Of a DNA stretch of 64,000 nucleotides, positions 1 to 64,000 are shown piece by piece. A program made the translations under genes and the position numbers. Within the stretch, counting starts at the first letter, position 1. The number at the start of each line of letters is the position of its first letter. Under the pieces are notes generated by a model, which had not been told where the DNA came from, searched no databases, and saw nothing but the letters and a program-made list of their open reading frames with translations. The stretch comes from Microbacteriaceae bacterium VKM Ac-2855. Its GTDB lineage: Bacteria > Actinomycetota > Actinomycetes > Actinomycetales > Microbacteriaceae. Where the stretch lies: NCBI GenBank assembly GCA_013204985.1, contig JABMLG010000003.1, positions 558,001 to 622,000 of the forward strand, in the 5' to 3' direction.

Positions 1-1407
1 CACCTCGTCGGTGATGCCGAACACGGCGGCGTTGGCGACGGCCGGATGTCCGATCAGGACCTCTTCCACCTCGCGCGGATACACGTTGTAGCCGTTGCGG
101 ATGATCATGTCCTTCGTGCGATCGACGATGCGGATGTAGTCCTCATCATCCTTCGTGCCCAGATCGCCGGTGCGGAACCAGCCGTCCACGATCGCCTCCG
201 CGGTCGCATCCGCTCGATTCAGGTAGCCCTTCATCAGGTTGTGCCCGCGGATCACGATCTCGCCGAGCGAGCCACGCGGCAGCAACTCGATGTGGTCGGT
301 GACGTCGGTGCGGGCCACTTCCACTTCGACGCCCCAGATCGGGGTGCCGACGGTACCCGGCCGAGGCGAGCGGCCGACGTGGTTGAAGCTCGCGACCGGG
401 GAGGTCTCGGTGAGGCCGTAGCCCTCGTAGATCGCTGCGCCGAAGAGCTGCTCGAAGCGCTCGAGCACCGCCACCGGCAGCGCGGCGCCCCCCGAGACCG
501 CGTAACGCAGCGGCGGACGATCCTCGCGCCGCGCGGCGGCGGCGAGCAATGCGACGTACATCGTCGGCACACCCTCGAAAATGGTGCACCGATTCGCGAT
601 CATCGCCTCCAGAGCCGCGTCGCCGTCGAACTTGGGGACGAGCACCACCGCCGCGCCGACGCGGAAGGCGGTGTTCATCGCGCAGACCTGGCCGAAGGTG
701 TGGAAGAGCGGGAGCGCGCCGAGCACCACGTCGTCCGCACGCATGTCGAAGGTGTTCATCAGGAGGACGTTCGACTGCTCGACGATCGCCAGGTGGCTTC
801 CCTCTGCACCTTTGGGTCGGCCCGTGGTGCCACTGGTGTAGAGGATCGTGGCGGTGTCGAGCGGGTCCGCCGGCCGATAGGTATCGATGGGCGTGGCCGC
901 GGCCGCGAGGTCTTCGAGGCGCGGGAACGGCGATTCGGCGGCGCTCGCATCCGGTACGAGGACGCTGAGCACGGTGGTATCGGTGAGCGCTGCGCCTTGC
1001 GAGCCCTCGCCGAGCAGAGGGGCCGCGCAGATCAGCACGGATGCGCCGGAGTCGCGCAGCACGTAGGCGATCTCGTCGTGCTTGAGCAGGGCGTGCACGG
1101 GGACGACGACGGCGCCGAGGGACAGCACCGCGAAATAGCTCCGCGGGAAGTCGGGCATGTTCGGGATCAGCACCGCCACGCGGTCACCGGGGCCGACCCC
1201 GGCATCGCGCAGGGCGCCCGCGTAGCCGCGGGTCTGCTTCCAGAGCTCGGCGTAGCTGATCGAGCTCCCGCCCACGATCAGTGCCGTGGCGTCGGGCGTG
1301 CGGGCAGCCGATTCGGCGAGGATCGCGGCGACCGAGACCGTACCGAATCCGTGCGGCGGCGCGGCGGCGGGAAGCGTTGCGGGTCGTGCCTCGGTGATGC
1401 TCATCAT
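1..1407 (-). CDS. Long-chain acyl-CoA synthetase (AMP-forming), 3' end outside window
   Basis: ANL-superfamily adenylating enzyme that would activate a fatty acid with ATP and CoA. The frame is open from the ATG at 1407 to the window edge, giving 469 residues; about 40-60 C-terminal residues are missing compared with the family. Visible motifs are the AMP-binding P-loop YTSGTTGRPKG from residue 190, the YGLTET adenylate motif from residue 330, a WFRTGDLG segment near residue 411, and the hinge/C-domain segment RNGYNVYPREVEEVL near the edge. GGAG lies just before a second in-frame ATG at 1404, so the start could be one codon later. Substrate chain length cannot be read from the sequence; a medium-chain or aryl acid ligase is possible. 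Confidence 0.9.
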   Translation of the reverse strand, partial: MMSITEARPATLPAAAPPHGFGTVSVAAILAESAARTPDATALIVGGSSISYAELWKQTRGYAGALRDAGVGPGDRVAVLIPNMPDFPRSYFAVLSLGAVVVPVHALLKHDEIAYVLRDSGASVLICAAPLLGEGSQGAALTDTTVLSVLVPDASAAESPFPRLEDLAAAATPIDTYRPADPLDTATILYTSGTTGRPKGAEGSHLAIVEQSNVLLMNTFDMRADDVVLGALPLFHTFGQVCAMNTAFRVGAAVVLVPKFDGDAALEAMIANRCTIFEGVPTMYVALLAAAARREDRPPLRYAVSGGAALPVAVLERFEQLFGAAIYEGYGLTETSPVASFNHVGRSPRPGTVGTPIWGVEVEVARTDVTDHIELLPRGSLGEIVIRGHNLMKGYLNRADATAEAIVDGWFRTGDLGTKDDEDYIRIVDRTKDMIIRNGYNVYPREVEEVLIGHPAVANAAVFGITDEV

Positions 1408-1489
1408 GCTCCAGTCGACGTTGACTGCGAGGCGGTCCGCCTCGGGGTGGCTCACGCTACGCCCGACGTGGCCGGCCGGGCAAGCGGTT

Positions 1490-1792
1490 TCAGCGGGCTC
1501 GCGGCTGATCCCGATCTCGGCCAGGATCGTCGGTCGAGAGGATGTTGGTCCTCGCGGGCGCCCTCGGCTCCAGATGGCGAACGACGAACGCGGCGGCGAC
1601 GAACGCGATACCGAGACCGAACAGCAACCGGTTCAGCGCCGGCACGGTGGCGAAGAGCACATCCAGGATCGAGGATCCGCTTACCTGTGCCTGATAGAGC
1701 AGATTCGGGTACACCAGGCCGAGCGCGATCGAGGCGACGATGCCACCGACACCCCACCACAGCATCGCCCGGGCGGACAGCTTCGGAACCAT
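1490..1792 (-). CDS. Small integral membrane protein, 100 aa
   Basis: Unrecognised membrane protein. Two hydrophobic stretches (about residues 10-32 and 45-72 from MVPKLSARAMLWW) are followed by a charged, proline/arginine-rich cytoplasm-like tail. The ATG at 1792 is preferred because GGGGGAA lies 6 nt upstream; an in-frame start at 1831 lacks a ribosome binding site. It sits 83 bp upstream of the acyl-CoA ligase on the same strand and could be cotranscribed with it. No function assigned. Confidence 0.65.
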   Translation of the reverse strand: MVPKLSARAMLWWGVGGIVASIALGLVYPNLLYQAQVSGSSILDVLFATVPALNRLLFGLGIAFVAAAFVVRHLEPRAPARTNILSTDDPGRDRDQPRAR

Positions 1793-1861
1793 GGCGTTCC
1801 CCCTTCGCTCCGTTCCAGCCTGCACTCTCACCGGGCGGGGCGCGATGGACTCCCAGCCGAA

Positions 1862-2710
1862 TCAGTGCTGCCGCACCACCACTAGCGGCCCGGCCATGGT
1901 CAGCGCCATGCTGTGGCTGACCGAGCCGAGAAGCAGACGCAGGAAGGCGCCGCGCCCGTGGCTGCCCACGACGAGCAGGCGCGCGTCGGCGGCGACGCGG
2001 GCGAGCGCTTCGACCGTCGACCCGCGCACCAGCCGCCGGTCGACGACGAGGCCGGGATAGCGGGAGGCGAGACCGGTGAGCGATTCCGCGAAAACGAGAC
2101 GTTCATCCGCTTCGATGGCGTCGATGGTGACCTTCTCGATCGGGACGGTGTCGGCCCAGGCGCCCGGCAGCTGCCACGCGTGCACCGCGAGGAGGGGCTC
2201 GTCGAGGCGATCGGCCTCGTCGGCCGCGAAGGCGATGGCGGCGAGGGAGGCGGGCGATCCGTCGACGCCGACCGCGATGCCGCGTCGCGGCGCGTCCGCT
2301 CCCGGTGGGATGAGCGCGACAGCGGAACGGGTGGCGGCGGCGACGCGCACCGCGACCGGTGCCGTGATGGCGCCGCCGAGGCGGCCGAGATGGTGCGCGC
2401 CGAGCACCAGCAGCCCGCCGGCGGGAGCGATCTCGCTGAGCACGACGACCGGGTCGCCGAAGAGGAGGCGGGCCTCGATCCGGAGACCGGGTTGTCTGTC
2501 GCGGGCGTGTTCGCGCGCGGACTGCAGCACCTGGTCGGCGGCCTCGCGCACGGCCGTCTCGTCGAGAAGTCCGACGCCGGTCCAGACGTCTTCGACGACG
2601 GTCACCAGCTCGACGGAGCAGTGCCGGCCGGCAGCCCTCTGCAGCGCCCAGTCGAGGGCCGCCGTGCTCTGGTCGGACCCGGTGACCCCCACCACGATCG
2701 AATCGCTCAT
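1862..2710 (-). CDS. Tandem universal stress protein (UspA family)
   Basis: Cytoplasmic stress protein with two Usp domains (about residues 1-140 and 145-282), the usual 280-300 aa actinobacterial arrangement. The second domain carries the ATP-binding signature G-x2-G-x9-G-S (VVGSHGRGAF...GSVS) near the C-terminus. The first has a related but degenerate GAHHLGRLGG segment, so ATP binding may be confined to one half. It begins MSDSIVVGVTGSDQS, a standard Usp start. It lies alone on the minus strand between a small membrane protein and an MpaB-like gene, from which it is separated by a long hairpin. The ligand and inducing stress are not evident. Confidence 0.9.
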   Translation of the reverse strand: MSDSIVVGVTGSDQSTAALDWALQRAAGRHCSVELVTVVEDVWTGVGLLDETAVREAADQVLQSAREHARDRQPGLRIEARLLFGDPVVVLSEIAPAGGLLVLGAHHLGRLGGAITAPVAVRVAAATRSAVALIPPGADAPRRGIAVGVDGSPASLAAIAFAADEADRLDEPLLAVHAWQLPGAWADTVPIEKVTIDAIEADERLVFAESLTGLASRYPGLVVDRRLVRGSTVEALARVAADARLLVVGSHGRGAFLRLLLGSVSHSMALTMAGPLVVVRQH

Positions 2711-2842
2711 CGCGCGCCTCCCTGCATCGCAGCGGACGGGCGAACGGTGGCGTCAGCGCGACCGGCCTGCGTAGTTCTCGGCCGCTCGACGAGCGGCCTG
2801 ATCCGAGTGTGGGCGCATCCGCTGCCCGACGCAATGGGAGAG

Positions 2843-2896
2843 GGGTTGCCGTTTCTTTGACAGCCCTCCGACGACGCGTCAAAGAAATGGCAACCC
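2843..2896. terminator. Long inverted repeat downstream of the MpaB-like gene
   Basis: Arms 2843-2861 and 2878-2896 (19 nt, one mismatch) separated by 16 nt; the arm reads GGGTTGCCGTTTCTTTGAC. It lies just past the stop of the minus-strand gene at 2905 and before uspA, so a transcription terminator is the simplest reading, although no T-tract follows. Confidence 0.6.
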
Positions 2897-2904
2897 GGTG
2901 TGGG

Positions 2905-3669
2905 TCACGCCATCCGGCGCAACCTCCGCAGGTACAGGGTGCACGGCAGCCAGCGGATCGACCGGGGGAGCAGCCGGTAGACCGCGAACGTCGCGCGCAT
3001 CGTGCGGTCGAAGCGGCGCTGCTGCCGCGGCGTCCAGCGGAATCCGAACGGCGCGCGCAACTCGGCGGGCAGCAGCCCGGCCGTCACCAGCCGCACGTAC
3101 GGCATCAGCGATCGGATCCACCACGGCGACTCCGCGGCGGCCAGCAGATCGCGCGCGACGCGCCGCGCCTCCGGCGTCACGTGCAATTCGGCGACGGATC
3201 GCGCCCAATACGCGTCGAACTCGGCGCGGGTGGCGGGCCAGAGTTCGTGCGGCATCTGCAGCGACGAGCCGACCTGCGCCTGCAGCCGTTGGATCTCGTC
3301 CGCATCCGCTGCCGACAGAGCGCCGAACGCGCCCTCGTACAGTTCCAGCATCGACTGGCTGATAGTGGCCGCGACCCACCGCTGCAGTTCTGGGTCGAAG
3401 GCGTTGTAACCGGGCCCGCGCACCGGGGCGTGCGCGCGGTTCACCACGCGGATGATGGTGCGGCGGTCGTCCTCCGTGCCGTACTGCAGCGCGTAGAGAT
3501 AGGCGAGCGTGCCGTGCAGCCTGCCGAGCGCGCGGTGCGCGAAGTCGGAGTGTTCGGCGACGCCCGCGCCGACCCGCGGATGCGCGATCTGCAGCAGGAT
3601 CGCCCGCCCGCCGGCCACCAGGAAGATCGCTTCACGGCCGATCTGACTGATGTCGGGGTGCCTGCTCAC
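2905..3669 (-). CDS. Oxygenase MpaB / DUF2236 family protein
   Basis: 254-residue member of the DUF2236 (MpaB/latex-clearing-protein-like) family, generally regarded as b-type heme proteins. The expected N-terminal block is present: GREAIFLVAGGRAILLQIAHP, then HPRVGAGVAEHSDF with candidate heme-ligand histidines. GTG at 3669 is preferred over a longer frame to 3912 because AGGACG precedes it and the family begins near this point; the longer N-terminus is low-complexity arginine-rich sequence overlapping the sucC leader. It is transcribed divergently from sucCD. Substrate unknown. Confidence 0.8.
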   Translation of the reverse strand: MSRHPDISQIGREAIFLVAGGRAILLQIAHPRVGAGVAEHSDFAHRALGRLHGTLAYLYALQYGTEDDRRTIIRVVNRAHAPVRGPGYNAFDPELQRWVAATISQSMLELYEGAFGALSAADADEIQRLQAQVGSSLQMPHELWPATRAEFDAYWARSVAELHVTPEARRVARDLLAAAESPWWIRSLMPYVRLVTAGLLPAELRAPFGFRWTPRQQRRFDRTMRATFAVYRLLPRSIRWLPCTLYLRRLRRMA

Positions 3670-3834
3670 CGTGAGGCGTCCTTTCGGTCGGCTCGCTCGA
3701 GCGCCGGCGTTGTGCCGGAGCCGATTGAGTCTCGACACTACGCGGATCCGCTCGGGCGGATCGCCCGCGCTGCCGACCGACGGGACGGGGTGGACCGCAG
3801 CCGGTCGCCGCGAACGTGAGCGAGGCGCGAAGAG

Positions 3835-3840
3835 TAAGGT
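3835..3840 (+). promoter_or_regulatory. Candidate -10 element of sucCD
   Basis: TAAGGT fits the actinobacterial TANNNT -10 pattern about 105 nt upstream of the sucC start. This implies a leader of roughly 100 nt, unlike the many short-leader promoters nearby. Confidence 0.45.
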
Positions 3841-3944
3841 TGAACCGGCCCGGGACGCGAGGTGTGTGTCCTCTTCCGCCCGCCGTCCGGTCCGTTCATC
3901 GACGAACACCAATATGCGCGCGTGGCGCGGAATGGGAAAACAGC

Positions 3945-5114
3945 GTGGATCTATTCGAATACCAGGCCCGTGATCTGTTCGAGTCGTACGGGGTCCCCGT
4001 ACTGCCCGGCATCGTCGCCGACACTCCGGAGGAGGCGCGCGCCGCTGCCGAGAAGCTGGGCGGCGTGACCGTGGTCAAGGCTCAGGTGAAGATCGGCGGC
4101 CGAGGCAAGGCCGGCGGCGTGAAGGTCGCCAAGGATGCGGACGCTGCGGAAGAGGCGGCGAAGGCGATCCTCGGCCTCGACATCAAGGGTCACGTCGTCA
4201 AGCGCCTGATGATCGCGGGCGGTGCCCGCATCGCCCAGGAGTTCTACTTCTCGGTGCTGCTCGACCGCGCGAACCGCTCCTACCTCTCGCTCACCTCCTA
4301 CGAGGGCGGCATGGAGATCGAGCAGCTGGCCGTCGAGCGTCCTGAGGCGCTCGCCCGCGTCGAGGTGATCCCCGGCCAGGGCATCGACCTGGCCAAGGCG
4401 ACCGAGATCGCGATCGCCGCGAAGTTCCCCGAGGAGCTCGTTCCCAAGGTCGCCCCGGTGATCGTGAAGCTGTACGAGGTCTACAAGGGTGAGGACGCGA
4501 CGCTGGTCGAGGTCAACCCGCTCGTGCTGACGGAGGAGGGCGACATCGTCGCGCTCGACGGGAAGGTCTCGCTCGACGAGAACGCGGGATTCCGCCACCC
4601 GAACCACGAGGCGCTCGAGGACAAGTCCGCGGCCGACCCGCTCGAGGCCAAGGCCAAGGAGAACGACCTCAACTACGTCAAGCTCGATGGCGAGGTCGGC
4701 ATCATCGGCAACGGCGCGGGCCTCGTGATGTCGACGCTCGACGTGGTCGCCTACGCCGGCGAGAAGCACAACGGTGTCAAGCCGGCGAACTTCCTCGACA
4801 TCGGCGGCGGAGCATCCGCCACCGTGATGGCCAACGGGCTCGACGTGATCCTGAATGACGCGCAGGTCAAGAGCGTGTTCGTGAACGTCTTCGGAGGCAT
4901 CACCGCCTGCGACGCTGTCGCGAACGGCATCCTGCAGGCGCTCGAGATCCTCGGCGACACGGCCACCAAGCCGCTCGTCGTGCGTCTCGACGGCAACAAG
5001 GTGGAGGAAGGCCGCGCGATCCTCGAGGCCGCCGCCAACCCGCTGATCACTCTGGCCGCCACCATGGACGAGGGCGCCGACAAGGCCGCCGAGCTCGCCG
5101 CCGCCGCTGCGTAA
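3945..5114 (+). CDS. sucC: Succinate-CoA ligase (ADP-forming) subunit beta
   Basis: TCA-cycle enzyme subunit that binds the nucleotide and, with SucD, interconverts succinyl-CoA and succinate with substrate-level phosphorylation. 389 residues, the family norm. The N-terminal ATP-grasp region starts [18 protein letters not shown]; glycine-rich and [16 protein letters not shown] segments follow near residue 45. The C-terminal ligase half contains [11 protein letters not shown] and [11 protein letters not shown]. The GTG at 3945 aligns with the conserved family N-terminus; a longer frame to 3816 would add unrelated residues. sucD follows after 20 nt, so the two form an operon. Confidence 0.97.
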
Positions 5115-5134
5115 CGAAGGACTGTAGAACAACA

Positions 5135-6037
<903 letters not shown>

Positions 6038-6058
6038 CGCTCGGGCTCGCTCGAGAGG

Positions 6059-6092
6059 GACGGGACCGGCTGCTGCGGCGGCCGGTCCCGTC
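6059..6092 (+). terminator. Hairpin after sucD
   Basis: GACGGGACCGGC and GCCGGTCCCGTC form a perfect 12-bp stem around a 10-nt loop, followed by GCGTTTCC. It lies 21 nt after the sucD stop. Confidence 0.75.
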
Positions 6093-6140
6093 GCGTTTCC
6101 CCGTGTCTCGGTCGCGCTTCGTCGCCGGCGCGCAGCCGGA

Positions 6141-6146
6141 TAGGGT
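6141..6146 (+). promoter_or_regulatory. -10 element for leaderless LLM oxidoreductase gene
   Basis: TAGGGT is separated by exactly 6 nt from the GTG at 6153, so transcription should begin at or next to the start codon. No Shine-Dalgarno sequence is present. Confidence 0.6.
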
Positions 6147-6152
6147 CGTGGA

Positions 6153-7193
6153 GTGCCCGCCGAACTCGGATTCCTGACCTTCGTCCCCTATCCCGCCGAG
6201 GGGGTCGGCGACGCAGCAAAGAGCCTGCAGGACGGCATCGAGCTGTTCACGCTCGCCGAGCAGCTCGGCTACGACACGGGCTGGGTGCGGGTGCGCCACT
6301 TCGAGAAGTTCCTCTCGTCGCCGATGACCTTCTTCGCCGCCGTCTCGCAGCACACCTCCCGCATCCGGATGGGAACGGCCGTCATCGGCGCACGGTACGA
6401 GTCGCCGATCCGGCTCGCCGAGGATGCCGCCACCGTCGATCTGCTCAGCGGCGGTCGTCTCGAGCTCGGTCTGAGCGCCGGCTTCGCGCATCTCTCCGGC
6501 GTCTTCGACGGTGTCTTCGGCGCCTCCGAGCGCGACTTCTCTGCCGAGGCGCAGGCGCGGATCGCGCGCACCCGTGAGGCGCTCTCGGGTGCGACGCTCG
6601 GCATCGCGACCTCGGCGTTGATGTCGGTTCCGGTGGGTTCGGAGCTGGTGCTGCGTCCGCAGAGTCCCGGCCTCACCGAGCGCGTCTGGTACGGCCCGGG
6701 TACCGAGGCGTCCGCGGTGCGGGCGGGGACGCTGGGCATGGACATCCAGGTGTCGACGCTCAATACGGAGGAGACCGGCTTGTCGTTCGAGGAGCAGCAG
6801 GCGGTGCAGATCCGCTCGTACCGGGCGGCGTTCGCGGCCGCGCATCCGGAACGCACGCCGCGGGTCGCAGCGGGGCGCATCGTGCTGCCGCTGCTGACCG
6901 CGGAGGACGAGGCCGCGCACCGCGCGTTCATCGACGCCTACGACGAGCGGATGCTGCCGGACGGTCGCCCACGCACCGCCGACCGCTCGATCGTCGCCGC
7001 GCCGATGCGCTTCGGACGCGTGCACGCGGGGGAGCCGGCGGCGATCGTGGATGCGCTGCTCGCGGATGCGGCGCTCGCCGAGGCGGACGCGCTCACCATC
7101 ACGCTTCCCGCGGTCGGCGGCTTCGCCTCCCATCGACGCGTGCTCGAGGCCGTCGCCGAGCACATCGCCCCGGCACTCGGCTGGCACGGCTGA
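6153..7193 (+). CDS. LLM class flavin-dependent oxidoreductase
   Basis: Luciferase-like (LLM) TIM-barrel flavoprotein of 346 residues, using FMN or F420. The N-terminal strand LGFLTFVPY, the GYDTGWVRVRHF block and RIRMGTAVIGARYESPIRLAEDAATVD followed by SGGRLELGLSAG are typical. The GTG at 6153 is supported by the -10 element 6 nt upstream rather than by a ribosome binding site. It lies alone between sucD and the convergent ogt gene. Cofactor choice and substrate cannot be inferred. Confidence 0.85.
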   Translation: MPAELGFLTFVPYPAEGVGDAAKSLQDGIELFTLAEQLGYDTGWVRVRHFEKFLSSPMTFFAAVSQHTSRIRMGTAVIGARYESPIRLAEDAATVDLLSGGRLELGLSAGFAHLSGVFDGVFGASERDFSAEAQARIARTREALSGATLGIATSALMSVPVGSELVLRPQSPGLTERVWYGPGTEASAVRAGTLGMDIQVSTLNTEETGLSFEEQQAVQIRSYRAAFAAAHPERTPRVAAGRIVLPLLTAEDEAAHRAFIDAYDERMLPDGRPRTADRSIVAAPMRFGRVHAGEPAAIVDALLADAALAEADALTITLPAVGGFASHRRVLEAVAEHIAPALGWHG

Positions 7194-7299
7194 GCCGACG
7201 CGGTGAGGGGGTCGTCGCCGCGTTCCGCGCCGTCGATCCGGGCGGGAGGGAGTGACGACTCCCGTCGGAGACGCCAGAGACTCCCGTCAGAGACGTCCG

Positions 7300-7806
7300 T
7301 CAGAACAGACGTGATGCCGAGACGTCCGTGGGTTCCTCGAGTTCGAGGAGGAACCGTTTGCGCTCGAGTCCACCGGCGAATCCGGTGAGGCCGCCGTCGG
7401 CGCCGAGTACCCGGTGGCACGGCACGACGATCGAGACCGGGTTGTGGCCCACGGCCTGCCCCACGCGTTGCGCGAGCGCGGCATTGCCGAGTCGACGGGC
7501 GATGGCGCCGTAGGTGGTCGTCTCGCCGGAGGGGATCTCCCGCAGGAGGCGCCACACCGCCTGCGAGAACTCGTCCCCGCGGAGGGCGAGCGGCACCTCG
7601 CACACCGTCCGCGACCCGGCGAAGTACTCGTCGAGCTGCGCGGCCACGAGCGAGAAGACGGCCGCCGCCGGGTCGTGCGCACCGATCGCGTCCGCTGCCG
7701 GTGGATAACGGTGCTGCGGGAAATACAGCCCCGCCAAAGCGCCGCCCTCGGCGACGAGCAGCAACTCGCCGACCACGGTCGGGATGTTCGTGTGCACCGT
7801 GCTCAT
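7300..7806 (-). CDS. ogt: Methylated-DNA-[protein]-cysteine S-methyltransferase
   Basis: Suicide DNA repair protein that transfers O6-alkyl groups from guanine to its own cysteine. 168 residues. The helix-turn-helix segment SGETTTYGAIARRLG and the active-site block IVVPCHRVLGADGGLTGFAGG with acceptor Cys in PCHR are intact. The N-terminal domain is a normal Ogt-type domain with no Ada transcription module. A second, Cys-less alkyltransferase-like protein is encoded at 22878-23192. The TMEM175-like gene ends 8 nt upstream, so the two may be cotranscribed. Confidence 0.93.
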   Translation of the reverse strand: MSTVHTNIPTVVGELLLVAEGGALAGLYFPQHRYPPAADAIGAHDPAAAVFSLVAAQLDEYFAGSRTVCEVPLALRGDEFSQAVWRLLREIPSGETTTYGAIARRLGNAALAQRVGQAVGHNPVSIVVPCHRVLGADGGLTGFAGGLERKRFLLELEEPTDVSASRLF

Positions 7807-7813
7807 CCGCGCC

Positions 7814-9052
7814 TCAGCCTTCGTGCCGAACGCGGGCGAGCACCGCGGCGACCGGGCGTTCGACGAAGAGCAGCAGCAGCGACCAGAGTCCGAGATGCGG
7901 GACGAGCAGCGTGAGCACGAAGGCGAGCACCAGGATCGCGACGGGCATCACGGCGAACCGGACGCGGATCGGCACAGCGGCGTCCCGTCGCAGCGCCGGC
8001 CGAGCGATGAGCACCAGATCGACGAGGAGCAGACCGCCGCTCATCACGACCATCGTGCCGATGTAGAGCAGGTCGGTCGCGAGCGAATCGCTCTCCGCGA
8101 CGGCGCTCGTCGCGAACGGGAAGAAAGCGACGGCGCACAACCAGAGCAGGTTGACCCACACCAGCGCCGCGTTGTAGTCGCCCACCATTTCGAACACGCG
8201 GTGGTGCGGGACCCAGAACACGGCGGTCACCACGAACGAGAGAGCGAAGGCGAGGATCGTGCCGTTGTTGTCGGCCACGATGCTGCCGAAGTCCGCACCC
8301 GGCTTCGCGATCTCGGGCCCGATCTCGACCAGCGGCAGCACCAGGATCGTGATCGCGATCGCGACCGTCGCGTCCGAGAAGTTGACCAGGCGGTCCAGGC
8401 CGCGCGCCGTGTGCACCGTCGTCGCTGGCGTTCGGCGACCGCGCCGGCGCGTGATGAGCGATTCGACCGGTCCGCCGAGGAAGAGCAGCAGCAGGGCCCA
8501 CAGGTTCACCGCCGGCACCAGCACGGCCACCACCAACGCGAAGATCATCAACACAACGGTCACTCGGGCCCCGACGATCTCGTCGTTCACAGGAGCATCG
8601 GCGCGCCGCAGCCGCGGGGTCCGCTGCAGGATGCTTTGCATCAGCAGGGTCGACGAACTCGCGATGATCATGGTGCCGATGTAGAGCGCGTAGACCGCTC
8701 GTTCGTGGTCCGCGTACGCGAGCAGATTCGCGGCGAAGGGCAGCACGACGATGCTCAGCAGCCAGAGGAAGTTGGTCCAGACCAGGCGACCGTCGTAGTC
8801 CTGCACCCACTCGAAGACGCGATTGTGCACCATCCACAGTCGGCCGATGACGGCGAAGGTGATCAGGAAGGCGAGCAGCGTTCCGCCGTGTTCGTCGACG
8901 AGCTCGCCGAGGCCGTGCTCGCCGAGTTCGTCGGTCACGTCGACCAGCGGCAGCACCAGGAAGGTGATCGCGATCGCGACGGCGGCATCGGTGAAGTTGA
9001 CGAGGCGGTCGAGTCCGCGCTCGGTCGTCGTGCGGGTCGGATGCGCTGCCAC
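7814..9052 (-). CDS. TMEM175-family (DUF1211) channel-like protein with two internal repeats
   Basis: 412-residue polytopic membrane protein made of two homologous halves. Each begins with the family signature in its first helix: RLVNFTD at residues 16-22 and RLVNFSD starting at residue 221, both followed by nearly identical AVAIAIT(F/I)LVLPLV helices. Bacterial TMEM175 potassium channels are usually single-repeat subunits that tetramerise; two repeats in one chain is the layout of animal TMEM175. A loop RRRGRRTPATT joins the halves. GTG 9052 is chosen because TAGGGT lies 7 nt upstream; a GTG at 9097 is possible. It is divergent from the DUF6350 gene. Ion selectivity is inferred from the family only. 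Confidence 0.85.
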   Translation of the reverse strand: MAAHPTRTTTERGLDRLVNFTDAAVAIAITFLVLPLVDVTDELGEHGLGELVDEHGGTLLAFLITFAVIGRLWMVHNRVFEWVQDYDGRLVWTNFLWLLSIVVLPFAANLLAYADHERAVYALYIGTMIIASSSTLLMQSILQRTPRLRRADAPVNDEIVGARVTVVLMIFALVVAVLVPAVNLWALLLLFLGGPVESLITRRRGRRTPATTVHTARGLDRLVNFSDATVAIAITILVLPLVEIGPEIAKPGADFGSIVADNNGTILAFALSFVVTAVFWVPHHRVFEMVGDYNAALVWVNLLWLCAVAFFPFATSAVAESDSLATDLLYIGTMVVMSGGLLLVDLVLIARPALRRDAAVPIRVRFAVMPVAILVLAFVLTLLVPHLGLWSLLLLFVERPVAAVLARVRHEG

Positions 9053-9059
9053 GGCTTCG

Positions 9060-9065
9060 ACCCTA
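9060..9065 (-). promoter_or_regulatory. -10 element of the TMEM175-like gene
   Basis: On the minus strand TAGGGT lies 7 nt before GTG 9052, giving a leaderless or nearly leaderless transcript. Confidence 0.5.
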
Positions 9066-9146
9066 GCCGGGTCGCGGAGAGGTGGCGCGATGTGCACTCA
9101 TCCGCCGCCGCTCGGGGTTTCTGCCCGTCGCGCGAAACCGGACGGC

Positions 9147-9152
9147 TAGGCT
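9147..9152 (+). promoter_or_regulatory. -10 element of the DUF6350 gene
   Basis: TAGGCT lies 10 nt before ATG 9163, so the leader would be only a few nucleotides. Confidence 0.5.
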
Positions 9153-9162
9153 CGTCAGGCCC

Positions 9163-10395
9163 ATGAACCGCATCACCGTCGCCCTCCTCGCCGCCTTCGA
9201 TGCCGCGATCGCCGCCCTGATCGGGATCGCCGTGCCGCTGGTGCCGTTGACGATCCTCTGGGCCGTGCAATACGACACCAGCGTCGACTGGGTCATCTTC
9301 TGGCGGGCCGCCGCCGACACGTGGCTGCTCGGCAACGGCGCCGACCTCACCGCCACGCTCGACCCGGTGCTCGCGCAGAATCTCGGGCTCGCGGCCGAGC
9401 CGCTCACGTTCGCCGTGACCATCGCTCCGCTCGCCTTCGCCCTGCTGGCGGTGCTGCTCGGCGTGCGGATCGGCCGGCGCGCGGCCGCGAGCCCGCATCG
9501 CCCGCTGGCGGTCGGGGTGGCCGTCGCGGTCTATCTGCTGATCGCGACACTGGTGACCCTTGGCGCTGGCGCCGAGGCCGCGACGGTGCCGCTCTGGCAG
9601 GGGATGCTCTGGCCGACCCTCGTCTTCGCGCTCGGCGTGGCGCTGGGCTCGGGCATCGCCTCGGCGCGGATGACCGAACCGGACGCGATCGGTCGATTCG
9701 TCGCCGACCTGGCCGACCGCATCCCCGCGGCGCCGCGGGCGGCGCTGGACGCAGCGGTGCGCGGCGGAGCTCTTGCGGCGGCCGCCGTGACAGGGGTGTC
9801 GGCGATCGCCGTCACCGTGCTGCTGTTCGCCAACTACGGCTCGGCGATCTCGATGTACGAGGGGCTCGACGGTGGCGCGCTCGGTGGCGCGACTCTGACC
9901 ATCGGACAGCTGGCGTTCATCCCGAACCTGGTTTTCTGGGCCGCCGCCTGGTTCGTCGGGCCGGGCTTCGCCATCGGAACCGGCTCGTCCGTCGGTCCGG
10001 CGGGCACTCTGCTCGGTCCACTGCCCTCGCTGCCGATCTTCGCGGCGATCCCGCAGGGCGAGTCGGCGTTCGCCTTCGTCGGGCTGGTGCTTCCCCTGCT
10101 CGCCGGCTTCGTCGCCGCCTTCGCGGTACGGCGGCGGCTGGTCGACGACCTGGGCTCGGAGTCTCTGCTGATCTGGGGCGCAACCGCGGCCGTCGGCATC
10201 GGCGTCGTCGGCGGTGTGCTGCTCGGAGTGCTGGCGTGGTTCTCCGGCGGCGCCGCGGGGCCGGGGCGACTGGTGGACGTCGGACCCGACGGGCTGATCG
10301 TCGGCGCACTCGCGGCCGCCGAGTTCGCGCTGGCGGCCGGGGTGGGTCTGGCCTCCGGGGTGGGTCTGGCCTCCGGGTCCGCCCGCTCCCACTGA
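9163..10395 (+). CDS. DUF6350 family polytopic membrane protein
   Basis: 410-residue, alanine/valine-rich protein with about eight or nine hydrophobic segments. In actinobacteria this family lies immediately upstream of purN-purH, as here, and in corynebacteria members are named PerM-like/DUF6350. Its biochemical role is not established. Start ATG 9163 has a short-leader promoter. The C-terminus contains an exact 18-bp duplication giving GVGLASGVGLASG. The gap of 157 nt to purN contains its own hairpin and a purN promoter, so the two are not obligatorily cotranscribed. Confidence 0.8.
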   Translation: MNRITVALLAAFDAAIAALIGIAVPLVPLTILWAVQYDTSVDWVIFWRAAADTWLLGNGADLTATLDPVLAQNLGLAAEPLTFAVTIAPLAFALLAVLLGVRIGRRAAASPHRPLAVGVAVAVYLLIATLVTLGAGAEAATVPLWQGMLWPTLVFALGVALGSGIASARMTEPDAIGRFVADLADRIPAAPRAALDAAVRGGALAAAAVTGVSAIAVTVLLFANYGSAISMYEGLDGGALGGATLTIGQLAFIPNLVFWAAAWFVGPGFAIGTGSSVGPAGTLLGPLPSLPIFAAIPQGESAFAFVGLVLPLLAGFVAAFAVRRRLVDDLGSESLLIWGATAAVGIGVVGGVLLGVLAWFSGGAAGPGRLVDVGPDGLIVGALAAAEFALAAGVGLASGVGLASGSARSH

Positions 10396-10467
10396 CGGTT
10401 CTGCAGTTCCGACCGCGGTTCGGTGCGGATGCGGACGCGCGGCGGTGTTTCCGCAGCATCCGCTCGG

Positions 10468-10489
10468 TTCTGCAGCATCGATTGCAGAA
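10468..10489 (+). terminator. Small hairpin in the DUF6350-purN gap
   Basis: TTCTGCA and TGCAGAA arms (7 bp) around an 8-nt loop. It is preceded by a related GGTTCTGCAG segment near 10399. A similar TTCTGCAGCATCGACCGC segment occurs in the gap at 43346-43365, so this belongs to a small intergenic motif family. It could terminate the DUF6350 transcript. Confidence 0.35.
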
Positions 10490-10540
10490 GCACTACGGAT
10501 CGCCAGCAGCGCCCGTGCGACGCTCCTGCGGCTGAACGGC

Positions 10541-10546
10541 TAATCT
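10541..10546 (+). promoter_or_regulatory. -10 element for leaderless purN
   Basis: TAATCT is separated by exactly 6 nt from GTG 10553; no ribosome binding site is present. Confidence 0.65.
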
Positions 10547-10552
10547 TGCACG

Positions 10553-11146
10553 GTGCTGAAACTCGTCGTGCTCATCTCCGGCGGTGGCTCCAACCTCCGC
10601 GCCCTCCTGGAGGCGTCGGCGGATGCGCAGTACCCGGCCCGCGTCGTCGCGGTCGGCAGCGACAACGACGCCGACGGGCTGCTGCACGCCGAGCGCTTCG
10701 ATGTGCCGACGTTCACTGTTCCGCCGACCTCCTTCCCCGATCGCGACGCCTGGGGTGCCGAGCTCCTCGAACAGGTCGACGGGTGGCAGCCGGATCTCGT
10801 CGTCTGCGCCGGATTCATGCGGATCCTGCCGCCCGGCGTCGTCGCCGCGCTCAGCCCGAACATCATCAACACCCACCCCGCGCTGCTTCCGCTCTACCCG
10901 GGGGCGCATGCCGTGCGCGACGCCCTCGCCGACGGCGCGACCGAGACCGGCGTCACCGTGCACATCATCGACGCCGGCGTCGACACGGGGCCGATCATCG
11001 CGCAGCAGAGCCTCGCCGTGCATCCCGGTGAGACCGAGCCTGCACTGCACGAACGAATCAAGACCATCGAGCGCGACCTGCTGGTGCAGACCGTGCTCGA
11101 CATCGCCAACGGAACCGTCGACCTCGAGGAACTCGCCCGACCATGA
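10553..11146 (+). CDS. purN: Phosphoribosylglycinamide formyltransferase
   Basis: Transfers a formyl group from 10-formyl-THF to GAR in purine synthesis. 197 residues, normal length. N-terminal [16 protein letters not shown] phosphate-binding loop. Catalytic Asn/His/Asp are in [15 protein letters not shown] and [16 protein letters not shown]. Start GTG 10553 is supported by the -10 element 6 nt upstream. The stop overlaps the purH start by 4 nt (ATGA), so translation is coupled in a purNH operon. Confidence 0.97.
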
Positions 11147-12783
11147 GCATCAGTGCCCACGACCCCAGCAGCTACGACGTCGTCGATGTCGTCCCGATCC
11201 GCCGAGCGCTGATCTCGGTCAGTGACAAGACCGGCCTGCTCGATCTGGCCGCAGCGCTCGCCGCCGCCGGAGTCGAGATCGTCTCGACCGGATCCACGGC
11301 CTCCACGATCCGCGACGCGGGCTTCGACGTCACCGACGTCTCGGCGGTCACCGGGTTCCCGGAGTCCCTCGATGGCCGAGTGAAGACACTGCACCCCGCC
11401 GTGCACGCGGGCATCCTCGCCGACGTGCGTCTCGCCTCGCACCGCGAGCAGCTGGAGGAGCTGGGCTTCGCCGCTTTCGAACTCGTCGTTGTGAACCTCT
11501 ACCCGTTCCGCGAGACCGTCGCGGGCGGAGCGGATGCCGCCACCGTGGTCGAGAACATCGACATCGGCGGCCCCGCGCTCGTGCGCGCCTCCGCCAAGAA
11601 CCACGCCAACGTCGCCATCGTGGTCGACCCGGCTGCCTATCCGGCGCTCCTCGAGGCGATCGCCGCCGGGGGCACCACCCTCGCCGCTCGGCGAACGCTC
11701 GCCGCGCAAGCGTTCGCGCACACCGCCGCCTACGACTCAGCGGTCGCCACGTGGTTCTCCGCCACGGAACCTGCGGCCTCGGAGTCCACCGAGGGCGACA
11801 CCGACGCCGAGGCGTCCGCATGGCCCGAGAGCATGACCGTCGCCGGCACTCTCAAGCAGGTGCTCCGCTACGGCGAGAACTCGCACCAGGCGGCAGCTCT
11901 CTACGAATCCGTCGGCGGCACCGGCATCGCTCAGGCGACCCAGCTGCACGGCAAGGAGATGTCGTACAACAACTTCGTCGACGCGGATGCGGCGGTGCGC
12001 GCGGCCTACGACTTCGTTCTGCCCGCGGTCGCCATCATCAAGCACGCCAACCCGTGCGGCATCGCGATCGCGAGCCCCAAGGCCCTCGACCCGATCGCCT
12101 CGGCGCACCGCCGGGCACACGAGTGCGACCCGGTCTCGGCGTTCGGCGGCGTGATCGCGGCGAATCGCACCGTCACCCTGGCGATGGCCGAGACGGTGAA
12201 GGAGATCTTCACCGAGGTTCTGGTCGCTCCCGATTTCGAGCCGGAGGCGCTCGCCGTGCTGAAGACGAAGAAGAACCTGCGCCTGCTGCAGCTTCCCTCC
12301 TTCTTCGCCGCAGCGAAGACCGAGTTCAAGCAGATCTCCGGCGGCCTGCTCGTACAGGAGCCCGATCGCTTCGACAAGGGCCCGCTCGAACTCAGCCGTG
12401 ACTGGCAGCTCGTCGCCGGTGAGGCTCTCGACGACGAGTCGATGATCGACCTCGAGTTCGCCTGGAAGGCGTGCCGCGCGGTCAAGTCCAACGCGATCCT
12501 GCTCGCCAAGGGCGGCGCCTCCGTCGGCGTCGGTATGGGCCAGGTCAACCGCGTCGACTCCTGCCACCTCGCCGTGCAGCGCGCGGGGGAGCGCGCGGTC
12601 GGCTCGGTCGCAGCATCGGATGCGTTCTTCCCCTTCGCGGACGGCCTCGAGGTGCTGATCAACGGCGGTGTCCGCGCGGTCGTCCAGCCCGGCGGATCCG
12701 TACGCGACCCGGAGGTCATCGAGACCGCCCGCCGCGCCGGCATCACCATGTACACCACCGGCGAGCGTCACTTCTTCCACTGA
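11143..12783 (+). CDS. purH: Bifunctional AICAR transformylase / IMP cyclohydrolase
   Basis: Last two steps of purine synthesis: formylation of AICAR with 10-formyl-THF, then ring closure to IMP. 546 residues. The N-terminal MGS-like cyclohydrolase domain ([16 protein letters not shown] ... [19 protein letters not shown]) is followed by the transformylase domain with KHANPCG and the [17 protein letters not shown] tail. It overlaps purN by 4 nt. A large nested hairpin lies about 85 nt after the stop. No ZTP riboswitch precedes it; the one in this window serves glyA-folD. Confidence 0.97.
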
Positions 12784-12869
12784 GTCGTCGAGGTCGGCTC
12801 CTCGTACCTCGTCGCCTCCCGGCAGTCGGCTCGGGTGCGGAGAGGGTTTCATAGAGCCGGTTGCGTCCG

Positions 12870-12950
12870 TTCCTGCGAGGGACCCCGTCCGTGCGCGAGG
12901 GACCCCCGCTGGGCGGGTCCCTTGCGCACAGGAGGGGTCCCTCGCAGGAA
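12870..12950 (+). repeat. Nested GAGGGACCC inverted repeat downstream of purH
   Basis: Outer arms 12870-12886 and 12934-12950 pair perfectly (TTCCTGCGAGGGACCCC and its complement). Inside, 12892-12905 and 12915-12928 form a second stem with one mismatch. The GAGGGACCC core recurs between other genes (18433-18474 and 36091-36160). Probably a terminator built from a dispersed repeat. Confidence 0.7.
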
Positions 12951-12989
12951 GCACGTGTCGCGTACAGCGGGTGCATAGACTCCGCGGCC

Positions 12990-12995
12990 TAGGGT
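12990..12995 (+). promoter_or_regulatory. -10 element for the leaderless membrane-DDAH gene
   Basis: TAGGGT is separated by exactly 6 nt from GTG 13002; no ribosome binding site is present. Confidence 0.6.
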
Positions 12996-13001
12996 TCTCG
13001 G

Positions 13002-14225
13002 GTGCCTGCATCCCCGAATCTCACCGTCGTCCAGCGGATCCTGCCCGCCCTGACCGGCGCGGCCGTGACCGCGATCATCGCCCACCTCGCCAACCTGCTG
13101 GCCTACTTCGTCGGCAACCAGATGCAGGCGGCGACGCTCAGCTCCGTCAACGGCTATTTCGCGATCGGCAGCCTCTTCGGCTTCGTGATCGCCTTCGCGA
13201 TCGGTGTGTTCGGCGGCTTCGCCCGCTGGTGGCTCGCGCTCATCACCGGCCTGGTCGCCGGAGTGATCGGCGCCCTCTTCGGCTCGCTGGTGCAGGTCGC
13301 GGTGACCGGCACGGCCATCGGCGGGGACGTCTGGGCGTACCTTCTCCAGAGCCTGCTCGCGCTGAACCTCGTCTTCGTGCTCGCGTTCCTGCTCGCTGCC
13401 CCGACGGTGGGCCTGCGCAGTTACCGCGCGGTGCGGGACCGTGTCGCTCGTCCGGAGCCGCGTGTCGGCCGGATCGCGCTGGTGCGCGCGCCCGCGCAGA
13501 ACCTGAACGACGGAGAGATCACTCACATCGAACGCAGCCCGATCGATCAGGATGCGGCCGACAAGCAGTGGGACGCCTACGTGGCCGCCCTCGGCGCAGA
13601 AGGATGGCGCACCGTCGAGGTGACCGCTGCGCCCGCCATGGCCGACTCGGTGTTCATCGAAGACGCCGTGGTCGTCTTCGGCGACGTCGCCGTGGTGACC
13701 CGGCCCGGCACCGAGTCGCGGATGGGCGAGACGGCGGGAGCCGAGGAAGCGGTGCGTGACCTCGGGCTGACGACGCACGTGATCCAGGAGCCCGGCACCC
13801 TCGACGGCGGCGACGTGCTCAAGGTCGGGCGCACGGTGTACGTGGGCCGAGGCGGCCGCACGAACGCCGCCGGTATCCGCCACTTGCGCTCGATCCTCTC
13901 TCCACTCGGCTACACCGTCGTCGCGGTGCCGATGACGAAGGCGCTGCACCTCAAGAGCGCGGTGACCGCCCTGCCCGACGGCACCGTGATCGGCTGGGCG
14001 CCTGTCGTCGACGACCCGCAGATCTTCGACCGCTTCCTCGCCATGCCGGAGGAGGGTGGCGCGCACGTGGTCGTGCTCGACGACGAGACCGTGTTGATGG
14101 CCGCCTCGGCACCGCGCAGTACCGAACTCATCGAACAGCTCGGCTATCGCGTGGTGACGGTCGACATCTCGGAGTTCGAGAAGCTCGAGGGCTGCGTGAC
14201 CTGCCTCAGCGTGCGGGTGCGCTGA
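13002..14225 (+). CDS. Membrane-anchored dimethylargininase-like (DDAH) amidinotransferase-fold hydrolase
   Basis: 407-residue fusion. Residues 1 to about 145 form about four transmembrane helices (two start at ILPALTGAAVTAIIAHL and IGSLFGFVIAFAIGVFGGFA). Residues about 160-407 are a complete DDAH-like domain starting RIALVRAPAQNLNDGE. The domain keeps the substrate-loop glutamate/aspartate segment SVFIEDAVVVFGDVAVV, GTLDGGDVLKVG, the catalytic His in ALHLKSAVTALPDG and the catalytic Cys in CVTCLSVR (Cys401). Known DDAHs hydrolyse methylated arginine to citrulline and are soluble, about 255-280 aa; the membrane part is the unusual feature. It stands alone with its own leaderless promoter and terminator. 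Substrate not proven; another guanidine hydrolase is possible. Confidence 0.85.
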   Translation: MPASPNLTVVQRILPALTGAAVTAIIAHLANLLAYFVGNQMQAATLSSVNGYFAIGSLFGFVIAFAIGVFGGFARWWLALITGLVAGVIGALFGSLVQVAVTGTAIGGDVWAYLLQSLLALNLVFVLAFLLAAPTVGLRSYRAVRDRVARPEPRVGRIALVRAPAQNLNDGEITHIERSPIDQDAADKQWDAYVAALGAEGWRTVEVTAAPAMADSVFIEDAVVVFGDVAVVTRPGTESRMGETAGAEEAVRDLGLTTHVIQEPGTLDGGDVLKVGRTVYVGRGGRTNAAGIRHLRSILSPLGYTVVAVPMTKALHLKSAVTALPDGTVIGWAPVVDDPQIFDRFLAMPEEGGAHVVVLDDETVLMAASAPRSTELIEQLGYRVVTVDISEFEKLEGCVTCLSVRVR

Positions 14226-14246
14226 CCGCCGATAAGACCTCAGCAG

Positions 14247-14278
14247 CCACGCCGCGCAGGCCCAGCCGCGCGGCGTGG
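14247..14278 (+). terminator. Terminator of the DDAH gene
   Basis: CCACGCCGCGC and GCGCGGCGTGG form a perfect 11-bp stem with a 10-nt loop, followed by TTCTGAT, 21 nt after the stop codon. Confidence 0.75.
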
Positions 14279-14379
14279 TTCTGATCGCTACGCAGGTGCG
14301 TCGCGCCGGATGCGCGTCAGTCCGGATGCGCGTCGCGTCGGATGCGCGCCTGCCCCTGGACGCGAGTACCCGCTTCGCC

Positions 14380-14385
14380 TATCCT
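14380..14385 (+). promoter_or_regulatory. Candidate -10 element upstream of the ABC exporter genes
   Basis: TATCCT about 94 nt upstream of the 32-codon ORF at 14474 and 330 nt upstream of the first exporter gene. This is the best -10 match in the 490-nt gap between the DDAH and exporter genes. Confidence 0.35.
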
Positions 14386-14473
14386 GAAAAGCTGTCTCCG
14401 CATCCGCTCGCACGACGGGTTCGATGTCGGGGGTCTGCCGTACGGTGACCGCATCAGGATCAGGGAGGCTGAC

Positions 14474-14572
14474 ATGTCGAAGACCACTACCGATCGCCCG
14501 ATCGTCGAGTTCGGGGCCGTCCGGCGCGCGGCCGCGCCGCGCCGCCGAACTCCGTTCGCTCGGGCGCACTAG
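14474..14572 (+). CDS. Putative 32-aa leader peptide upstream of the ABC exporter
   Basis: Short ORF beginning MSKTTTDRP and ending FARAH with an arginine-rich second half. It has the best ribosome binding site of the region (AGGGAGG, 5 nt before the ATG), better than that of the exporter gene starting 141 nt further on. It could be a regulatory leader peptide or a small basic protein. No similarity is recognised. The 140 nt between it and the exporter show no other gene. Confidence 0.4.
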   Translation: MSKTTTDRPIVEFGAVRRAAAPRRRTPFARAH

Positions 14573-14713
14573 CGCCTCGTCCTCGCGCCGATCGATTCGG
14601 CCCTCTCGGACGCGACCGCACGGGTCCGCATCCGCTCACTTCTCTCTTCGCAACGTCTCGACGCCACTTCGTCGACCGCTCGCGACCGCACTCCTCTGCG
14701 AAGGTACGTCGAC

Positions 14714-16618
14714 GTGTCCGCACACACCCCTCTGTCCACCGACCATCCCCCTGATACGGCGCGCAACCGGAGCACTCTCGCGACGCTGCGCCGACTGCTG
14801 CCATTCGTCGGGCCCGCTCTTCCGCGCCTGATCGGCGGCATGATCGTCGCGCTGGTCGCATCCGTGGTCGCCCTGGCGATCCCCATCGTGCTGCAGCAAC
14901 TCGTCGACGGCCCGCTCAGCGCCGCTGCGTTGGCGGCGTCCGACGGCGACGGTTTCGCCGCGCTCGCCGTACCCGTCAGCGTGATCCTGGCCCTCGGCGT
15001 GATCGAGGCCGTCGCCATCGCGCTGCGTCGCCAGTTCGTGCTCACGCCGAGTACGCGCGTCGAGGCCGGGATGCGCACCGCTCTGTACCAGAGACTTCAA
15101 GACCTTCCCGTCGCTTTCCACGACCGGTGGCAGAGCGGCCAGCTGCTCTCGCGCGCCGTCAGCGATCTCGGCCTGATCCGCCGCTGGCTCGCATTCGGAA
15201 TGGTGCTGCTCGTGGTGAACGTCGTGACGATCGTGATCGGCTTCGCCGTACTCGTGTCGTGGAACCTGTGGCTCGGTGTCATCTTCATCGTCTGTTCGGT
15301 GCCGATCTGGATCTACGGCTTCGCCTTCGAGAAGCGCTATTCGGTCATCGCCCGACGGAGCCAGGATCAGGCCGGTGATCTCGCGACCACCGTCGAGCAG
15401 TCGGTGCACGGCATCCGCGTGTTGAAGGCTTTCGGTCGCGCGAAGTACGCCCTCGACAACTTCGCCGAGCAGGCTGAGCAGCTCCGCGGCACCGAGATCG
15501 CGAAGGCGAAGGCGATCGCTGGTATCTGGCTCTGGCTGCTGCTGGTGCCCGATATCGCGTTCGCGATGTGCCTGCTCGGCGGAGTCTGGCTCGCGACCGA
15601 CGGGCAGTTGAGCGTGGGTGAGCTCTTCGCCTTCTTCGCCACCGCGACGGTGCTGCGCTTCCCGGTCGAGTCGATCGGCTTCCTGCTCTCGATGACCTTC
15701 GACACGCGCACCGCGGTCGATCGCTACTTCGAGGTGATGGACTCGGTGAACACGATCACCGATCCGGAGCAGCCGAAGACCATCGCCGATCCTCACGGTC
15801 GACTGCGCTTCGAGAACGTGCACTTCCGCTACCAGGACGCGCCCGATCGGTACCCCGACCTCATCAACGGCGTCGATCTCGAGATCGAGCCCGGCGAGAC
15901 CATGGCTCTCGTCGGCCTCACCGGATCGGGAAAGACGACACTCACCGCTCTGGTGACGCGGCTGTACGACGTGACCGGCGGAGCGGTTCTGCTCGACGGG
16001 GTCGACGTGCGCGACCTCACCCGCGAGGAGCTGCGGCGTCACGTCGCGATGGCGTTCGAGGACGCCACTCTGTTCTCGACCTCCGTGCGTGAGAACGTGC
16101 TGATGGGGCGCCCGGATGCGGGGGAGGAGGCGTTGCACGAGGCCCTCGAGATCGCGCAGGCCGACTTCGTGTACTCCCTGCCGAACGGGGTCGAGACCAC
16201 GGTCGGCGAGGAGGGTATGAGCCTCTCCGGCGGGCAGCGACAGCGCCTGGCACTGGCGCGCGCGGTCGCCGCCCGGCCCGCCGTGCTCGTGCTCGACGAT
16301 CCGCTGTCGGCGCTCGACGTCGACACCGAGGCGCGCGTCGAGGCGGGCCTGCGTCGTGTCCTCGGCGACACGACCGCGCTGATCGTCGCTCACCGGCCCT
16401 CCACCGTCGCCCTGGCCGACCGCGTCGCCCTCCTGCAGGACGGTCGGGTCACGGCGGTGGGAACCCACTCCGAACTGATCGCGGGTAACGACCATTACCG
16501 CTTCGTGATCTCGAGTCTCGAGGAGGAGGAGGCCGGGCGACTCGTCGGAGTCGAACGCAGCGGATCCCGCCCTGACCCCACCAGCCCCATCCCGATCGTG
16601 AAGGAGGCGCGCGCATGA
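14714..16618 (+). CDS. ABC exporter subunit A (fused permease-ATPase), degenerate ATP site
   Basis: 634-residue half of a type IV (B-family) ABC exporter: six-helix membrane domain (about residues 30-320), then the ATPase domain. Walker A is GLTGSGKTT and the signature is the consensus [14 protein letters not shown]. Walker B reads [12 protein letters not shown], with Asp where the catalytic Glu normally stands; the H-loop is IVAHRPST. Asp in place of Glu marks the non-hydrolysing site of heterodimeric exporters. GTG 14714 has a weak GAAGG upstream. The next gene, overlapping by 4 nt, supplies the complementary half. Substrate unknown; multidrug or lipid export is usual for such pairs. Confidence 0.92.
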
Positions 16619-18417
16619 GCACGCTCGGCACCACCGAAGAGCGCGACGACCTGTCGCGATCCGAATCGCGGGATGTGCGTCGGCGCTCTACACGGCTGCT
16701 CGGCTCGTTGCTGCATCCGCTCCGGATCCGCCTGGTTCTGACCGGCCTGGTCGTGGTGGTCTCCACCGCGGCCCAGGTCGCCGGACCGACCCTGATCGCG
16801 TTCGGCATCGACAACGGGCTGCCGGCCGTGCTGGCCGGCGACGCGACTCCGCTGCTGCTCGCGGTCGCGGCCTACCTGCTCACCGGTCTCGTCGGCGCGC
16901 TGCTCATCGCCTGGTACACCGTGCTCTCCGCCCGGGTGAGTCAGGCGATCCTCCTCGATCTGCGCAAGCGCGTCTTCCTGCACACCCAGCGTCTGAGCCT
17001 GGAGTTCCACGAGAACTACACCTCGGGGCGCATCATCTCGCGGCAGACCAGCGATCTGGACTCCATCCGGGAGCTGCTCGACTCCGGCATCAACCAGCTC
17101 GTGCAGGGCACGCTCTACATGCTGTTCATCGCGATCGCGCTCGTCTCGCTCGACCCGCTCAGCGGGCTCGTTCTCGCGGTCTCCTTGATTCCGCTGTGGT
17201 TCCTGACCCGGTGGTTCCAGAAGCGCTCGCAGGCCCTGTTCCGCGAGACCCGGACGGCGTCCTCGCGCCTGATCGTGCATTTCGTCGAGACGATGACGGG
17301 CATCCGTGCGGTGCAGGCGTTCCGTGCCGAGAAGCGCAACGAGACCTCATTCGGGCGTCTCGTGGAGCAGTACCGCGAGACGTACCGCAAGGTGTTCGGG
17401 CTCTTCGGTACGTTCGATCCGGCTCTGGTGCTCATCGGCAACGTGACCGTCGCGATCGTGCTGCTGGTCGGCGGGATGCGCGTCGTCGGCGGTGGCCTCG
17501 AGATCGGTGCGCTCCTCGCCGTACTGCTGTACACCCGGCGCTTCTTCGATCCGATGGAGGAGATGGCCATGTTCTACAACTCCTACCAGTCCGCCGCGGC
17601 GGCGCTGGAGAAGATCTCGGGCGTGCTCGCGGAGGAACCGAGCGTGCCGGATCCGACCCGGCCCGTCGATCTGTGGACCGCGCGCGGTCACATCCGCTTC
17701 ACGGATGTGGTCTTCGCCTACACGCCCGATCGGCCGATCCTGCCGCGCTTCGAGCTCGACATCCCCGCCGGGCAGACCATCGCCCTGGTGGGGTCGACCG
17801 GCGCCGGCAAGTCGACGCTGGCCAAGCTGATCTCGCGCTTCTACGACCCGAGCGAGGGGTCGGTGTCGCTCGACGGCGTGGATCTGCGGCTGCTGCATCC
17901 GAAGGATCTGCGCCGCGCCATCGTGATGGTGACTCAGGAGGCCTACCTGTTCTCCGGATCCGTCGCCGACAACATTGCGATCGGCCGGCCGGATGCGGGG
18001 TACGACGAGATCGTCGCGGCGTCGAAGGCGGTGGGCGCGCACGACTTCATCCAGGCGCTGCCCGACGGCTACGACACGGACGTGAACAAGCGCGGCGGCC
18101 GCGTCTCGGCGGGCCAGCGTCAGCTGATCTCGTTCGCGCGTGCATTCCTCGCCGATCCGGCGGTGCTCATCCTCGATGAGGCGACGAGCTCGCTCGACAT
18201 CCCGAGCGAGCGGCTCGTGCAGGAGGGCCTGCAGACTCTCCTGGCCGACCGCACCGCGGTGATCATTGCGCACCGACTGTCGACCGTGGCCATCGCCGAC
18301 CGGGTGCTGGTGATGGAGCACGGCCGCATCGTCGAGGACGGCACGCCCGCCGCACTCATCGCCGGTACCGGCCGTTTCGCGCAGCTGCACGCCGCCTGGC
18401 GCGAGAGCCTGGTCTAG
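16615..18417 (+). CDS. ABC exporter subunit B (fused permease-ATPase)
   Basis: 600-residue partner of the preceding gene with the same membrane-plus-ATPase architecture. Walker [10 protein letters not shown] and Walker [13 protein letters not shown] with catalytic Glu are intact, with H-loop IIAHRLST. The signature is VSAGQRQ, altered from LSGGQ. Together the two subunits would form one consensus ATP site (Walker motifs of this subunit, LSGGQ of the other) and one degenerate site. The start overlaps the previous stop (ATGA), so stoichiometric translation is likely. It is convergent with the decarboxylase gene. Confidence 0.92.
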
Positions 18418-18432
18418 CCCGCGCCCCCTCCC

Positions 18433-18474
18433 GTGAGGGACCCCACCTCGGACCGAGGGCCCCTCCCTCGCCGC
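18433..18474. repeat. GAGGGACCC-type inverted repeat between convergent genes
   Basis: GAGGGACCCC followed 14 nt later by GGGCCCCTCCCTC gives an imperfect hairpin. It has the same core as the repeats after purH and between glyA and folD. It lies between the exporter and decarboxylase stops and may serve as a bidirectional terminator. Confidence 0.5.
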
Positions 18475-18485
18475 GGCGGGCGGGC

Positions 18486-19703
18486 TCAGACCACCACGAT
18501 CCGTGGCAGGCGGATGCCGTTGAAGCCGGTGGCGGTCACGGCGGTGTACGCCCCCATCATCGGGCTGACCAGCATCGAGCCGATGCGCAGCGGCGGGAGC
18601 GGCAGGTGTCGAGCGATGACGTCCACGCTGTCGCAGGTCGGGCCGGCCAGGGTGACCGGCCGAAGCGCCGCAGTGGCGCCGTCGACGAGCTCGCTCGCCG
18701 CGAAGATCAGGGCGTGCACATCCTCTGCGGGAATGTTCGAGTAGCCGCCGTACACTCCGTCGTCCAGGTAGAGCCAGCGACCGTCGCGGCGTTCGTTCAC
18801 TCCGATGACCGTGCTGACGAGCGTCATTGCGGGGGCGGCCACGAAACGGCCTGGCTCCGCGAGCACCCGCATCCGACCGGGAACATTGCGTAGAGCGCGC
18901 CGCACCGTCGCGGCGACACGGCCGATGTCGGGCACGGGCTCGTCGTAGCCGACGGCGAAGCCGCCACCGATGTCGAGGGTGTCGAAACGCGTGTCGAACT
19001 CGATCTCGAGGGCTGCGGCCAATCGCAGAGTCGTGTCGATCGCGCGGGCGAACACCCGCGGCTCGAGACTCTGGCTGCCGACGTGGAAGCTGAAGCCGGA
19101 CACCCGGATCCCCAGCGCGAGGGCTCGGCGCACCAGCGCCGCGACCTGGCCGATGTCGGCGCCGAACTTGGCCGACAGATCGCTCTTCGATCGCGGATTC
19201 GGGAAGCTCAGTCGGATCAACAACGAGACGTCAGGTGGGAAGCCGCGGAACCGTTCGAGCTGACCCGGGCTGTCGATCACGAAGCGGCGCACGCCGGCCA
19301 CGTAGGCGGCGGTGAGATCGGCGGTCGTGGTCATCGGATGCGTGTGCAGGCAACGCGAGAGGTCGACGCCGCGCTGTTGCAGTAGCGACACCTCGCCCCG
19401 GCCCGCCAACTCGAACGAGGCGCCGGCCGCGACGACCGCGTCGATGACGGCGGGATGCGGCAACGCCTTCGTGGCGTAGTGCAGTTCGACGCCGGGCAGC
19501 TCGCGCTGGAGCGTGCGCAGCTGATCCGCGACCCGGCGTGGATCGAGCACGAAGAGCGGAGATCCGTGCCGACGCACCAGACCGAGAAGGTCGATCTCGG
19601 CCGCGTACCGCGCGAGAGAGAGCCGTTCGCGCTCGCGGTGGTTCGGCGGGGCGGCGGCGTTCCGGATCACGATCGGCCCGGTGAGGGTTCGAAGCAGAGT
19701 CAT
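18486..19703 (-). CDS. Fold-type III PLP-dependent decarboxylase (Orn/DAP/Arg family)
   Basis: 405-residue alanine-racemase-fold decarboxylase. The PLP lysine is K79 in HYATKAL. Other family markers are SFHVGSQ, a GGGFAVGYD glycine loop, AEPGRFV, the GPTCDSVDV block bearing the active-site Cys-Asp of ornithine/diaminopimelate decarboxylases, and a C-terminal MGAYT motif. It is too short and divergent to be called LysA with confidence; an ornithine/lysine-type polyamine enzyme or a natural-product decarboxylase is equally possible. The ATG at 19703 overlaps the upstream membrane-protein stop by 4 nt, so the two are coupled. Confidence 0.82.
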   Translation of the reverse strand: MTLLRTLTGPIVIRNAAAPPNHRERERLSLARYAAEIDLLGLVRRHGSPLFVLDPRRVADQLRTLQRELPGVELHYATKALPHPAVIDAVVAAGASFELAGRGEVSLLQQRGVDLSRCLHTHPMTTTADLTAAYVAGVRRFVIDSPGQLERFRGFPPDVSLLIRLSFPNPRSKSDLSAKFGADIGQVAALVRRALALGIRVSGFSFHVGSQSLEPRVFARAIDTTLRLAAALEIEFDTRFDTLDIGGGFAVGYDEPVPDIGRVAATVRRALRNVPGRMRVLAEPGRFVAAPAMTLVSTVIGVNERRDGRWLYLDDGVYGGYSNIPAEDVHALIFAASELVDGATAALRPVTLAGPTCDSVDVIARHLPLPPLRIGSMLVSPMMGAYTAVTATGFNGIRLPRIVVV

Positions 19704-20212
19704 GTCACGGCCTCCAGCCGAGGGTCGCTGTCGTTGCGGGCGGGTTCGATCACGCGGCGGCCGAGTTCGTAGCTGGTGATGGTGATCGCGTAGAAGACGA
19801 CGTCGGCCGCGAGCTTGCCCACCAGCCAGCCGATCCACGGAGCTCCGATCAGAACCGGACCGAGCCCGAACAGGAGCGGCCGGACGAGGAACGAATCGAC
19901 GAGCTCGGCAGGGCCGAACTCGAGCAGGATCGCGCGGACGGTGCGAGCGGAGGCTCGGATGGCCCTTCGCGGCTCGGCGAGAAGGGCGGAGTAGTGCCGA
20001 CGGAAGGAGCGCACGGCGACCACACCGTAGTAGCCGACGTTCTCGCCGATCGTGGCGGCGACGGCTGCGGCGAGAAGCGCGGTCGGTCCCGCACCTCCCG
20101 CCGCTGCGAACGCGGTCGCGGCGGCGGCCAGGGCGGACGCCGTGCCCAGCACCTCGGGTGGGAGGTAGCGCAGCAGCCACCGTCGGGCTCGGGATCGTGC
20201 TGCTCTGGACAT
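19700..20212 (-). CDS. Membrane protein coupled to the PLP decarboxylase
   Basis: 170-residue protein with three or four hydrophobic segments (AAAATAFAAAGGAGPTALLA, the VLIGAPWIGWLVGKLAADVV region and others). A basic N-terminus (SRAARSRARRWLLRY) suggests a positive-inside orientation. No family recognised. It is the first gene of a two-gene minus-strand operon and overlaps the decarboxylase by 4 nt, so it may transport or bind that enzyme's substrate or product; this is inference. Confidence 0.7.
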   Translation of the reverse strand: MSRAARSRARRWLLRYLPPEVLGTASALAAAATAFAAAGGAGPTALLAAAVAATIGENVGYYGVVAVRSFRRHYSALLAEPRRAIRASARTVRAILLEFGPAELVDSFLVRPLLFGLGPVLIGAPWIGWLVGKLAADVVFYAITITSYELGRRVIEPARNDSDPRLEAVT

Positions 20213-20344
20213 GCCCCCAGCGTTGCGAAACGGCGCGCACGGCGAATCAGGGCAGACCCTGGATCAGAGCACACCCTGGACTCGGGCCACGCCGGATGCG
20301 CCCCCCGTTCCGCCGAGGGTGATGCGTGTGCTCGTCGAGAGGGC

Positions 20345-20350
20345 CAGAAT
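20345..20350 (+). promoter_or_regulatory. Possible -10 element of the response regulator gene
   Basis: CAGAAT lies exactly 6 nt before ATG 20357, matching the leaderless spacing seen elsewhere, although the first base is not T. Confidence 0.3.
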
Positions 20351-20356
20351 CACCTC

Positions 20357-21073
20357 ATGAGCGCACCTCTCGGTGGGGTGCCGGCGCGTCCGCGGCCGGC
20401 CGACTCCGCCTCCTTGCGCGTCGTCATCGCCGACGACGCGCTGCTGCTGCGTCAGGGCATCGAGACCGTCCTGGTCTCCGGAGGCTGCAGCGTCGTCGCC
20501 TCGGTCGGCACCGCGGAGGAGGCGCTCGCCGCGGTCGCATCGGCCGAACGCTCGGGCGCCCCGATCGACACGCTCGTGCTCGATATCCGGATGCCGCCGC
20601 GACACAGCGATGAGGGCCTCGTCGCGCTCGAGACGCTCCGAGGCCGCGGGAGCACCGTGGGAGTGCTGCTGCTCTCGATGTACGCGACACCCGCTTACGC
20701 GATCCGGGCGATGGCCGCCGGACGCGGCACCGGGTACCTGCTGAAGGATCGCGTCGCCGATGTGGACGCGCTCGTCGGCGCGGTGCGCACCGTGGCGAGG
20801 GGTGGATCCGTGGTTGACGAGGATGTCGTCGCGCACCTCGTCGACCGGCGTGCCTCCGACGACACTCTGGGCTCGCTCAGCGCACGCGAACGCGAAGTGC
20901 TCACGTTGATGGCTCAGGGCAAATCGAATCTGGGGATAGCGACGAGCCTGTTCCTGTCGGGAAAGACCGTGGAGACGCACATCCGCAACATCCTGCAGAA
21001 GCTCGACATCGAGGAGTCGCCGGCCGACCACCGCCGCGTGCTCGCGGTGCTGCGCGGCCTCGGCAGGCGGTAG
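20357..21073 (+). CDS. NarL/LuxR-family response regulator
   Basis: 238 residues. The receiver domain starts LRVVIADDALLLRQGIE (acidic pair Asp-Asp) with the phospho-acceptor Asp in TLVLDIRMPP and the conserved Lys in GYLLKDRV. The C-terminal LuxR helix-turn-helix is SLSAREREVLTLMAQGKSN followed by SGKTVETHIRNILQKL. ATG 20357 is chosen because a longer frame to 19994 would cross the divergent membrane-protein gene. The cognate kinase starts 3 nt after the stop. Targets unknown. Confidence 0.93.
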   Translation: MSAPLGGVPARPRPADSASLRVVIADDALLLRQGIETVLVSGGCSVVASVGTAEEALAAVASAERSGAPIDTLVLDIRMPPRHSDEGLVALETLRGRGSTVGVLLLSMYATPAYAIRAMAAGRGTGYLLKDRVADVDALVGAVRTVARGGSVVDEDVVAHLVDRRASDDTLGSLSAREREVLTLMAQGKSNLGIATSLFLSGKTVETHIRNILQKLDIEESPADHRRVLAVLRGLGRR

Positions 21074-21076
21074 CGC

Positions 21077-22849
21077 GTGAGCGCGGCGCGACGGATCCGT
21101 CGACGCACGATCCTGCGCCGCACCGTGCTCGTCGTCGCGACGATGGCTCTGGTGCTGGCGATGGAGATCGCCGGCTTCGTCGCGAGTGCGCCCGCCGAGC
21201 GTCCGCCTCTGGCTTACGCCGTCGCGCACACGATGGTCGGGCTCGTCTTCGCCGCGTGCGCCGGGATCGCCTGGAGGGTCTCGGACTCACCGCAGCCCGC
21301 GCGCCTGATGCTCGCCGTCGCCGCGCTCTGGATCCCGCAGACCGTGTACGCGGTGATCGGCGTCGACGGCCGGCTGTGGCCGCCGGTGCACGGCGTCGAC
21401 CTGCTCTGGGGCGTGCTGGCCGGCATCCTGGTGCTGCTCTATCACTCGGGGAGGCTGGTCGGTGCCCTGGACCGCTGGATCGTGCGGCTCGCCGTGGTCG
21501 CTGCGGTGATCCGCTTCGCCGCGAGCCTGGTGCTCGATCGCGTCGGGCCCGACGACTGCGCGTGCGCGCCGAATCCGTACGCCCTGCTGCCTGCGCCGGG
21601 TGTCTTCGCCGCGGTCGACATCGGGTTCCGTCTGGTCGGTGTCGCGCTCGTTATGGTCGTCGCGGTGCGGGTCATCGTGCGCTGGCTCCGTGCGACGGGT
21701 CCGGCTCGCACGGTCGCCTTCGTGATGCCGGTCGCCCTCTTCGCCTGGGCGAGCACCCTCGTCTACGACGCCGTGCGCTTCGCGGTCGCCGCCCCGCGGA
21801 TCGAGGTGCTCGGCTACATCTCGCTGCTCGCGATGGCGGCGATCCCGATGAGCTTCGTGGCCGGGCTGCTGTTCGTCCGCGGTCTTCGCGGTCGCGTCTC
21901 CGATCTGATGGTGCTGACCCGCGACGGTGTCGACCGCCCGGTGTGGGAGGCGCGGCTGGCCCGCACCTTGCGCGACGCGTCGCTGCGCGTGTTCTGGTGG
22001 GACGAATCCGCGGGCCGTTATCGCGACGCCCAGGGTGACCCGGTGGATCCGGATGCTCTCGCCCGCGGTGCTGCGCTGCTGCCGATCGTCTCGAATGACG
22101 GGCCGATCGCACTGATCCGGCACGACCGTGCCCTCACCGACAACTCGCGACTGCTCACCGCCGTCGCCACAGCGCTGCGTCTGTCTGTCGACAACGGCCG
22201 ACTCCGCGCAGAGCTCGAGCGCACGCTGGCGGATGTGCGCGAGTCGCGGTTGCGGCTCGTGGAGGCGGCCGACGACGCCCGCAAACGGATCGAGCGCGAT
22301 CTGCACGACGGCTCGCAGCAGCAGCTCGTCTCCTTAGCCATCGCGCTGCGGATGGCTCGCTCGGCGGCGGAGCAGTCGGGTGACGCGCTCGTGGCGCAGC
22401 AGCTGGAGGGTGCAGCTCGGCAGCTCGCGCAGGCGCTGACCTCGCTTCGGGAACTCGCTCGCGGCATCCACCCGAGTCTGCTCGCCGAGGGCGGCCTCGA
22501 GCTGGCGATCCCCGAACTCGCGGCACGGAGCCCGGTTCCGGTCGAACTCGATCTCGAGGTCGATCGCCGCCACCCCGACCTCGTGGAGTCGACCGTGTAC
22601 TTCGTCGTCGCCGAAGCGCTGACCAATGTCGCGAAGTACGCGAACGCCCGGCGCTGTTGGGTGCGCATCCGCTGTTCGCAGAACGAACTCGAGCTGCGGG
22701 TCCGCGACAACGGCGGCGGGGGTGCGCGGATGGATGCCGGCTCGGGTCTGCGCGGCCTCGCCGACCGGGTCGAAGCGGTGGGCGGCACTCTGCAGGTGCG
22801 CAGCGGACCGGCCGAGGGCACCACCATCGAGGCTCGCCTGCCGCTCTGA
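21077..22849 (+). CDS. NarL-type sensor histidine kinase
   Basis: 590-residue membrane kinase. About ten hydrophobic segments occupy residues about 15-275 with little extracellular sequence, suggesting sensing within the membrane. A HisKA_3 dimerisation/phosphoacceptor helix (RIERDLHDGSQQQLVSLA) and a HATPase domain (EALTNVAKYANA, RDNGGGG, GSGLRGLADRVEAVGG) follow. It starts GTG 3 nt after the response regulator stop, so it forms a two-gene operon with it. The signal is not identifiable. Confidence 0.92.
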   Translation: MSAARRIRRRTILRRTVLVVATMALVLAMEIAGFVASAPAERPPLAYAVAHTMVGLVFAACAGIAWRVSDSPQPARLMLAVAALWIPQTVYAVIGVDGRLWPPVHGVDLLWGVLAGILVLLYHSGRLVGALDRWIVRLAVVAAVIRFAASLVLDRVGPDDCACAPNPYALLPAPGVFAAVDIGFRLVGVALVMVVAVRVIVRWLRATGPARTVAFVMPVALFAWASTLVYDAVRFAVAAPRIEVLGYISLLAMAAIPMSFVAGLLFVRGLRGRVSDLMVLTRDGVDRPVWEARLARTLRDASLRVFWWDESAGRYRDAQGDPVDPDALARGAALLPIVSNDGPIALIRHDRALTDNSRLLTAVATALRLSVDNGRLRAELERTLADVRESRLRLVEAADDARKRIERDLHDGSQQQLVSLAIALRMARSAAEQSGDALVAQQLEGAARQLAQALTSLRELARGIHPSLLAEGGLELAIPELAARSPVPVELDLEVDRRHPDLVESTVYFVVAEALTNVAKYANARRCWVRIRCSQNELELRVRDNGGGGARMDAGSGLRGLADRVEAVGGTLQVRSGPAEGTTIEARLPL

Positions 22850-22877
22850 ACGCGTCCGCGCTCAGAGCGGATCGATG

Positions 22878-23192
22878 TCAGGGCCGCCAGCGCGCCACGC
22901 GGACGTCGACGCGATAGCCCGAGGGGGTCGTGACCAGCGGTGTGCCCTCCGCGCGGTAGTGCTCGCGCGCGCGGTCCTCGTGACCGGTCGGCGGATGCCC
23001 GCCCGAGCGCACCACGCGCCACCACGCGACATCCGAGCCGTACCGCGCCATCACCGTACCGACCGCGCGGGCGGCGCGACTGCCCAGTACCGCCGCGATC
23101 TCGCCGTAGGCCATGACCTTGCCGGGGGGAATGTCGGCGACCACCGCGAGCACGGCGCCGACGAAATCCTCCGAAGGATCGGCTGCGGGCAT
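22878..23192 (-). CDS. Alkyltransferase-like (ATL) DNA-binding protein
   Basis: 104-residue MGMT-family protein consisting only of the DNA-binding domain. The helix-turn-helix block PPGKVMAYGEIAAVLG is kept, but the PCHR active site is replaced by AWWRVVRSGG, so there is no acceptor cysteine. ATL proteins bind O6-alkylguanine and recruit nucleotide excision repair. It lies 7 nt downstream of the GNAT gene on the same strand and is probably cotranscribed. It complements the true methyltransferase at 7300-7806. Confidence 0.85.
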   Translation of the reverse strand: MPAADPSEDFVGAVLAVVADIPPGKVMAYGEIAAVLGSRAARAVGTVMARYGSDVAWWRVVRSGGHPPTGHEDRAREHYRAEGTPLVTTPSGYRVDVRVARWRP

Positions 23193-23199
23193 CGCGGCG

Positions 23200-23652
23200 C
23201 TACAGCTTCAACGTGCCGATGTTCTCGCCGTACTGCGTCTGCCCGGTCACCTCGAAGCCGATCCAGCGGAAGAACTGCTCTGGGCCGTCCTCGCCCGACT
23301 CCCAGATCACCGTGAGCACGTCGTTGCCGCGCTTGCGCGCCTCGTCGGCGGTCGCCCGGACGGCGAAGGTGCCGACGCCGCGTCCCTGCTGTCCGGCATC
23401 GATGTTGATCCGCCAGATGCAGCTGCGGAACTCCTCGTCGAGGGCGTTCGGATCGAAGTGCGCGTGGATGAATCCGACGAGGGTGTCGCCGTCCATGATG
23501 ACGCGCTGCCACGCTGCGTTCGGGTCGATCACGGCCGCGGCGGCGGAGTACGAGACGGGGGCCACGAACTGCTCCTGACCCGGTCTCAGACTCAGACGAT
23601 TGACCGCCGAGATGTTCGACGCCGACAGTTCATCCAGTCGCAGATCAGCCAT
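23200..23652 (-). CDS. GNAT-family N-acetyltransferase
   Basis: 150 residues. The acetyl-CoA pyrophosphate-binding loop is DAGQQGRGVGTFAVRA, preceded by the core strand SCIWRINI. The C-terminal EQFFRWIGFEVTGQ is typical of polyamine/aminoglycoside-type GNATs, but the acceptor cannot be predicted. The ATG at 23652 has a TAGGGT element exactly 6 nt upstream (23659-23664) and no ribosome binding site, so the transcript is probably leaderless. It is divergent from icd. Confidence 0.85.
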   Translation of the reverse strand: MADLRLDELSASNISAVNRLSLRPGQEQFVAPVSYSAAAAVIDPNAAWQRVIMDGDTLVGFIHAHFDPNALDEEFRSCIWRINIDAGQQGRGVGTFAVRATADEARKRGNDVLTVIWESGEDGPEQFFRWIGFEVTGQTQYGENIGTLKL

Positions 23653-23658
23653 GGCCTC

Positions 23659-23664
23659 ACCCTA
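23659..23664 (-). promoter_or_regulatory. -10 element of the leaderless GNAT gene
   Basis: TAGGGT on the minus strand is separated by 6 nt from ATG 23652. Confidence 0.6.
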
Positions 23665-23722
23665 GCCCGCACATCCGGGGCGCCACCATCCGCCGATCGA
23701 GGGAGTGCTGCGGCTCACCGAC

Positions 23723-23750
23723 GCAACTCTCTCGACGTCGAGAGAGTTGC
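23723..23750. promoter_or_regulatory. Perfect 28-bp palindrome, candidate operator for icd
   Basis: Each half reads GCAACTCTCTCGAC towards the centre between 23736 and 23737, with no spacer. It ends 9 bp before a TAGGCT -10 element (23760) of icd and therefore covers the -35 region. It lies between divergent genes, so a terminator role is unlikely; a dimeric repressor site is more probable. Confidence 0.6.
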
Positions 23751-23759
23751 CCACTCCGG

Positions 23760-23765
23760 TAGGCT
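23760..23765 (+). promoter_or_regulatory. -10 element of icd
   Basis: TAGGCT, 93 nt upstream of the icd start; the 28-bp palindrome occupies the adjoining -35 region. Confidence 0.5.
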
Positions 23766-23858
23766 GTTCGAGGCGTTCCGGATGCGCGAACAACGGCATC
23801 CGGCGCCCAGGCGGCGCGTGGATGCGCGGCGCTCACCGCGACAGCACATGGGAGAGCA

Positions 23859-25073
23859 ATGTCGAAGATCAAGGTTGAGGGAACGGTCGTCGAGCTCGAC
23901 GGCGACGAGATGACGCGGATCATCTGGCAGGCGATCAAGGACACGCTCATCCACCCGTACCTCGACGTGAACCTCGAGTACTACGACCTCGGTATCGAGT
24001 ACCGCGACGAGACGGATGACCAGGTCACCATCGACGCGGCGCACGCGATCCAGAAGCACGGCGTCGGCGTGAAGTGCGCGACCATCACGCCCGACGAGGC
24101 CCGTGTGGAGGAGTTCGGCCTGAAGAAGATGTGGAAGTCGCCCAACGGCACGATCCGCAACATCCTCGGCGGCGTGATCTTCCGCGAACCGATCATCATC
24201 TCGAACATCCCGCGCCTGGTGCCGGGCTGGAACAAGCCGATCATCATCGGCCGTCACGCCTTCGGTGACCAGTACCGCGCCACCGACTTCGTCTTCAAGG
24301 GCAAGGGCAAGCTCACGGTCGAGTTCACGCCCGCCGACGGCTCCGAGCCGCTCAAGTTCGACGTCTACGACGCTCCCGACGACGGCATCGCCCAGGTGCA
24401 GTACAACCAGGATGCGTCGATCCGCGACTTCGCTCGCGCCTCGCTGAACTACGGCCTCACCCGCAACTACCCGGTCTACCTCTCGACGAAGAACACGATC
24501 CTCAAGGCCTACGACGGCCGGTTCAAGGACATCTTCGAGGAGATCTTCCAGGCCGAGTTCAAGGAGAAGTTCGACGCCGCTGGGCTCACCTACGAGCACC
24601 GCCTCATCGACGACATGGTCGCTTCGGCCATGAAGTGGGAGGGCGGTTACGTCTGGGCCTGCAAGAACTACGACGGCGACGTGCAGTCCGACACGGTGGC
24701 GCAGGGCTTCGGCTCGCTCGGCCTGATGACGTCCGTGCTCTCCACTCCCGACGGCTCGGTCGTCGAGGCGGAGGCCGCTCACGGAACGGTGACCCGCCAC
24801 TACCGCCAGCACCAGGCCGGCAAGCCCACCTCCACCAACCCGATCGCCTCGATCTACGCGTGGACCCGCGGTCTCGCCCACCGCGGCAAGTTGGACGGCA
24901 ACCAGGAACTGATCGACTTCTCGCTCACCCTCGAGGACGTCGTCATCAAGACGGTCGAGTCGGGCAAGATGACCAAAGACCTCGCGCTCCTGGTCGGCCC
25001 CGACCAGGCGTGGCAGACGACCGAGGAGTTCCTCGCGACCCTCGACGAGAACCTCAAGGCCCGCATGGCCTAG
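23859..25073 (+). CDS. icd: NADP-dependent isocitrate dehydrogenase (homodimeric type II)
   Basis: TCA-cycle oxidative decarboxylation of isocitrate to 2-oxoglutarate with NADPH formation. 404 residues, the length of the eukaryote-like homodimeric subfamily rather than the ~740-aa monomeric enzyme of many actinobacteria. N-terminal [15 protein letters not shown], substrate loop [13 protein letters not shown], the ENGY-like region replaced by [12 protein letters not shown] as in this subfamily, and C-terminal [23 protein letters not shown] precedes the ATG. A stem-loop terminator follows the stop. Confidence 0.97.
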
Positions 25074-25087
25074 GCCTCGCGCCGACG

Positions 25088-25121
25088 AACGGCTCCGCAC
25101 CTGCTCGGGTGCGGGGCCGTT
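25088..25121 (+). terminator. Terminator of icd
   Basis: AACGGCTCCGCACC and GGTGCGGGGCCGTT form a 14-bp stem (one T-G pair) with a 6-nt loop, 15 nt after the stop. Confidence 0.8.
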
Positions 25122-25173
25122 CTGCATCCGCCGGCCACCGCGGCACGCTGCGCAGTCGTGCTGCGCTGTCGTG

Positions 25174-25239
25174 CTGCGCTGTCGTTTTGGCCGCGCGCGC
25201 CCGGCATGCCACCCGCGCGCGGTGAAAACGACAGCGCAG
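25174..25239. terminator. Second hairpin between convergent icd and LLM genes
   Basis: Arms 25174-25188 and 25225-25239 are perfect 15-mers (CTGCGCTGTCGTTTT), with an inner CCGCGCGCG/CGCGCGCGG stem. The 5' side is preceded by shorter copies of TGCTGCGCTGTCG (from about 25156). It could terminate the minus-strand operon. Confidence 0.6.
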
Positions 25240-25266
25240 GGTGTGGTCAGGCCCGGGGGTGCAGGG

Positions 25267-26208
25267 TCAGCGCAGTACGCGAGCCAGCTCGTCCAGAGCG
25301 GCCAGCGGATCGGGACCCGCCGGCATCAGCACGACGCTCGCGACCCCAGCGGTGTGCAGCTGGGCGATCCGTGCCGCCGCGGAAGCCGGTGTGCCGACCA
25401 CGGCGAGCTGGTCGACCCAGGCGTCGGGCATCCGCTGGGCGAACGCCTCACCGTCGGCGCTCTCAGCGCGCAGGGCCGCGAACTCGGCCGCGAAGGCGAG
25501 CGGTGCGATGTGCGGCGCCCAGTCGGGTTCGCCGATCGCGGAGAGCCCCGGGCGCACCAGCGCGCGTGCCGTATCGGCGTCGTCGTGCACCGCAGCGACG
25601 GCGAACGCCACGACCAGGCCTTCGCCGCCCGTCTCCGCGAGCGCCGCGGCCACGTACTCCGGCGTGACGGGCTCGGCGAGGATGACGCCATCGGCGACCC
25701 GGCCGGCGAGTTGCAGCGACTTCGGGCCGCGCACGCCTGCCAGCAGCGGCGGCACCTGCTGGGGGAGCATCGTCAGTGCGACCTCGCGCAGACGCACGTA
25801 GCGGCCCTCGACCGACACGGTCTCGCCCGCCAGCAGCGCCCGCAACGCCGAGAAGTACTCGTCCAACAGGGTCAGCGGGCTGGCCGGCCAGACGCCCAGG
25901 CTGCGCAGCCAGTGCGGCATGCCGTGGCCGATGCCGGCGATCACCCGACCCGGGAACAGCTCGGTGAGAGTGGCGAGTTCCATCGCGGTGAACGCCACCG
26001 AGCGTGCCGCCGCGGGCAGGATGCCGATACCCACGCGGATCCGTTCGGTCGCGGCCAGCACCGCCGCCGCTTGCGCGATGCCGCCGCGGAAGCCGAGGTC
26101 CTCGACCACCCAGAGCTCGTCGAAGCCGAGCTGCTCCGCCCGACGGGCGAAGGGCAATACCTCCGCGGCCGGCAGGTCGCGGGGGAGGAGGGCGCCGACG
26201 CCGCTCAC
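25267..26208 (-). CDS. LLM class flavin/F420-dependent oxidoreductase
   Basis: 313-residue luciferase-like TIM barrel of the F420-associated type. N-terminal ARRAEQLGFDELWVVEDLG, RIRVGIGILPAAARS, LFPGRVIAGIGHG and a C-terminal TPASAAARIAQLHTAGV match that group. Cofactor and substrate unproven. Its start overlaps the stop of the upstream lipoprotein gene by 4 nt; both lie downstream of nagA on the same strand, but nothing links them functionally to amino-sugar catabolism. Confidence 0.83.
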   Translation of the reverse strand: MSGVGALLPRDLPAAEVLPFARRAEQLGFDELWVVEDLGFRGGIAQAAAVLAATERIRVGIGILPAAARSVAFTAMELATLTELFPGRVIAGIGHGMPHWLRSLGVWPASPLTLLDEYFSALRALLAGETVSVEGRYVRLREVALTMLPQQVPPLLAGVRGPKSLQLAGRVADGVILAEPVTPEYVAAALAETGGEGLVVAFAVAAVHDDADTARALVRPGLSAIGEPDWAPHIAPLAFAAEFAALRAESADGEAFAQRMPDAWVDQLAVVGTPASAAARIAQLHTAGVASVVLMPAGPDPLAALDELARVLR

Positions 26209-26618
26209 GAGCAGGCCGCCCCGAGGCTCTGCAGCGAGCTCTGCAACTCGGTGGTCGCCTTCTGCACGGCCGCCTGGTCGACCTGGGAGGCGTCCGTCGC
26301 GGTCGCGGCGGCACTGACCTCGTCGCCGAAGTCCTTCAGCTTGTCGAGCGTGTCCTGCGCCAGCGGCTTGATCTCGCTGTCGCTGACCGTTCCGACGGTC
26401 GTCTCGAAGGCGGCGATCAGGTCATCGATCGCGGCCGAGGCGGCCGACGGGTCGGCCTCGAGCTCGGCGCTCTGCGCCGACAGCTCGGTGACGGTGTCCG
26501 TCAGGCCGGTCTGGATCGCCGTGCACGACTCCGCCTTGGACGGCGAACATCCGGTCAGTGCCAGCGGCAGCGCGAGGGCGCTGACGGCGGCGACGAGGAC
26601 GAGACGCGGACGATTCAT
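26205..26618 (-). CDS. Small secreted lipoprotein, 137 aa
   Basis: Signal peptide with lipobox: NRPRLVLVAAVSALALPLA then LTGC, giving predicted lipidation at the Cys around residue 23. The mature part is acidic and helical, with alternating Ser/Ala/Asp-rich segments and one further Cys pair (ESC and the C-terminal AACS). GGGGGA 6 nt before ATG 26618 fixes the start; an upstream in-frame start to 26702 would bury the signal peptide. Function unknown. Translationally coupled to the downstream LLM gene. Confidence 0.8.
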   Translation of the reverse strand: MNRPRLVLVAAVSALALPLALTGCSPSKAESCTAIQTGLTDTVTELSAQSAELEADPSAASAAIDDLIAAFETTVGTVSDSEIKPLAQDTLDKLKDFGDEVSAAATATDASQVDQAAVQKATTELQSSLQSLGAACS

Positions 26619-26698
26619 GAGTTCCCCCAGGTGGTACGAGCAGTGGTTCGGGCGCGGCCGAAGCCGCTGTCTCACCCTAACGGCGAGCACCCTGTCGC

Positions 26699-27847
26699 TC
26701 ACACGGCGACGAGGGCACCCTCGGCCCAGACGCGGTCGACCATGCGATCCGCGCGCAGCAGCACCGCATCCGCTCGGTAGCCGACGGCGAGCCGGCCGAG
26801 ATCGTGCTCGCGTCCGAGCACGCGTGCCGGGGTGGTGGTCATTGCCGCGACGGCGGTCGGCTCGTCCAGGCCGACCCGGTCGATCGCGAGGCGCAGAGCG
26901 GCGTCCTGAGTCAGGGTGGAGCCGGCGATCGTCTCCGTTCCGGCCAGGACGGCCAGCCCCGCCGTCACCGTGACCGCCAGGTCGCCCAGTCGGTACTCGC
27001 CATCGCTCGAGCCCGCGGCCGCCATCGCATCCGTCACCAGCGCGATCCGGCCCGGGGCGGCGTCGAAGGCGAGTCGTACCACGTCCGGATGCACGTGCTC
27101 GCCGTCCAGGATGATCTCGAGTGTCACCCGCGGGTCACCGAACGCCGCGAGCACCGGTCCAGGTGAGCGGTGGTGGATCCCTGGCATAGCGTTGAAGGCG
27201 TGCGTCAGCAGACGCGCCCCACGGTCGAATGCGGCTCGGGCGAGGGGCGCATCCGCTTCGGTGTGGCCGACGGCGACGACCACCCCCGCGGCGACCAGCA
27301 CGTCGATCGCCTCGAAGGCGCCGTCGAGTTCGGGCGCGAGGGTGATCTGGCGGAGGGTGCCCCGCGACGCCGCGATCAATGCCTCCACCGCGGACGGTGC
27401 CGGCAGCGCGAGATACTCCGGCTCGTGCGCGCCCCGCCGGGCCGGAGCGAGGAACGGACCCTCGAGGTGCGCGCCGAGGACCAGCGGGTCGTCGTCGGCC
27501 AGCTCGGCGATCGTCGCGAGCGAGGAACGCAGCTCGGCGAGGGGCGCGGCCACCAGACTGATCACCGAACGCGTGGTGCCGTGGGCGCGGTGCACAGCGA
27601 GCGCACGCTGGATCCCTGCGGCGCCGTCGTCGAAGGAGGCGCCTCCACCGCCGTGGGCGTGCAGGTCGATGAAGCCGGGCAGGAGACGCTCGCCTCGCGC
27701 GTCGTGCACGCTCGACTCCTCGTGAGCGTGTGCACGCCATCCGTCGCCCGTGCCGGTACCGATGATCGCGCCGTCGCGTGCAGCGAACCAGAAGTCGTCG
27801 ATCCGACCGTCCGCGTCGACCTTGCGCGCGCTGTGCACGACCAGCAT
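26699..27847 (-). CDS. nagA: N-acetylglucosamine-6-phosphate deacetylase
   Basis: Amidohydrolase that converts GlcNAc-6-P to glucosamine-6-P in amino-sugar and cell-wall recycling. 382 residues. Metal-site motif GFIDLHAHGGGG, then GAHLEGPFL, AVGHTEADA, the THAFNAMPGIHHR block and VTDAMAAAGSSDGEY. Its start overlaps the DUF2568 stop by 1 nt. No nagB or PTS gene is adjacent. Confidence 0.93.
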   Translation of the reverse strand: MLVVHSARKVDADGRIDDFWFAARDGAIIGTGTGDGWRAHAHEESSVHDARGERLLPGFIDLHAHGGGGASFDDGAAGIQRALAVHRAHGTTRSVISLVAAPLAELRSSLATIAELADDDPLVLGAHLEGPFLAPARRGAHEPEYLALPAPSAVEALIAASRGTLRQITLAPELDGAFEAIDVLVAAGVVVAVGHTEADAPLARAAFDRGARLLTHAFNAMPGIHHRSPGPVLAAFGDPRVTLEIILDGEHVHPDVVRLAFDAAPGRIALVTDAMAAAGSSDGEYRLGDLAVTVTAGLAVLAGTETIAGSTLTQDAALRLAIDRVGLDEPTAVAAMTTTPARVLGREHDLGRLAVGYRADAVLLRADRMVDRVWAEGALVAV

Positions 27848-28209
27848 CAGGAGAGGTCCCGACGACCGGCCAGCACCCCCGAGATCACGGCGACCACCCC
27901 GAAGACGATGGCGACGATCGGCTGCCCCAGCGCGAGCCAGGCCAGCGCGGCGGAACCCATCACGACGAGTTCGATCAGGGAACGGCCGTACACGTCGAGG
28001 TGGAATACGGCCTTCGGCGAGAGGAACAGGGCCCAGAGCAGGATCGCCAGGCCGGGGGCCGCGATGCCGAAGACGATGTTCAGCGGCGGCGACCAGGTGC
28101 TGAACCCCCAGATGCCGAGCGACACGAAGGCGAACAGCTCGAGCACGAAACGGACGACGTCGTTGGGGCCGATCTTGATGTCGTCCACGGATGCACCTGC
28201 CTGAGTCAC
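27847..28209 (-). CDS. YrdB/DUF2568 family membrane protein
   Basis: About 120 residues with three or four hydrophobic helices (VRFVLELFAFVSLGIWGF, then further C-terminal segments), ending GVLAGRRDLS. DUF2568 proteins have this size and no defined function. GTG 28209 is preferred because a TAAGCT -10 element lies 7 nt upstream; GTG 28188 is an alternative that would remove seven residues. First gene of the minus-strand nagA group. Confidence 0.75.
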   Translation of the reverse strand: MTQAGASVDDIKIGPNDVVRFVLELFAFVSLGIWGFSTWSPPLNIVFGIAAPGLAILLWALFLSPKAVFHLDVYGRSLIELVVMGSAALAWLALGQPIVAIVFGVVAVISGVLAGRRDLS

Positions 28210-28216
28210 GTCGTCC

Positions 28217-28222
28217 AGCTTA
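28217..28222 (-). promoter_or_regulatory. -10 element of the DUF2568-nagA group
   Basis: TAAGCT on the minus strand lies 7 nt before GTG 28209. Confidence 0.45.
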
Positions 28223-28233
28223 TTCGGGCCGCG

Positions 28234-28450
28234 GGTTGCGTGAGCTGCGAGGCGGAGGAGTGAGCGATGGCGGAGCCCTCGTGATCGACGACGACGAGCC
28301 CTCGTGATCGACGACAACGCGGCAGATCGCGTGGTGGTGGGTCGCCTGCGTCGGGGTCTGGTTGCGTGAGCTGCGAGGCGGAGGAGTGAGCGATGGCGGA
28401 GCCCTCGTGATCGACGACAACGCGGCAGATCGCGTGACCAGACCCCGACG
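28234..28450. repeat. Duplicated intergenic repeat, one copy bounded by 13-bp inverted repeats
   Basis: A block of at least 58 identical bases starts at 28234 and again at 28360 (126-bp offset). The first copy has an extra internal duplication of AGCCCTCGTGATCGACGAC. Both continue into AACGCGGCAGATCGCGTG. The second copy is enclosed by perfect inverted repeats CGTCGGGGTCTGG (28349-28361) and CCAGACCCCGACG (28438-28450), which end exactly at the purU stop codon. It may be a miniature mobile element or a long-loop terminator. Confidence 0.65.
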
Positions 28451-29386
28451 CTATTTGAAGATGATGGTGCGGGCGCCGTCGAGAAGCACCCGGTCCTCCG
28501 CGAACCATTTGACGGCTTGCGTGAGGGTGCGGCTCTCCTCGTCCTGCCCGATCGCGACGAGTTCGGCCACCGTGCGGGAGTGGTCGACGCGCACCACGTT
28601 CTGCTCGATGATCGGTCCCTCATCGAGGTCGCTGGTGACGAAGTGCGCCGTCGCGCCGATGAGCTTCACACCGCGAGCGTGCGCCTGCTTGTAGGGGTTC
28701 GCGCCCTTGAAACCCGGCAGGAACGAGTGGTGGATGTTGATGGCACGCCCGGCGAGGCGTTCGCAGAGTTCGGGCGAGAGGATCTGCATGTAGCGCGCCA
28801 GCACGACCAGCTCGATATCGTGCTGCTCCACGAGTTGGATGACGCGGTCCTCGAAGGCGCGCTTGGATTCGGCGGAGACGACGGGGCGCGATTCGAAGGG
28901 CACGCCGTAGAACTCGGCGAGGTCGCGGAGCGATCCGTGGTTCGACAGCACCATCGGGATCTCGATGGCCAGTTGGCCCGCGCGCTGGCGGAAGAGCAGA
29001 TCGTTCACGCAATGCGCCGCGGTGGATGCGAGGACCAGAGTGCGCAGTGGGCGACCGACGACGTCGAGGTTCCAGGTCATCCCGTACTTCTCGGTGATCG
29101 GCAGCAGCGCTGCTTCGAAGTCTTCGCGTCGAGCGGACGACTGCACCTGCAGACGCATGAAGAAGCGGCCGGTGTCGGCGCTCGAGAACTGCTGGCTCTC
29201 GGTGATGTTGCCGCGGGCCTGCACGACCGCGCCGGACACGGCATGCACGATTCCGGGCAGGTCGGGGCAGGCGAAGGTGAGGGTCCAATGGTTGCCGGCC
29301 GGACGCGCGCCGTCGCCCATGAACTCGGTCCCCGTCGGGCGGTCGGCGGTGTTCGGCGCGGCGGGGGTCGGCACAGCAGGATCCAT
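28451..29386 (-). CDS. purU: Formyltetrahydrofolate deformylase
   Basis: Hydrolyses 10-formyl-THF to formate and THF, balancing one-carbon pools. 311 residues: an N-terminal ACT domain (about residues 33-110, starting WTLTFACPDLPGIVHA) and a C-terminal formyl-hydrolase domain with YMQILSPEL, INIHHSFLPGFKG and IGATAHFVTSDLDEGPII. ATG 29386 is chosen because a TATTCT element lies exactly 6 nt upstream and the ACT domain fits this length. It is divergent from the MFS gene. purN, purH, glyA and folD lie elsewhere in the window. Confidence 0.95.
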   Translation of the reverse strand: MDPAVPTPAAPNTADRPTGTEFMGDGARPAGNHWTLTFACPDLPGIVHAVSGAVVQARGNITESQQFSSADTGRFFMRLQVQSSARREDFEAALLPITEKYGMTWNLDVVGRPLRTLVLASTAAHCVNDLLFRQRAGQLAIEIPMVLSNHGSLRDLAEFYGVPFESRPVVSAESKRAFEDRVIQLVEQHDIELVVLARYMQILSPELCERLAGRAINIHHSFLPGFKGANPYKQAHARGVKLIGATAHFVTSDLDEGPIIEQNVVRVDHSRTVAELVAIGQDEESRTLTQAVKWFAEDRVLLDGARTIIFK

Positions 29387-29392
29387 TTGCCC

Positions 29393-29398
29393 AGAATA
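29393..29398 (-). promoter_or_regulatory. -10 element for leaderless purU
   Basis: TATTCT on the minus strand is separated by 6 nt from ATG 29386. Confidence 0.6.
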
Positions 29399-29598
29399 TC
29401 GGCAGCCGCGCCCGGCTCCTGGACCGTTGCCCCGCCGACCCGTAGGCTGATGAGCGGCCGTCGGATCCGTCGGCCCCGGGCGCGCACGATGGCGCGCAGT
29501 CGATTCCGTCGTCCGCCCTCCGGGCCCGCCTGCTCCGCCGCGCCTCGCGCGGCCACTCGCACGCCGTCGACGGATGCGCCTCTCGGAGCATTCCGACC

Positions 29599-30861
29599 TT
29601 GTCGTCACCACACACGTCCACCATTCCCATCACCCTGCCGCGCCGCGGTACCTCCGCCGGCGCTGGGAGCGGACCGCGGCTGCCGTGGCTCGGCCTCCTC
29701 GTGCTCTCCTCCGCCGTCTTCCTCTCGGTGACCAGCGAGATGATGCCCACCGGTCTCCTGCCCGACATGAGCGCCTCGCTGGGTGTCTCGGAATCGCAGA
29801 TCGGCCTGCTGGTCAGCGTCTTCGCGTTCACCGTCGTGCTGTCCAGCACTCCGCTCGCTGCGTTGACGCGGCGCGCGCCGCGTCACACTCTGCTGGTGCT
29901 CGTGCTGATCGTGTTCGCCGTCAGCAACGTCGCCACGGCGCTGGCCCCGAACTACCCCGTCATTGTCGCCGCCCGGGTACTCGGTGGCGCGTCGCACGGC
30001 CTGTTCTGGGCGATCGTCGGCGCGTACGCCGGCCACCTCGTGCCCCGCGAGCAGCTCGGTCGCGCCGTCGCCATCGCGCTCGGCGGTGGCACGCTCGCCT
30101 ACGTCCTCGGGGTCCCCATCGGCACCGCGCTCGGCCACGCCGTGGGCTGGCGTGTTTCGTTCCTGATCGTGGCCGCGTTCACCTTCGCCGGGGCCGCGCT
30201 GGTGTGGCGCTTCCTACCTCCGGTGCAGAGCTCGCACGAGGCGGCCGTCGGTGCGCCGCCGCGGGCGCGCGGACTCGACGCCACAGCCGGAGCGGTCGCG
30301 CTGCTGTGCGTCACGACGGCGATCGTGATGGTGGGCCACTACGCCTTCTACACGTACATCGCCCCCTTCGCGACCGAGCGGATGGGAGTGGATGCGGGTG
30401 CCGTCGGTGGGGTCCTCTTCGCCTACGGCGTGGCCGGGGCCGTCGGGCTGGTGCTCTCGGGCACGGCCGTCGCCGCGCGGCGACCGACTCTCTCGCTCTT
30501 CGTGTGCCTGGTCGTCGTCGCGCTCGCTGTGACGCTGATGACGGTCTTCTCGGGCATCGCGTGGATCGCGTTCCCGAGCTACCTGCTCTGGGGTGTCGCC
30601 TTCGGGATCCTGCCGGCCCTGCTGCAGACGCGACTGCTGAGTACTGCTTCGCCGCGCATCCGCGACACCGCCAGCGCCGTCTACACCACGGCCTTCAACG
30701 CGGGCATCGGCGCCGGCGCCCTGGTGGGCTCACTCGCCTACGACGCCGTCGGGCTCGACGGGACCGCCGTCCTGTACATCGGCGCGTTGCTCGTCGCGAT
30801 CGCGATCGTCGCGGGCGGGTACCGCCGTCGATCCAGGTCCGGCTCGTTCACCGGACGTTGA
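29599..30861 (+). CDS. MFS transporter (drug/sugar efflux type)
   Basis: 420 residues with about 12 hydrophobic helices starting at LPWLGLLVLSSAVFL. Early GLLPDMSASLGVSESQIG and the motif C region of helix 5 (LGGGTLAYVLGVPIGTALG) resemble DHA1 exporters of the arabinose/chloramphenicol group. The start is uncertain: TTG 29599 is the only start codon upstream of helix 1 that keeps a normal N-terminus. The 3' end overlaps the convergent sigma-factor gene by 14 nt. Substrate unknown. Confidence 0.85.
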   Translation: MSSPHTSTIPITLPRRGTSAGAGSGPRLPWLGLLVLSSAVFLSVTSEMMPTGLLPDMSASLGVSESQIGLLVSVFAFTVVLSSTPLAALTRRAPRHTLLVLVLIVFAVSNVATALAPNYPVIVAARVLGGASHGLFWAIVGAYAGHLVPREQLGRAVAIALGGGTLAYVLGVPIGTALGHAVGWRVSFLIVAAFTFAGAALVWRFLPPVQSSHEAAVGAPPRARGLDATAGAVALLCVTTAIVMVGHYAFYTYIAPFATERMGVDAGAVGGVLFAYGVAGAVGLVLSGTAVAARRPTLSLFVCLVVVALAVTLMTVFSGIAWIAFPSYLLWGVAFGILPALLQTRLLSTASPRIRDTASAVYTTAFNAGIGAGALVGSLAYDAVGLDGTAVLYIGALLVAIAIVAGGYRRRSRSGSFTGR

Positions 30862-33016
30862 TCGCCGTCTCGGCGACCGGTCCCACGCGGGAGTCGCCGA
30901 GCGCTTCGGAGGTGTAGCGCACGCCGATCACGTGGTCGCCGGCATCCGTGATCGTAAGGCTCGTCGTCGTTCCGAGGAAGCGGATCCGCTGCGTGTCGAC
31001 GACGGTGCCGTCGACGAGGATCTGCACGTCTCCGGGGTCGCCGACCAGGAGGAGGCCGATCGACGAGCCGACCGTTGCGGTGCTCCGGGCGATCACGGCC
31101 GGCGCCTTCACCGTCACGGATGTGGTGAGGGGAGGGGCAGCGGTGTCGTCGGGCTGGCTGATGGTGAGCTCGGAGGTACCCGCGGGAAGGCCGGAGAGTA
31201 CCGGCACGCGCCAGGCGCCGGATGCGTCGGCGATCGTCGTCGCGAGCACCTCCGCACCACGGCTGATCCGCACCGTCGATCCCGGCTGGGCGGCGCCCTC
31301 GAGGCGAGGGAACACCTGGTGCCGCGGGTCCGTCACTGCCGTCATCGTCATCACCACGGGGGTGTGCGTGGGTGTGGGCGTCGAGGTGGGTGTGGGTGTT
31401 GGCGTAGGTGTTGCTGTCGGGGTGGGGGTCGGTGTCGGTGTTGCCGTCGGCGTCGGTGTTGCCGTCGGTGTTGCGGTCGCTCTCGGTGTCGATGTGGCTC
31501 TCGGTGTCGATGTGGTTGCAGGCGTCGATGTTGCGGTCGGCATCGGTCTGGTCGTCGGCGTCGAAGTGGTCGCCGGTGTCGTCGCCGGTGTCGTCGTCGT
31601 GCTTGCCGTCGGCGTCGTGTCGAGCGTGAGCGGGTTGGTCGGTACGTTGCTCGCCCGGCTCGGAGGGGAGCTCGAAATCGGTGCGGCCTCGGCCGCCGCC
31701 GACGCCGGAAGTGCCACCGCGACGAGCGGCGGGAGGGTCGCCGGAACGGTGGTCGGCTCGGGCTCGACCATCGCTTCGGGCGAGGAGGTCGGCTCGCTGG
31801 TCGGCGTCGCCGTCGGCGTAGCGATCGTGGTAGCGGTCGGCGTCGCCGTTGCCGTCGGCGTGGTGGCCGTCGGCGTGGTGGGTGTCGCGCCGGGGGTTGG
31901 CGCGTCCGGTGTCGGCCCGGAATCGGACGGAGTCGTCTCGCTGGTCGCCTCCGCGATCACCACCGCGCTCGACTCGCCCCCGACGATCGTCGGCCCGAGG
32001 ATGGCGGCGGCCGCGATCCCGGCCGCCAGCACGGCACCGCCGATCACGGACGCGGCGACGCCGACGGAGACCCCGGCGACCGTCGCGGCCGCGGTCGTCG
32101 CAGCTCCGGAGGCCGCCGCCCCGGCGGCACTCGCTCCGCCGACGGTCCCGGAGCCGGATCCGAGGTGGCCGGAGATCACGGCGCCCGCGGCGACGACGGT
32201 CGCGGGTGCCCCCGCCTGCAGCCAGGCCAGGTACGCCGTCGCGCCGCCGATTCCGGCAGCCAGAGGCAGCAGCACGAGCGCGAGCCGACTGCCGACGTCG
32301 TGCGCCTCCTCCGCGACGATCGAGCACCGGGTGCACTCCGCGAGGTGGGCACGCAGCCGCCCGCTGTCGCGAGAGCCGAGATTGCCACGGGTGTACGACC
32401 CGAGACGTTCGATCACCCAGCGACATTCCGAGTCGACCGGTGCATCCGTCAGATGCGCCTGGATCCACGCCTGCCGCAGACCCTCTCGCGCCCGGTAGGT
32501 CAGCGCGGCGACGGCGTTCGCTTTCATGCCCAGCAGTGGGCCGATCGTCTGCGCGGTCATGCTCTCGACCTCGCTGTACCACAGCGCCTCCTGCCACCGC
32601 GTGGGCAGGCTCCGGAAGGCCTGAGCGGTCAGACTGCGATCGAGGGCCTCGAGAGTGCGATCCTCGCTCGTGACCGGATCCTCGAAGTCCTCGAACTCGT
32701 CGATCGGCCGCTCGTGGCGGAGCTTGCGCCCCCACTCCGCCGCCGTGTTGCGGATCGTGGTGAACAGGTACGGGCGGAACGCCCCGGTGGGGCCGCCACC
32801 CCGCTTGATGGCTTGGAAGATCTTCGCGAACGACTCCGAGACCAGGTCGTCCGGATCCGTGTTGCTCGAATGCGAACGGGCCACGGTGCGGCCGGCGGAG
32901 GAGTGTCGTCGCCACAGCTCGGCGAACGCCTCCGTTCCACCGCGTTTCGCCTGTTCGACGAGCTCGACGTCGCTGAGCGTCTCGACGGGCGCGCGGCTGG
33001 CGTTCTCGGCATTCAC
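30848..33016 (-). CDS. Membrane-anchored ECF sigma factor fused to its own anti-sigma and extracellular domains
   Basis: 722-residue multidomain protein. Residues about 15-190 are an ECF sigma factor: sigma2 with DPDDLVSESFAKIFQ and FRPYLFTTIRN, sigma4 with LPTRWQEALWYSEVE. A zinc-finger anti-sigma motif HxxxCxxC follows (H224, C228, C231). Two hydrophobic segments follow (about 243-267 and 310-345), then a Thr/Pro low-complexity stalk with many PT repeats, and two Ig-like beta modules to the C-terminus. Fused sigma/anti-sigma proteins of this general plan are described in actinobacterial ECF groups. GTG 33016 has GAGGAG upstream. The stalk is encoded by degenerate GTCGGCGTC-like repeats prone to slippage. 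The extracellular ligand is unknown. Confidence 0.88.
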   Translation of the reverse strand: MNAENASRAPVETLSDVELVEQAKRGGTEAFAELWRRHSSAGRTVARSHSSNTDPDDLVSESFAKIFQAIKRGGGPTGAFRPYLFTTIRNTAAEWGRKLRHERPIDEFEDFEDPVTSEDRTLEALDRSLTAQAFRSLPTRWQEALWYSEVESMTAQTIGPLLGMKANAVAALTYRAREGLRQAWIQAHLTDAPVDSECRWVIERLGSYTRGNLGSRDSGRLRAHLAECTRCSIVAEEAHDVGSRLALVLLPLAAGIGGATAYLAWLQAGAPATVVAAGAVISGHLGSGSGTVGGASAAGAAASGAATTAAATVAGVSVGVAASVIGGAVLAAGIAAAAILGPTIVGGESSAVVIAEATSETTPSDSGPTPDAPTPGATPTTPTATTPTATATPTATTIATPTATPTSEPTSSPEAMVEPEPTTVPATLPPLVAVALPASAAAEAAPISSSPPSRASNVPTNPLTLDTTPTASTTTTPATTPATTSTPTTRPMPTATSTPATTSTPRATSTPRATATPTATPTPTATPTPTPTPTATPTPTPTPTSTPTPTHTPVVMTMTAVTDPRHQVFPRLEGAAQPGSTVRISRGAEVLATTIADASGAWRVPVLSGLPAGTSELTISQPDDTAAPPLTTSVTVKAPAVIARSTATVGSSIGLLLVGDPGDVQILVDGTVVDTQRIRFLGTTTSLTITDAGDHVIGVRYTSEALGDSRVGPVAETAINVR

Positions 33017-33118
33017 GGCGGCTCCTCAACCCTGCGTCTCTCGCCGCGGCGGGCGCGCCGTGCAGAGGACTCATCACAGAGACGTGGACACTGCGCGTTT
33101 ATGACGCGAACCCGCTCG

Positions 33119-33147
33119 ATTATCGACGAATCCGCTCATCATGACAA
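33119..33147 (-). promoter_or_regulatory. Promoter of the fused sigma-factor gene
   Basis: On the minus strand TTGTCA (33147-33142), a 17-bp spacer and GATAAT (33124-33119), about 100 nt before the start codon. It is the best two-hexamer promoter seen in the window and points to housekeeping sigma control. Confidence 0.6.
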
Positions 33148-33298
33148 ATCCTCGCGATGCCGCGTACGGATTTCGGAGAAGCCAGACAGGTTTGTGAAAG
33201 ATCTTCGCGGGGCGCGTCATAGAACGATGCAACGGGCCTCTCTCCTGATGAAGGAGTGAGCGGCTGCCTCGACAGGCCCGGAGGGGTCCGGCCGCTCG

Positions 33299-33448
33299 AT
33301 GACGATGACGGGCTCACCAATCTTCTCGGAGGACATCGCCGTATTGCTCGCGGTTCTGGCTCTCACCTGCGCCGTGTCCGGCGCAGCCCTTCTCACGCTG
33401 TCCTGGAACGGACGCCCTCGGCGGCGGAGGTTACGCATCCGCGGTTGA
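33299..33448 (+). CDS. Possible 49-aa single-helix membrane protein
   Basis: Short ORF beginning MTMTGSPIFSEDIAV with one strong hydrophobic helix (about residues 14-36) followed by a WNGRPRRRRLRIRG tail, the topology of small bitopic membrane proteins with a cytoplasmic C-terminus. GGAGGGG lies about 11 nt upstream, and a second ATG is two codons in. No homolog recognised. It lies between the sigma gene and two minus-strand membrane protein genes. Confidence 0.45.
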   Translation: MTMTGSPIFSEDIAVLLAVLALTCAVSGAALLTLSWNGRPRRRRLRIRG

Positions 33449-33548
33449 GCGCCGCTCCCACAGCCACCTGAGACGCGATCATCGGTCGCGATCAGGTCGC
33501 CCGGCCGCAGGGGGGACACGGAATACGCGTGCCTGTTGCCGGGCCCGG

Positions 33549-33582
33549 GCCCGGTCGATCCAACGGGTGGAATCGACCGGGC
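33549..33582. terminator. Hairpin between convergent small membrane protein genes
   Basis: GCCCGGTCGAT and ATCGACCGGGC pair perfectly (11 bp) around 12 nt. It lies downstream of the 49-aa ORF and of the minus-strand gene ending at 33610. Confidence 0.65.
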
Positions 33583-33609
33583 CTCCTCGGTCTCGATCCG
33601 TCGGTGCCG

Positions 33610-33936
33610 TCAGGCGAGGTACTCCACCTCGTCCGATACGCCGGAGTCGTCGGAACGCACCCGTCTCGACGGCGCCGGCGGATGCAGGAAGCGGATCACG
33701 ACGAGTCCGATCACCGCGGCGATACCGGCGAGGGCGCACGCGGGTGCCAGGTCGCGCAGCATCAGCCAGACGAAGACGTCGGTCGGGATTCCGGAATCCA
33801 TCGAGAAGCCGAACTGGAACGCGTCCTGAACGAACGCCTCGAGCACCGGGACGGCGAGCATCACGGCCGCGAAGCCGGCGGTGGCGAGCGTCCAGCCGCG
33901 CCGCGCGTCGGCGCTCGCCGGAACTGCCGATGTCAC
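33610..33936 (-). CDS. Small membrane protein, 108 aa
   Basis: Three hydrophobic segments (LATAGFAAVMLAVPVLEAF, FVWLMLRDLAPACALAGIAA and the VIGLVVIRFL region) and an acidic tail ending DEVEYLA. Its start overlaps the stop of the upstream membrane protein gene by 4 nt, so the two proteins are made together. No family recognised. Confidence 0.7.
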   Translation of the reverse strand: MTSAVPASADARRGWTLATAGFAAVMLAVPVLEAFVQDAFQFGFSMDSGIPTDVFVWLMLRDLAPACALAGIAAVIGLVVIRFLHPPAPSRRVRSDDSGVSDEVEYLA

Positions 33937-34481
33937 GGGCGTGCGCGGAGGACGTGCACCAGGAGTGCGGCACCGATCAGCAGGAACCCGGCGGTGAAGA
34001 GCGGCTGCGGGATGCTGTAGAGGATGGAGTTCAGGGCGGCGTCGCCCCTCGTGACGGTCACCATCCCGCCGTCGTAGTTCATCGAGTAATTGCGCAGTGT
34101 CGACCAGATGCTGGCGCCTGCGCCGATGGCGAGGAGCAGAACGGCGAATCCCCAGACCGGCACCAGCGAGCGACGGCGCGACGGCGACGTGCCCGGCGGT
34201 GCGGGCTCGCTCGGTGCTGGCTCGCTCAGTGCCGGCTCGCTCGGTGCCGGGCTGTTCTCGACCGGTGCCTGCGTGTGGTCGACCCGGGGCGCGGCCTCGG
34301 GCTCCGCTTCCAGGAGTTCGGTGAGCGACGACGGCGACCCATCAGGGGCGACCGCTCGTCGGGCACGCCGGCTGGTCGGCCCGGTGGCATCGCCGCCGCC
34401 GAATCCCCGCTGGAACACGGCGGGATGATTGGGGTCCAGCTCCGAGCTCTCGGCGCGATCGATTCGTGTGCGGTCCCTCAT
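33933..34481 (-). CDS. Membrane protein with proline-rich cytoplasmic N-terminus, 182 aa
   Basis: A long hydrophilic N-terminal half contains a run of APSEPA/ALSEPA repeats encoded by tandem GGCTCGCTC-like DNA. Two transmembrane helices follow (LVPVWGFAVLLLAIGAGASIW and PLFTAGFLLIGAALLVHVL). ATG 34481 is preferred because GGGGGA lies just upstream; GTG 34568 has no ribosome binding site and would add 29 residues. Coupled to the next gene by a 4-nt overlap. Function unknown. Confidence 0.7.
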   Translation of the reverse strand: MRDRTRIDRAESSELDPNHPAVFQRGFGGGDATGPTSRRARRAVAPDGSPSSLTELLEAEPEAAPRVDHTQAPVENSPAPSEPALSEPAPSEPAPPGTSPSRRRSLVPVWGFAVLLLAIGAGASIWSTLRNYSMNYDGGMVTVTRGDAALNSILYSIPQPLFTAGFLLIGAALLVHVLRARP

Positions 34482-34590
34482 CCGTCCCCCTTCGACGATC
34501 GCAACGCCCACCTCATCGGTGGCGGCATCGTCCTCGTGAGCCGATTCTTCAGCATCTCCGGCCGTCACGCGTGAACCCTCACCGGTTTGC

Positions 34591-34596
34591 TACGAT
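34591..34596 (+). promoter_or_regulatory. -10 element of the glyA-folD transcript
   Basis: TACGAT places the transcription start near 34603, right at the 5' end of the ZTP aptamer. Confidence 0.55.
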
Positions 34597-34599
34597 TGC

Positions 34600-34697
34600 G
34601 GCGTCGCGACTGGCGTTCGGATGGGTGACCATCAGGGAGCGGCGAACCACTCCGGGAGATTCCTCCAGGACACTTTTCCTGCCGCACGCCTGGGTCG
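34600..34697 (+). promoter_or_regulatory. ZTP (pfl) riboswitch upstream of glyA
   Basis: The conserved pfl-motif pieces occur in order: CGCGACTGGCG (34605-34615), GTGACCATCAGGGAGCGGC (34625-34643) and, after a variable linker, CCGCACGCCTGGGTCGG (34682-34698) that completes the pseudoknot. This class binds ZTP/ZMP and commonly precedes glyA, folD and purH. The 80 nt to the glyA start would hold the expression platform, including the ribosome binding site AAGGAG at 34765. Confidence 0.85.
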
Positions 34698-34775
34698 GAA
34701 CGGATACCGTTATTCGGGTTGCCCGCACACATCGTGGCGCGGGTGCCGCATCCGTTTCCCAGCCAAGGAGCGCCC

Positions 34776-36077
34776 GTGTCCTCAACCACCGCGTCGTCTG
34801 CCCACGCACCGTCCGCCCCCTCGACGTTCAACGAGCCCGTCTCGGTCGTCGATCCCGAGATCGCCGCCGTCCTCCAGCAGGAGCTCGACCGCCAGCGCGG
34901 CTACCTCGAGATGATCGCGAGTGAGAACTTCGTCCCGCGCTCCGTGCTCGAGTCGCAGGGTTCCGTGCTCACGAACAAGTACGCCGAGGGGTACCCCGGC
35001 CGCCGCTACTACGGCGGCTGCGAGTTCGTCGACGTCGCGGAGCAGCTGGCGATCGATCGCGCCAAGGCACTCTTCGGCGCCGAGTTCGCGAACGTCCAGC
35101 CCCACTCCGGCGCTACGGCCAACGCCGCGGCGCTCGCCGCGTTGGTTCAGCCGGGCGACACCATCCTCGGTCTCGAGCTGGCGCACGGCGGCCACCTCAC
35201 CCACGGCATGAAGCTGAACTTCTCGGGCAAGCTCTACAACGCCACCGCGTACGGTGTCGACCCGCAGACCTTCCGCATCGACATGGACGTGGTCCGTGAG
35301 AAGGCCCTCGAGGTGCGCCCCCAGGTGCTCATCGCCGGTTGGTCGGCCTACCCGCGCCACCTCGACTTCGAAGCGTTCCGCGCCATCGCCGACGAGGTCG
35401 GCGCCAAGCTCTGGGTCGACATGGCGCACTTCGCCGGGCTCGTCGCCGCAGGCCTGCACCCGTCGCCGGTGCCGTACGCCGACGTCGTCACTACGACGGT
35501 GCACAAGACGCTCGCCGGTCCGCGTTCGGGCCTCATCCTGGCCAAGCAGGAGTACGCCAAGAAGCTCAACTCGGCCGTGTTCCCGGGCCAGCAGGGCGGC
35601 CCGCTGATGCACGTGATCGCCGCGAAGGCGACGGCGCTGAAGCTGGCCGGTGAGCCGGAGTTCGCCGACCGCCAGGCGCGCACCATCCGCGGCGCTCAGA
35701 TCCTCGCCGAGCGTCTCACTGCCGCGGATGCGAAGGCGGAGGGCATCGACGTGCTCACCGGCGGCACCGACGTGCACCTGGTACTGGCCGACCTGCGCCA
35801 CTCGCCCCTGGATGGCCAGCAGGCGGAAGACCGCCTGCACGAGGTGGGCATCACGGTGAACCGCAACTCCGTTCCGTTCGACCCGCGCCCGCCGATGGTC
35901 ACCTCCGGCCTGCGTATCGGCACCCCCGCCCTGGCGACCCGCGGTTTCGGCGACACGGAGTTCACCGAGGTCGCCGACGTCATCGCCGAAGCGCTCAAGC
36001 CCGCCGCCGACCTCGAGAAGCTGCGCGCCCGCGTCGCCCGTCTCACGGACGACTTCCCGCTCTACCCGGGTCTGTAA
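34776..36077 (+). CDS. glyA: Serine hydroxymethyltransferase
   Basis: PLP enzyme converting serine and THF to glycine and 5,10-methylene-THF. 433 residues. [36 protein letters not shown] is the family N-terminal block (positions about 45-80); the PLP lysine is in [14 protein letters not shown]. The GTG at 34776 has AAGGAG 5 nt upstream; a frame extending to 34719 would enter the riboswitch tail. The riboswitch places it under ZTP control together with folD. Confidence 0.97.
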
Positions 36078-36090
36078 CCACATCGTCCCT

Positions 36091-36160
36091 GCGAGGGACC
36101 GCCCTCGGTTCGGGGCCCCGCCGAGAGCGGGTCCCTCGAACCGACGTGGGGTCCCTCGCC
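36091..36160 (+). repeat. GAGGGACCC inverted repeat in the glyA-folD gap
   Basis: GAGGGACC at 36093-36100 can pair with GGTCCCTC at 36130-36137 (with an inner CCTCGG/CCGAG extension) or with the second copy at 36149-36156, giving mutually exclusive hairpins. Third member of the family seen after purH and after the ABC exporter. It may attenuate transcription into folD. Confidence 0.55.
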
Positions 36161-36193
36161 GGGCTTCCACGCTTGATGACTGAGGAGTGCGGC

Positions 36194-37075
36194 ATGACGG
36201 CACAGGTATTGGACGGCGTCGCGACCGCGGCGGCCGTGAAGAGCGAGATCGCGGAGCGGGTCGCTGTTCTTAAGGCACAGGGCATCGTGCCTGGTCTCGG
36301 CACGCTCCTGGTGGGCGATGACCCGGCCTCGCGTTCGTACGTCGCCGGCAAGCACCGCGACTGCGCCGAAGTCGGCATCGAGTCGATCCGCGTCGATCTG
36401 CCGGCGGATGCATCCGCGGCCGACATCGAGGCGGCGATCCGCGAGCTGAACGCGTCGGATGCCGTCACCGGATACATCATCCAGTTGCCGCTGCCGGACG
36501 GCATCGACGAGAATGCCATGCTCGAGTTGATGGATCCGGACAAGGATGCCGACGGACTGCACCCGACGAACCTCGGTCGTCTGGTGCTCGGAGTCGAGGG
36601 CGAATTGGCCTCCCCGCTGCCGTGCACGCCCAACGGCATCCTCGACATGCTGAACCGGCACGACATCCCCACCTCGGGCAAGCACGTCGTCGTCGTCGGC
36701 CGCGGACTCACGGTCGGCCGCCCGCTCGGGCTGATCTTCACGCGCAAGGGCATCGACGCCACCGTCACGCTCACGCACTCGCGGACGCAGAATCTCGCGG
36801 ATGAGGTGCGCCGCGCCGACATCGTCGTCGCGGCCGTCGGCGTCCCGGGTCTGATCAAGGCCGACTGGATCAAGCCCGGTGCTGCTGTGCTCGATGTGGG
36901 CATCACCCGGGTCGAGAATCCCGAGACCGGCAAGGCGAAGCTGACCGGCGATGTCGATCCCGGAGTGCGCGAGATCGCGGGCTGGCTCTCGCCCGTACCC
37001 GGCGGTGTCGGCCCGATGACTCGCGCCATGCTCATCCACAACGTGGTCACGGCCGCCGAGCGCGCTCTGGGTTGA
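36194..37075 (+). CDS. folD: Bifunctional methylene-THF dehydrogenase / methenyl-THF cyclohydrolase
   Basis: Converts 5,10-methylene-THF, the glyA product, to 10-formyl-THF, the formyl donor of PurN and PurH. 293 residues. Visible are [16 protein letters not shown] with the catalytic Lys, [36 protein letters not shown] and the NADP-binding [15 protein letters not shown], ending [17 protein letters not shown] 36194 has GAGGAG 7 nt upstream. It lies 116 nt after glyA with a hairpin repeat between. Confidence 0.96.
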
Positions 37076-37113
37076 ACTCGGACCGCGCTGTCGCAGTGGA
37101 TTCGGCAGCGCGG

Positions 37114-37974
37114 TCAGCGCGTGAAGTGCACCGACTCACCCGGCGTCAGGTGGGCGAGCGCGTCCAGCGATCTCGACGCCACCACGGCGAGCACCGGGTA
37201 GCCGCCGGTCGCCGGATGATCGGGCCCGAAGATCACGGGCTCGCCCGACGGCGGCACCTGGATCGCTCCCGCGATCATCCCCTCGCTCGCGAGTTCACCC
37301 GTCCCGGCACGCCGCAACGGTTCGCCCATCAGCCGGATACCGCGGCGATCGGCCTGCGGCGACACCGTCCACGTCGTGTCGAGCAACCGCTGCCATGCGT
37401 CGGGCGCGAACCAGTCGAGCCGAGGGCCGCGTCGAACCGCGAGCGCGGTCGTTTCGCCGGGCGCCGGCCCGGGCGGGTCGAGCGGCATCCAATCGATGAC
37501 CGGCACCGGGGTCGACGCGATCCCGCTCGGAAGCACATCCCCGGCGCGCAGGCGCGGAGGTCCGAGCCCGGAGAGCGTGTCGGTCGAGCGCGAGCCGAGT
37601 TCGGTGGGTGCATCGATCCCGCCTCGGACGGCGAGGTAGCGGCGGAGTCCGCGCTCGACCGACCCGAACGCGAGCACGGATCCGACGGGTGCCCAGCGGG
37701 GGAGCGCCCAGTCGACGAGTCGTCCATCGAGCAGAGCGACCCCGCGCGCTCCGGTGATGGCGAACCAGGCGCCGCTCTGGAAGTGCACCTCGAGTCCGGC
37801 ACCGAGAATCTCCAACCCGGCGGCGTCCTGCGGATTCCCGACCAGGCGATTCCCCGTGGTGAAGGAGCTGCGATCCATCGCTCCCGACCGTCCGACGCCG
37901 ACGGCGCCGAATCCAGGTCGGCCGAGATCCTCGATCAGGGTCATCGCTCCCGGTACGAGGATGCGCAGGCTCAT
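37114..37974 (-). CDS. pxpC: 5-oxoprolinase subunit C (biotin-dependent carboxyltransferase-like, KipA)
   Basis: 286 residues. Begins SLRILVPGAMTLIEDLGRPGF, the conserved KipA/PxpC start, and contains GVGRSGAMDRSSFTTGNRLVGN and GEPVIFGPDHPATGGYPVLA. With PxpA and PxpB it forms the prokaryotic ATP-dependent 5-oxoproline (pyroglutamate) hydrolase. ATG 37974 overlaps the pxpB stop (ATGA). Last gene of pxpABC. Confidence 0.93.
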   Translation of the reverse strand: MSLRILVPGAMTLIEDLGRPGFGAVGVGRSGAMDRSSFTTGNRLVGNPQDAAGLEILGAGLEVHFQSGAWFAITGARGVALLDGRLVDWALPRWAPVGSVLAFGSVERGLRRYLAVRGGIDAPTELGSRSTDTLSGLGPPRLRAGDVLPSGIASTPVPVIDWMPLDPPGPAPGETTALAVRRGPRLDWFAPDAWQRLLDTTWTVSPQADRRGIRLMGEPLRRAGTGELASEGMIAGAIQVPPSGEPVIFGPDHPATGGYPVLAVVASRSLDALAHLTPGESVHFTR

Positions 37975-38618
37975 CCGCGCGCCTCGAAGCGGACGATCGC
38001 GCCCGGCTGCAGCAGCGCGGGCGGTTGCCGCGCACTGTCCCAGAGCGGCGCATCCGTGCGCCCGATCAGCTGCCAGCCGCCGGGGGAGACGCGGGGGTAG
38101 ATCCCCGAGTAGCGTCCGGCAACCGCGACCGACCCGGCGGGAACTGCGGTACGCGGAACCTCCAGGCGCGGGATCTCGGGCCACCGTTCGGTGGGCGACA
38201 GGTACGCGAAGCCGGGCGCGAAGCCGCCGAAGGCGACGACCCAGTCCTGGCCGGTGTGCTGCGCCACGAGCTCGGCCGATGTGAGATCGAGGGCGCCGGC
38301 GAGGTGATCGAGGTCGGCTCCGTCGTAGTCCACCACGATGCGGTGCTCGGCGCCCGCAGCCTGCGGCGTGGCCGTAGCGTTCGCCGCACTCGCCACGATC
38401 CAGCGGCGGGCGGCCTCCATCGTCAGGATGCGCGGCTCCAGCTGAACCAGAACGGTGCGCGCGGCAGGCACGAGGTCGAGCACTCCCGGCGGGCGGGCGG
38501 CATCGAGCGCGCGGTACAGCGCGATCGCCTCGGCTCCGTCGCGGACTTCGGCGAGAACGGCGCGGTCTCCGAACGGCAGCAGCCGCGGATGCAGAGGTGT
38601 CGAGCCTGCTTCGTTCAT
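37971..38618 (-). CDS. pxpB: 5-oxoprolinase subunit B (KipI-like)
   Basis: 215 residues of the AHS1/KipI family: LLPFGDRAVLAEV at the N-terminus, VVDYDGADLDHLA, FGGFAPGFAYLSPTERWPEI, AVPAGSVAVAGRYSGIYPRVSPGGWQLIGRT. Partner of PxpC in pyroglutamate cleavage. ATG 38618 is taken because the GDRAV block normally begins about 15-20 residues in; a longer frame to 38897 is arginine-rich and runs inside pxpA. Gap to pxpA is 40 nt. Confidence 0.92.
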   Translation of the reverse strand: MNEAGSTPLHPRLLPFGDRAVLAEVRDGAEAIALYRALDAARPPGVLDLVPAARTVLVQLEPRILTMEAARRWIVASAANATATPQAAGAEHRIVVDYDGADLDHLAGALDLTSAELVAQHTGQDWVVAFGGFAPGFAYLSPTERWPEIPRLEVPRTAVPAGSVAVAGRYSGIYPRVSPGGWQLIGRTDAPLWDSARQPPALLQPGAIVRFEARG

Positions 38619-38658
38619 TCGACGCCGCTGTTTCGGCCGGTACACACGCGGGCGGCGT

Positions 38659-39420
38659 TCACGCGAGCGGTGCGAGTGTGATCCCCGCCGCGCGGAGGGC
38701 GTCGCGGACCTCGAGCGCCATCCGGACAGCGCCCGGGGTGTCGCCGTGGAAGCACAACGAATCGACGGTGATCTCGATCGTCTCACCGGTGAGCGCCACT
38801 GTGGTGCCGTGCCGCACCATGGCCACGGCACGAGCCGCGATGCCGTCGCCCTCGCTGAGCACGGAGCCGTGCACGGAGCGCGGTACGAGCGTGCCACCGG
38901 CGGTGTAGGCGCGGTCGACGAAGGCCTCGTGGCGGATGCGGAGACCGCGACGCTCGGACGCTTCGTGGATCGCCGAACCCGTCAGGCCGAGGACGGCGAG
39001 CGTCGAGTCCACGTCGGCGACCGCCGAGGCGACGGCCTCAGCCTGCTCCACGTCGCGCACGATGCGGTTGTACAGCGCGCCGTGGGGTTTCACGTACTGC
39101 ACACGGGTGCCGGCCGCTCGCGCGGCGGCGCTGATCGCTCCGAGCTGGTAGACGACGTCCGCGTACAGCTCGTCCGGCGTGACGGGGATGTCGCGTCGGC
39201 CGAAGCCGATCAGGTCGCGGTACGACACGTGGGCGCCGATCGCGACCGCGCGTTCTGCCGCCGCGCGGCAGGTCGCGAGCATGATCGACGGATCGCCGGC
39301 GTGAAAACCGCAGGCGATATTGGCGCTGGTGACGACATCGAGCATCGCGGTGTCGTCGCCCGACGACCAGGCCCCGAATCCCTCGCCCAGATCGGCGTTC
39401 AGGTCTATTCGACGGCTCAT
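38659..39420 (-). CDS. pxpA: 5-oxoprolinase subunit A (LamB/YcsF family)
   Basis: 253 residues. Starts RRIDLNADLGEGFG with the family metal/substrate residues. ANIACGFHAGDP, GAHVSYRDLIGFGRRD and YVKPHGALYN follow. First gene of a compact pxpABC operon; no transporter is attached. A TAGGCT element exactly 6 nt upstream of ATG 39420 predicts a leaderless mRNA. Divergent from the YbaK-like gene. Confidence 0.95.
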   Translation of the reverse strand: MSRRIDLNADLGEGFGAWSSGDDTAMLDVVTSANIACGFHAGDPSIMLATCRAAAERAVAIGAHVSYRDLIGFGRRDIPVTPDELYADVVYQLGAISAAARAAGTRVQYVKPHGALYNRIVRDVEQAEAVASAVADVDSTLAVLGLTGSAIHEASERRGLRIRHEAFVDRAYTAGGTLVPRSVHGSVLSEGDGIAARAVAMVRHGTTVALTGETIEITVDSLCFHGDTPGAVRMALEVRDALRAAGITLAPLA

Positions 39421-39426
39421 GCTCCG

Positions 39427-39432
39427 AGCCTA
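39427..39432 (-). promoter_or_regulatory. -10 element for leaderless pxpABC
   Basis: TAGGCT on the minus strand is separated by 6 nt from ATG 39420. Confidence 0.65.
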
Positions 39433-39494
39433 CGGTCCACCGCTGCCACGATGCATCCGCCGGGTCTCGCGCCGATCGGTCACGCTCGGATTGG

Positions 39495-39500
39495 TACCGT
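39495..39500 (+). promoter_or_regulatory. -10 element for the leaderless YbaK-like gene
   Basis: TACCGT is separated by 6 nt from ATG 39507. Back to back with the pxpA promoter, the two starts being only 86 bp apart. Confidence 0.6.
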
Positions 39501-39506
39501 GATCGC

Positions 39507-39989
39507 ATGGTGAATCGCGATCATCCCGCCGTCGACCGTGTCAGCCGCGCGCTCGCTGAGCAGGGGGTGTCGGCCGAGGTGCGCTGGCTCGACGGCGCAG
39601 CGACGACAGCGACGCAGGCCGCTGCTGCGCTCGGCATCGAGCCGGGCCAGATCGCGAACTCTCTGGTGTTCCTGCTCGACGGAGCGCCGCTGCTGGTGTT
39701 GACCAGCGGATCGCACCGGGTCGACACCGCCTGGTTGGGCGAGCGCCTCGCCGGCACGATCTCGCGAGCCTCCGCATCCGTCGTGAAGGAGGCCACCGGC
39801 CAGGTGATCGGAGGCGTTGCACCGCTCGGTCACCCCAGCCCGATCCGGACACTGGTGGATGAGGCGCTCGCTCGCTATGACGTCGTGTGGGCCGCAGCCG
39901 GCCACGCGCACACCGTGTTCGCGATCGGTTACGACGACCTGGTGCGCGTCACCGGCGGCGAGCCGGCGCGAGTGACCCCCGAGGATTGA
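39507..39989 (+). CDS. YbaK/EbsC-type aminoacyl-tRNA deacylase
   Basis: 160-residue stand-alone editing domain related to YbaK/ProX, which clear mischarged Cys- or Ala-tRNA(Pro). Markers are IEPGQIANSLVFLLDGAPLLVLTSG, then KEATGQVIGGVAPLGHPSPI carrying the conserved Lys and GGVAPLGH loop. N-terminal HPAVDRVSRALAEQG is the usual lead-in. It converges with galK, the stops being 1 bp apart. The exact tRNA substrate is not resolvable. Confidence 0.88.
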   Translation: MVNRDHPAVDRVSRALAEQGVSAEVRWLDGAATTATQAAAALGIEPGQIANSLVFLLDGAPLLVLTSGSHRVDTAWLGERLAGTISRASASVVKEATGQVIGGVAPLGHPSPIRTLVDEALARYDVVWAAAGHAHTVFAIGYDDLVRVTGGEPARVTPED

Positions 39990-39990
39990 C

Positions 39991-41163
39991 TCAGGCTCGG
40001 CCGGCTCCATCGGCAGCGGTCACGAGGAACAGCTCCGGAGTCGTGAAGCCGGCATCGGCGAACGCCGCGAGTACCGCGGTGCGCACCTCGCCCTCGCGTT
40101 CGACCGGGGTCAGAGCGATCGCCGCGCCGCCGAATCCGCCTCCGGTCATTCGGGCACCGATCGCCCCGGCGCCGCGTGCTGCGACCACGGCCGTGTCGAG
40201 CTCGGGCACCGAGATCTCGAAGTCGTCGCGCAGCGAGAGGTGACCGGCGTCGAGGATCGGACCGATCGCGGCCGGACCGTGCTCGCGGAGGGTGCGTACC
40301 GTGTCGAGCACACGCGCGTTCTCGGTGATCACATGCTTCACACGCCGGTAGGTCACGTCGTCGAGCAGCTCGGCTGCGCGCGGCAGATCGTCGACCGAGA
40401 GGTCGCGCAGAGACCCGACCCCCAGTGCCTCCGCCCCCGCCTCGCAGGAGGCCCGGCGGTCTGCGTAACCACCCGTCGCGTGCGCATGCGAGACCTTGGT
40501 GTCGATGATCAACAGCACCAACCCGGCCTCCTCGAAGCCGAGTGGGATCACTTCCGTGTCGAGGCTGCGGCAGTCGAGGAAGACGGCCTCGTCGCGCTGC
40601 CCGAAGAGGGAAGCGCACTCGTCCATGATCCCGGTCGGGGCACCGACGGCCGTATTCTCGGCGCGCTGCCCCACCCGAGCGAGCGTCGCCCGGTCGAGAC
40701 CGAGGTTCCAGAGCTCGTCGATCGCGACGGCGACGGCGCACAGCAGCGCTGCCGAGCTCGAGAGGCCGGCCCCCACCGGCACGTCGGAGTCGATATAGAT
40801 ATCGAAGCCCTGGCGCTCGGCGAGGTCGGCGCCGTACTCGCCGAGCGCCCACAGCACGCCGAGCGGATACGCGGCCCAGCCCTCGAAGCGACCTTCTGCC
40901 ACCTCGTCGAGCGAGACCTCGGCTGACTCCGTCGAGAACGCGGAGGCGATTCGTACCGTTCGGTCGGCACGCGCGGCGACCGCGACGGCCGTGGCCCGAT
41001 CGATCGCGAAGGGGAAGACGAAGCCGTCGTTGTAATCGGTGTGTTCGCCGATCAGGTTCACCCGCCCAGGGGCGGCCCAGACGCCGTCCGGCGCGCTGTC
41101 GTAGCGCTTCTCGAAATCGCTCGTCGCGCGCTGCGCGAGGCTCTGCAGGGTGCCGGCGGTCAT
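39991..41163 (-). CDS. galK: Galactokinase
   Basis: GHMP kinase phosphorylating galactose at C1 in the Leloir pathway. 390 residues. The galactokinase signature GRVNLIGEHTDYNDGFVFP lies near residue 33, the GHMP ATP motif is PVGAGLSSSAALLCA, and GARMTGGGFGGAAIAL is near the C-terminus. ATG 41163 overlaps the galT stop by 4 nt; a longer frame to 41910 is antisense-like noise within galT. Cotranscribed with galT, probably under the DeoR-type regulator. Confidence 0.96.
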   Translation of the reverse strand: MTAGTLQSLAQRATSDFEKRYDSAPDGVWAAPGRVNLIGEHTDYNDGFVFPFAIDRATAVAVAARADRTVRIASAFSTESAEVSLDEVAEGRFEGWAAYPLGVLWALGEYGADLAERQGFDIYIDSDVPVGAGLSSSAALLCAVAVAIDELWNLGLDRATLARVGQRAENTAVGAPTGIMDECASLFGQRDEAVFLDCRSLDTEVIPLGFEEAGLVLLIIDTKVSHAHATGGYADRRASCEAGAEALGVGSLRDLSVDDLPRAAELLDDVTYRRVKHVITENARVLDTVRTLREHGPAAIGPILDAGHLSLRDDFEISVPELDTAVVAARGAGAIGARMTGGGFGGAAIALTPVEREGEVRTAVLAAFADAGFTTPELFLVTAADGAGRA

Positions 41164-42332
41164 CGGCCGTCCTCCTCGGTGTTGTCGGGTGCGGATGCGG
41201 TCGTGGCGTCGGCGCGGGCGATCGCCGCGCGCAGGGCCTCCGCCGCTACTTCGGGCAGGACGTCGCCGATGAAGGCGCCCATCGCCGCCTCGCTGCCCGC
41301 GAGGTACTTCAGCTTGGTCGCGGCGCGGCGCGGCGAGGTGATCTGCAGCATGAGGCGGACATCGTCGCGGTGCTCGTGCACCGGCGCCTGGTGCCAGGCC
41401 GCGATGTACGGCGTCGGGCTGTCGTAGAGGGCATCGATTCCGCGCAGCACGCGCTGGTAGAGCGCACCCAGCTCGTCGCGCTCCTCGGGGGTCGTTCCGG
41501 CGAGATCGGCGATGTGGCGATGCGGCAGCACGTGCACCTCCAGCGGCCAGCGAGCAGCGAACGGCACGAAGGCGCTCCAGTACTCGCCGCGCACCAGCAT
41601 CCGCTCGCCGGCCTGTTCGAAGGCGAGGACGTCGGCGAAGAAGCTCGGTCCGTAGGCCTCGACGGAGGCGAGCAGCCTCGTCGTGCGCGGGGTGATGTAC
41701 GGGTAGGAGTAGATCTGGCCGTGCGGGTGGTGCAGCGTCACGCCGATCGCCTCGCCGCGGTTCTCGAACGGGAACACCTGACGCACGCCCGGCAATGCCG
41801 ACAGCGCCGCGACCCGATCGGCCCACGCCTCGATCACGGTGCGGGCTCGTGACGCGCTGAGGGTGGCGAACGAACCCTCGTGCTCGGGACTGAAGCAGAC
41901 GACCTCGCACCGGCCGACGCTGGTGCGCTCACGACCGAGGCCGATCTCGCGCAGATCGGCGGCAGAACGGGGCGCATCGTCGTCCTCGAGCAGTGGGCCG
42001 AACGAGGGGGAGCGGTTCTCGAACACGGCGACGTCGTAGTTCGCCGGCACTTCGGACGGGTTCGTCGGCGAGGCCGGAGCGAGCGGATCCAGCTCCGCAG
42101 GCGGCAAGAAGACGCGGTTCTGGCGTGCGGACGCGATCGAGACCCATTCGCCGGTGAGCACGTCCTGGCGCATCCGCGCCGTGCTCGGGCGCGGGTCGAG
42201 GACCCGGGCGTCGGCCGCCCGTTCCGGCGGCAGCGCGGTGTCGGCGTCGTCGAAGTAGAGGAGTTCGCGGCCGTCGGCCAGCACGTGCGGCCGTTTGACG
42301 ATGCCGCCGGTGAGTGTGATCGCTGCATTCAT
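41160..42332 (-). CDS. galT: Galactose-1-phosphate uridylyltransferase
   Basis: 390 residues. Transfers UMP between UDP-glucose and galactose-1-P. ENRSPSFGP, GRCEVVCFSPEHEGSFATL and the active-site nucleophile HPHGQIYSYPYITP (His-Pro-His) are present; PLEVHVLPHRHIADL supplies the second histidine cluster. First gene of galTK. A TAGTCT element lies 9 nt upstream of ATG 42332. An upstream palindrome probably binds the divergent DeoR regulator. Confidence 0.95.
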   Translation of the reverse strand: MNAAITLTGGIVKRPHVLADGRELLYFDDADTALPPERAADARVLDPRPSTARMRQDVLTGEWVSIASARQNRVFLPPAELDPLAPASPTNPSEVPANYDVAVFENRSPSFGPLLEDDDAPRSAADLREIGLGRERTSVGRCEVVCFSPEHEGSFATLSASRARTVIEAWADRVAALSALPGVRQVFPFENRGEAIGVTLHHPHGQIYSYPYITPRTTRLLASVEAYGPSFFADVLAFEQAGERMLVRGEYWSAFVPFAARWPLEVHVLPHRHIADLAGTTPEERDELGALYQRVLRGIDALYDSPTPYIAAWHQAPVHEHRDDVRLMLQITSPRRAATKLKYLAGSEAAMGAFIGDVLPEVAAEALRAAIARADATTASAPDNTEEDGR

Positions 42333-42341
42333 GACCCGCTC

Positions 42342-42347
42342 AGACTA
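42342..42347 (-). promoter_or_regulatory. -10 element of galTK
   Basis: TAGTCT on the minus strand, 9 nt before ATG 42332, predicts a leader of about 3 nt. Confidence 0.5.
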
Positions 42348-42356
42348 CGACCTGGC

Positions 42357-42391
42357 TTGCGAAAAGGAAAGTCGAACTTTCGCTTTGGCAA
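42357..42391. promoter_or_regulatory. Candidate DeoR-type operator between galT and its regulator
   Basis: Central palindrome GAAAGT-CGA-ACTTTC (42367-42381), flanked symmetrically by TTGC (42357-42360) and GCAA (42388-42391). It covers the -35 region of the galT promoter and lies 28 nt before the regulator start, so one repressor could control both directions. Confidence 0.6.
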
Positions 42392-42418
42392 GTCGGGCCC
42401 GATGCGGGACGATGGGGC

Positions 42419-43339
42419 ATGCTCTCCGACCCGATCGCCGCGCCGTCCTCGGGGCAGCAGTCCGATCAGGTCTCTTCTGTACAGGCCTCCTCCGTCGGGC
42501 CCGTCGACTTCGGGCGGGGCGCGGCCGTCGTCTTCGAGCGGCGCGATCGCATCCGGGAGCGTGTCGAGACCGACGGCTTCGCCTCCGTCACCGAGCTCGC
42601 CGACGTGCTGGGGGTCTCGGGCGTGACCGTGCGGAGCGACCTCGATGCTCTCGCCGCTGATGGCGTGCTCCAGCGGGTTCGCGGTGGTGCGGTGCCACGG
42701 ACGCCGCGCGCGACGGAACGGTCCTTCGAGGAGGGGCTCGCGGCCGCGGCGGGCGAGAAGCGGGCGATCGCGACGACGGCCGCCGCCTCCGTGCTGCCCG
42801 GCGAAAGCGTCATCCTCGACGTCGGCACAACGACAGCCGCCATCGCCGCCGCCCTCGTGGCGCGAGAGGACCTCGTCGACGTCACCGTCATCACCAACGG
42901 TCTCTCCATCGCACTCGTCCTCGAAGCGGCCATCCCGCGCTTCACCGTGATCGTCACCGGCGGCACCCTCCGCCCGTTGCAGCACTCGCTCGTCGAGCCG
43001 TTGGCCTCCGAGATGTTCGAGCGGATCCGCGCCGATGTCGCGTTCATCGGCTGCACCGGAGTCGACGCGGGCTCCGGCGTCACCAACGTGAACCTGCCCG
43101 AGGCCGCGCTCAAACGCACGATGCTGCGTTCCGCCCGCCGCCGCGTCGCCGTCGCGGACTCCCGCAAACTCGGAATCGTCGATCTCGGCCGGGTCGCGGG
43201 CCTCGACGAATTCGACCGGCTCCTCACCGGTTCTGTCGCGGATGCAGCCGTCGTTCGCGACCTCGAGGCGGCGGGCCTCGCCGTCACGTTGTGCGCCCCT
43301 GACCCTGTCGCCGAACCCGACGAGCCCGCCTCCCTCTGA
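42419..43339 (+). CDS. DeoR/GlpR-family transcriptional regulator
   Basis: 306 residues. The DeoR helix-turn-helix is at about residues 41-95 (RRDRIRERVETDGFASVTEL, GVSGVTVRSDLDALAADGVLQRVRGGAV). The C-terminal DeoR sensor domain contains ILDVGTTTAAIAAAL, VTGGTLRP and CTGVDAGSGVTN, normally binding a sugar phosphate. A 40-residue N-terminal extension is longer than usual, but no internal ATG or GTG offers a shorter start. Position opposite galTK suggests it responds to a galactose-pathway metabolite; inference. Confidence 0.9.
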   Translation: MLSDPIAAPSSGQQSDQVSSVQASSVGPVDFGRGAAVVFERRDRIRERVETDGFASVTELADVLGVSGVTVRSDLDALAADGVLQRVRGGAVPRTPRATERSFEEGLAAAAGEKRAIATTAAASVLPGESVILDVGTTTAAIAAALVAREDLVDVTVITNGLSIALVLEAAIPRFTVIVTGGTLRPLQHSLVEPLASEMFERIRADVAFIGCTGVDAGSGVTNVNLPEAALKRTMLRSARRRVAVADSRKLGIVDLGRVAGLDEFDRLLTGSVADAAVVRDLEAAGLAVTLCAPDPVAEPDEPASL

Positions 43340-43480
43340 ACCCGTTTCTGCAGCATCGACCGCAAGACGTGACGGACGCGGCGGTTACCCGCCGGCTCTG
43401 CAGCATCGGTGCACTTCTGCGGCACCGACCGCGGCGTGCGCCTTGATGGATCACCCAGCCCGGTTCCGGTCGACACTCCG

Positions 43481-43486
43481 TAGGAT
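43481..43486 (+). promoter_or_regulatory. -10 element for the leaderless epimerase gene
   Basis: TAGGAT is separated by 6 nt from ATG 43493. Confidence 0.6.
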
Positions 43487-43492
43487 TCAGCC

Positions 43493-44452
43493 ATGACCGA
43501 CTTCACGCCGGCTCCCGTCTCGGGAGAGCAGTTCGAACTCGTCCTGCCCCGTCCGGCGGGCGAGTTGCGGGCGATCGTCACCGAGGTGGGCGCCGCGCTC
43601 CGGCACCTCTCGCTCGGCGGTGTCACCCTCACCACCGGGTACGGCGAGGACACGATTCCGCCGATGAGTTCGGGCGCGATCCTGGTGCCGTGGCCCAACC
43701 GCGTCCGTGACGGTCGCTGGGTGCACGACGGTCGCACCCTGCAGCTCGACCTCAGCGAGCCGAGGCATCACAACGCGATCCACGGCCTGCTACGCAGCTC
43801 GCCCTACCGTCTCGTCGAGCGCGATACAGCGTCCGTCACCCTGGCGGCGACGGTCTTCCCGCAGCGCGGCTACCCGTTCCACCTCGATACGAGAATCCGG
43901 TACGCCCTCGAATCGAGCGGACTCCGCGTGACCCATCGCGTTCGGAACGTCGGCGCGGCCGAGGCGCCCGTCGCCGTCGGAGCGCACCCCTATCTCGAGA
44001 TCGGCGATGTGCCGAGCGACGAACTCCTCGTGACCGTCGCGGCCACGGCGCATATCGAAGTGGACGACCGTCTCAATCCCACCGGCGTCCAGGCGCCGGT
44101 CCTCGGCACGGAGTGGGACCTCCGCGCGGGTCGGCGCGTCGGTGAACTGGAACTCAACGACGCCTGGGCGGACGTGGTCCTCGTCGACGGCGTCAGCACG
44201 CACTCGTTGACGGCGACTGATGGCCGCAGCGTCGTTCTCTGGGCCGATCCGGCCTTCAACTACGTGCAGGTCTTCATCACGCGGATCTTCCCCGATGGCG
44301 AGGATGTGCGCACAGCAGTCGCCGTCGAGCCGATGAGCGCGCCCGCCGACGCCTTCAACAGCGGTCACGGGCTGCGCTGGCTCGAGCCGGGCGAGGAGTG
44401 GTCGCTCTCGTGGGGGATCCGTGCCGAGGGATTCGGCGAGGAGCGCGCGTGA
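43493..44452 (+). CDS. Aldose 1-epimerase family protein
   Basis: 319-residue galactose-mutarotase-fold protein. GAILVPWPNRVRDGRW, HNAIHGLLRSSPYRL with the catalytic His, VGAHPYLEIG with a second His, and AVEPMSAPADAFNSG with the catalytic Glu region are present. It may be GalM proper, feeding alpha-galactose to the adjacent galK, or a hexose-6-P mutarotase; the location favours the first. Starts ATG 43493 with a leaderless promoter. The stop overlaps the next gene by 4 nt (GTGA). Confidence 0.88.
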   Translation: MTDFTPAPVSGEQFELVLPRPAGELRAIVTEVGAALRHLSLGGVTLTTGYGEDTIPPMSSGAILVPWPNRVRDGRWVHDGRTLQLDLSEPRHHNAIHGLLRSSPYRLVERDTASVTLAATVFPQRGYPFHLDTRIRYALESSGLRVTHRVRNVGAAEAPVAVGAHPYLEIGDVPSDELLVTVAATAHIEVDDRLNPTGVQAPVLGTEWDLRAGRRVGELELNDAWADVVLVDGVSTHSLTATDGRSVVLWADPAFNYVQVFITRIFPDGEDVRTAVAVEPMSAPADAFNSGHGLRWLEPGEEWSLSWGIRAEGFGEERA

Positions 44453-45729
44453 GCGTCGCGACGCCGCCTCGGGCGCTCACCCGACTCAACGACGACGACA
44501 AGCGCGCCGCGTTGGTGCGGATGAAGAGGCTCGCCACGGGTCTGCTCGTGCTGATGGCCGTGATCTTCGTGATCTCCTTCGCGCTGCAGGACGAGTACCC
44601 CTGGCTCCAGTACGTCCGCGCGGCGAGCGAGGGCGGCATGGTCGGCGCGCTCGCGGACTGGTTCGCTGTGACCGCGCTGTTCCGCCACCCGCTGGGCATC
44701 CCGATCCCGCATACCGCGATCATCCGGACGAAGAAGGATGAGATCGGGCAGAGTCTCGGTCAATTCGTCGAGGAGAACTTCCTGTCGGGCGACATCGTCC
44801 GCGGCAAACTCGATTCGATCGGTGTGTCTCGACACGCCGGACGCTGGCTCGCGCAACCCGACAACGCCCGGCGGTTGGGGGACGAGACCGCGGCCGCCGT
44901 CCGTGGCGCCATCACCCTGCTCGACGACAGCGATGTGCAGGATGTGATCGAGGCGCTCGCGCGCAAACACCTGCTCGATCCACCGTGGGGGCCGCCGCTG
45001 GGCTCGCTGATGGGTGGCATCGTCGCGGCCGGCCACCACACCATGCTCGTGGACACCCTCGTCGACCAGGCGGAGGCCTGGCTCGCGCGCAACCCCGAGA
45101 GTTTCGCACGAATGGTCAGCTCGCGGATGCCGACGTGGTTGCCCTCGTTCGTCGGCAGCCTCGTCGACGATCGGCTCTACCGCGAGGCGCTCGGCTTCGT
45201 GCGGGCCGTGCGGGCCGAGCCTTCGCATCCTCTGCGGGTCGCACTCGACGGCTACCTCGTGACGCTCGCGCACGACCTGGCGACCGATCCCGAGCTGATC
45301 ACACGCGTCGAAGAGATCAAGAACAACGTCTTCGACAGCCCCCGCGTGCGCTCGCTCGCGACGGATGCGTGGGAGTCGACGAAAACGTCGCTGCTCTCGG
45401 CGATGGACGATCCGGGCAGCCCGCTGAGGGCCAGCCTCGAGTCGATCGTGATCGATCTGGGTCGGCGGCTCGAGTCCGAGTCGTCGCTGGCCGGCAAGGT
45501 CGACCGGTGGGTCGGTACGGTCGCCGCTCACCTCGTCGATCGCTACCGCGGCGACATCGCGAGCATCATCACCGAGACCATCGGTCGGTGGGATCCGAGG
45601 GAGACCGCCGAGAAGCTCGAGCTGCAGGTGGGGAAGGATCTGCAGTTCATCCGCATCAACGGCACAGTGGTCGGGTCGTTGGCCGGTCTCGCGATCTTCA
45701 CCGTGGCGCACGCGATCTTCGGACGGTGA
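44449..45729 (+). CDS. DUF445 family membrane protein
   Basis: 426 residues. An N-terminal transmembrane helix (ATGLLVLMAVIFVISFAL), then EGGMVGALADWFAVTALFRHPLGIPIPHTAIIRTKKDEIGQSLGQFV in several short family blocks, a long helical middle, and a C-terminal helix (GSLAGLAIFTVAHAIFG). This is the typical YheB/DUF445 design; function unknown. GTG 44449 overlaps the epimerase stop, so translation is coupled. Confidence 0.88.
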   Translation: MSVATPPRALTRLNDDDKRAALVRMKRLATGLLVLMAVIFVISFALQDEYPWLQYVRAASEGGMVGALADWFAVTALFRHPLGIPIPHTAIIRTKKDEIGQSLGQFVEENFLSGDIVRGKLDSIGVSRHAGRWLAQPDNARRLGDETAAAVRGAITLLDDSDVQDVIEALARKHLLDPPWGPPLGSLMGGIVAAGHHTMLVDTLVDQAEAWLARNPESFARMVSSRMPTWLPSFVGSLVDDRLYREALGFVRAVRAEPSHPLRVALDGYLVTLAHDLATDPELITRVEEIKNNVFDSPRVRSLATDAWESTKTSLLSAMDDPGSPLRASLESIVIDLGRRLESESSLAGKVDRWVGTVAAHLVDRYRGDIASIITETIGRWDPRETAEKLELQVGKDLQFIRINGTVVGSLAGLAIFTVAHAIFGR

Positions 45730-45821
45730 CGTCGGTCTCAGCCTCTGCTGGACTGCACGACCGGCGAACTCGACGCATTCATCGCTCGAGTCGGTAGCGG
45801 TCGGGTCTGAGGAATGGTCCG

Positions 45822-45841
45822 CGCCGGTGCCCCCGGCGCGG
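45822..45841 (+). terminator. Hairpin after the DUF445 gene
   Basis: CCGCGCC followed by GGCGCGG within a 20-nt segment forms a compact GC stem about 93 nt after the stop codon and ahead of the next promoter. Confidence 0.4.
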
Positions 45842-45868
45842 GCGTCGCATCCGCTGCTGGACGTTCCC

Positions 45869-45874
45869 TAGGCT
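45869..45874 (+). promoter_or_regulatory. -10 element for a leaderless 45-codon ORF
   Basis: TAGGCT is separated by exactly 6 nt from ATG 45881, the same geometry as the other leaderless genes. Confidence 0.55.
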
Positions 45875-45880
45875 TTTGCT

Positions 45881-46018
45881 ATGGCGACTCCAGCGACGAC
45901 GACGGTCTTGCGCGAGCTCATCGAATCGGTCGCGCAGCCGGGGGACATCCATCCCGCGCTCGCGTACCACGTGACGACTCTCCTCGAGTCGTATCTGTCG
46001 CCGCCGTATCCGGTCTGA
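45881..46018 (+). CDS. Small protein, 45 aa, leaderless
   Basis: Encodes MATPATTTVLRELIESV, then AQPGDIHPALAYH, ending LLESYLSPPYPV. Amphipathic rather than hydrophobic: a helix containing VLRELIESV and a second with VTTLLESYL. No family recognised. Support comes from the promoter spacing (TAGGCT plus 6 nt) and normal high-GC third positions. No Shine-Dalgarno sequence is present. The next gene, DUF3072, has its own promoter. Confidence 0.55.
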   Translation: MATPATTTVLRELIESVAQPGDIHPALAYHVTTLLESYLSPPYPV

Positions 46019-46177
46019 CGGCACGGCGTGCGGGCTGCGACCGGGGTCGAACAGTCCTCTCACCCGACCTTGCCCAGCCGTGCACCGCTAGTAGAACTGA
46101 TCTACGAATACGGATGCGGATGAACGAACGGAGAAACCGCCGCCGCGCAAGCCCCTGCGCGCATCCGTCGATCGGCC

Positions 46178-46183
46178 TACCGT
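46178..46183 (+). promoter_or_regulatory. -10 element for the leaderless DUF3072 gene
   Basis: TACCGT is separated by 6 nt from ATG 46190. Confidence 0.6.
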
Positions 46184-46189
46184 CGAAGC

Positions 46190-46432
46190 ATGGATGATGA
46201 CGTACTCGGAGCCCGCGGCGATGACGATTCGACGACGGCCAGTAAAGACCCCGCCGATTGGGTCACCGGCGATGAGCCGATGACCGGACCGCAACGCAGC
46301 TATCTCGACACTCTCGCCCGCGAGGCGGGTGAAACCCTTCCCGCCGACCTGACCAAGGCGCAGGCCTCGGAGCACATCGACCGTCTGCAGTCGGCGACCG
46401 GTCGGGGGCAGACGCAGGGCGGTCACGACTAG
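46190..46432 (+). CDS. DUF3072 domain protein, 80 aa
   Basis: Small acidic protein with the DUF3072 core DPADWVTGDEPMTGPQRSYL followed by a LTKAQASEHIDRLQ helix. This short domain is widespread in bacteria and has no assigned function. The N-terminal 18 residues are Asp/Ser-rich. The promoter spacing predicts a leaderless mRNA. A hairpin follows 11 nt after the stop. Confidence 0.85.
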   Translation: MDDDVLGARGDDDSTTASKDPADWVTGDEPMTGPQRSYLDTLAREAGETLPADLTKAQASEHIDRLQSATGRGQTQGGHD

Positions 46433-46443
46433 GTTCTAGCGCG

Positions 46444-46468
46444 GGCCCGGCCCTGAGATAGCCGGGCC
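46444..46468 (+). terminator. Terminator of the DUF3072 gene
   Basis: GGCCCGGC and GCCGGGCC form an 8-bp stem around a 9-nt loop immediately after the stop codon. It also marks the left edge of the decayed patch. Confidence 0.6.
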
Positions 46469-46469
46469 T

Positions 46470-46807
46470 ACGGCACCCAGCTGGTGCGAACCTCTGACTC
46501 GATGGGCCATCGGCTCGTGATCGACCAGGTCGTGTGCCTCGAGGCGTCCGGTTCCGTGGCGTTGACGGAGCCGGACGGATCGCTTCCCGGGCACCTCGCA
46601 TCTCGGTTGTACGTGTAGCTCGATTGGTCCGTGATCGGTTTCCAACCAGGCGTTCCGCACGACTGGTTCAGCGTTTGGTGCGATACCTAATCGAACGCCA
46701 GAAGCTATTCGTGGCGTCGCGGGCGATCGCAGCCGCTCAGGTCGACCACTCGTCGCTGGGGGTGTCGAAGACGAGGTTTTAGCAGAGCCGTAACCGCACC
46801 TCGACGG
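46470..46807. other. Gene-poor segment at the edge of a decayed accessory patch
   Basis: No intact gene seen. A plus-strand frame at 46480-46620 reads GHRLVIDQVVCLEASGSVAL before a TAG, and continues in frame as LDWSVIGFQPGVPHDWF to another stop, which might be a remnant. Base composition looks lower in GC than the flanks. Confidence 0.3.
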
Positions 46808-47524
46808 CTACCACTGAGTCAGCAATCGCTGGCCCTCTTGAGTAGGACCAACGGGTGGGATGACCGTCCAACCGTGCTGACGCAGAACCTCCGCCGCCTC
46901 ACCCTGGAGGTCCCGGGTCGACGCACGATACTGCATGCGACGCCAGCGCTCGCGGCCCTCCAACACTGCTGATTCCCAGCCCCGCTCTGAATCGACGCCC
47001 GCCTCCCTGACGAGGAATTCGAGGAAGTCCTCGATGCAGGGCCGGAACCGCTCACCCCCTACCGGAAAATGAAGCGACGAAATATCGTGCGGCTTTCTGA
47101 CTACATCAGGTCGAACGGCGTGAGCGCGGGCTAGAAGGTGGGACAACGCGCCGCGGTCTGCGTGGACATGCCAGTGCGCCACGGGAGCGCCAGAGCCCAT
47201 CCCAGCGTCGAATTCTTGGCGGACCAAAGGGGTTCGATCGAGCACCGAATGAACTGCAAGATTCGATCGCGTCGTCTTCAAGTACTAACCGGAGCTGTCC
47301 ATGCTTAGGTAGACCTGCACGCCCAGGGACGCAAGATGTTCGCCGTTCACCCGGAGGGGAATGCGCTGATCTGAAACTTGATCGCCGGCGGGGCGGACCA
47401 CGAACCGGTCAGCAGCCCCCGCGACGGAGACCATTGAGATCGGCCCCGGAAGAACTGCCGATATCGTGTTGCCGATTTCGGACGCGAAGATCGCTGAACG
47501 CTCTCGCAGCGTGAGGGAACCCAC
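46808..47524 (-). pseudogene. Hypothetical gene interrupted by an in-frame TAG (about 238 codons)
   Basis: One continuous reading frame from GTG 47524 to the stop at 46808, broken only by TAG at 47287-47285. The upstream part starts GSLTLRERSAIFASEIG and ends YLSMDSSG; the next residues are YLKTTRSNLAVHSVLDRTPL. The downstream part carries PVAHWHVHADRGALSHLLARA and SSLHFPVGGERFRPCIEDFL. From recollection of homologous families these blocks belong to one protein of about 230 aa, so this is a nonsense-mutated gene or one needing readthrough. It lies 3 nt downstream of the 63-aa gene. Function unknown. Confidence 0.7.
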
Positions 47525-47527
47525 GGA

Positions 47528-47719
47528 CTAGCGCGACGGGTGTTCGCCTAGGAGGAACTCAATCGCTTCAAGCTCCTCCTTCGCCTCCCACTCGTCGCTG
47601 TTAAGCGTGCGAGTCGACTTCAATTCCCAGAAGTTCGCCTCAGTGAGGCCGAGGCGCTTGAGGATGTCCGAGCGTCGCTCAGCCAGTTCACTTGGCGTGG
47701 TTTCGATTACAGGTGCCAT
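47528..47719 (-). CDS. Small acidic helical protein, 63 aa, first gene of a two-gene cassette
   Basis: Begins MAPVIETTPSELAERR, then LKRLGLTEANFWELKSTRTL, and ends EAIEFLLGEHPSR. The GLTEANFWE...EEWEAKEELEAIEFLLG pattern recalls small partners found upstream of the ~230-aa protein family of the next gene. An antitoxin-like or accessory role is possible but unproven. A very good AAGGAGGAA lies 5 nt before ATG 47719. The downstream partner starts 3 nt past the stop but is interrupted by TAG. Confidence 0.7.
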   Translation of the reverse strand: MAPVIETTPSELAERRSDILKRLGLTEANFWELKSTRTLNSDEWEAKEELEAIEFLLGEHPSR

Positions 47720-47756
47720 CGTGTTCCTCCTTCGATTGCGATGTATTGAGAGTGAA

Positions 47757-48020
47757 TCACAGACCACCGACACTGTGACACCCCCGCGCCGCGGATTGCC
47801 CCTCGGTTCCCCGGGAGAGCGCCGGACGTGAGATCTGCTCCTCGCGGACGGAACGGGAATGGACGATCTGCGAACTCGTGCATTGGATCCTCGCGTGTTC
47901 CGCGATGTGGTCGATTTCAAGGGTGCTCGTCACTCCGCAACGAGGTACTGCGCAACGGTAACCGGCCTCCACGAAGAGGTCGCGCTCAAGCTCTGCGGGA
48001 AACGGCGGGCGATCAGTCAT
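47757..48020 (-). pseudogene. Truncated HNH endonuclease remnant
   Basis: The first 40 residues are a good HNH nuclease N-terminus: ERDLFVEAGYRCAVPRC then LEIDHIAEH with the DH pair. After ARI the sequence turns into unrelated Ser/Arg-rich residues, losing the rest of the ~150-residue domain including the N/H zinc-site residues. The breakpoint is near 47890. The promoter-proximal part is therefore intact and the 3' part deleted or replaced. Confidence 0.7.
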
Positions 48021-48165
48021 GCAGACAGTCTCTGCGCACTACGCAGATGAAACGAAGCCAGCATGTCCGCGCCGTCGTCATCGCTTCCTGCGCGCAGAAA
48101 AATTTTTGAGGGGTTCCTAACTGCGTCCACTCGCTGTGAAGCCTGCGCATCCACCTAAACACTTG

Positions 48166-48238
48166 TAGGCCCCGTCGGGCTCGAACCGACGACCCGCGGA
48201 TTAAAAGTCCGCTGCTCTACCAACTGAGCTAGAGGCCC
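48166..48238 (-). tRNA. tRNA-Lys (anticodon UUU)
   Basis: 73-nt cloverleaf on the minus strand. D-arm GCTCAGTTGGTAGAGC, anticodon stem GCGGA/TCCGC around CTTTTAA (anticodon TTT), T-arm with GGTTCGAGCC. Acceptor stem GGGCCTC pairs with GGGGCCT through two wobbles. CCA is not encoded. The 3' end faces the decayed patch at 46.4-48.1 kb. Confidence 0.95.
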
Positions 48239-48341
48239 GCGCGACCGCAGTCGCGCGTCAAGGGTACCGCGGATGCGGACCGCGGAAGTATCCCGCCACT
48301 TCTCCCGAGTGGTCATCACGGGCACGCCGCCGCCGCTTCAC

Positions 48342-48383
48342 GCACGTGGCGGACCCGCGTGGCGGACCCTCGTGGCGGACCCG
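48342..48383. repeat. Three tandem CGTGGCGGACC copies upstream of a conserved unknown gene
   Basis: CGTGGCGGACCCG, CGTGGCGGACCCT and CGTGGCGGACCCG run head to tail with 14-bp spacing, ending about 95 nt before the ATG at 48477. Too short to classify; possible regulator site or slippage product. Confidence 0.4.
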
Positions 48384-48476
48384 AGGTCCGGGAACACGAC
48401 CGGCCACGCAGGCGGCATGAATCCACGCGGTCTAGCGTTGTCGCATCCGTACGTCTCGACCGCGGAAGGCGGTGCC

Positions 48477-49106
48477 ATGTCCGACGGCTTCCACAAGCCC
48501 ACCAAGTTCCCCTCTCACGTCTTCGAAGCGTTCCAGGGTGGCGACGATCCGGCGCAGATCACCCGGGTCGCCCACGAGACCGCCCTGGCGCTGCTCAGCC
48601 GGGTTCGGAACGACCCCGATCCGGTCGTGATCGACCGCCTCGTCGCCTATACCGACGACCACGGCATCGACGCCCTCGCCGAACTCTGGGCTCGGGCGAG
48701 CGCGACGAGCCTGCCCGGTGCGCTCTGGCGCATCTATCTGCTGCGCCTGCTCATCCGCCAGGATCCGGTGACGACGAGCTACATGTATCAGCGCGGAGTC
48801 GAGCTCTCAACGACCATCGACCCGGTCGTCGCCGGCGCCAGCGTGCCCACCGGCCCGGCCGAGATCACCGCGCTCGCCGATCAGATCCTCCGCGGTGTCT
48901 TCGACGGCGACTTCGCGGTCGCGCTCGATCGGGCCGCTGCGTTCTGCCGGATCAGCGCGGCCGGCAGTACCTCGGTCGCCGACGATCTCGAACCCACCGA
49001 GCCTGCACGAGCCACCGAACTCACGACGCGCGCCCTGCGTCTCTCCACCACCGCCAACGAACTGACCAGCTGCGCGCGTCTCTGGCGCCACGAATCGCTC
49101 GACTGA
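48477..49106 (+). CDS. Conserved helical protein of unknown function, 209 aa
   Basis: Soluble, mostly helical protein starting MSDGFHKPTKFPSHVFEAFQ, then AQITRVAHETALALLSRVRND, DHGIDALAELWARASATSLPG, ALWRIYLLRLLIRQDP and an acidic TEPARATELTTRALRL region. I recall actinobacterial homologs sometimes labelled as an RNA polymerase beta-subunit protein, but no polymerase motif is visible. ATG 48477 is chosen over a frame to 48273 because GGAAGGCGG precedes it and the upstream frame is low-complexity repeat. Downstream lies a GTTC/GAAC inverted repeat (49135-49160). Confidence 0.75.
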   Translation: MSDGFHKPTKFPSHVFEAFQGGDDPAQITRVAHETALALLSRVRNDPDPVVIDRLVAYTDDHGIDALAELWARASATSLPGALWRIYLLRLLIRQDPVTTSYMYQRGVELSTTIDPVVAGASVPTGPAEITALADQILRGVFDGDFAVALDRAAAFCRISAAGSTSVADDLEPTEPARATELTTRALRLSTTANELTSCARLWRHESLD

Positions 49107-49174
49107 GACGACGGTCGGCTGCACCCTTGCGTCAACCTGTTCTCGCGCCGCGAACAGGGCACGGAGCACCCGGT

Positions 49175-49180
49175 ACACTG
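49175..49180 (+). promoter_or_regulatory. -10 element of the structured RNA / sigK-operon leader
   Basis: TACACT is separated by 6 nt from G49187, the first base of the closing stem of the structured RNA. Confidence 0.5.
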
Positions 49181-49186
49181 GTGGTG

Positions 49187-49266
49187 GCCGGACCGCAGTA
49201 ACCCCGGGCTCCACTTTTAGCCGCTCTGAGCGGCCTCGCGCCGAGAGGCGTTCTGCGGTCCGGCCC
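49187..49266 (+). ncRNA. Candidate structured RNA, about 80 nt
   Basis: The predicted transcript starts exactly at a perfect 13-bp closing stem (GGCCGGACCGCAG, 49187-49199, with CTGCGGTCCGGCC, 49254-49266). Inside are hairpins GCCGC-TCTGA-GCGGC and CCTC-GCGCCGA-GAGG plus a single-stranded AACCCCGGGCTCCACTTTT, giving a multi-branched fold. It does not match SRP, 6C, RNase P, tmRNA or riboswitch motifs that I recognise. It could be a separate small RNA or the 5' leader of the membrane protein-sigK-rskA operon starting 30 nt later. Confidence 0.55.
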
Positions 49267-49295
49267 CATTCTGCCTCGGGGGAACGGGGTGAGAC

Positions 49296-49802
49296 GTGGC
49301 CTTCGTGGCCTCGAACGGCCGGAATCGATCCGCTACCGCGGCAGGCAGAACAGCGAGACCACGGATGAACAAGCGCACCGCGTATCGCATCGGCGCCCGT
49401 CTGTGGGCGGGCTTGGGGCTGCTCGCGTGCGCTGCGATCTACTTCATCGTCGCGCCTCAGGTCGACGCGGCGGAGAGCGCACAACTCGGTCAGGGCGTTG
49501 TTCTCACACAGGGGGTGCTGATGCGTTTCCTCGCGGTCGCGCAGGCCCTCGCCGGCGTCTGGGTGCTCGTGATGGCTCGGACCTGGCCCGGTCTCACGGC
49601 CGCTCTCGCCGCGGTCATCGGGCTCTCGGTGATTCCGCGTCTTTCGGCGACGACCTCGCTCGACCTCGGTTTCGTCGCCTTCGATGCCCGTTTCTTGATC
49701 TGGACGCTGCAAGTCATCGTGATCGTGGCGGGAGTAGCGGTAGCGTTCTTCTGGATGACACGCAATATCAAGCCCCGCACCGCCGCGGCCGGCCGCTCAT
49801 GA
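49296..49802 (+). CDS. Membrane protein preceding sigK, about 168 aa
   Basis: Four hydrophobic helices: LWAGLGLLACAAIYFIVAP, the VLMRFLAVAQALAGVWVLVMA region, GLTAALAAVIGLSVIP and LQVIVIVAGVAVAFFW. The start is uncertain: GTG 49296 has GGGGTGAG upstream, while ATG 49365 would begin directly at the basic lead (NKRTAYRIGARL) of helix 1 but lacks a ribosome binding site. The stop overlaps the sigK start by 4 nt, so it belongs to that operon and might take part in signal transduction. No family recognised. Confidence 0.7.
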   Translation: MAFVASNGRNRSATAAGRTARPRMNKRTAYRIGARLWAGLGLLACAAIYFIVAPQVDAAESAQLGQGVVLTQGVLMRFLAVAQALAGVWVLVMARTWPGLTAALAAVIGLSVIPRLSATTSLDLGFVAFDARFLIWTLQVIVIVAGVAVAFFWMTRNIKPRTAAAGRS

Positions 49803-50356
49803 GTGAGGCCGTCGTCGACGCCGGACTCCTGCTCGAACGCGTGACCCAGGGCGATCAGCGGGCGTTCGCAGAACTGTACGACGCATTCGCCTCGCGAGTG
49901 CTCGGTCTTGTGACGCGGGTGCTGGTCGACCGAGCCCAGTCCGAAGAGGTGGCGCAGGAAGTGTTCCTCGAGATCTGGCAAACCGCCTCCCGCTTCGCTC
50001 CGAATAAAGGTTCAGCGACGACGTGGATCCTCACGATGGCTCACCGCAGGGCTATAGATAGGGTTCGCGCCGCGCAGGCGGGTCGTGATCGCGACACGCG
50101 AATCGGCATACGCGACCTGGAACCCGAATACGACCAGGTGGCAGAGACGGCGGAGGTCGCCCTGGAACACGAGAAGGTGGTCGCTGCAATGGCCCGCCTG
50201 ACGACCCTGCAACGACAAGCGTTGCAGCTCGCCTACTACGGCGGCTACTCGCACAGCGAGATCGCCGGAATCCTCGAGTGCCCGATCGGCACCGTGAAGA
50301 CCCGTCTGCGAGACGGCATGATCAAACTCCGAGAAGAGATGGGGGTGACAGGATGA
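49799..50356 (+). CDS. sigK: SigK-type ECF RNA polymerase sigma factor
   Basis: 185 residues. Sigma2 region: QRAFAELYDAFASRVLGLV, QSEEVAQEVFLEIWQ, KGSATTWILTMAHRRAIDRVR. Sigma4 region: LTTLQRQALQLAYYGGYSHSEIAGIL with PIGTVKTRLRDGMIKL. This is the SigK/ECF19 pattern, and the adjacent RskA-like anti-sigma factor supports it. ATG overlaps the upstream membrane-protein stop and the sigK stop overlaps rskA, so three genes are translationally linked. Regulon unknown. Confidence 0.9.
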   Translation: MSEAVVDAGLLLERVTQGDQRAFAELYDAFASRVLGLVTRVLVDRAQSEEVAQEVFLEIWQTASRFAPNKGSATTWILTMAHRRAIDRVRAAQAGRDRDTRIGIRDLEPEYDQVAETAEVALEHEKVVAAMARLTTLQRQALQLAYYGGYSHSEIAGILECPIGTVKTRLRDGMIKLREEMGVTG

Positions 50357-51222
50357 CCGACCAGATTTCCGACGACCCGCGCGACCTCGCCGCGGGTTAC
50401 GCCCTGGGCATCCTGACGCCCGAAGAACTCGCCCGGTACGAGGCGTTCCTCGCCGAGCATCCGCGTGCGCGTCACCAAGCGGACGACTACGCGGAGACCG
50501 TCGATGCACTCGCACTCGAGGCACCGCAGATCGCTCCGCCGCCGTCGATGCGCGCCGACCTGCTCGCCCTCATCGCGCAGACCCCGCAGTTGCCTGCCGA
50601 CACGACGCACGACCTTCCCAACGAACTGATCGCGGAGCCGGTCCTCACCCCGCACGCTCCGGCAGCGCCCGAGGTGCCGAATGCCGTTGTCGAGACGGAC
50701 GAAGCACCTGCATCCGTCGCACCGGCGCCGGGACCGATCGAGGCGGCTGCTCATCGTCGTTGGTTCGCCCGGCCGGCCGTCTACCTCTCGGCCGCAGCGG
50801 CGGCCGTGGTGATCGTGATCGGAGGCGTCACTCTGCCGCCGATCATCGGCCAGCAGCAGTATCAGAACCAGCAGCAGACGGCGCTCGAACAGATCCGCCA
50901 GGCGCCGGACGTGCAGCAGGCGAGTGACACGCTCGCCGGCGGGGGCGAGGCGACTGTCATCTGGTCCGCGTCGCTCGCCAAGTCGGTGCTGCTGGTCGAC
51001 GGTCTCGCTGCACTGCCGTCCGACAAGACCTACGAGCTCTGGTACATCGACGGCTCCGAGCCGGTTCCCGCGGGAACCTTCGATGCCGCCGCATCCGGCA
51101 CCACGGTCCGCGCTCTCGATGGCACTCTGAACGCCGGCGCGATCGTCGCGATCACCGTCGAGGATGAGGGCGGGTCCGACGCCCCGACGACCGATCCGAT
51201 CCTGGCGATCACCACCGCCTGA
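50353..51222 (+). CDS. rskA: RskA-type transmembrane anti-sigma factor
   Basis: 289 residues. The N-terminal anti-sigma domain DLAAGYALGILTPEELARYE is followed by a Pro/Ala-rich linker, one transmembrane helix (VYLSAAAAAVVIVIGGVTL, about residues 138-157) and an extracytoplasmic RskA domain with AKSVLLVDGLAALPSDKTYELW and PAGTFDAAASG. It is expected to hold SigK at the membrane until regulated proteolysis. It overlaps sigK by 4 nt. The stop codon merges with a tandem 19-bp repeat. Confidence 0.9.
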   Translation: MTDQISDDPRDLAAGYALGILTPEELARYEAFLAEHPRARHQADDYAETVDALALEAPQIAPPPSMRADLLALIAQTPQLPADTTHDLPNELIAEPVLTPHAPAAPEVPNAVVETDEAPASVAPAPGPIEAAAHRRWFARPAVYLSAAAAAVVIVIGGVTLPPIIGQQQYQNQQQTALEQIRQAPDVQQASDTLAGGGEATVIWSASLAKSVLLVDGLAALPSDKTYELWYIDGSEPVPAGTFDAAASGTTVRALDGTLNAGAIVAITVEDEGGSDAPTTDPILAITTA

Positions 51223-51297
51223 CGCGCATCACGAGTACGGACGCGCACCACGAGTACGGACGCGCACCACGAGTACCGACGCGCACCACGAGCAAGG
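51222..51297. repeat. Four tandem 19-bp repeats after rskA
   Basis: Units 51222-51240, 51241-51259, 51260-51278 and 51279-51297 follow ACGCGCACCACGAGTACGG with one to three changes. They begin at the rskA stop codon and run straight into the long hairpin that separates rskA from pstB. Confidence 0.75.
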
Positions 51298-51344
51298 GGG
51301 TTGTCACTCCATCCCACGGGACGGAGTGACAACCCCCTTACTCG
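51289..51344. terminator. Long hairpin between convergent rskA and pstB
   Basis: AAGGGGGTTGTCACTCC (51294-51310) pairs perfectly with 51323-51339; outer ACGAG/CTCGT and inner TCCC/GGGA extend it. Probably a bidirectional terminator. It resembles the GGGTTGCC hairpin at 2843-2896 in length and position. Confidence 0.75.
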
Positions 51345-51411
51345 TTGTCGTCGCCGCGCTCAGCGCGAGCCGAACGAGATCTGCAGCGCCGGGCGCACGC
51401 CGGAGCGCGAC

Positions 51412-52191
51412 TTACCCGAAGCGACCCGAGACGTAGTCCTCGGTGGCCTGGACGGACGGACGCGAGAACATCGTGGTGGTGTCGTCGTATTCGATGAGCT
51501 TGCCCGGCTTGCCGGTGCCCGCGATGTTGAAGAACGCGGTCTTGTCGGAGACGCGTGAGGCCTGCTGCATGTTGTGGGTCACGATGACGATCGTGTACTC
51601 GTTCTTGAGCTCCTCGATGAGGTCCTCGATCGCAAGCGTCGAGATCGGGTCGAGCGCCGAGCAGGGTTCGTCCATCAGCAGCACGTCGGGCGAGACGGCG
51701 ATCGCGCGCGCGATGCACAGACGCTGCTGTTGTCCGCCGGAGAGGCCGGATCCGGGCTTGTCGAGGCGGTCCTTGACCTCGTTCCAGAGGTTCGCACCCT
51801 GCAGCGACTGCTCGACGAGAGCGTCGGAATCGCCCTTCGACATGCGTCGGTTGTTCAGCTTCACTCCGGCGAGCACGTTGTCGCGGATGGACATCGTCGG
51901 GAACGGGTTCGGCCGCTGGAACACCATGCCGACCTGACGGCGCACGAGCACCGGGTCGACACCCGGGCCGTAGAGGTTGTTGCCATCGATCAGCACTTCA
52001 CCCTCGACGCGTGCGCCGGGGATGACCTCGTGCATGCGGTTCAACGTGCGCAGGAAGGTCGACTTGCCACAACCGGAGGGGCCGATGAAGGCGGTGACGG
52101 AGCGCGGCTCCATCTGCAGGCTGACGCCCTCGACCGCGAGGAACTTGGAGTAGTAGACGTTGAGGTCGTTGACCTCGATGCGCTTGGACAA
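51412..52191 (-). CDS. pstB: Phosphate ABC transporter ATP-binding protein
   Basis: 259 residues. Walker [10 protein letters not shown], the PstB-typical [19 protein letters not shown]-loop, signature [14 protein letters not shown], Walker [14 protein letters not shown] and H-loop VTHNMQQA. It energises high-affinity phosphate import. Last gene of the minus-strand pstSCAB operon, 46 nt after pstA. No phoU follows in the window. Confidence 0.97.
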
Positions 52192-52237
52192 AGCAGTTTC
52201 CTTCGGGTACGTGTCGTCGGGAGAAGTCGGAAGAAGG

Positions 52238-53332
52238 TCAGCGAGCGATCTTGGGCGCGAACAGCTTGGCGATGAGGCGCGCCAGCAGGTTCAGCAGCAT
52301 CACGATCAGGATGAGCGTCAGCGCTCCGGCCCAGGCGCGGTCGACGTATGCCTGCGCATCCGTGCCCTGCAGCTGGTACTGGTTGTAGACGAAGACCGGG
52401 AGGGTCATCATCCGCTCGGCGAACAGATTGGTGTTCAGGCTCTGGGTGTAGCCGGCGATGATCAGCAACGGAGCCGTCTCGCCGATGACGCGGGCGATCG
52501 CAAGCATGATGCCGGTCACGATGCCGGCCAGCGAGGTCGGCAGCACGATCTTGAGGATCGTGAGCCACTTCGGCACACCGAGAGCGTAGGAGGCCTCGCG
52601 CAGCTCGTTCGGTACGAGCTTCAGCATTTCCTCCGAGGAGCGCACGACGACCGGGATCATCAGCACGGCCAAGGCGACCGCGCCACCGATCCCCATCCGA
52701 ACTCCGGGGCCGAAGAACAGCACGAACAACGCGTAGGCGAACAGACCGGCGACGATCGAGGGGATACCCGTCATGACGTCGACGAAGAAGGTGATCGCGC
52801 GGGCGAGGTGACCCTTGCCGTACTCGACCAAGTAGATCGCGGTCAGCAGACCGATCGGCACCGAGATGATGGCGGCGGCGAGCGTGATCAGCAGCGTGCC
52901 CCAGATCGCGTGCACCGCGCCGCCGCCTTCACCGACGACGTTGCGCATCGACGAGCTGAAGAACAGCGGATCGAAGCGGGCGAAGCCGTTGCCGACCGTG
53001 GTCCACAAAAGCGAGATCAACGGCACGAGCGCGAGGATGAACGCGGACGAGACCAGCGTGGTCGCGAGGCGGTCGCTCGCCTTGCGGCGGCCCTCCAGCG
53101 CGAAGGAGATCGACGAGAGCACCACGATGAACAGTGCGGTGCCGGCGACGAGGGTGCCGGCGATGTTGAACGCCTTATCGCCGTTCGCCTGCTGCACCAT
53201 GTAGAAGATGACACCCAGCAGCACCCAGGATGCGAAGAGGATGACCCACGGGGTCCAGGCGGGCAGCTTGCCCGAGGCGAGCGTATTGACGAGCGGACGC
53301 GCGGGTGCCGCGGTGGTTGCAGACGCAGACAT
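52238..53332 (-). CDS. pstA: Phosphate ABC transporter permease PstA
   Basis: 364 residues, longer than the ~300-aa enterobacterial protein because of extra N-terminal helices ([18 protein letters not shown] and the [21 protein letters not shown] region). The core permease has GIWGTLL-type helices, [13 protein letters not shown], the EAA-loop [21 protein letters not shown] and [11 protein letters not shown]. The ATG overlaps the pstC stop by 1 nt. Forms the channel with PstC. Confidence 0.95.
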
Positions 53333-54273
53333 CAGTTGGCTCCGGAGAAGGCCTTGCGGCGGTTGATGACCCAGCGGGCGATGGAGTTCACCGCGAGCGT
53401 GATGAGGAAGAGCACGAGACCCGTCGCGATGAGGGCGTTGATGCCCACGTCGTGCGCTTCGGGGAAGTTCAGTGCGATGTTCGAGGCGATCGTCGCGGGG
53501 TTGGTCGAGCTGGTGAGCACGAAGCTGATCACGACGGCGGGAGAGAGCACCATGGCTACGGCCATCGTCTCGCCGAGCGCGCGTCCGAGGCCGAGCATCG
53601 ACGCCGAGATGATTCCGGGGCGGCCGAAGGGGAGGACGGCGATGCGGATCATCTCCCAGCGGGTGGCACCGAGGGCGAGGGCAGCCTCTTCGTGCAGGCG
53701 CGGGGTCTGCAGGAAGATCTCGCGGGTCAGCGCAGTGATGATCGGCAGGATCATCACCGCCAGCACGATCGCGACGGTGAAGATGGTGCGCCCGGTTCCC
53801 GAGACGGGACCGGAGAAGAGGAAGAACCAGCCGAGGTTGTTCACGATGTCGGCGTAGAACGGCTGAACGGCGGGGGCCAGAACGGTCGCTCCCCAGAGCC
53901 CGAAGACCACCGAGGGAACCGCGGCGAGCAGGTCGACCACGTAGCCGAGGGCCTGCGCGATGCGCCGCGGTGCGTAGTGCGAGATGAAGAGGGCGATACC
54001 GATCGCGACCGGCACGGCCATGAGCAGGGCCAGGAAGGCGGCCCAGACGGTGCCGAACGCCAGCGGAGCCACGTAGTCCCAGAAACTCGCGGGCGAGCCT
54101 TTGAGCTCGGCGGGATCGGCGAGAAGGGCCGGGATGCTCTGCGCCACGAGGAAGATCGCGACAGCGGCGAGGACCACCAGGATGAGGGCGCCGGCGGACA
54201 GAGTCGCCGAGGAGAAGACACGATCCGCGAGCCGTTGCTTCGGCTTCGCGATCTGGGGGGCGTCGGTCGTCAT
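53332..54273 (-). CDS. pstC: Phosphate ABC transporter permease PstC
   Basis: 313 residues with six hydrophobic helices beginning ATLSAGALILVVLAAVAIFL. Family segments are PLAFGTVWAAFLALLMAVP, AVPSVVFGLWG, LPIITALTREIFLQTPRL and the coupling-helix motif EEAALALGATRWEMIRIAVLP, then GLGRALGETMAVAMVL. The start is separated from pstS by a 150-nt gap with tandem repeats and a hairpin, which may reduce read-through from pstS. Confidence 0.95.
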   Translation of the reverse strand: MTTDAPQIAKPKQRLADRVFSSATLSAGALILVVLAAVAIFLVAQSIPALLADPAELKGSPASFWDYVAPLAFGTVWAAFLALLMAVPVAIGIALFISHYAPRRIAQALGYVVDLLAAVPSVVFGLWGATVLAPAVQPFYADIVNNLGWFFLFSGPVSGTGRTIFTVAIVLAVMILPIITALTREIFLQTPRLHEEAALALGATRWEMIRIAVLPFGRPGIISASMLGLGRALGETMAVAMVLSPAVVISFVLTSSTNPATIASNIALNFPEAHDVGINALIATGLVLFLITLAVNSIARWVINRRKAFSGAN

Positions 54274-54320
54274 GTCGAGCGTGATCCTCAGTCTCTTGAC
54301 GGGGGTAGTGCTGGGGTGGG

Positions 54321-54368
54321 CTTACGTGGGTCTGGGCTTACGTGGGTCTGGCCTTACGTGGGTCTGGC
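54321..54368. repeat. Three exact 16-bp tandem repeats in the pstS-pstC gap
   Basis: CTTACGTGGGTCTGGG starts at 54321, 54337 and 54353 (last base variable). The third copy supplies one arm of the adjoining hairpin, so all three copies can in principle pair with the single opposite arm. Confidence 0.8.
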
Positions 54369-54397
54369 TCGGCCCTATTGTGGGCCGAGCCAGACCC
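54360..54397 (-). terminator. Attenuator-like hairpin after pstS
   Basis: GGGTCTGGCTCGGCCC and its exact complement form a 16-bp stem around 6 nt, starting 26 nt after the pstS stop. Such intercistronic hairpins commonly stabilise or terminate the pstS message so that the binding protein is made in excess. Confidence 0.75.
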
Positions 54398-54423
54398 GCT
54401 GTCGAGAGCGACAGCAGGGGGTG

Positions 54424-55518
54424 TTACTTGATGGTGGCGATGGCGTCGGCGACCTTCGAAGCGAGGTCGGCCGACAGCGGCGCGGCGCCCGCGGAGGTCG
54501 CGGCCTCGGCCTGGCCCTCGTCGCTGGCGATGTAGCCGATGTAGGCCTTCACCAGCGCGGCGGCGTCGGCGTCAGCGTACTCCGAGCACGCGATGGCGTA
54601 CGAGACGAGCACCAGCGGGTAGTGCGTCGGGTCGGTGGTCTCGCGGTCGAGGTTGATCGCGATGTCGTTCGCCTCGCGGCCCTCGACCAGCGGGGAGCCC
54701 TCGACGACGGCGGCAGCGCCCTCGGCGGTGTACTCGACGAACTCATCGCCGACCTTGATCTTCGCGACGCCCAGGTCGCCGGCCTTCGACGCGTCGGCGT
54801 AGCCGATGGTGCCGGTGCCGTTGGTGACGGCGTCGATCACACCGGAGGTGCCCTGTGCGCCCTCACCGGACTGGAAGGGGAACGTGTCCGCAGCCTTCTC
54901 GGCCCAGTCGCTGGGGGCGACCTTGCCGAGGTAGTCGGTGAAGTTCTTGGTGGTGCCCGAGTCGTCGGAGCGGTGCACGGCGGTGATCGCGGTGGACGGC
55001 AGGGTCACGTCGGCGTTGAGCGCGGCGATCGCCGGGTCGTTCCACGTGGTGATCTTGCCCGAGAAGATCTTCGCGATGGTGGACGCGTCGAGGTTCAGCT
55101 CGTCGACGCCCTCCACGTTGAAGACGACCGCGATGGGGGAGATGTAGACCGGGAGGTCGATCGCGGTGGTGTCGGGGGCGCACGCGGCGAAGGTGCTGGT
55201 GAGCTCGTCGTCGCTCAGCGCGGAGTCGGAGCCGGCGAAGTCGGCTGCGCCCGAGATGAACTGCTCGCGGCCCGCGCCGGAGCCCTGCGGGTCGTAGTTG
55301 ACGGTGACGTCGGGGTTCGCGGTCTGGAACGCGGCGACCCAGGCCTCCTGGGCCGAGCCCTGGGAGGATGCGCCGATGCCCGTCAGCGTGCCCGTGAGGG
55401 AAGAAGAGGAAGCGTCGCTGCCGGCGGCAGAAGTGCCCTCGTTCGCTGCGCAGGAGGAGAGAAGCACGGCGGCGGCCGCTGCGACGACGACCGTACGGCC
55501 GAGACGCGAGATGATCAC
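54424..55518 (-). CDS. pstS: Phosphate-binding lipoprotein PstS
   Basis: 364 residues. N-terminal signal peptide with lipobox (TVVVAAAAAVLLSSCAANE, Cys about residue 22). The mature domain begins with the classic TLTGIGASSQGSAQEAWVAAF and contains VNYDPQGSGAGREQFI, FAGSDSALSD, ITTWNDPAIAALN, AVHRSDDSGTTKNFTDYL and GTIGYADA. First gene of pstSCAB. PHO boxes lie about 130 nt upstream. Confidence 0.97.
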   Translation of the reverse strand: MIISRLGRTVVVAAAAAVLLSSCAANEGTSAAGSDASSSSLTGTLTGIGASSQGSAQEAWVAAFQTANPDVTVNYDPQGSGAGREQFISGAADFAGSDSALSDDELTSTFAACAPDTTAIDLPVYISPIAVVFNVEGVDELNLDASTIAKIFSGKITTWNDPAIAALNADVTLPSTAITAVHRSDDSGTTKNFTDYLGKVAPSDWAEKAADTFPFQSGEGAQGTSGVIDAVTNGTGTIGYADASKAGDLGVAKIKVGDEFVEYTAEGAAAVVEGSPLVEGREANDIAINLDRETTDPTHYPLVLVSYAIACSEYADADAAALVKAYIGYIASDEGQAEAATSAGAAPLSADLASKVADAIATIK

Positions 55519-55646
55519 AAGTGTCCCTTTCGGGTTGGGAATGAGAATGCGAAGGCGAACCTTGGTGACGTCGGCCTTCTGAGCGCAGGCCGGTGCTGAC
55601 CTGCGCTGCGAGGCTACGGAGCGAGCGTGTCCGCATCCCCTCGCCA

Positions 55647-55668
55647 GGGTGAACGGAGGGTGAACGCT
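55647..55668 (-). promoter_or_regulatory. PHO box facing pstS
   Basis: Two exact 11-bp direct repeats (GGGTGAACGGA, GGGTGAACGCT); read on the minus strand they give GTTCACCCTCC units, the actinobacterial PhoP-box pattern. They lie 129 nt upstream of the pstS start. Confidence 0.75.
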
Positions 55669-55702
55669 GGCGCGAAGGATGAGGTCGGCTCGGTCGCCGG
55701 AG

Positions 55703-55735
55703 GTTCACACCCGCGTGTCTCGCCGTTCACCTCGC
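55703..55735 (+). promoter_or_regulatory. PHO box facing phoA
   Basis: GTTCACACCCG at 55703 and GTTCACCTCGC at 55725 are 22 bp (two 11-bp turns) apart, with a degenerate unit between. They are oriented towards the alkaline phosphatase gene and end 76 nt before its start. Confidence 0.65.
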
Positions 55736-55811
55736 GGACACGCGGCGCCGTTGTCCTGGGAGTCAGCCGCGGATCCGTGGCCGAACACTCAGTGAGAACA
55801 GCGGAGCATTC

Positions 55812-57692
55812 ATGCCTTTCCTCAGCACTGCGCGCGCTCGTCGCGGCGCGGTCGCCTTCGCGGCGGTCGGCCTCGTCGGCGCGTCCTTCTTCGCCTCGCC
55901 GGCGGCGTTCGCCGCCGACGGCCTGGGCGCCACCGGTGGCGCCACCCGCAACGCCGACGACAAGATCCAGTCGATCAAGGACTCGATCGTCGACGGCCCC
56001 GCCAAGAACGTCATCCTCCTCATCGGAGACGGCATGGGCGACTCCGAGATCACGATCGCCCGCAACTACGAGTACGGCGCGGCGGGCATGCTGCCGGGCA
56101 TCGATGCGTTGCCGCTCACGGGTCAGTACACGACCTACTCGCTCTACAAGGACGGTGAAGCCAAGGGCAACCCGGACTATGTACCCGACTCGGCTGCCAC
56201 CGGTTCCGCCTGGGCGACCGGCACAAAGACGTACGACAACGCGATCTCCGTCGACATCGACGGGGTGCCGCAGGACACGCTGATCGAGGTCGCGAAGGCG
56301 AACGGCCTGAAGACAGGCAACGTCTCGACCGCCGAGATCCAGGATGCGACCCCGGCCGTACAGGCGGCGCACGTGGACGCCCGCAGCTTCTACGGCCCCG
56401 AGAGCGCGAACGGCGGCGACGACTACCTCGAGCTCGGCGGGCTGGGCTCGATCAGCGAGCAGATCATCGACACCCGCGCCGACCTCACCCTCGGCGGAGG
56501 CTCGAAGAGCTTCCTGCAGGCGGCGAAGGCCGGCGACTGGCAGGGCGAGGCCCTGTTCGACCAGGCGGCCGACCGCGGCTACCAGGTGGTCGACACGGCT
56601 GAGGAGCTCGACGCCGTGACCGTCGCCGACCAGGCGCAGCCGGTGCTCGGCACCTTCACCGAGGGCAACTTCCCGACCCGATTCGCCGCCTCCGAGGCGA
56701 CGGTCGGCGGCGGGGACCTCGCTCCGGTGACGTGCCAGCCCAACCCGGACCGCCTCAGCACCGACCTCTCGCTGAAGGCGCTGACCGAGAAGTCGATCGG
56801 CTTGCTCAACACGGGCGAAGAAGGCTTCTTCCTCCAGGTCGAGGGCGCCTCGATCGACAAGCAGGACCACGCAGCCAACGCCTGCGGCCAGATCGGTGAG
56901 ACCCTCGACCTCGATGAGGCCGTGCAGGCCGCCCTCGCCTTCGCGAAGGCCGACGGAAACACCCTCGTCATCGTCACCGCGGACCACGCCCACACCAGCC
57001 AGATCGTGGACAACACCCCGCCCGCGACCCTGTCGACCGCTCTTACCACCACCGAGGGCTCGGTCATGAAGGTGGCCTACGGCACCGCCGCGGCGGGTGG
57101 CTCGCAGCAGCACACCGGCTCTCAGCTGCGCATCGCCGGCTACGGTCCTGGTGCGGCGGCCGTGATCGGTCTGACCGACCAGACGGACAACTTCTTCACC
57201 ATCGCCAACGCGCTCACGCTCGAGCGCGACCTGGCCTCCTTCTCGAAGGACGCCACCGTCTCGGTTCCGGCGACCGTCGCTCCCGGCGGCTCCCTCGCGG
57301 TGACCGCATCCGGCCTCGCGGGTGACCGCCAGCTGACCGGCGAAATCGCCGGAACGACCGTCGGCAAGACCGACGTGATCGACGGTTCGGTCGAGTTGGC
57401 CGTCACGGCCCCCACGGAGCCCGGTGAGTACACCGTCGCGCTCACCGGCACGCAGAGCGCCACTGCCCTGACGGCGAGCTTCACCGTCGAGGCCGGGGCT
57501 CCCGCCACCGCATCGCCGACTCCGACGCCCACCGCGACCGCTCCGGCGACGGCGGTCGGCGGTTCGTCAGGTGGTAACGGATCGCTGCCCTTCACCGGAG
57601 CGGATGTCGCACCGCTCGCCTTCCTCGCCGCAGCCCTGCTGCTGGCGGGCGGCATCCTGACGGCGTTGCGTCGCCGTCGCCACGCAGCGTAG
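55812..57692 (+). CDS. phoA: Cell-wall-anchored alkaline phosphatase
   Basis: 626 residues. A signal peptide ([20 protein letters not shown] ... AFAAD) is followed by a PhoA-type catalytic domain: [15 protein letters not shown] (metal site), [13 protein letters not shown] with the catalytic Ser, [11 protein letters not shown], and [13 protein letters not shown]-terminal Ig-like domain (about residues 480-565) and a Pro/Thr linker lead to the sortase motif LPFTG (residues 592-596), a hydrophobic helix and RRRRHAA. It releases phosphate from organic esters at the surface, feeding the divergent pst system under the same PHO boxes. Confidence 0.95.
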
Positions 57693-57704
57693 TCCCGCTG
57701 CACC

Positions 57705-57740
57705 AGGAGGGGCCCGCGCCGGATGGCGCGGGCCCCTCCT
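57705..57740 (+). terminator. Terminator of phoA
   Basis: AGGAGGGGCCCGCGCC and its exact complement form a 16-bp stem with a GGAT loop, 12 nt after the stop codon. Confidence 0.85.
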
Positions 57741-57860
57741 GCGTCTGCGGTTGCATCCGTGGATGCTCACGGGTCTGTACCGGCGGTTCATCGTTGCGCG
57801 GGCTCGCCTCTGTCGTCTCCCCAACAAGGTGGGTTTCGGGGTGAGTTGTCCCGGATCGCG

Positions 57861-57876
57861 TCGAACGTGTGTTCGA
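57861..57876 (+). promoter_or_regulatory. LexA (SOS) box upstream of the HNH gene
   Basis: TCGAACGTGTGTTCGA is a perfect 16-bp palindrome matching the actinobacterial LexA consensus TCGAAC-N4-GTTCGA. It ends 28 bp before the ATG, overlapping the expected promoter. Confidence 0.8.
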
Positions 57877-57904
57877 TGTCGGCGGTCTGTGGTGTCATAT
57901 TCGT

Positions 57905-59296
57905 ATGGAAGATACGAGCAGCCCGCAGACACCCGAAGAGGTGCGCAACACGGTCCGGCAGCACGGAGACCGCGCCGCGCACCTCGCCCGGTCGACGGCT
58001 CCTGTGCTGCTCGCGGGGCTTGAGGAGTTGTACGCCGGGTATCTCGTCGCCCGGAGCCGACCGGAACTGTTCGCCGCCGGGAAGCATTTGGTGCGCGGGG
58101 ATCTGCGGGAGCTGGTGGAGCGGTCGATCCGGGCCGAGTTCGCTGTCGCGCTCGGTGTGTCGGAGTGGGTCGCGTCGCGCGAGCTGGAGCGGGCGCAACT
58201 GCTGGTCGAGGATCTGCCTGTGACGCGTTCTGCGTTGGCGGATGCGCGGATGCGGTGGGATGCCGGGCAGGTCATCTGCGACGTCGCCGGCGGCCTGGAT
58301 CGCTCCTGCCGGGCCGTGCTGGATGAACGGGCGGTTGAGCTCGTCGGCGAGTTGACGCCGGCGCAGTTGAAGAAGGCGTTGCAGCAGCTGCGCGAGACGC
58401 TGGATGAGACGCCGCTTGCCGAGCGTCACGCGGCAGCGAAGAGGCGGCGGAACGTGTGGGTGACGCCGGAGCAGGATGGGATGGCGACGTTGTCCGCGTT
58501 GCTGCCGGCGCCGGTCGCTGTTGCGGCGTTCAACCGTCTGGATCGCATCGCCCATGCGGTCCGCGATCTGGAGGGTGAGGAGCGTTCCCTGTCACAGTTG
58601 CGGGCGGATGCGGCCGGTGATCTCCTCTGCGACGGCGACATCGCCGGCACCACCCCGATCCACGGCGACACCACCCCGACACCGACGTTCGTGCGCGGAA
58701 TCCGCGCCGAAGTGCGCGTCACCCTCCCGGCGACGACCGCCGCGGGGTTGGACGACGAGCACGGTCACCTCGACGGGTACGGCGTCATCGACGCCGACAC
58801 CGCCCGCGAACTTGTCGCCGCAGGGGATGCGTTCTTCCGGGTGTTCACCGACCCGGTCACGTGCATGGTGACGAGCGTCGAGCGGATGCTTCGCACCCCA
58901 CCGAAGGCGATGCGGCTGTTCATCGAGCTGCGCGCCGACACCTGCATGTTCCCCGGCTGCATCCGCCCCGCATCCAAGGCCGAGATCGACCACGCGATCG
59001 AATGGCGCAACGGCGGCCACACCGCCACCGAGAATCTCCTGCCCCTATGCGTCGCCCATCATCATGTGCGCCACGGCGACCGGTGGACCTACATACCGCA
59101 CGCCGACGGCACCGCCGACTGGACGACCCCCACCGGCCGCCACGTGACGACCCGCCCCGCTCCCGTTCCAGGCGCGAGACCGGCTCCGCGATTCACCGAC
59201 CCGCCCTCGTCCGGGCCGGTGCCGGACCCGGAGCCGGAATCTCCGGTATCGATCTTCGATCCGCCTCCCGCGGACCTCGGACCGACCCCGTTCTGA
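57905..59296 (+). CDS. DUF222 / HNH endonuclease (13E12-type)
   Basis: 463 residues. The N-terminal DUF222 domain (about residues 20-300, with RMRWDAGQVICDVAGGLD and LPATTAAGLDDEHGHLDG) is followed by a C-terminal HNH nuclease: CMFPGC, AEIDHAIEWRNGG, TATENLLPLCVAHHHVRH. The tail is Pro-rich and ends SIFDPPPADLGPTPF. ATG 57905 follows the SOS box by 28 bp, so expression should rise on DNA damage, as reported for some mycobacterial 13E12 genes. These genes occur in multiple copies per genome. The last 60 bp and the region past the stop resemble the unit of the tandem array downstream. Cellular role unknown. Confidence 0.9.
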   Translation: MEDTSSPQTPEEVRNTVRQHGDRAAHLARSTAPVLLAGLEELYAGYLVARSRPELFAAGKHLVRGDLRELVERSIRAEFAVALGVSEWVASRELERAQLLVEDLPVTRSALADARMRWDAGQVICDVAGGLDRSCRAVLDERAVELVGELTPAQLKKALQQLRETLDETPLAERHAAAKRRRNVWVTPEQDGMATLSALLPAPVAVAAFNRLDRIAHAVRDLEGEERSLSQLRADAAGDLLCDGDIAGTTPIHGDTTPTPTFVRGIRAEVRVTLPATTAAGLDDEHGHLDGYGVIDADTARELVAAGDAFFRVFTDPVTCMVTSVERMLRTPPKAMRLFIELRADTCMFPGCIRPASKAEIDHAIEWRNGGHTATENLLPLCVAHHHVRHGDRWTYIPHADGTADWTTPTGRHVTTRPAPVPGARPAPRFTDPPSSGPVPDPEPESPVSIFDPPPADLGPTPF

Positions 59297-59429
59297 CGGT
59301 CGAGCCCGCCGTGTGACGCCGATCGCTTCGAGCATCTCGTTCTCGATGGTGAGGCGGTGACGCTGCCGTCGACACTCTGCGTCCCGATCGGGATGATCGA
59401 GCGCGCCCGCTGACCGTCTCGAGCTTCTT

Positions 59430-60575
59430 GTGTGCGAGCGCGATGCCCGATGGCCTCTTGACCGTCAATCCCTCCAGCGCGGATCTCGGCACAACCCGGT
59501 TCGCGTGCTCGAGCCCGCCTTCAGAACCGGGCTGGTTCGAACACGCGGGCGCCACCGGCGACCACCTTTCCGGCGATCGCGATGCGGATGCCCTGGCGCA
59601 TCAGGCAAGCATCGTCCCCGATCATCGATCCGCCTCGCGCGGATCTGGGCCCGGCCAGATTCGCTCAGGCGAGCCCCTCATCAGAACCCACCGGGCTCGA
59701 GCACGCGGGCGCCACCGGCGACCACCTTTCCGGCGATCGCGATGCGGATGCCCTGGCGCACCAGGCCAGCAGGGTCTCGATCGTCGATCCGCCTCGCGCG
59801 GATCTCGGCTCAACACGGTTCGCGTGCGCGACCCCCCTTCAGAACCCACCGGGCTCGAGTGCGCGGGGGCCACCGGCGACCACCTTTCCGGCGATCGCGA
59901 TGCGGATGCCCTGGCGCACCAGGCCAGCAGTGTCTCGATCATCGATCCGCCTCGCGCGGATCTTGGCCCGGCCCGGTTCGCTCAAGCGAGCCCTTTTTCA
60001 GAACCCACCGGGCTCGAGCACGCGGGCGCCACCGGCGACCACCTTTCCGGCGATCGCGATGCGGATGCCCTGGCGCACCGGGCCAGCATCGTCCCCGATC
60101 ATCGATCCGCCTCGCGCGGATCTCGGCCCGGCCCGGTTCGCGTGCTCGAGCCTTCAGAACCGGGCTGGTTCGAGCACGCGGGCGCCACCGGCGACCACCT
60201 TCCCGACGATCGCACTGCGGATGCCCTGGCGCACCAGGCCAGCAGTGTCTCGATCATGGATCCGCCTCGCGCGGATCTGGGCCCGGCCAGGTTCGCTCAG
60301 GCGAGCCGTTCATCAGAACCCACCGGGCTCGAGTGCGCGGGGGCCACCGGCGACCACCTTCTCGGAGATCGCGCTGCGGATGCCCTGGCGCACCAGGCCA
60401 GCAGTGTCTCGATCATCGATCCGCCTCGCGCGGATCTTGGCCCAACACGGTTCGTGTGCGCGACCCGCCTTCAGAACACGGCGGGCTCGAGCACGCGGGC
60501 GCCACCGGTGACCGCCTTCTCGGAGATCGCGATGCGGACGCCCTGGCGCACCGGGCCAGCGGCGTCCTCAGCCGT
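59430..60575. repeat. Tandem array of a ~158-bp unit, about seven to eight copies
   Basis: The marker GATCCGCCTCGCGCGGATCT recurs at 59627, 59786, 59944, 60104, 60259 (and 60418), giving periods of 155-160 bp; a degenerate first copy starts near 59430. Each unit joins a segment resembling the HNH gene 3' end to a segment resembling the neighbouring glycosyltransferase gene (about 60945-60970). The period is not a multiple of three in most copies, so frames drift and the long plus-strand frames here are not credible genes. The segment 59297-59430 holds nothing else recognisable. Confidence 0.9.
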
Positions 60576-60623
60576 CGAGCCGCCAGGTCCAGGGCTCGGG
60601 CCCATACCGCGCGGTGATCACGA

Positions 60624-60661
60624 CGGTCGAGCCTGTCAGCAGATGCCGACAGGCTCGACCG
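60624..60661 (-). terminator. Terminator of the glycosyltransferase gene
   Basis: CGGTCGAGCCTGTC and GACAGGCTCGACCG pair perfectly (14 bp) around 10 nt, directly after the minus-strand stop at 60671. Confidence 0.8.
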
Positions 60662-60670
60662 TTGGGCGGA

Positions 60671-61975
60671 TCAGCCGAGCTCACCAACCGGGTCGCGCCG
60701 CCACGCCGTCGACGGAACGGCCTCGAACATTTTGTCGAAGACGCGACGGCGATCGAACTGCAGCGCATACGCGCGGGCTCGGTCGGCCCACTCCATCCGC
60801 TGCTCCGGCGTGGTCTCGAGGACCGCGTGGTCGATCGCAGCGGCGATCGCCTCCGCATCCTCGATCGGGATGATCAGGGCGTGGCCGCCGACGGCCTCAC
60901 CGATACCTCCCGTGAGCGTGGTGATCACCGGGCCGCCACCGGCGAGCATCTTCTCGGCGAGCGCGATGCCGAAGGTCTCGACGAACTCCGGTAGGGGCTT
61001 GCTCGGCAGCACGAACGCCGAGCATCCGGCCATCAGATACGGCTTCTCCGCGTCGCCGACATCGTCGAGGAAGCGGATCCGCTCCGCGAGCGGCGACTCG
61101 GACGCGCGCACGCGCAGGGCGGGCAATTGCGGCCCGCGGCCCGCGATGACGAGAATCTGCTCCTGTGACGATCGGCTCCGCTCGAATCCGGCGATGAGGT
61201 CGTCCACTCCCTTCGCCTCAGTGATCCGCGAGAGGAAGAGCACGTAGCCGTCGCGCTCGAGCCCGCGTGCGGCGAGCACGTCCTCGATCACGGCTTCGTC
61301 GAGATCGAGGTAGCGGTCGGCGTCGATCGCCGGGTACGACACGGTGATGCGGTCGGCGCACTGCGCCGCGAATCCGGTGCCGAACAGCTCGTCGACCCGC
61401 CTCGCCTCCGAGATGATCAGGCGCCGGGTGTACTCCGAGACCGCGACGCAGTGGTCCTGCGAGAGGTAGCTCGAGAGGATGTGCGCCGCGGCGCCCAGCC
61501 TGCCCTCCTCGACGGCCGTGCGCACGACGTTGGTGACATCAGAGCCGACCGCCTCGGCGATCGTGGTGACGTTCACCGGTAGCCCCGTGCTCCACGCGGC
61601 CCGAACGGCGTCGGCGACCGCGAGGGTGTGCGGGCTGAGGTAGAGCGACAGGCACACGGTCGGCACGCCATCCGTGAAGAGTTCCACCAGTCGCCCGGTG
61701 ATCCCGGCGAGGTAGCGTCCGTCAGGCACTTTGTAGTCTCCGACGGGTGCGGGGCGTTCGACGATGATGCCGGGACCGTACGGCAGAACGCTGTCGAGCG
61801 GCTTGAGCGGCAGACCGGCCGCTTCGAGGCGTTCGATGGGCCAGGTGACGATCCGCACCTCGTCGAATCCGCGTTCGCGCGCCGTCTCGGCGAGGTTGCG
61901 GGCCTCGACGGAGTGGCCGCAGATCACGGGATCCGCACGAACGATGATCACCAGCCGGTTCTCGATGGGCTTCAT
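60671..61975 (-). CDS. GT4-type glycosyltransferase, 434 aa
   Basis: GT-B fold, retaining type. The N-terminal domain begins ENRLVIIVRADPVICGHSVEARNLAE. The C-terminal nucleotide-sugar domain shows GYVLFLSRITEAKGVDDLIAGF, LVIAGRGPQLPALRV, the LMAGCSAFVLPSKPLPEFVETFGIALAEKMLAGGGPVI block (E-x7-E type) and GHALIIPIEDAEAIAAAI. AAGGAG lies 7 nt before ATG 61975. It may act with the adjacent GH92 mannosidase in mannoside metabolism or a surface glycan; that link is inferred from position only. Confidence 0.88.
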   Translation of the reverse strand: MKPIENRLVIIVRADPVICGHSVEARNLAETARERGFDEVRIVTWPIERLEAAGLPLKPLDSVLPYGPGIIVERPAPVGDYKVPDGRYLAGITGRLVELFTDGVPTVCLSLYLSPHTLAVADAVRAAWSTGLPVNVTTIAEAVGSDVTNVVRTAVEEGRLGAAAHILSSYLSQDHCVAVSEYTRRLIISEARRVDELFGTGFAAQCADRITVSYPAIDADRYLDLDEAVIEDVLAARGLERDGYVLFLSRITEAKGVDDLIAGFERSRSSQEQILVIAGRGPQLPALRVRASESPLAERIRFLDDVGDAEKPYLMAGCSAFVLPSKPLPEFVETFGIALAEKMLAGGGPVITTLTGGIGEAVGGHALIIPIEDAEAIAAAIDHAVLETTPEQRMEWADRARAYALQFDRRRVFDKMFEAVPSTAWRRDPVGELG

Positions 61976-62001
61976 GGCACAACTCCTTCTCGACCTGAAT
62001 A

Positions 62002-62070
62002 GTTCTGACTGACGTGAATGGTTCTGACTGACATGACTGGTTCTGACTGACGTGTGGTTCTGATCGACCG
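62002..62070. repeat. 19-bp direct repeats in the glycosyltransferase promoter region
   Basis: GTTCTGACTGACGTGAATG at 62002 and 62021 is followed by shortened copies at 62040 and 62057. They lie 27-95 nt upstream of ATG 61975, where a promoter is expected, so they may be iterated regulator sites. Confidence 0.7.
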
Positions 62071-62091
62071 AACGGCGTCTGACGCGGCCCC

Positions 62092-62147
62092 GGGGATGCC
62101 AAGACGGGGATGCCAGGACGGGGATGCCAGGGCGGGGATGCCAGGAC
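62092..62147. repeat. Four 14-bp tandem repeats between GH92 and the glycosyltransferase
   Basis: GGGGATGCCAGGAC, with one or two changes, at 62092, 62106, 62120 and 62134. Sits just past the GH92 stop, adjoining the 19-bp array. Confidence 0.8.
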
Positions 62148-62182
62148 GGGGAGAGACCTGACGGGGTCGAACTGACGCGTGC

Positions 62183-64000
62183 TCAGGAGGGGGTGGACGG
62201 CGGCCGATCGGCGCCGCCCCATCGACTCGGCTCGGGGCCGAGTTCGACGAGCAGCTCACCGCCGTCGTGCAACTCGTCGCCGCGGATCCAGCTGCGTTCG
62301 AGCGAGACACCGTTGAGGGCGACCGCTTGCACATACTGCGGCGCGCCTCCGGCGACGGGCTCGACGAAATCGCGGGTTCTGATCGTGAAGTCCCCGCCCT
62401 GGACGGAGATCGTGGCCGCCGAGAACGAGGGTGCGCCGACGAGGAAGAGGTTCTGCCCCGCGACGGGGAAGAGACCGAGCGACGCCCAGACGTACCACGA
62501 GCTCAACCCGCCGGAGTCGTCGTTGCCCGGCAGCCCGCCGCGGCCGACGCCGAACTGCTGGTGCACGATGTTGTGCACGATCTCGGCCGTGCGGTCGGGG
62601 CGTCCGGCGTAGTAGTACGCCCACGGCGCCTCCATGTCGGGCTCGTTGTTCAAGCCTTCGAATCGTCCGAGGGCGTACCCGAGCTGCATCTCAGCGACCT
62701 CCGGCCGCAGTCCGGGCTGTACCACCGGATCAGCACCATAGCCGAAGAAGGCGTCGAGCTGAGCGACGAAGGCCTCGTCGCCACCGCTCATCGCGATCCG
62801 CCCAGCCATGTCGTGCACGAGCCGGAACGAGTAGTTGTACCGCGTGCCCTCGTAATAGGTCGAGTCCTTCAGCAGCCCCGTCTCGGTGTCGAAGGCGTTG
62901 CGCCACCGTTGCGCGAGGCCGGCGAACTGCTCGGCCAGCGCGCGGTCGCCCTGCCGGCGCGCCACCTTCTCGGTGCACCAGTAGCCGAAGGCGAGGTCGA
63001 GGGTGTGACTGATCGGATGCGCCTCGCCGCGCTGCAGGAACTCCTCGCCGTAGCTGCGTCGCAGGTCGTCCGACATGTGCACGAGTGCCGCGTCCCAGTC
63101 GATGCCGGGCAGCGCGAGCTGGCAGAGATCGGCGAGGAAGGTGTGAGCGAGAGCGCTGCCCTGCCTCGAGAACCGGTCGCTCCCGCGCGCCATCCGATAG
63201 CCGATCGGGAAGTTCCCCTCCTCCTCGCAGATGGTCAGCAGCGCGTTGGCGAGCTCGACAGCGCGCTCGGGCAGCAGCGTCGTCAGCAACGGCAATTGCG
63301 TGCGGTAGATGTCCCACATCGTGCTGATGTCGAAAGCGAAGGCTCCATCGCTCGGCCAGTACGGGCTCTCCGACGCCGCGAACGACGGCTTGATCAGCGC
63401 GTGGTAAAGGGCGGTGGAGAAGACGGTGCGGCGCTGCTCCGACGGAGTCTCGACCGTGATCGCTTTGAGCTGCTTGCGCCACACCTTCTGGGTGCGCTCG
63501 AGCCGCGGCGTGAATCGGGCGGGGCGCGGTCCGCAGTCGTCGAAGAGGTTCTGCTTGGCCTGCTCGACGCCGCGCAGCGAGAAGCCGATCCGCAGCTCGA
63601 TCGTCTCGCCGGGCTCGCTCGGCCCCGCCCACATCACGCCGAACGAGCGCAAGGTGGTGGGGCGGATGTGGTCGAAGTCGAGTCGGGTGCCGCCCGGCAT
63701 CAGTCGGCGGTCGTACCAGAGCATCTGACGCCACTGCGGGCTGTCGCACTCGATGTGGACCGCGAGGGGCGCGCCCTCGACGACGATCTCACCTCGGGCG
63801 ACGCCCGGGGAGACCGACTCGAGGTGCGCGCGCAGCGGCACCGTCGCGCCGTAGGGGATCCCCAGACCTCCGTGCGAGAAGTCGATCACGACGCGGGCGT
63901 TGCGATCCTTCGGGAAGGTGTACCGGTGCACCGCGCTCTTCGGGCCGACGGTGAGTTCGGCGGTCACGCCGGAGTCGAGCGTCGCCGAGTACCAGCCGGG
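62183..64000 (-). CDS. GH92 family alpha-mannosidase, 5' end outside window
   Basis: The frame is open from the window edge to the stop at 62183 (605 residues visible; the family is about 700-800, so the signal region and part of the N-terminal beta domain lie beyond the edge). Markers are VIDFSHGG, MWDIYRTQLPLLTTLLPERA, ISHTLDLAFGYW, NEPDMEAPWAYYYAGRPDRT, the catalytic-region GLPGNDDSGGLSSWYVWASLG and the C-terminal beta strand FSAATISVQGGDF. GH92 enzymes are Ca2+-dependent exo-mannosidases; linkage specificity cannot be read. Confidence 0.92.
   Translation of the reverse strand, partial: PGWYSATLDSGVTAELTVGPKSAVHRYTFPKDRNARVVIDFSHGGLGIPYGATVPLRAHLESVSPGVARGEIVVEGAPLAVHIECDSPQWRQMLWYDRRLMPGGTRLDFDHIRPTTLRSFGVMWAGPSEPGETIELRIGFSLRGVEQAKQNLFDDCGPRPARFTPRLERTQKVWRKQLKAITVETPSEQRRTVFSTALYHALIKPSFAASESPYWPSDGAFAFDISTMWDIYRTQLPLLTTLLPERAVELANALLTICEEEGNFPIGYRMARGSDRFSRQGSALAHTFLADLCQLALPGIDWDAALVHMSDDLRRSYGEEFLQRGEAHPISHTLDLAFGYWCTEKVARRQGDRALAEQFAGLAQRWRNAFDTETGLLKDSTYYEGTRYNYSFRLVHDMAGRIAMSGGDEAFVAQLDAFFGYGADPVVQPGLRPEVAEMQLGYALGRFEGLNNEPDMEAPWAYYYAGRPDRTAEIVHNIVHQQFGVGRGGLPGNDDSGGLSSWYVWASLGLFPVAGQNLFLVGAPSFSAATISVQGGDFTIRTRDFVEPVAGGAPQYVQAVALNGVSLERSWIRGDELHDGGELLVELGPEPSRWGGADRPPSTPS

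What the first reader, a model, noticed from the sequence alone, without database searches (positions are those of the whole stretch)
59430..60575. 158-bp tandem array whose unit resembles both flanking genes
Seven to eight copies of a ~158-bp unit fill the gap between a DUF222-HNH gene and a convergent glycosyltransferase gene. One part of each unit (about 60-70 bp ending CTCGAGCC) resembles the HNH gene 3' end and the bases just past its stop (59245-59305). Another part (GGCGCCACCGGCGACCACCT and the following GCGATGCG) resembles the glycosyltransferase gene near 60945-60975. This suggests amplification of a fused junction fragment. The link to an SOS-inducible nuclease raises the possibility that the array is a product or target of its activity.
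Basis: partly seen in the sequence, partly recalled or inferred. Interest (0 to 1): 0.7.

Follow-up and report, generated by a model that had tools for sequence, protein, structure and literature searches.

The report
Repeat array built from neighbouring genes
About seven imperfect 159-base repeats between two bacterial genes look like an old, decayed copy-and-paste product of parts of both genes, one of them a multi-copy likely nuclease gene with a DNA-damage-type control site; the repeats probably have no function of their own.

Summary
Seven units (155-160 bp) plus a probable partial eighth lie at 59459-60600 between a DUF222-HNH gene and a convergent glycosyltransferase gene. One unit searched against the 4.7-Mb genome (40 of 147 candidates scored) matches, outside the array, only those two neighbours at E<=0.001. 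The unit consensus aligns to 59246-59310, 14 bp past the HNH stop, and to 60923-60972 in the glycosyltransferase (scores 65 and 50; best of 1130 background chunk-strands 38; 0 of 1000 shuffles). Most likely a fused fragment of both genes was amplified and then decayed (units 74-92% alike). Five of seven unit lengths break frame, folding is inconsistent, and 397 other family genomes gave no match at E<=1e-8: I take it as a non-coding minisatellite.

That the nuclease makes or targets it is not shown. For: the HNH gene is one of 8 similar copies; all 6 full ones carry a LexA-type box; 4 of 8 have a large array just downstream, against 0 of 14 other DUF222 genes here (p=0.0096). Against: those four arrays are of three unlike kinds, the window array is diverged, and the link is weak elsewhere.

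The parts
57861..57876 (+). LexA/SOS-box-like palindrome TCGAACGTGTGTTCGA, inside the region shared by all 6 full copies of this HNH subfamily
   Evidence: 0 mismatches here; 0 in 5 of the 6 full copies, 1 in the sixth; consensus recalled
57905..59296 (+). DUF222-HNH gene (PF02720 5.2e-21; HNH PF01844 3.4e-4, 21.1 bits against a cut-off of 21.4); one of 8 similar copies, 6 full and 2 cut by contig ends
   Evidence: searched from codon 2, 57908
59246..59310 (+). HNH 3' end plus 14 bp past the stop codon: source-like segment of the unit
59311..59458 (.). pre-array stretch, with a possible decayed antisense glycosyltransferase piece (59375-59420 to 60851-60898)
   Evidence: score 38, above all of 1130 background chunk-strands, p 3e-4; the protein-level test was negative
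59459..60567 (.). seven repeat units (160,159,158,160,155,159,158 bp)
60568..60600 (.). probable partial eighth unit (HNH-tail-like)
   Evidence: permissive alignment of 60551-60622, no control
60623..60662 (.). strong hairpin (19-bp arms, 95% complementary), likely terminator between the convergent genes; the 37 bp from 60622 match 70% to 59295-59331 at the HNH stop
   Evidence: fold z -7.1
60671..61975 (-). glycosyltransferase gene (PF00534 2.1e-23)
60923..60972 (.). glycosyltransferase segment (antisense of ..GIALAEKMLAGGG..) resembled by all seven units (scores 40-50)

Best explanation
The array is a non-coding minisatellite in a convergent gene gap. A fragment joining the 3' end of the DUF222-HNH gene (through its stop codon) to an antisense piece of the neighbouring glycosyltransferase gene arose by local tandem duplication with internal deletion. 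Both pieces lie in the array in the same order and direction as on the chromosome, and each unit-to-unit joint runs from glycosyltransferase-like to HNH-tail-like sequence, as at a tandem-duplication joint. It then grew by unequal recombination or slippage, partly in multi-unit steps, and decayed by point changes and small indels. Shown: the array, the two resemblances, their order and direction, a duplicated multi-unit block, and no match in the other genomes searched. Inferred: the duplication-with-deletion route, the recombination mechanism, and the lack of function.
For: Outside the array only the two flanking genes match one unit at E<=0.001 (40 of 147 candidates scored). Scores 65 and 50 against a background maximum of 38, per-chunk Gumbel p 6e-9 and 5e-6, 0 of 1000 shuffles. 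The HNH match continues past the stop codon and is stronger to this copy than to the two best paralogous tails (56 and 41). Block of 300 bp repeated at 632 bp, 90%. Five of seven unit lengths are not multiples of three. Folding z -0.7, +0.7 and -2.2 in the 3 unit pieces tested. Among 398 family genomes only this one matches at E<=1e-8, with two candidates scored in each genome listed. No phage or plasmid match at E<=1e-5. No Rfam match at E<=1.
Against: The unit lacks the ~250 bp of glycosyltransferase gene between its stop and the copied piece, so a simple duplication is not enough. The glycosyltransferase-like piece is no closer to this gene than to one ortholog (50 and 50; the other 10 of 11 orthologs score 32-47), so it may be old or from another copy. 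The supposed glycosyltransferase remnant at 59311-59458 failed at protein level (2044 of 3000 random chunks score as well). Of 19 arrays of score >=250 tested in this genome, none of the other 18 matches both flanks (for several of them the background held copies of the same repeat, which weakens that test), so the route is not shown to be a habit of this genome.
Confidence: 0.72

Rival explanations
1. The DUF222-HNH nuclease, induced by DNA damage, nicks or cuts near its own 3' end or in the gap, and repair of those breaks builds arrays (product), or the arrays are its insertion targets.
For: LexA-type box in the shared part of all 6 full copies. Homology of those copies starts 51-70 bp before the start I assigned and in 11 of 15 pairs ends within 0-14 bp of the stop codon. 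4 of 8 copies have an array of TRF score >=400 starting within 1.5 kb 3', against 0 of 14 other DUF222 genes here (p 0.0096) and 1 of 94 other DUF222 genes examined (p 8e-5). Array density around 100 DUF222 genes is highest in the first 1 kb 3' (1.8-2.1%) and the first 500 bp 5' (1.5%), though the 3' value leans on this genome's own copies. Papers (passages only): 13E12 genes in the LexA regulon with traits of mobile elements (PMC5005354).
Against: The four large arrays are of three unlike sequence kinds. Arrays are common in this genome (9 of 20 random 20-kb regions hold one of score >=150, 1 of >=400). In relative G012, 0 of 7 listed loci of the dispersed repeat lie by a DUF222 gene. The window array is diverged, with no sign of present turnover in the one genome held.
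Confidence: 0.12
2. Ordinary intergenic minisatellite whose likeness to the glycosyltransferase is chance or shared composition; only the HNH-tail part is truly derived from a neighbour.
For: Chance-like matches of E about 1e-5 to another gene occur in three relatives. The unit's protein-level score to the glycosyltransferase is only 39 over 15 residues, with no background computed for it.
Against: Score 50 against a background maximum of 38 in 1130 chunk-strands and 39 in 1000 shuffles, and the place is the adjacent gene.
Confidence: 0.13
3. Functional repeat: a repeated coding domain, an RNA, or a stacked terminator.
For: An ORF of 481 aa runs through it; one terminator-like site at 59975-59992 and one promoter-like site at 59369-59397.
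Against: Five of seven units shift the frame; no consistent fold in the 3 unit pieces tested; a strong terminator-like hairpin already exists at 60623-60662.
Confidence: 0.03

Closest known systems
Bacterial intergenic minisatellites / VNTR-type arrays (MIRU-VNTR of M. tuberculosis is named in abstracts listed; the rest recalled)
   Same: Tandem imperfect units in a gene gap, with multi-unit steps
   Different: Unit is traceable to both flanking genes; length variation between strains could not be tested
REP13E12 / 13E12 repeat family (DUF222-HNH) of M. tuberculosis
   Same: Dispersed DUF222-HNH genes, LexA-type box, high similarity among copies (gene conversion: preprint PMC13061034, passages; LexA regulon and mobile-element traits: PMC5005354, passage; repeat class with HNH and DUF222: PMC10589994, passage)
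   Different: Here homology mostly ends at the stop codon, and 4 of 8 copies of one subfamily have large arrays just downstream; the passages read do not mention arrays

Membership tests
Bacterial minisatellite/VNTR locus | Head-to-tail imperfect repeats of unit > ~9 bp | tested here: met
   period 159 x 6.8
Bacterial minisatellite/VNTR locus | Copy number differs between strains | not testable with these tools
   one genome per species is held
DUF222-HNH (13E12 type) gene | DUF222 domain above the curated cut-off | tested here: met
   PF02720 75.7 bits, cut-off 24.4
DUF222-HNH (13E12 type) gene | HNH domain | tested here: inconclusive
   PF01844 21.1 bits, just under the cut-off of 21.4 (E 3.4e-4)
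DUF222-HNH (13E12 type) gene | LexA/SOS control | tested here: inconclusive
   perfect box (consensus recalled); expression not testable
DUF222-HNH (13E12 type) gene | Dispersed multi-copy repeat | tested here: met
   20 DUF222 genes; 6 full and 2 contig-end copies of this subfamily
Phage- or plasmid-borne repeat, or described RNA family | Match in the phage, plasmid or Rfam collections | tested here: not met

The most novel reading that the evidence does not exclude
A family of SOS-inducible DUF222-HNH genes spreads as gene-only cassettes (box to stop codon), and its DNA cutting at the cassette's 3' end seeds tandem arrays from whatever sequence lies there. The window array would be such a scar, caught with both parents still next to it.
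Probability: 0.1. Interest if true: 0.75.

Novelty: new member of a known kind. Interest (0 to 1): 0.34.

Why it matters
In my view the birth of a bacterial minisatellite is seldom traceable. Here the unit can be traced to parts of both flanking genes, so the locus is a readable example of an array born from a gene junction. If the link between SOS-box DUF222-HNH copies and arrays holds in complete genomes, it would give a testable activity for a common gene family whose function is listed as unknown.

Tried and rejected
Coding repeat: rejected, five of seven units shift the frame. Structured RNA or DNA: rejected, fold z-scores -0.7, +0.7, -2.2 in the 3 unit pieces tested. Phage or plasmid origin: no match. 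Defence gene: the HNH protein has 0 PADLOC matches at E<=0.01 and 0 NCBIfam matches; the PDB search gave only three engineered or de novo proteins at weak E-values. Unit as a dispersed repeat: only the neighbours and one paralogous tail match in this genome. Scan for close HNH relatives in named genomes: 62 pattern matches, none confirmed. The idea that big arrays generally copy both neighbours: of 19 arrays of score >=250 tested only this one does; L095, L112:11987, L232:9130 and L249 match one flank. An 84-bp perfect-palindrome consensus of the other, dispersed repeat (called near-perfect in notebook entry 5) was inflated by pooling hits of both strands; the 2 single copies folded give z about -2, although most copies in the list match the model on both strands. 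A protein-level proof that 59311-59458 is a glycosyltransferase remnant failed; notebook entry 4 states that remnant too firmly and gives the box one base off. In one search I used wrong counts (4/9, 0/13; p 0.017); corrected to 4/8 and 0/14. An earlier count said 8-9 or 9 copies; 8 is right. One paper opened for DUF222 (PMC10123090) was about DUF2220 and is not used.

Rows dropped and limits: the 1130 background chunk-strands leave out L112 and L232, which hold paralogous HNH tails, and the window. One search has 100 DUF222 genes from 101 loci; the two contig-end copies (C3, C9) are not in it. Of 187 DUF222 matches in 15 genomes I fetched the 20 of this genome and 80 chosen from the listed genus hits. 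The background rate of arrays (3 in 790 kb) pools 400 kb of random regions and ~390 kb around DUF222 genes and leaves out the loci fetched because of repeat hits (L232-L237). Searches score only part of their first-look candidates (40, 2 in each genome listed, 150 in each), so absences and counts are lower bounds. (unit against 80 named glycosyltransferase loci, best score 47) did not separate gene from downstream region and is not used. The association p-values do not model gene gaps properly.

Full report
What is there. Between a DUF222-HNH gene (57905-59296, +) and a glycosyltransferase gene (60671-61975, -) lies an array that TRF places at 59477-60560, period 159, 6.8 copies. I cut seven units of 160, 159, 158, 160, 155, 159 and 158 bp from 59459 to 60567; 60551-60622 probably carries on as a partial eighth, by a permissive alignment without a control. 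Pairwise identity of units is 74-92%; the two highest values are for units two and four apart, and a 300-bp block recurs at 632 bp with 90% identity, so the array grew at least partly in multi-unit steps.

Resemblance to the neighbours. A single unit searched against the 4.7-Mb genome (40 of 147 first-look candidates scored) gives 9 matches at E<=0.001: seven are array, the other two are the glycosyltransferase gene (60923-60972, 80% of 50 bp) and the HNH 3' end (59250-59287, 84% of 38 bp). A two-unit query also finds a paralogous HNH tail. By Smith-Waterman the consensus matches 59246-59310 with score 65, continuing 14 bp past the HNH stop codon, and 60923-60972 with score 50. The best of 1130 background chunk-strands from the same genome is 38, and none of 1000 dinucleotide shuffles reaches these values. 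That background left out two loci with paralogous HNH tails; with them in, those two tails score 56 and 41 and nothing else exceeds 38 in 964 chunks. A warning: the same unit part reaches E about 1e-5 in three relatives against a gene that I read by eye as an MFS transporter, so raw E-values in this GC-rich DNA should not be trusted alone; calibrated score and adjacency carry the claim.

How it may have formed. In every unit the HNH-like piece precedes the glycosyltransferase-like piece, in the direction they have on the chromosome, and the joint between units goes from the second to the first. That is what a tandem duplication spanning the two gene ends, with loss of the middle, would leave. 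The stretch before the array, 59311-59458, may hold an older glycosyltransferase piece: 59375-59420 matches 60851-60898 (score 38, above all 1130 chunk-strands, p 3e-4), but no reading frame supports it, so I count this as a hint only. The glycosyltransferase-like piece is as close to one ortholog in a relative as to the window's own gene (50 and 50; ten others 32-47), so the event is probably not recent.

Function. Five of seven unit lengths break frame; three unit pieces folded as DNA give z -0.7, +0.7 and -2.2; no Rfam family matches at E<=1; a strong terminator-like hairpin already sits at 60623-60662 (z -7.1). One promoter-like and one terminator-like consensus site were found. Of 398 family genomes only this one matches the array at E<=1e-8. 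I see no evidence of function.

The HNH gene. It is one of six full and two contig-end copies; full copies are 87-93% alike in pairwise blastn. Their homology begins 51-70 bp before the start I assigned (57869 in the window copy). In 11 of 15 pairs of full copies it ends within 0-14 bp of the stop codon, and in the other 4 it falls short of it; in the copy at C1:592k the frame runs on about 137 bp past the shared end. In three copies (C3:1, C3:98k, C9) weaker homology (68-71%) runs on for about 200-420 bp. The shared part includes a perfect or one-mismatch LexA-type box in all six full copies. Similar gene-bounded homology is seen among the listed pairs in other genomes of the genus, with some pairs extending up to ~140 bp past the stop. 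Gene conversion among dispersed copies, reported for REP13E12 in M. tuberculosis (preprint PMC13061034, passages), or mobility would both give this. LexA control of 13E12 members and their mobile-element traits are in print (PMC4181829 and PMC5005354, one passage each).

Arrays beside this subfamily. Arrays of TRF score >=400 begin within 1.5 kb 3' of 4 of the 8 copies (window 159 bp; C22:363k 51-126 bp; C22:333k 128 bp; C3:1 146 bp) and of 0 of 14 other DUF222 genes in this genome (Fisher p 0.0096), and of 1 of 94 other DUF222 genes examined (p 8e-5). Arrays also occur 5' of some DUF222 genes of other genomes (for example L176, score 741). Two of the four (C22:333k and C3:1) belong to a separate dispersed repeat found at 19 or more loci in this genome, 4 of them by DUF222 genes, and at 7 listed loci in relative G012 (11 of 15 matches listed), none of them by a DUF222 gene. 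So a link to the nuclease is possible but unproven, and the window array is not part of that dispersed family (no hit).

Taxon. Literature on DUF222, 13E12, minisatellites and Rathayibacter tandem repeats was searched; in the listings and the passages read I saw no report of arrays beside DUF222 genes. Papers listed but not opened may hold more.

Noticed in passing
own genome: C21:330765-331432, C12:555727-556361, C25:44394-45510, C22:335204-336228, C3:481-1475, C12:618820-620180 and 13 further loci (partly held as L233, L234, L235, L098, L112): A dispersed ~84-bp imperfect-palindrome repeat, solo or in arrays of 69-184 bp period; the two non-DUF222 arrays whose flanking ORFs I listed (L233, L234) lie between convergent ORFs. 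At least 19 loci here, 7 listed in relative G012, no match in the 13 other genus genomes at E<=1e-4 with 150 candidates scored in each.
   Followed up: partly
C3:1-720, C3:97.8-98.3k, C9:15.1-15.5k (L112, L099, L232): In three SOS-subfamily DUF222-HNH copies this dispersed repeat follows the stop codon in the same register, so gene and repeat may have moved together; looks a little like REP-RAYT (recalled), untested.
   Followed up: partly
15 genus genomes (187 DUF222 matches): In several genomes DUF222-HNH copies are 80-95% alike at DNA level and share little beyond the gene, suggesting repeated species-specific spread or conversion (80 of the non-own copies examined).
   Followed up: partly
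window 61992-62152: Short tandem arrays (19-bp x3.9, overlapping 36-bp x2.2, and 14-bp x4.4) just upstream of the glycosyltransferase start.
   Followed up: no
window 31366-31596 and 31787-31888: Clusters of 6-42-bp GTCGGC-rich tandem repeats, perhaps a repetitive coding region.
   Followed up: no
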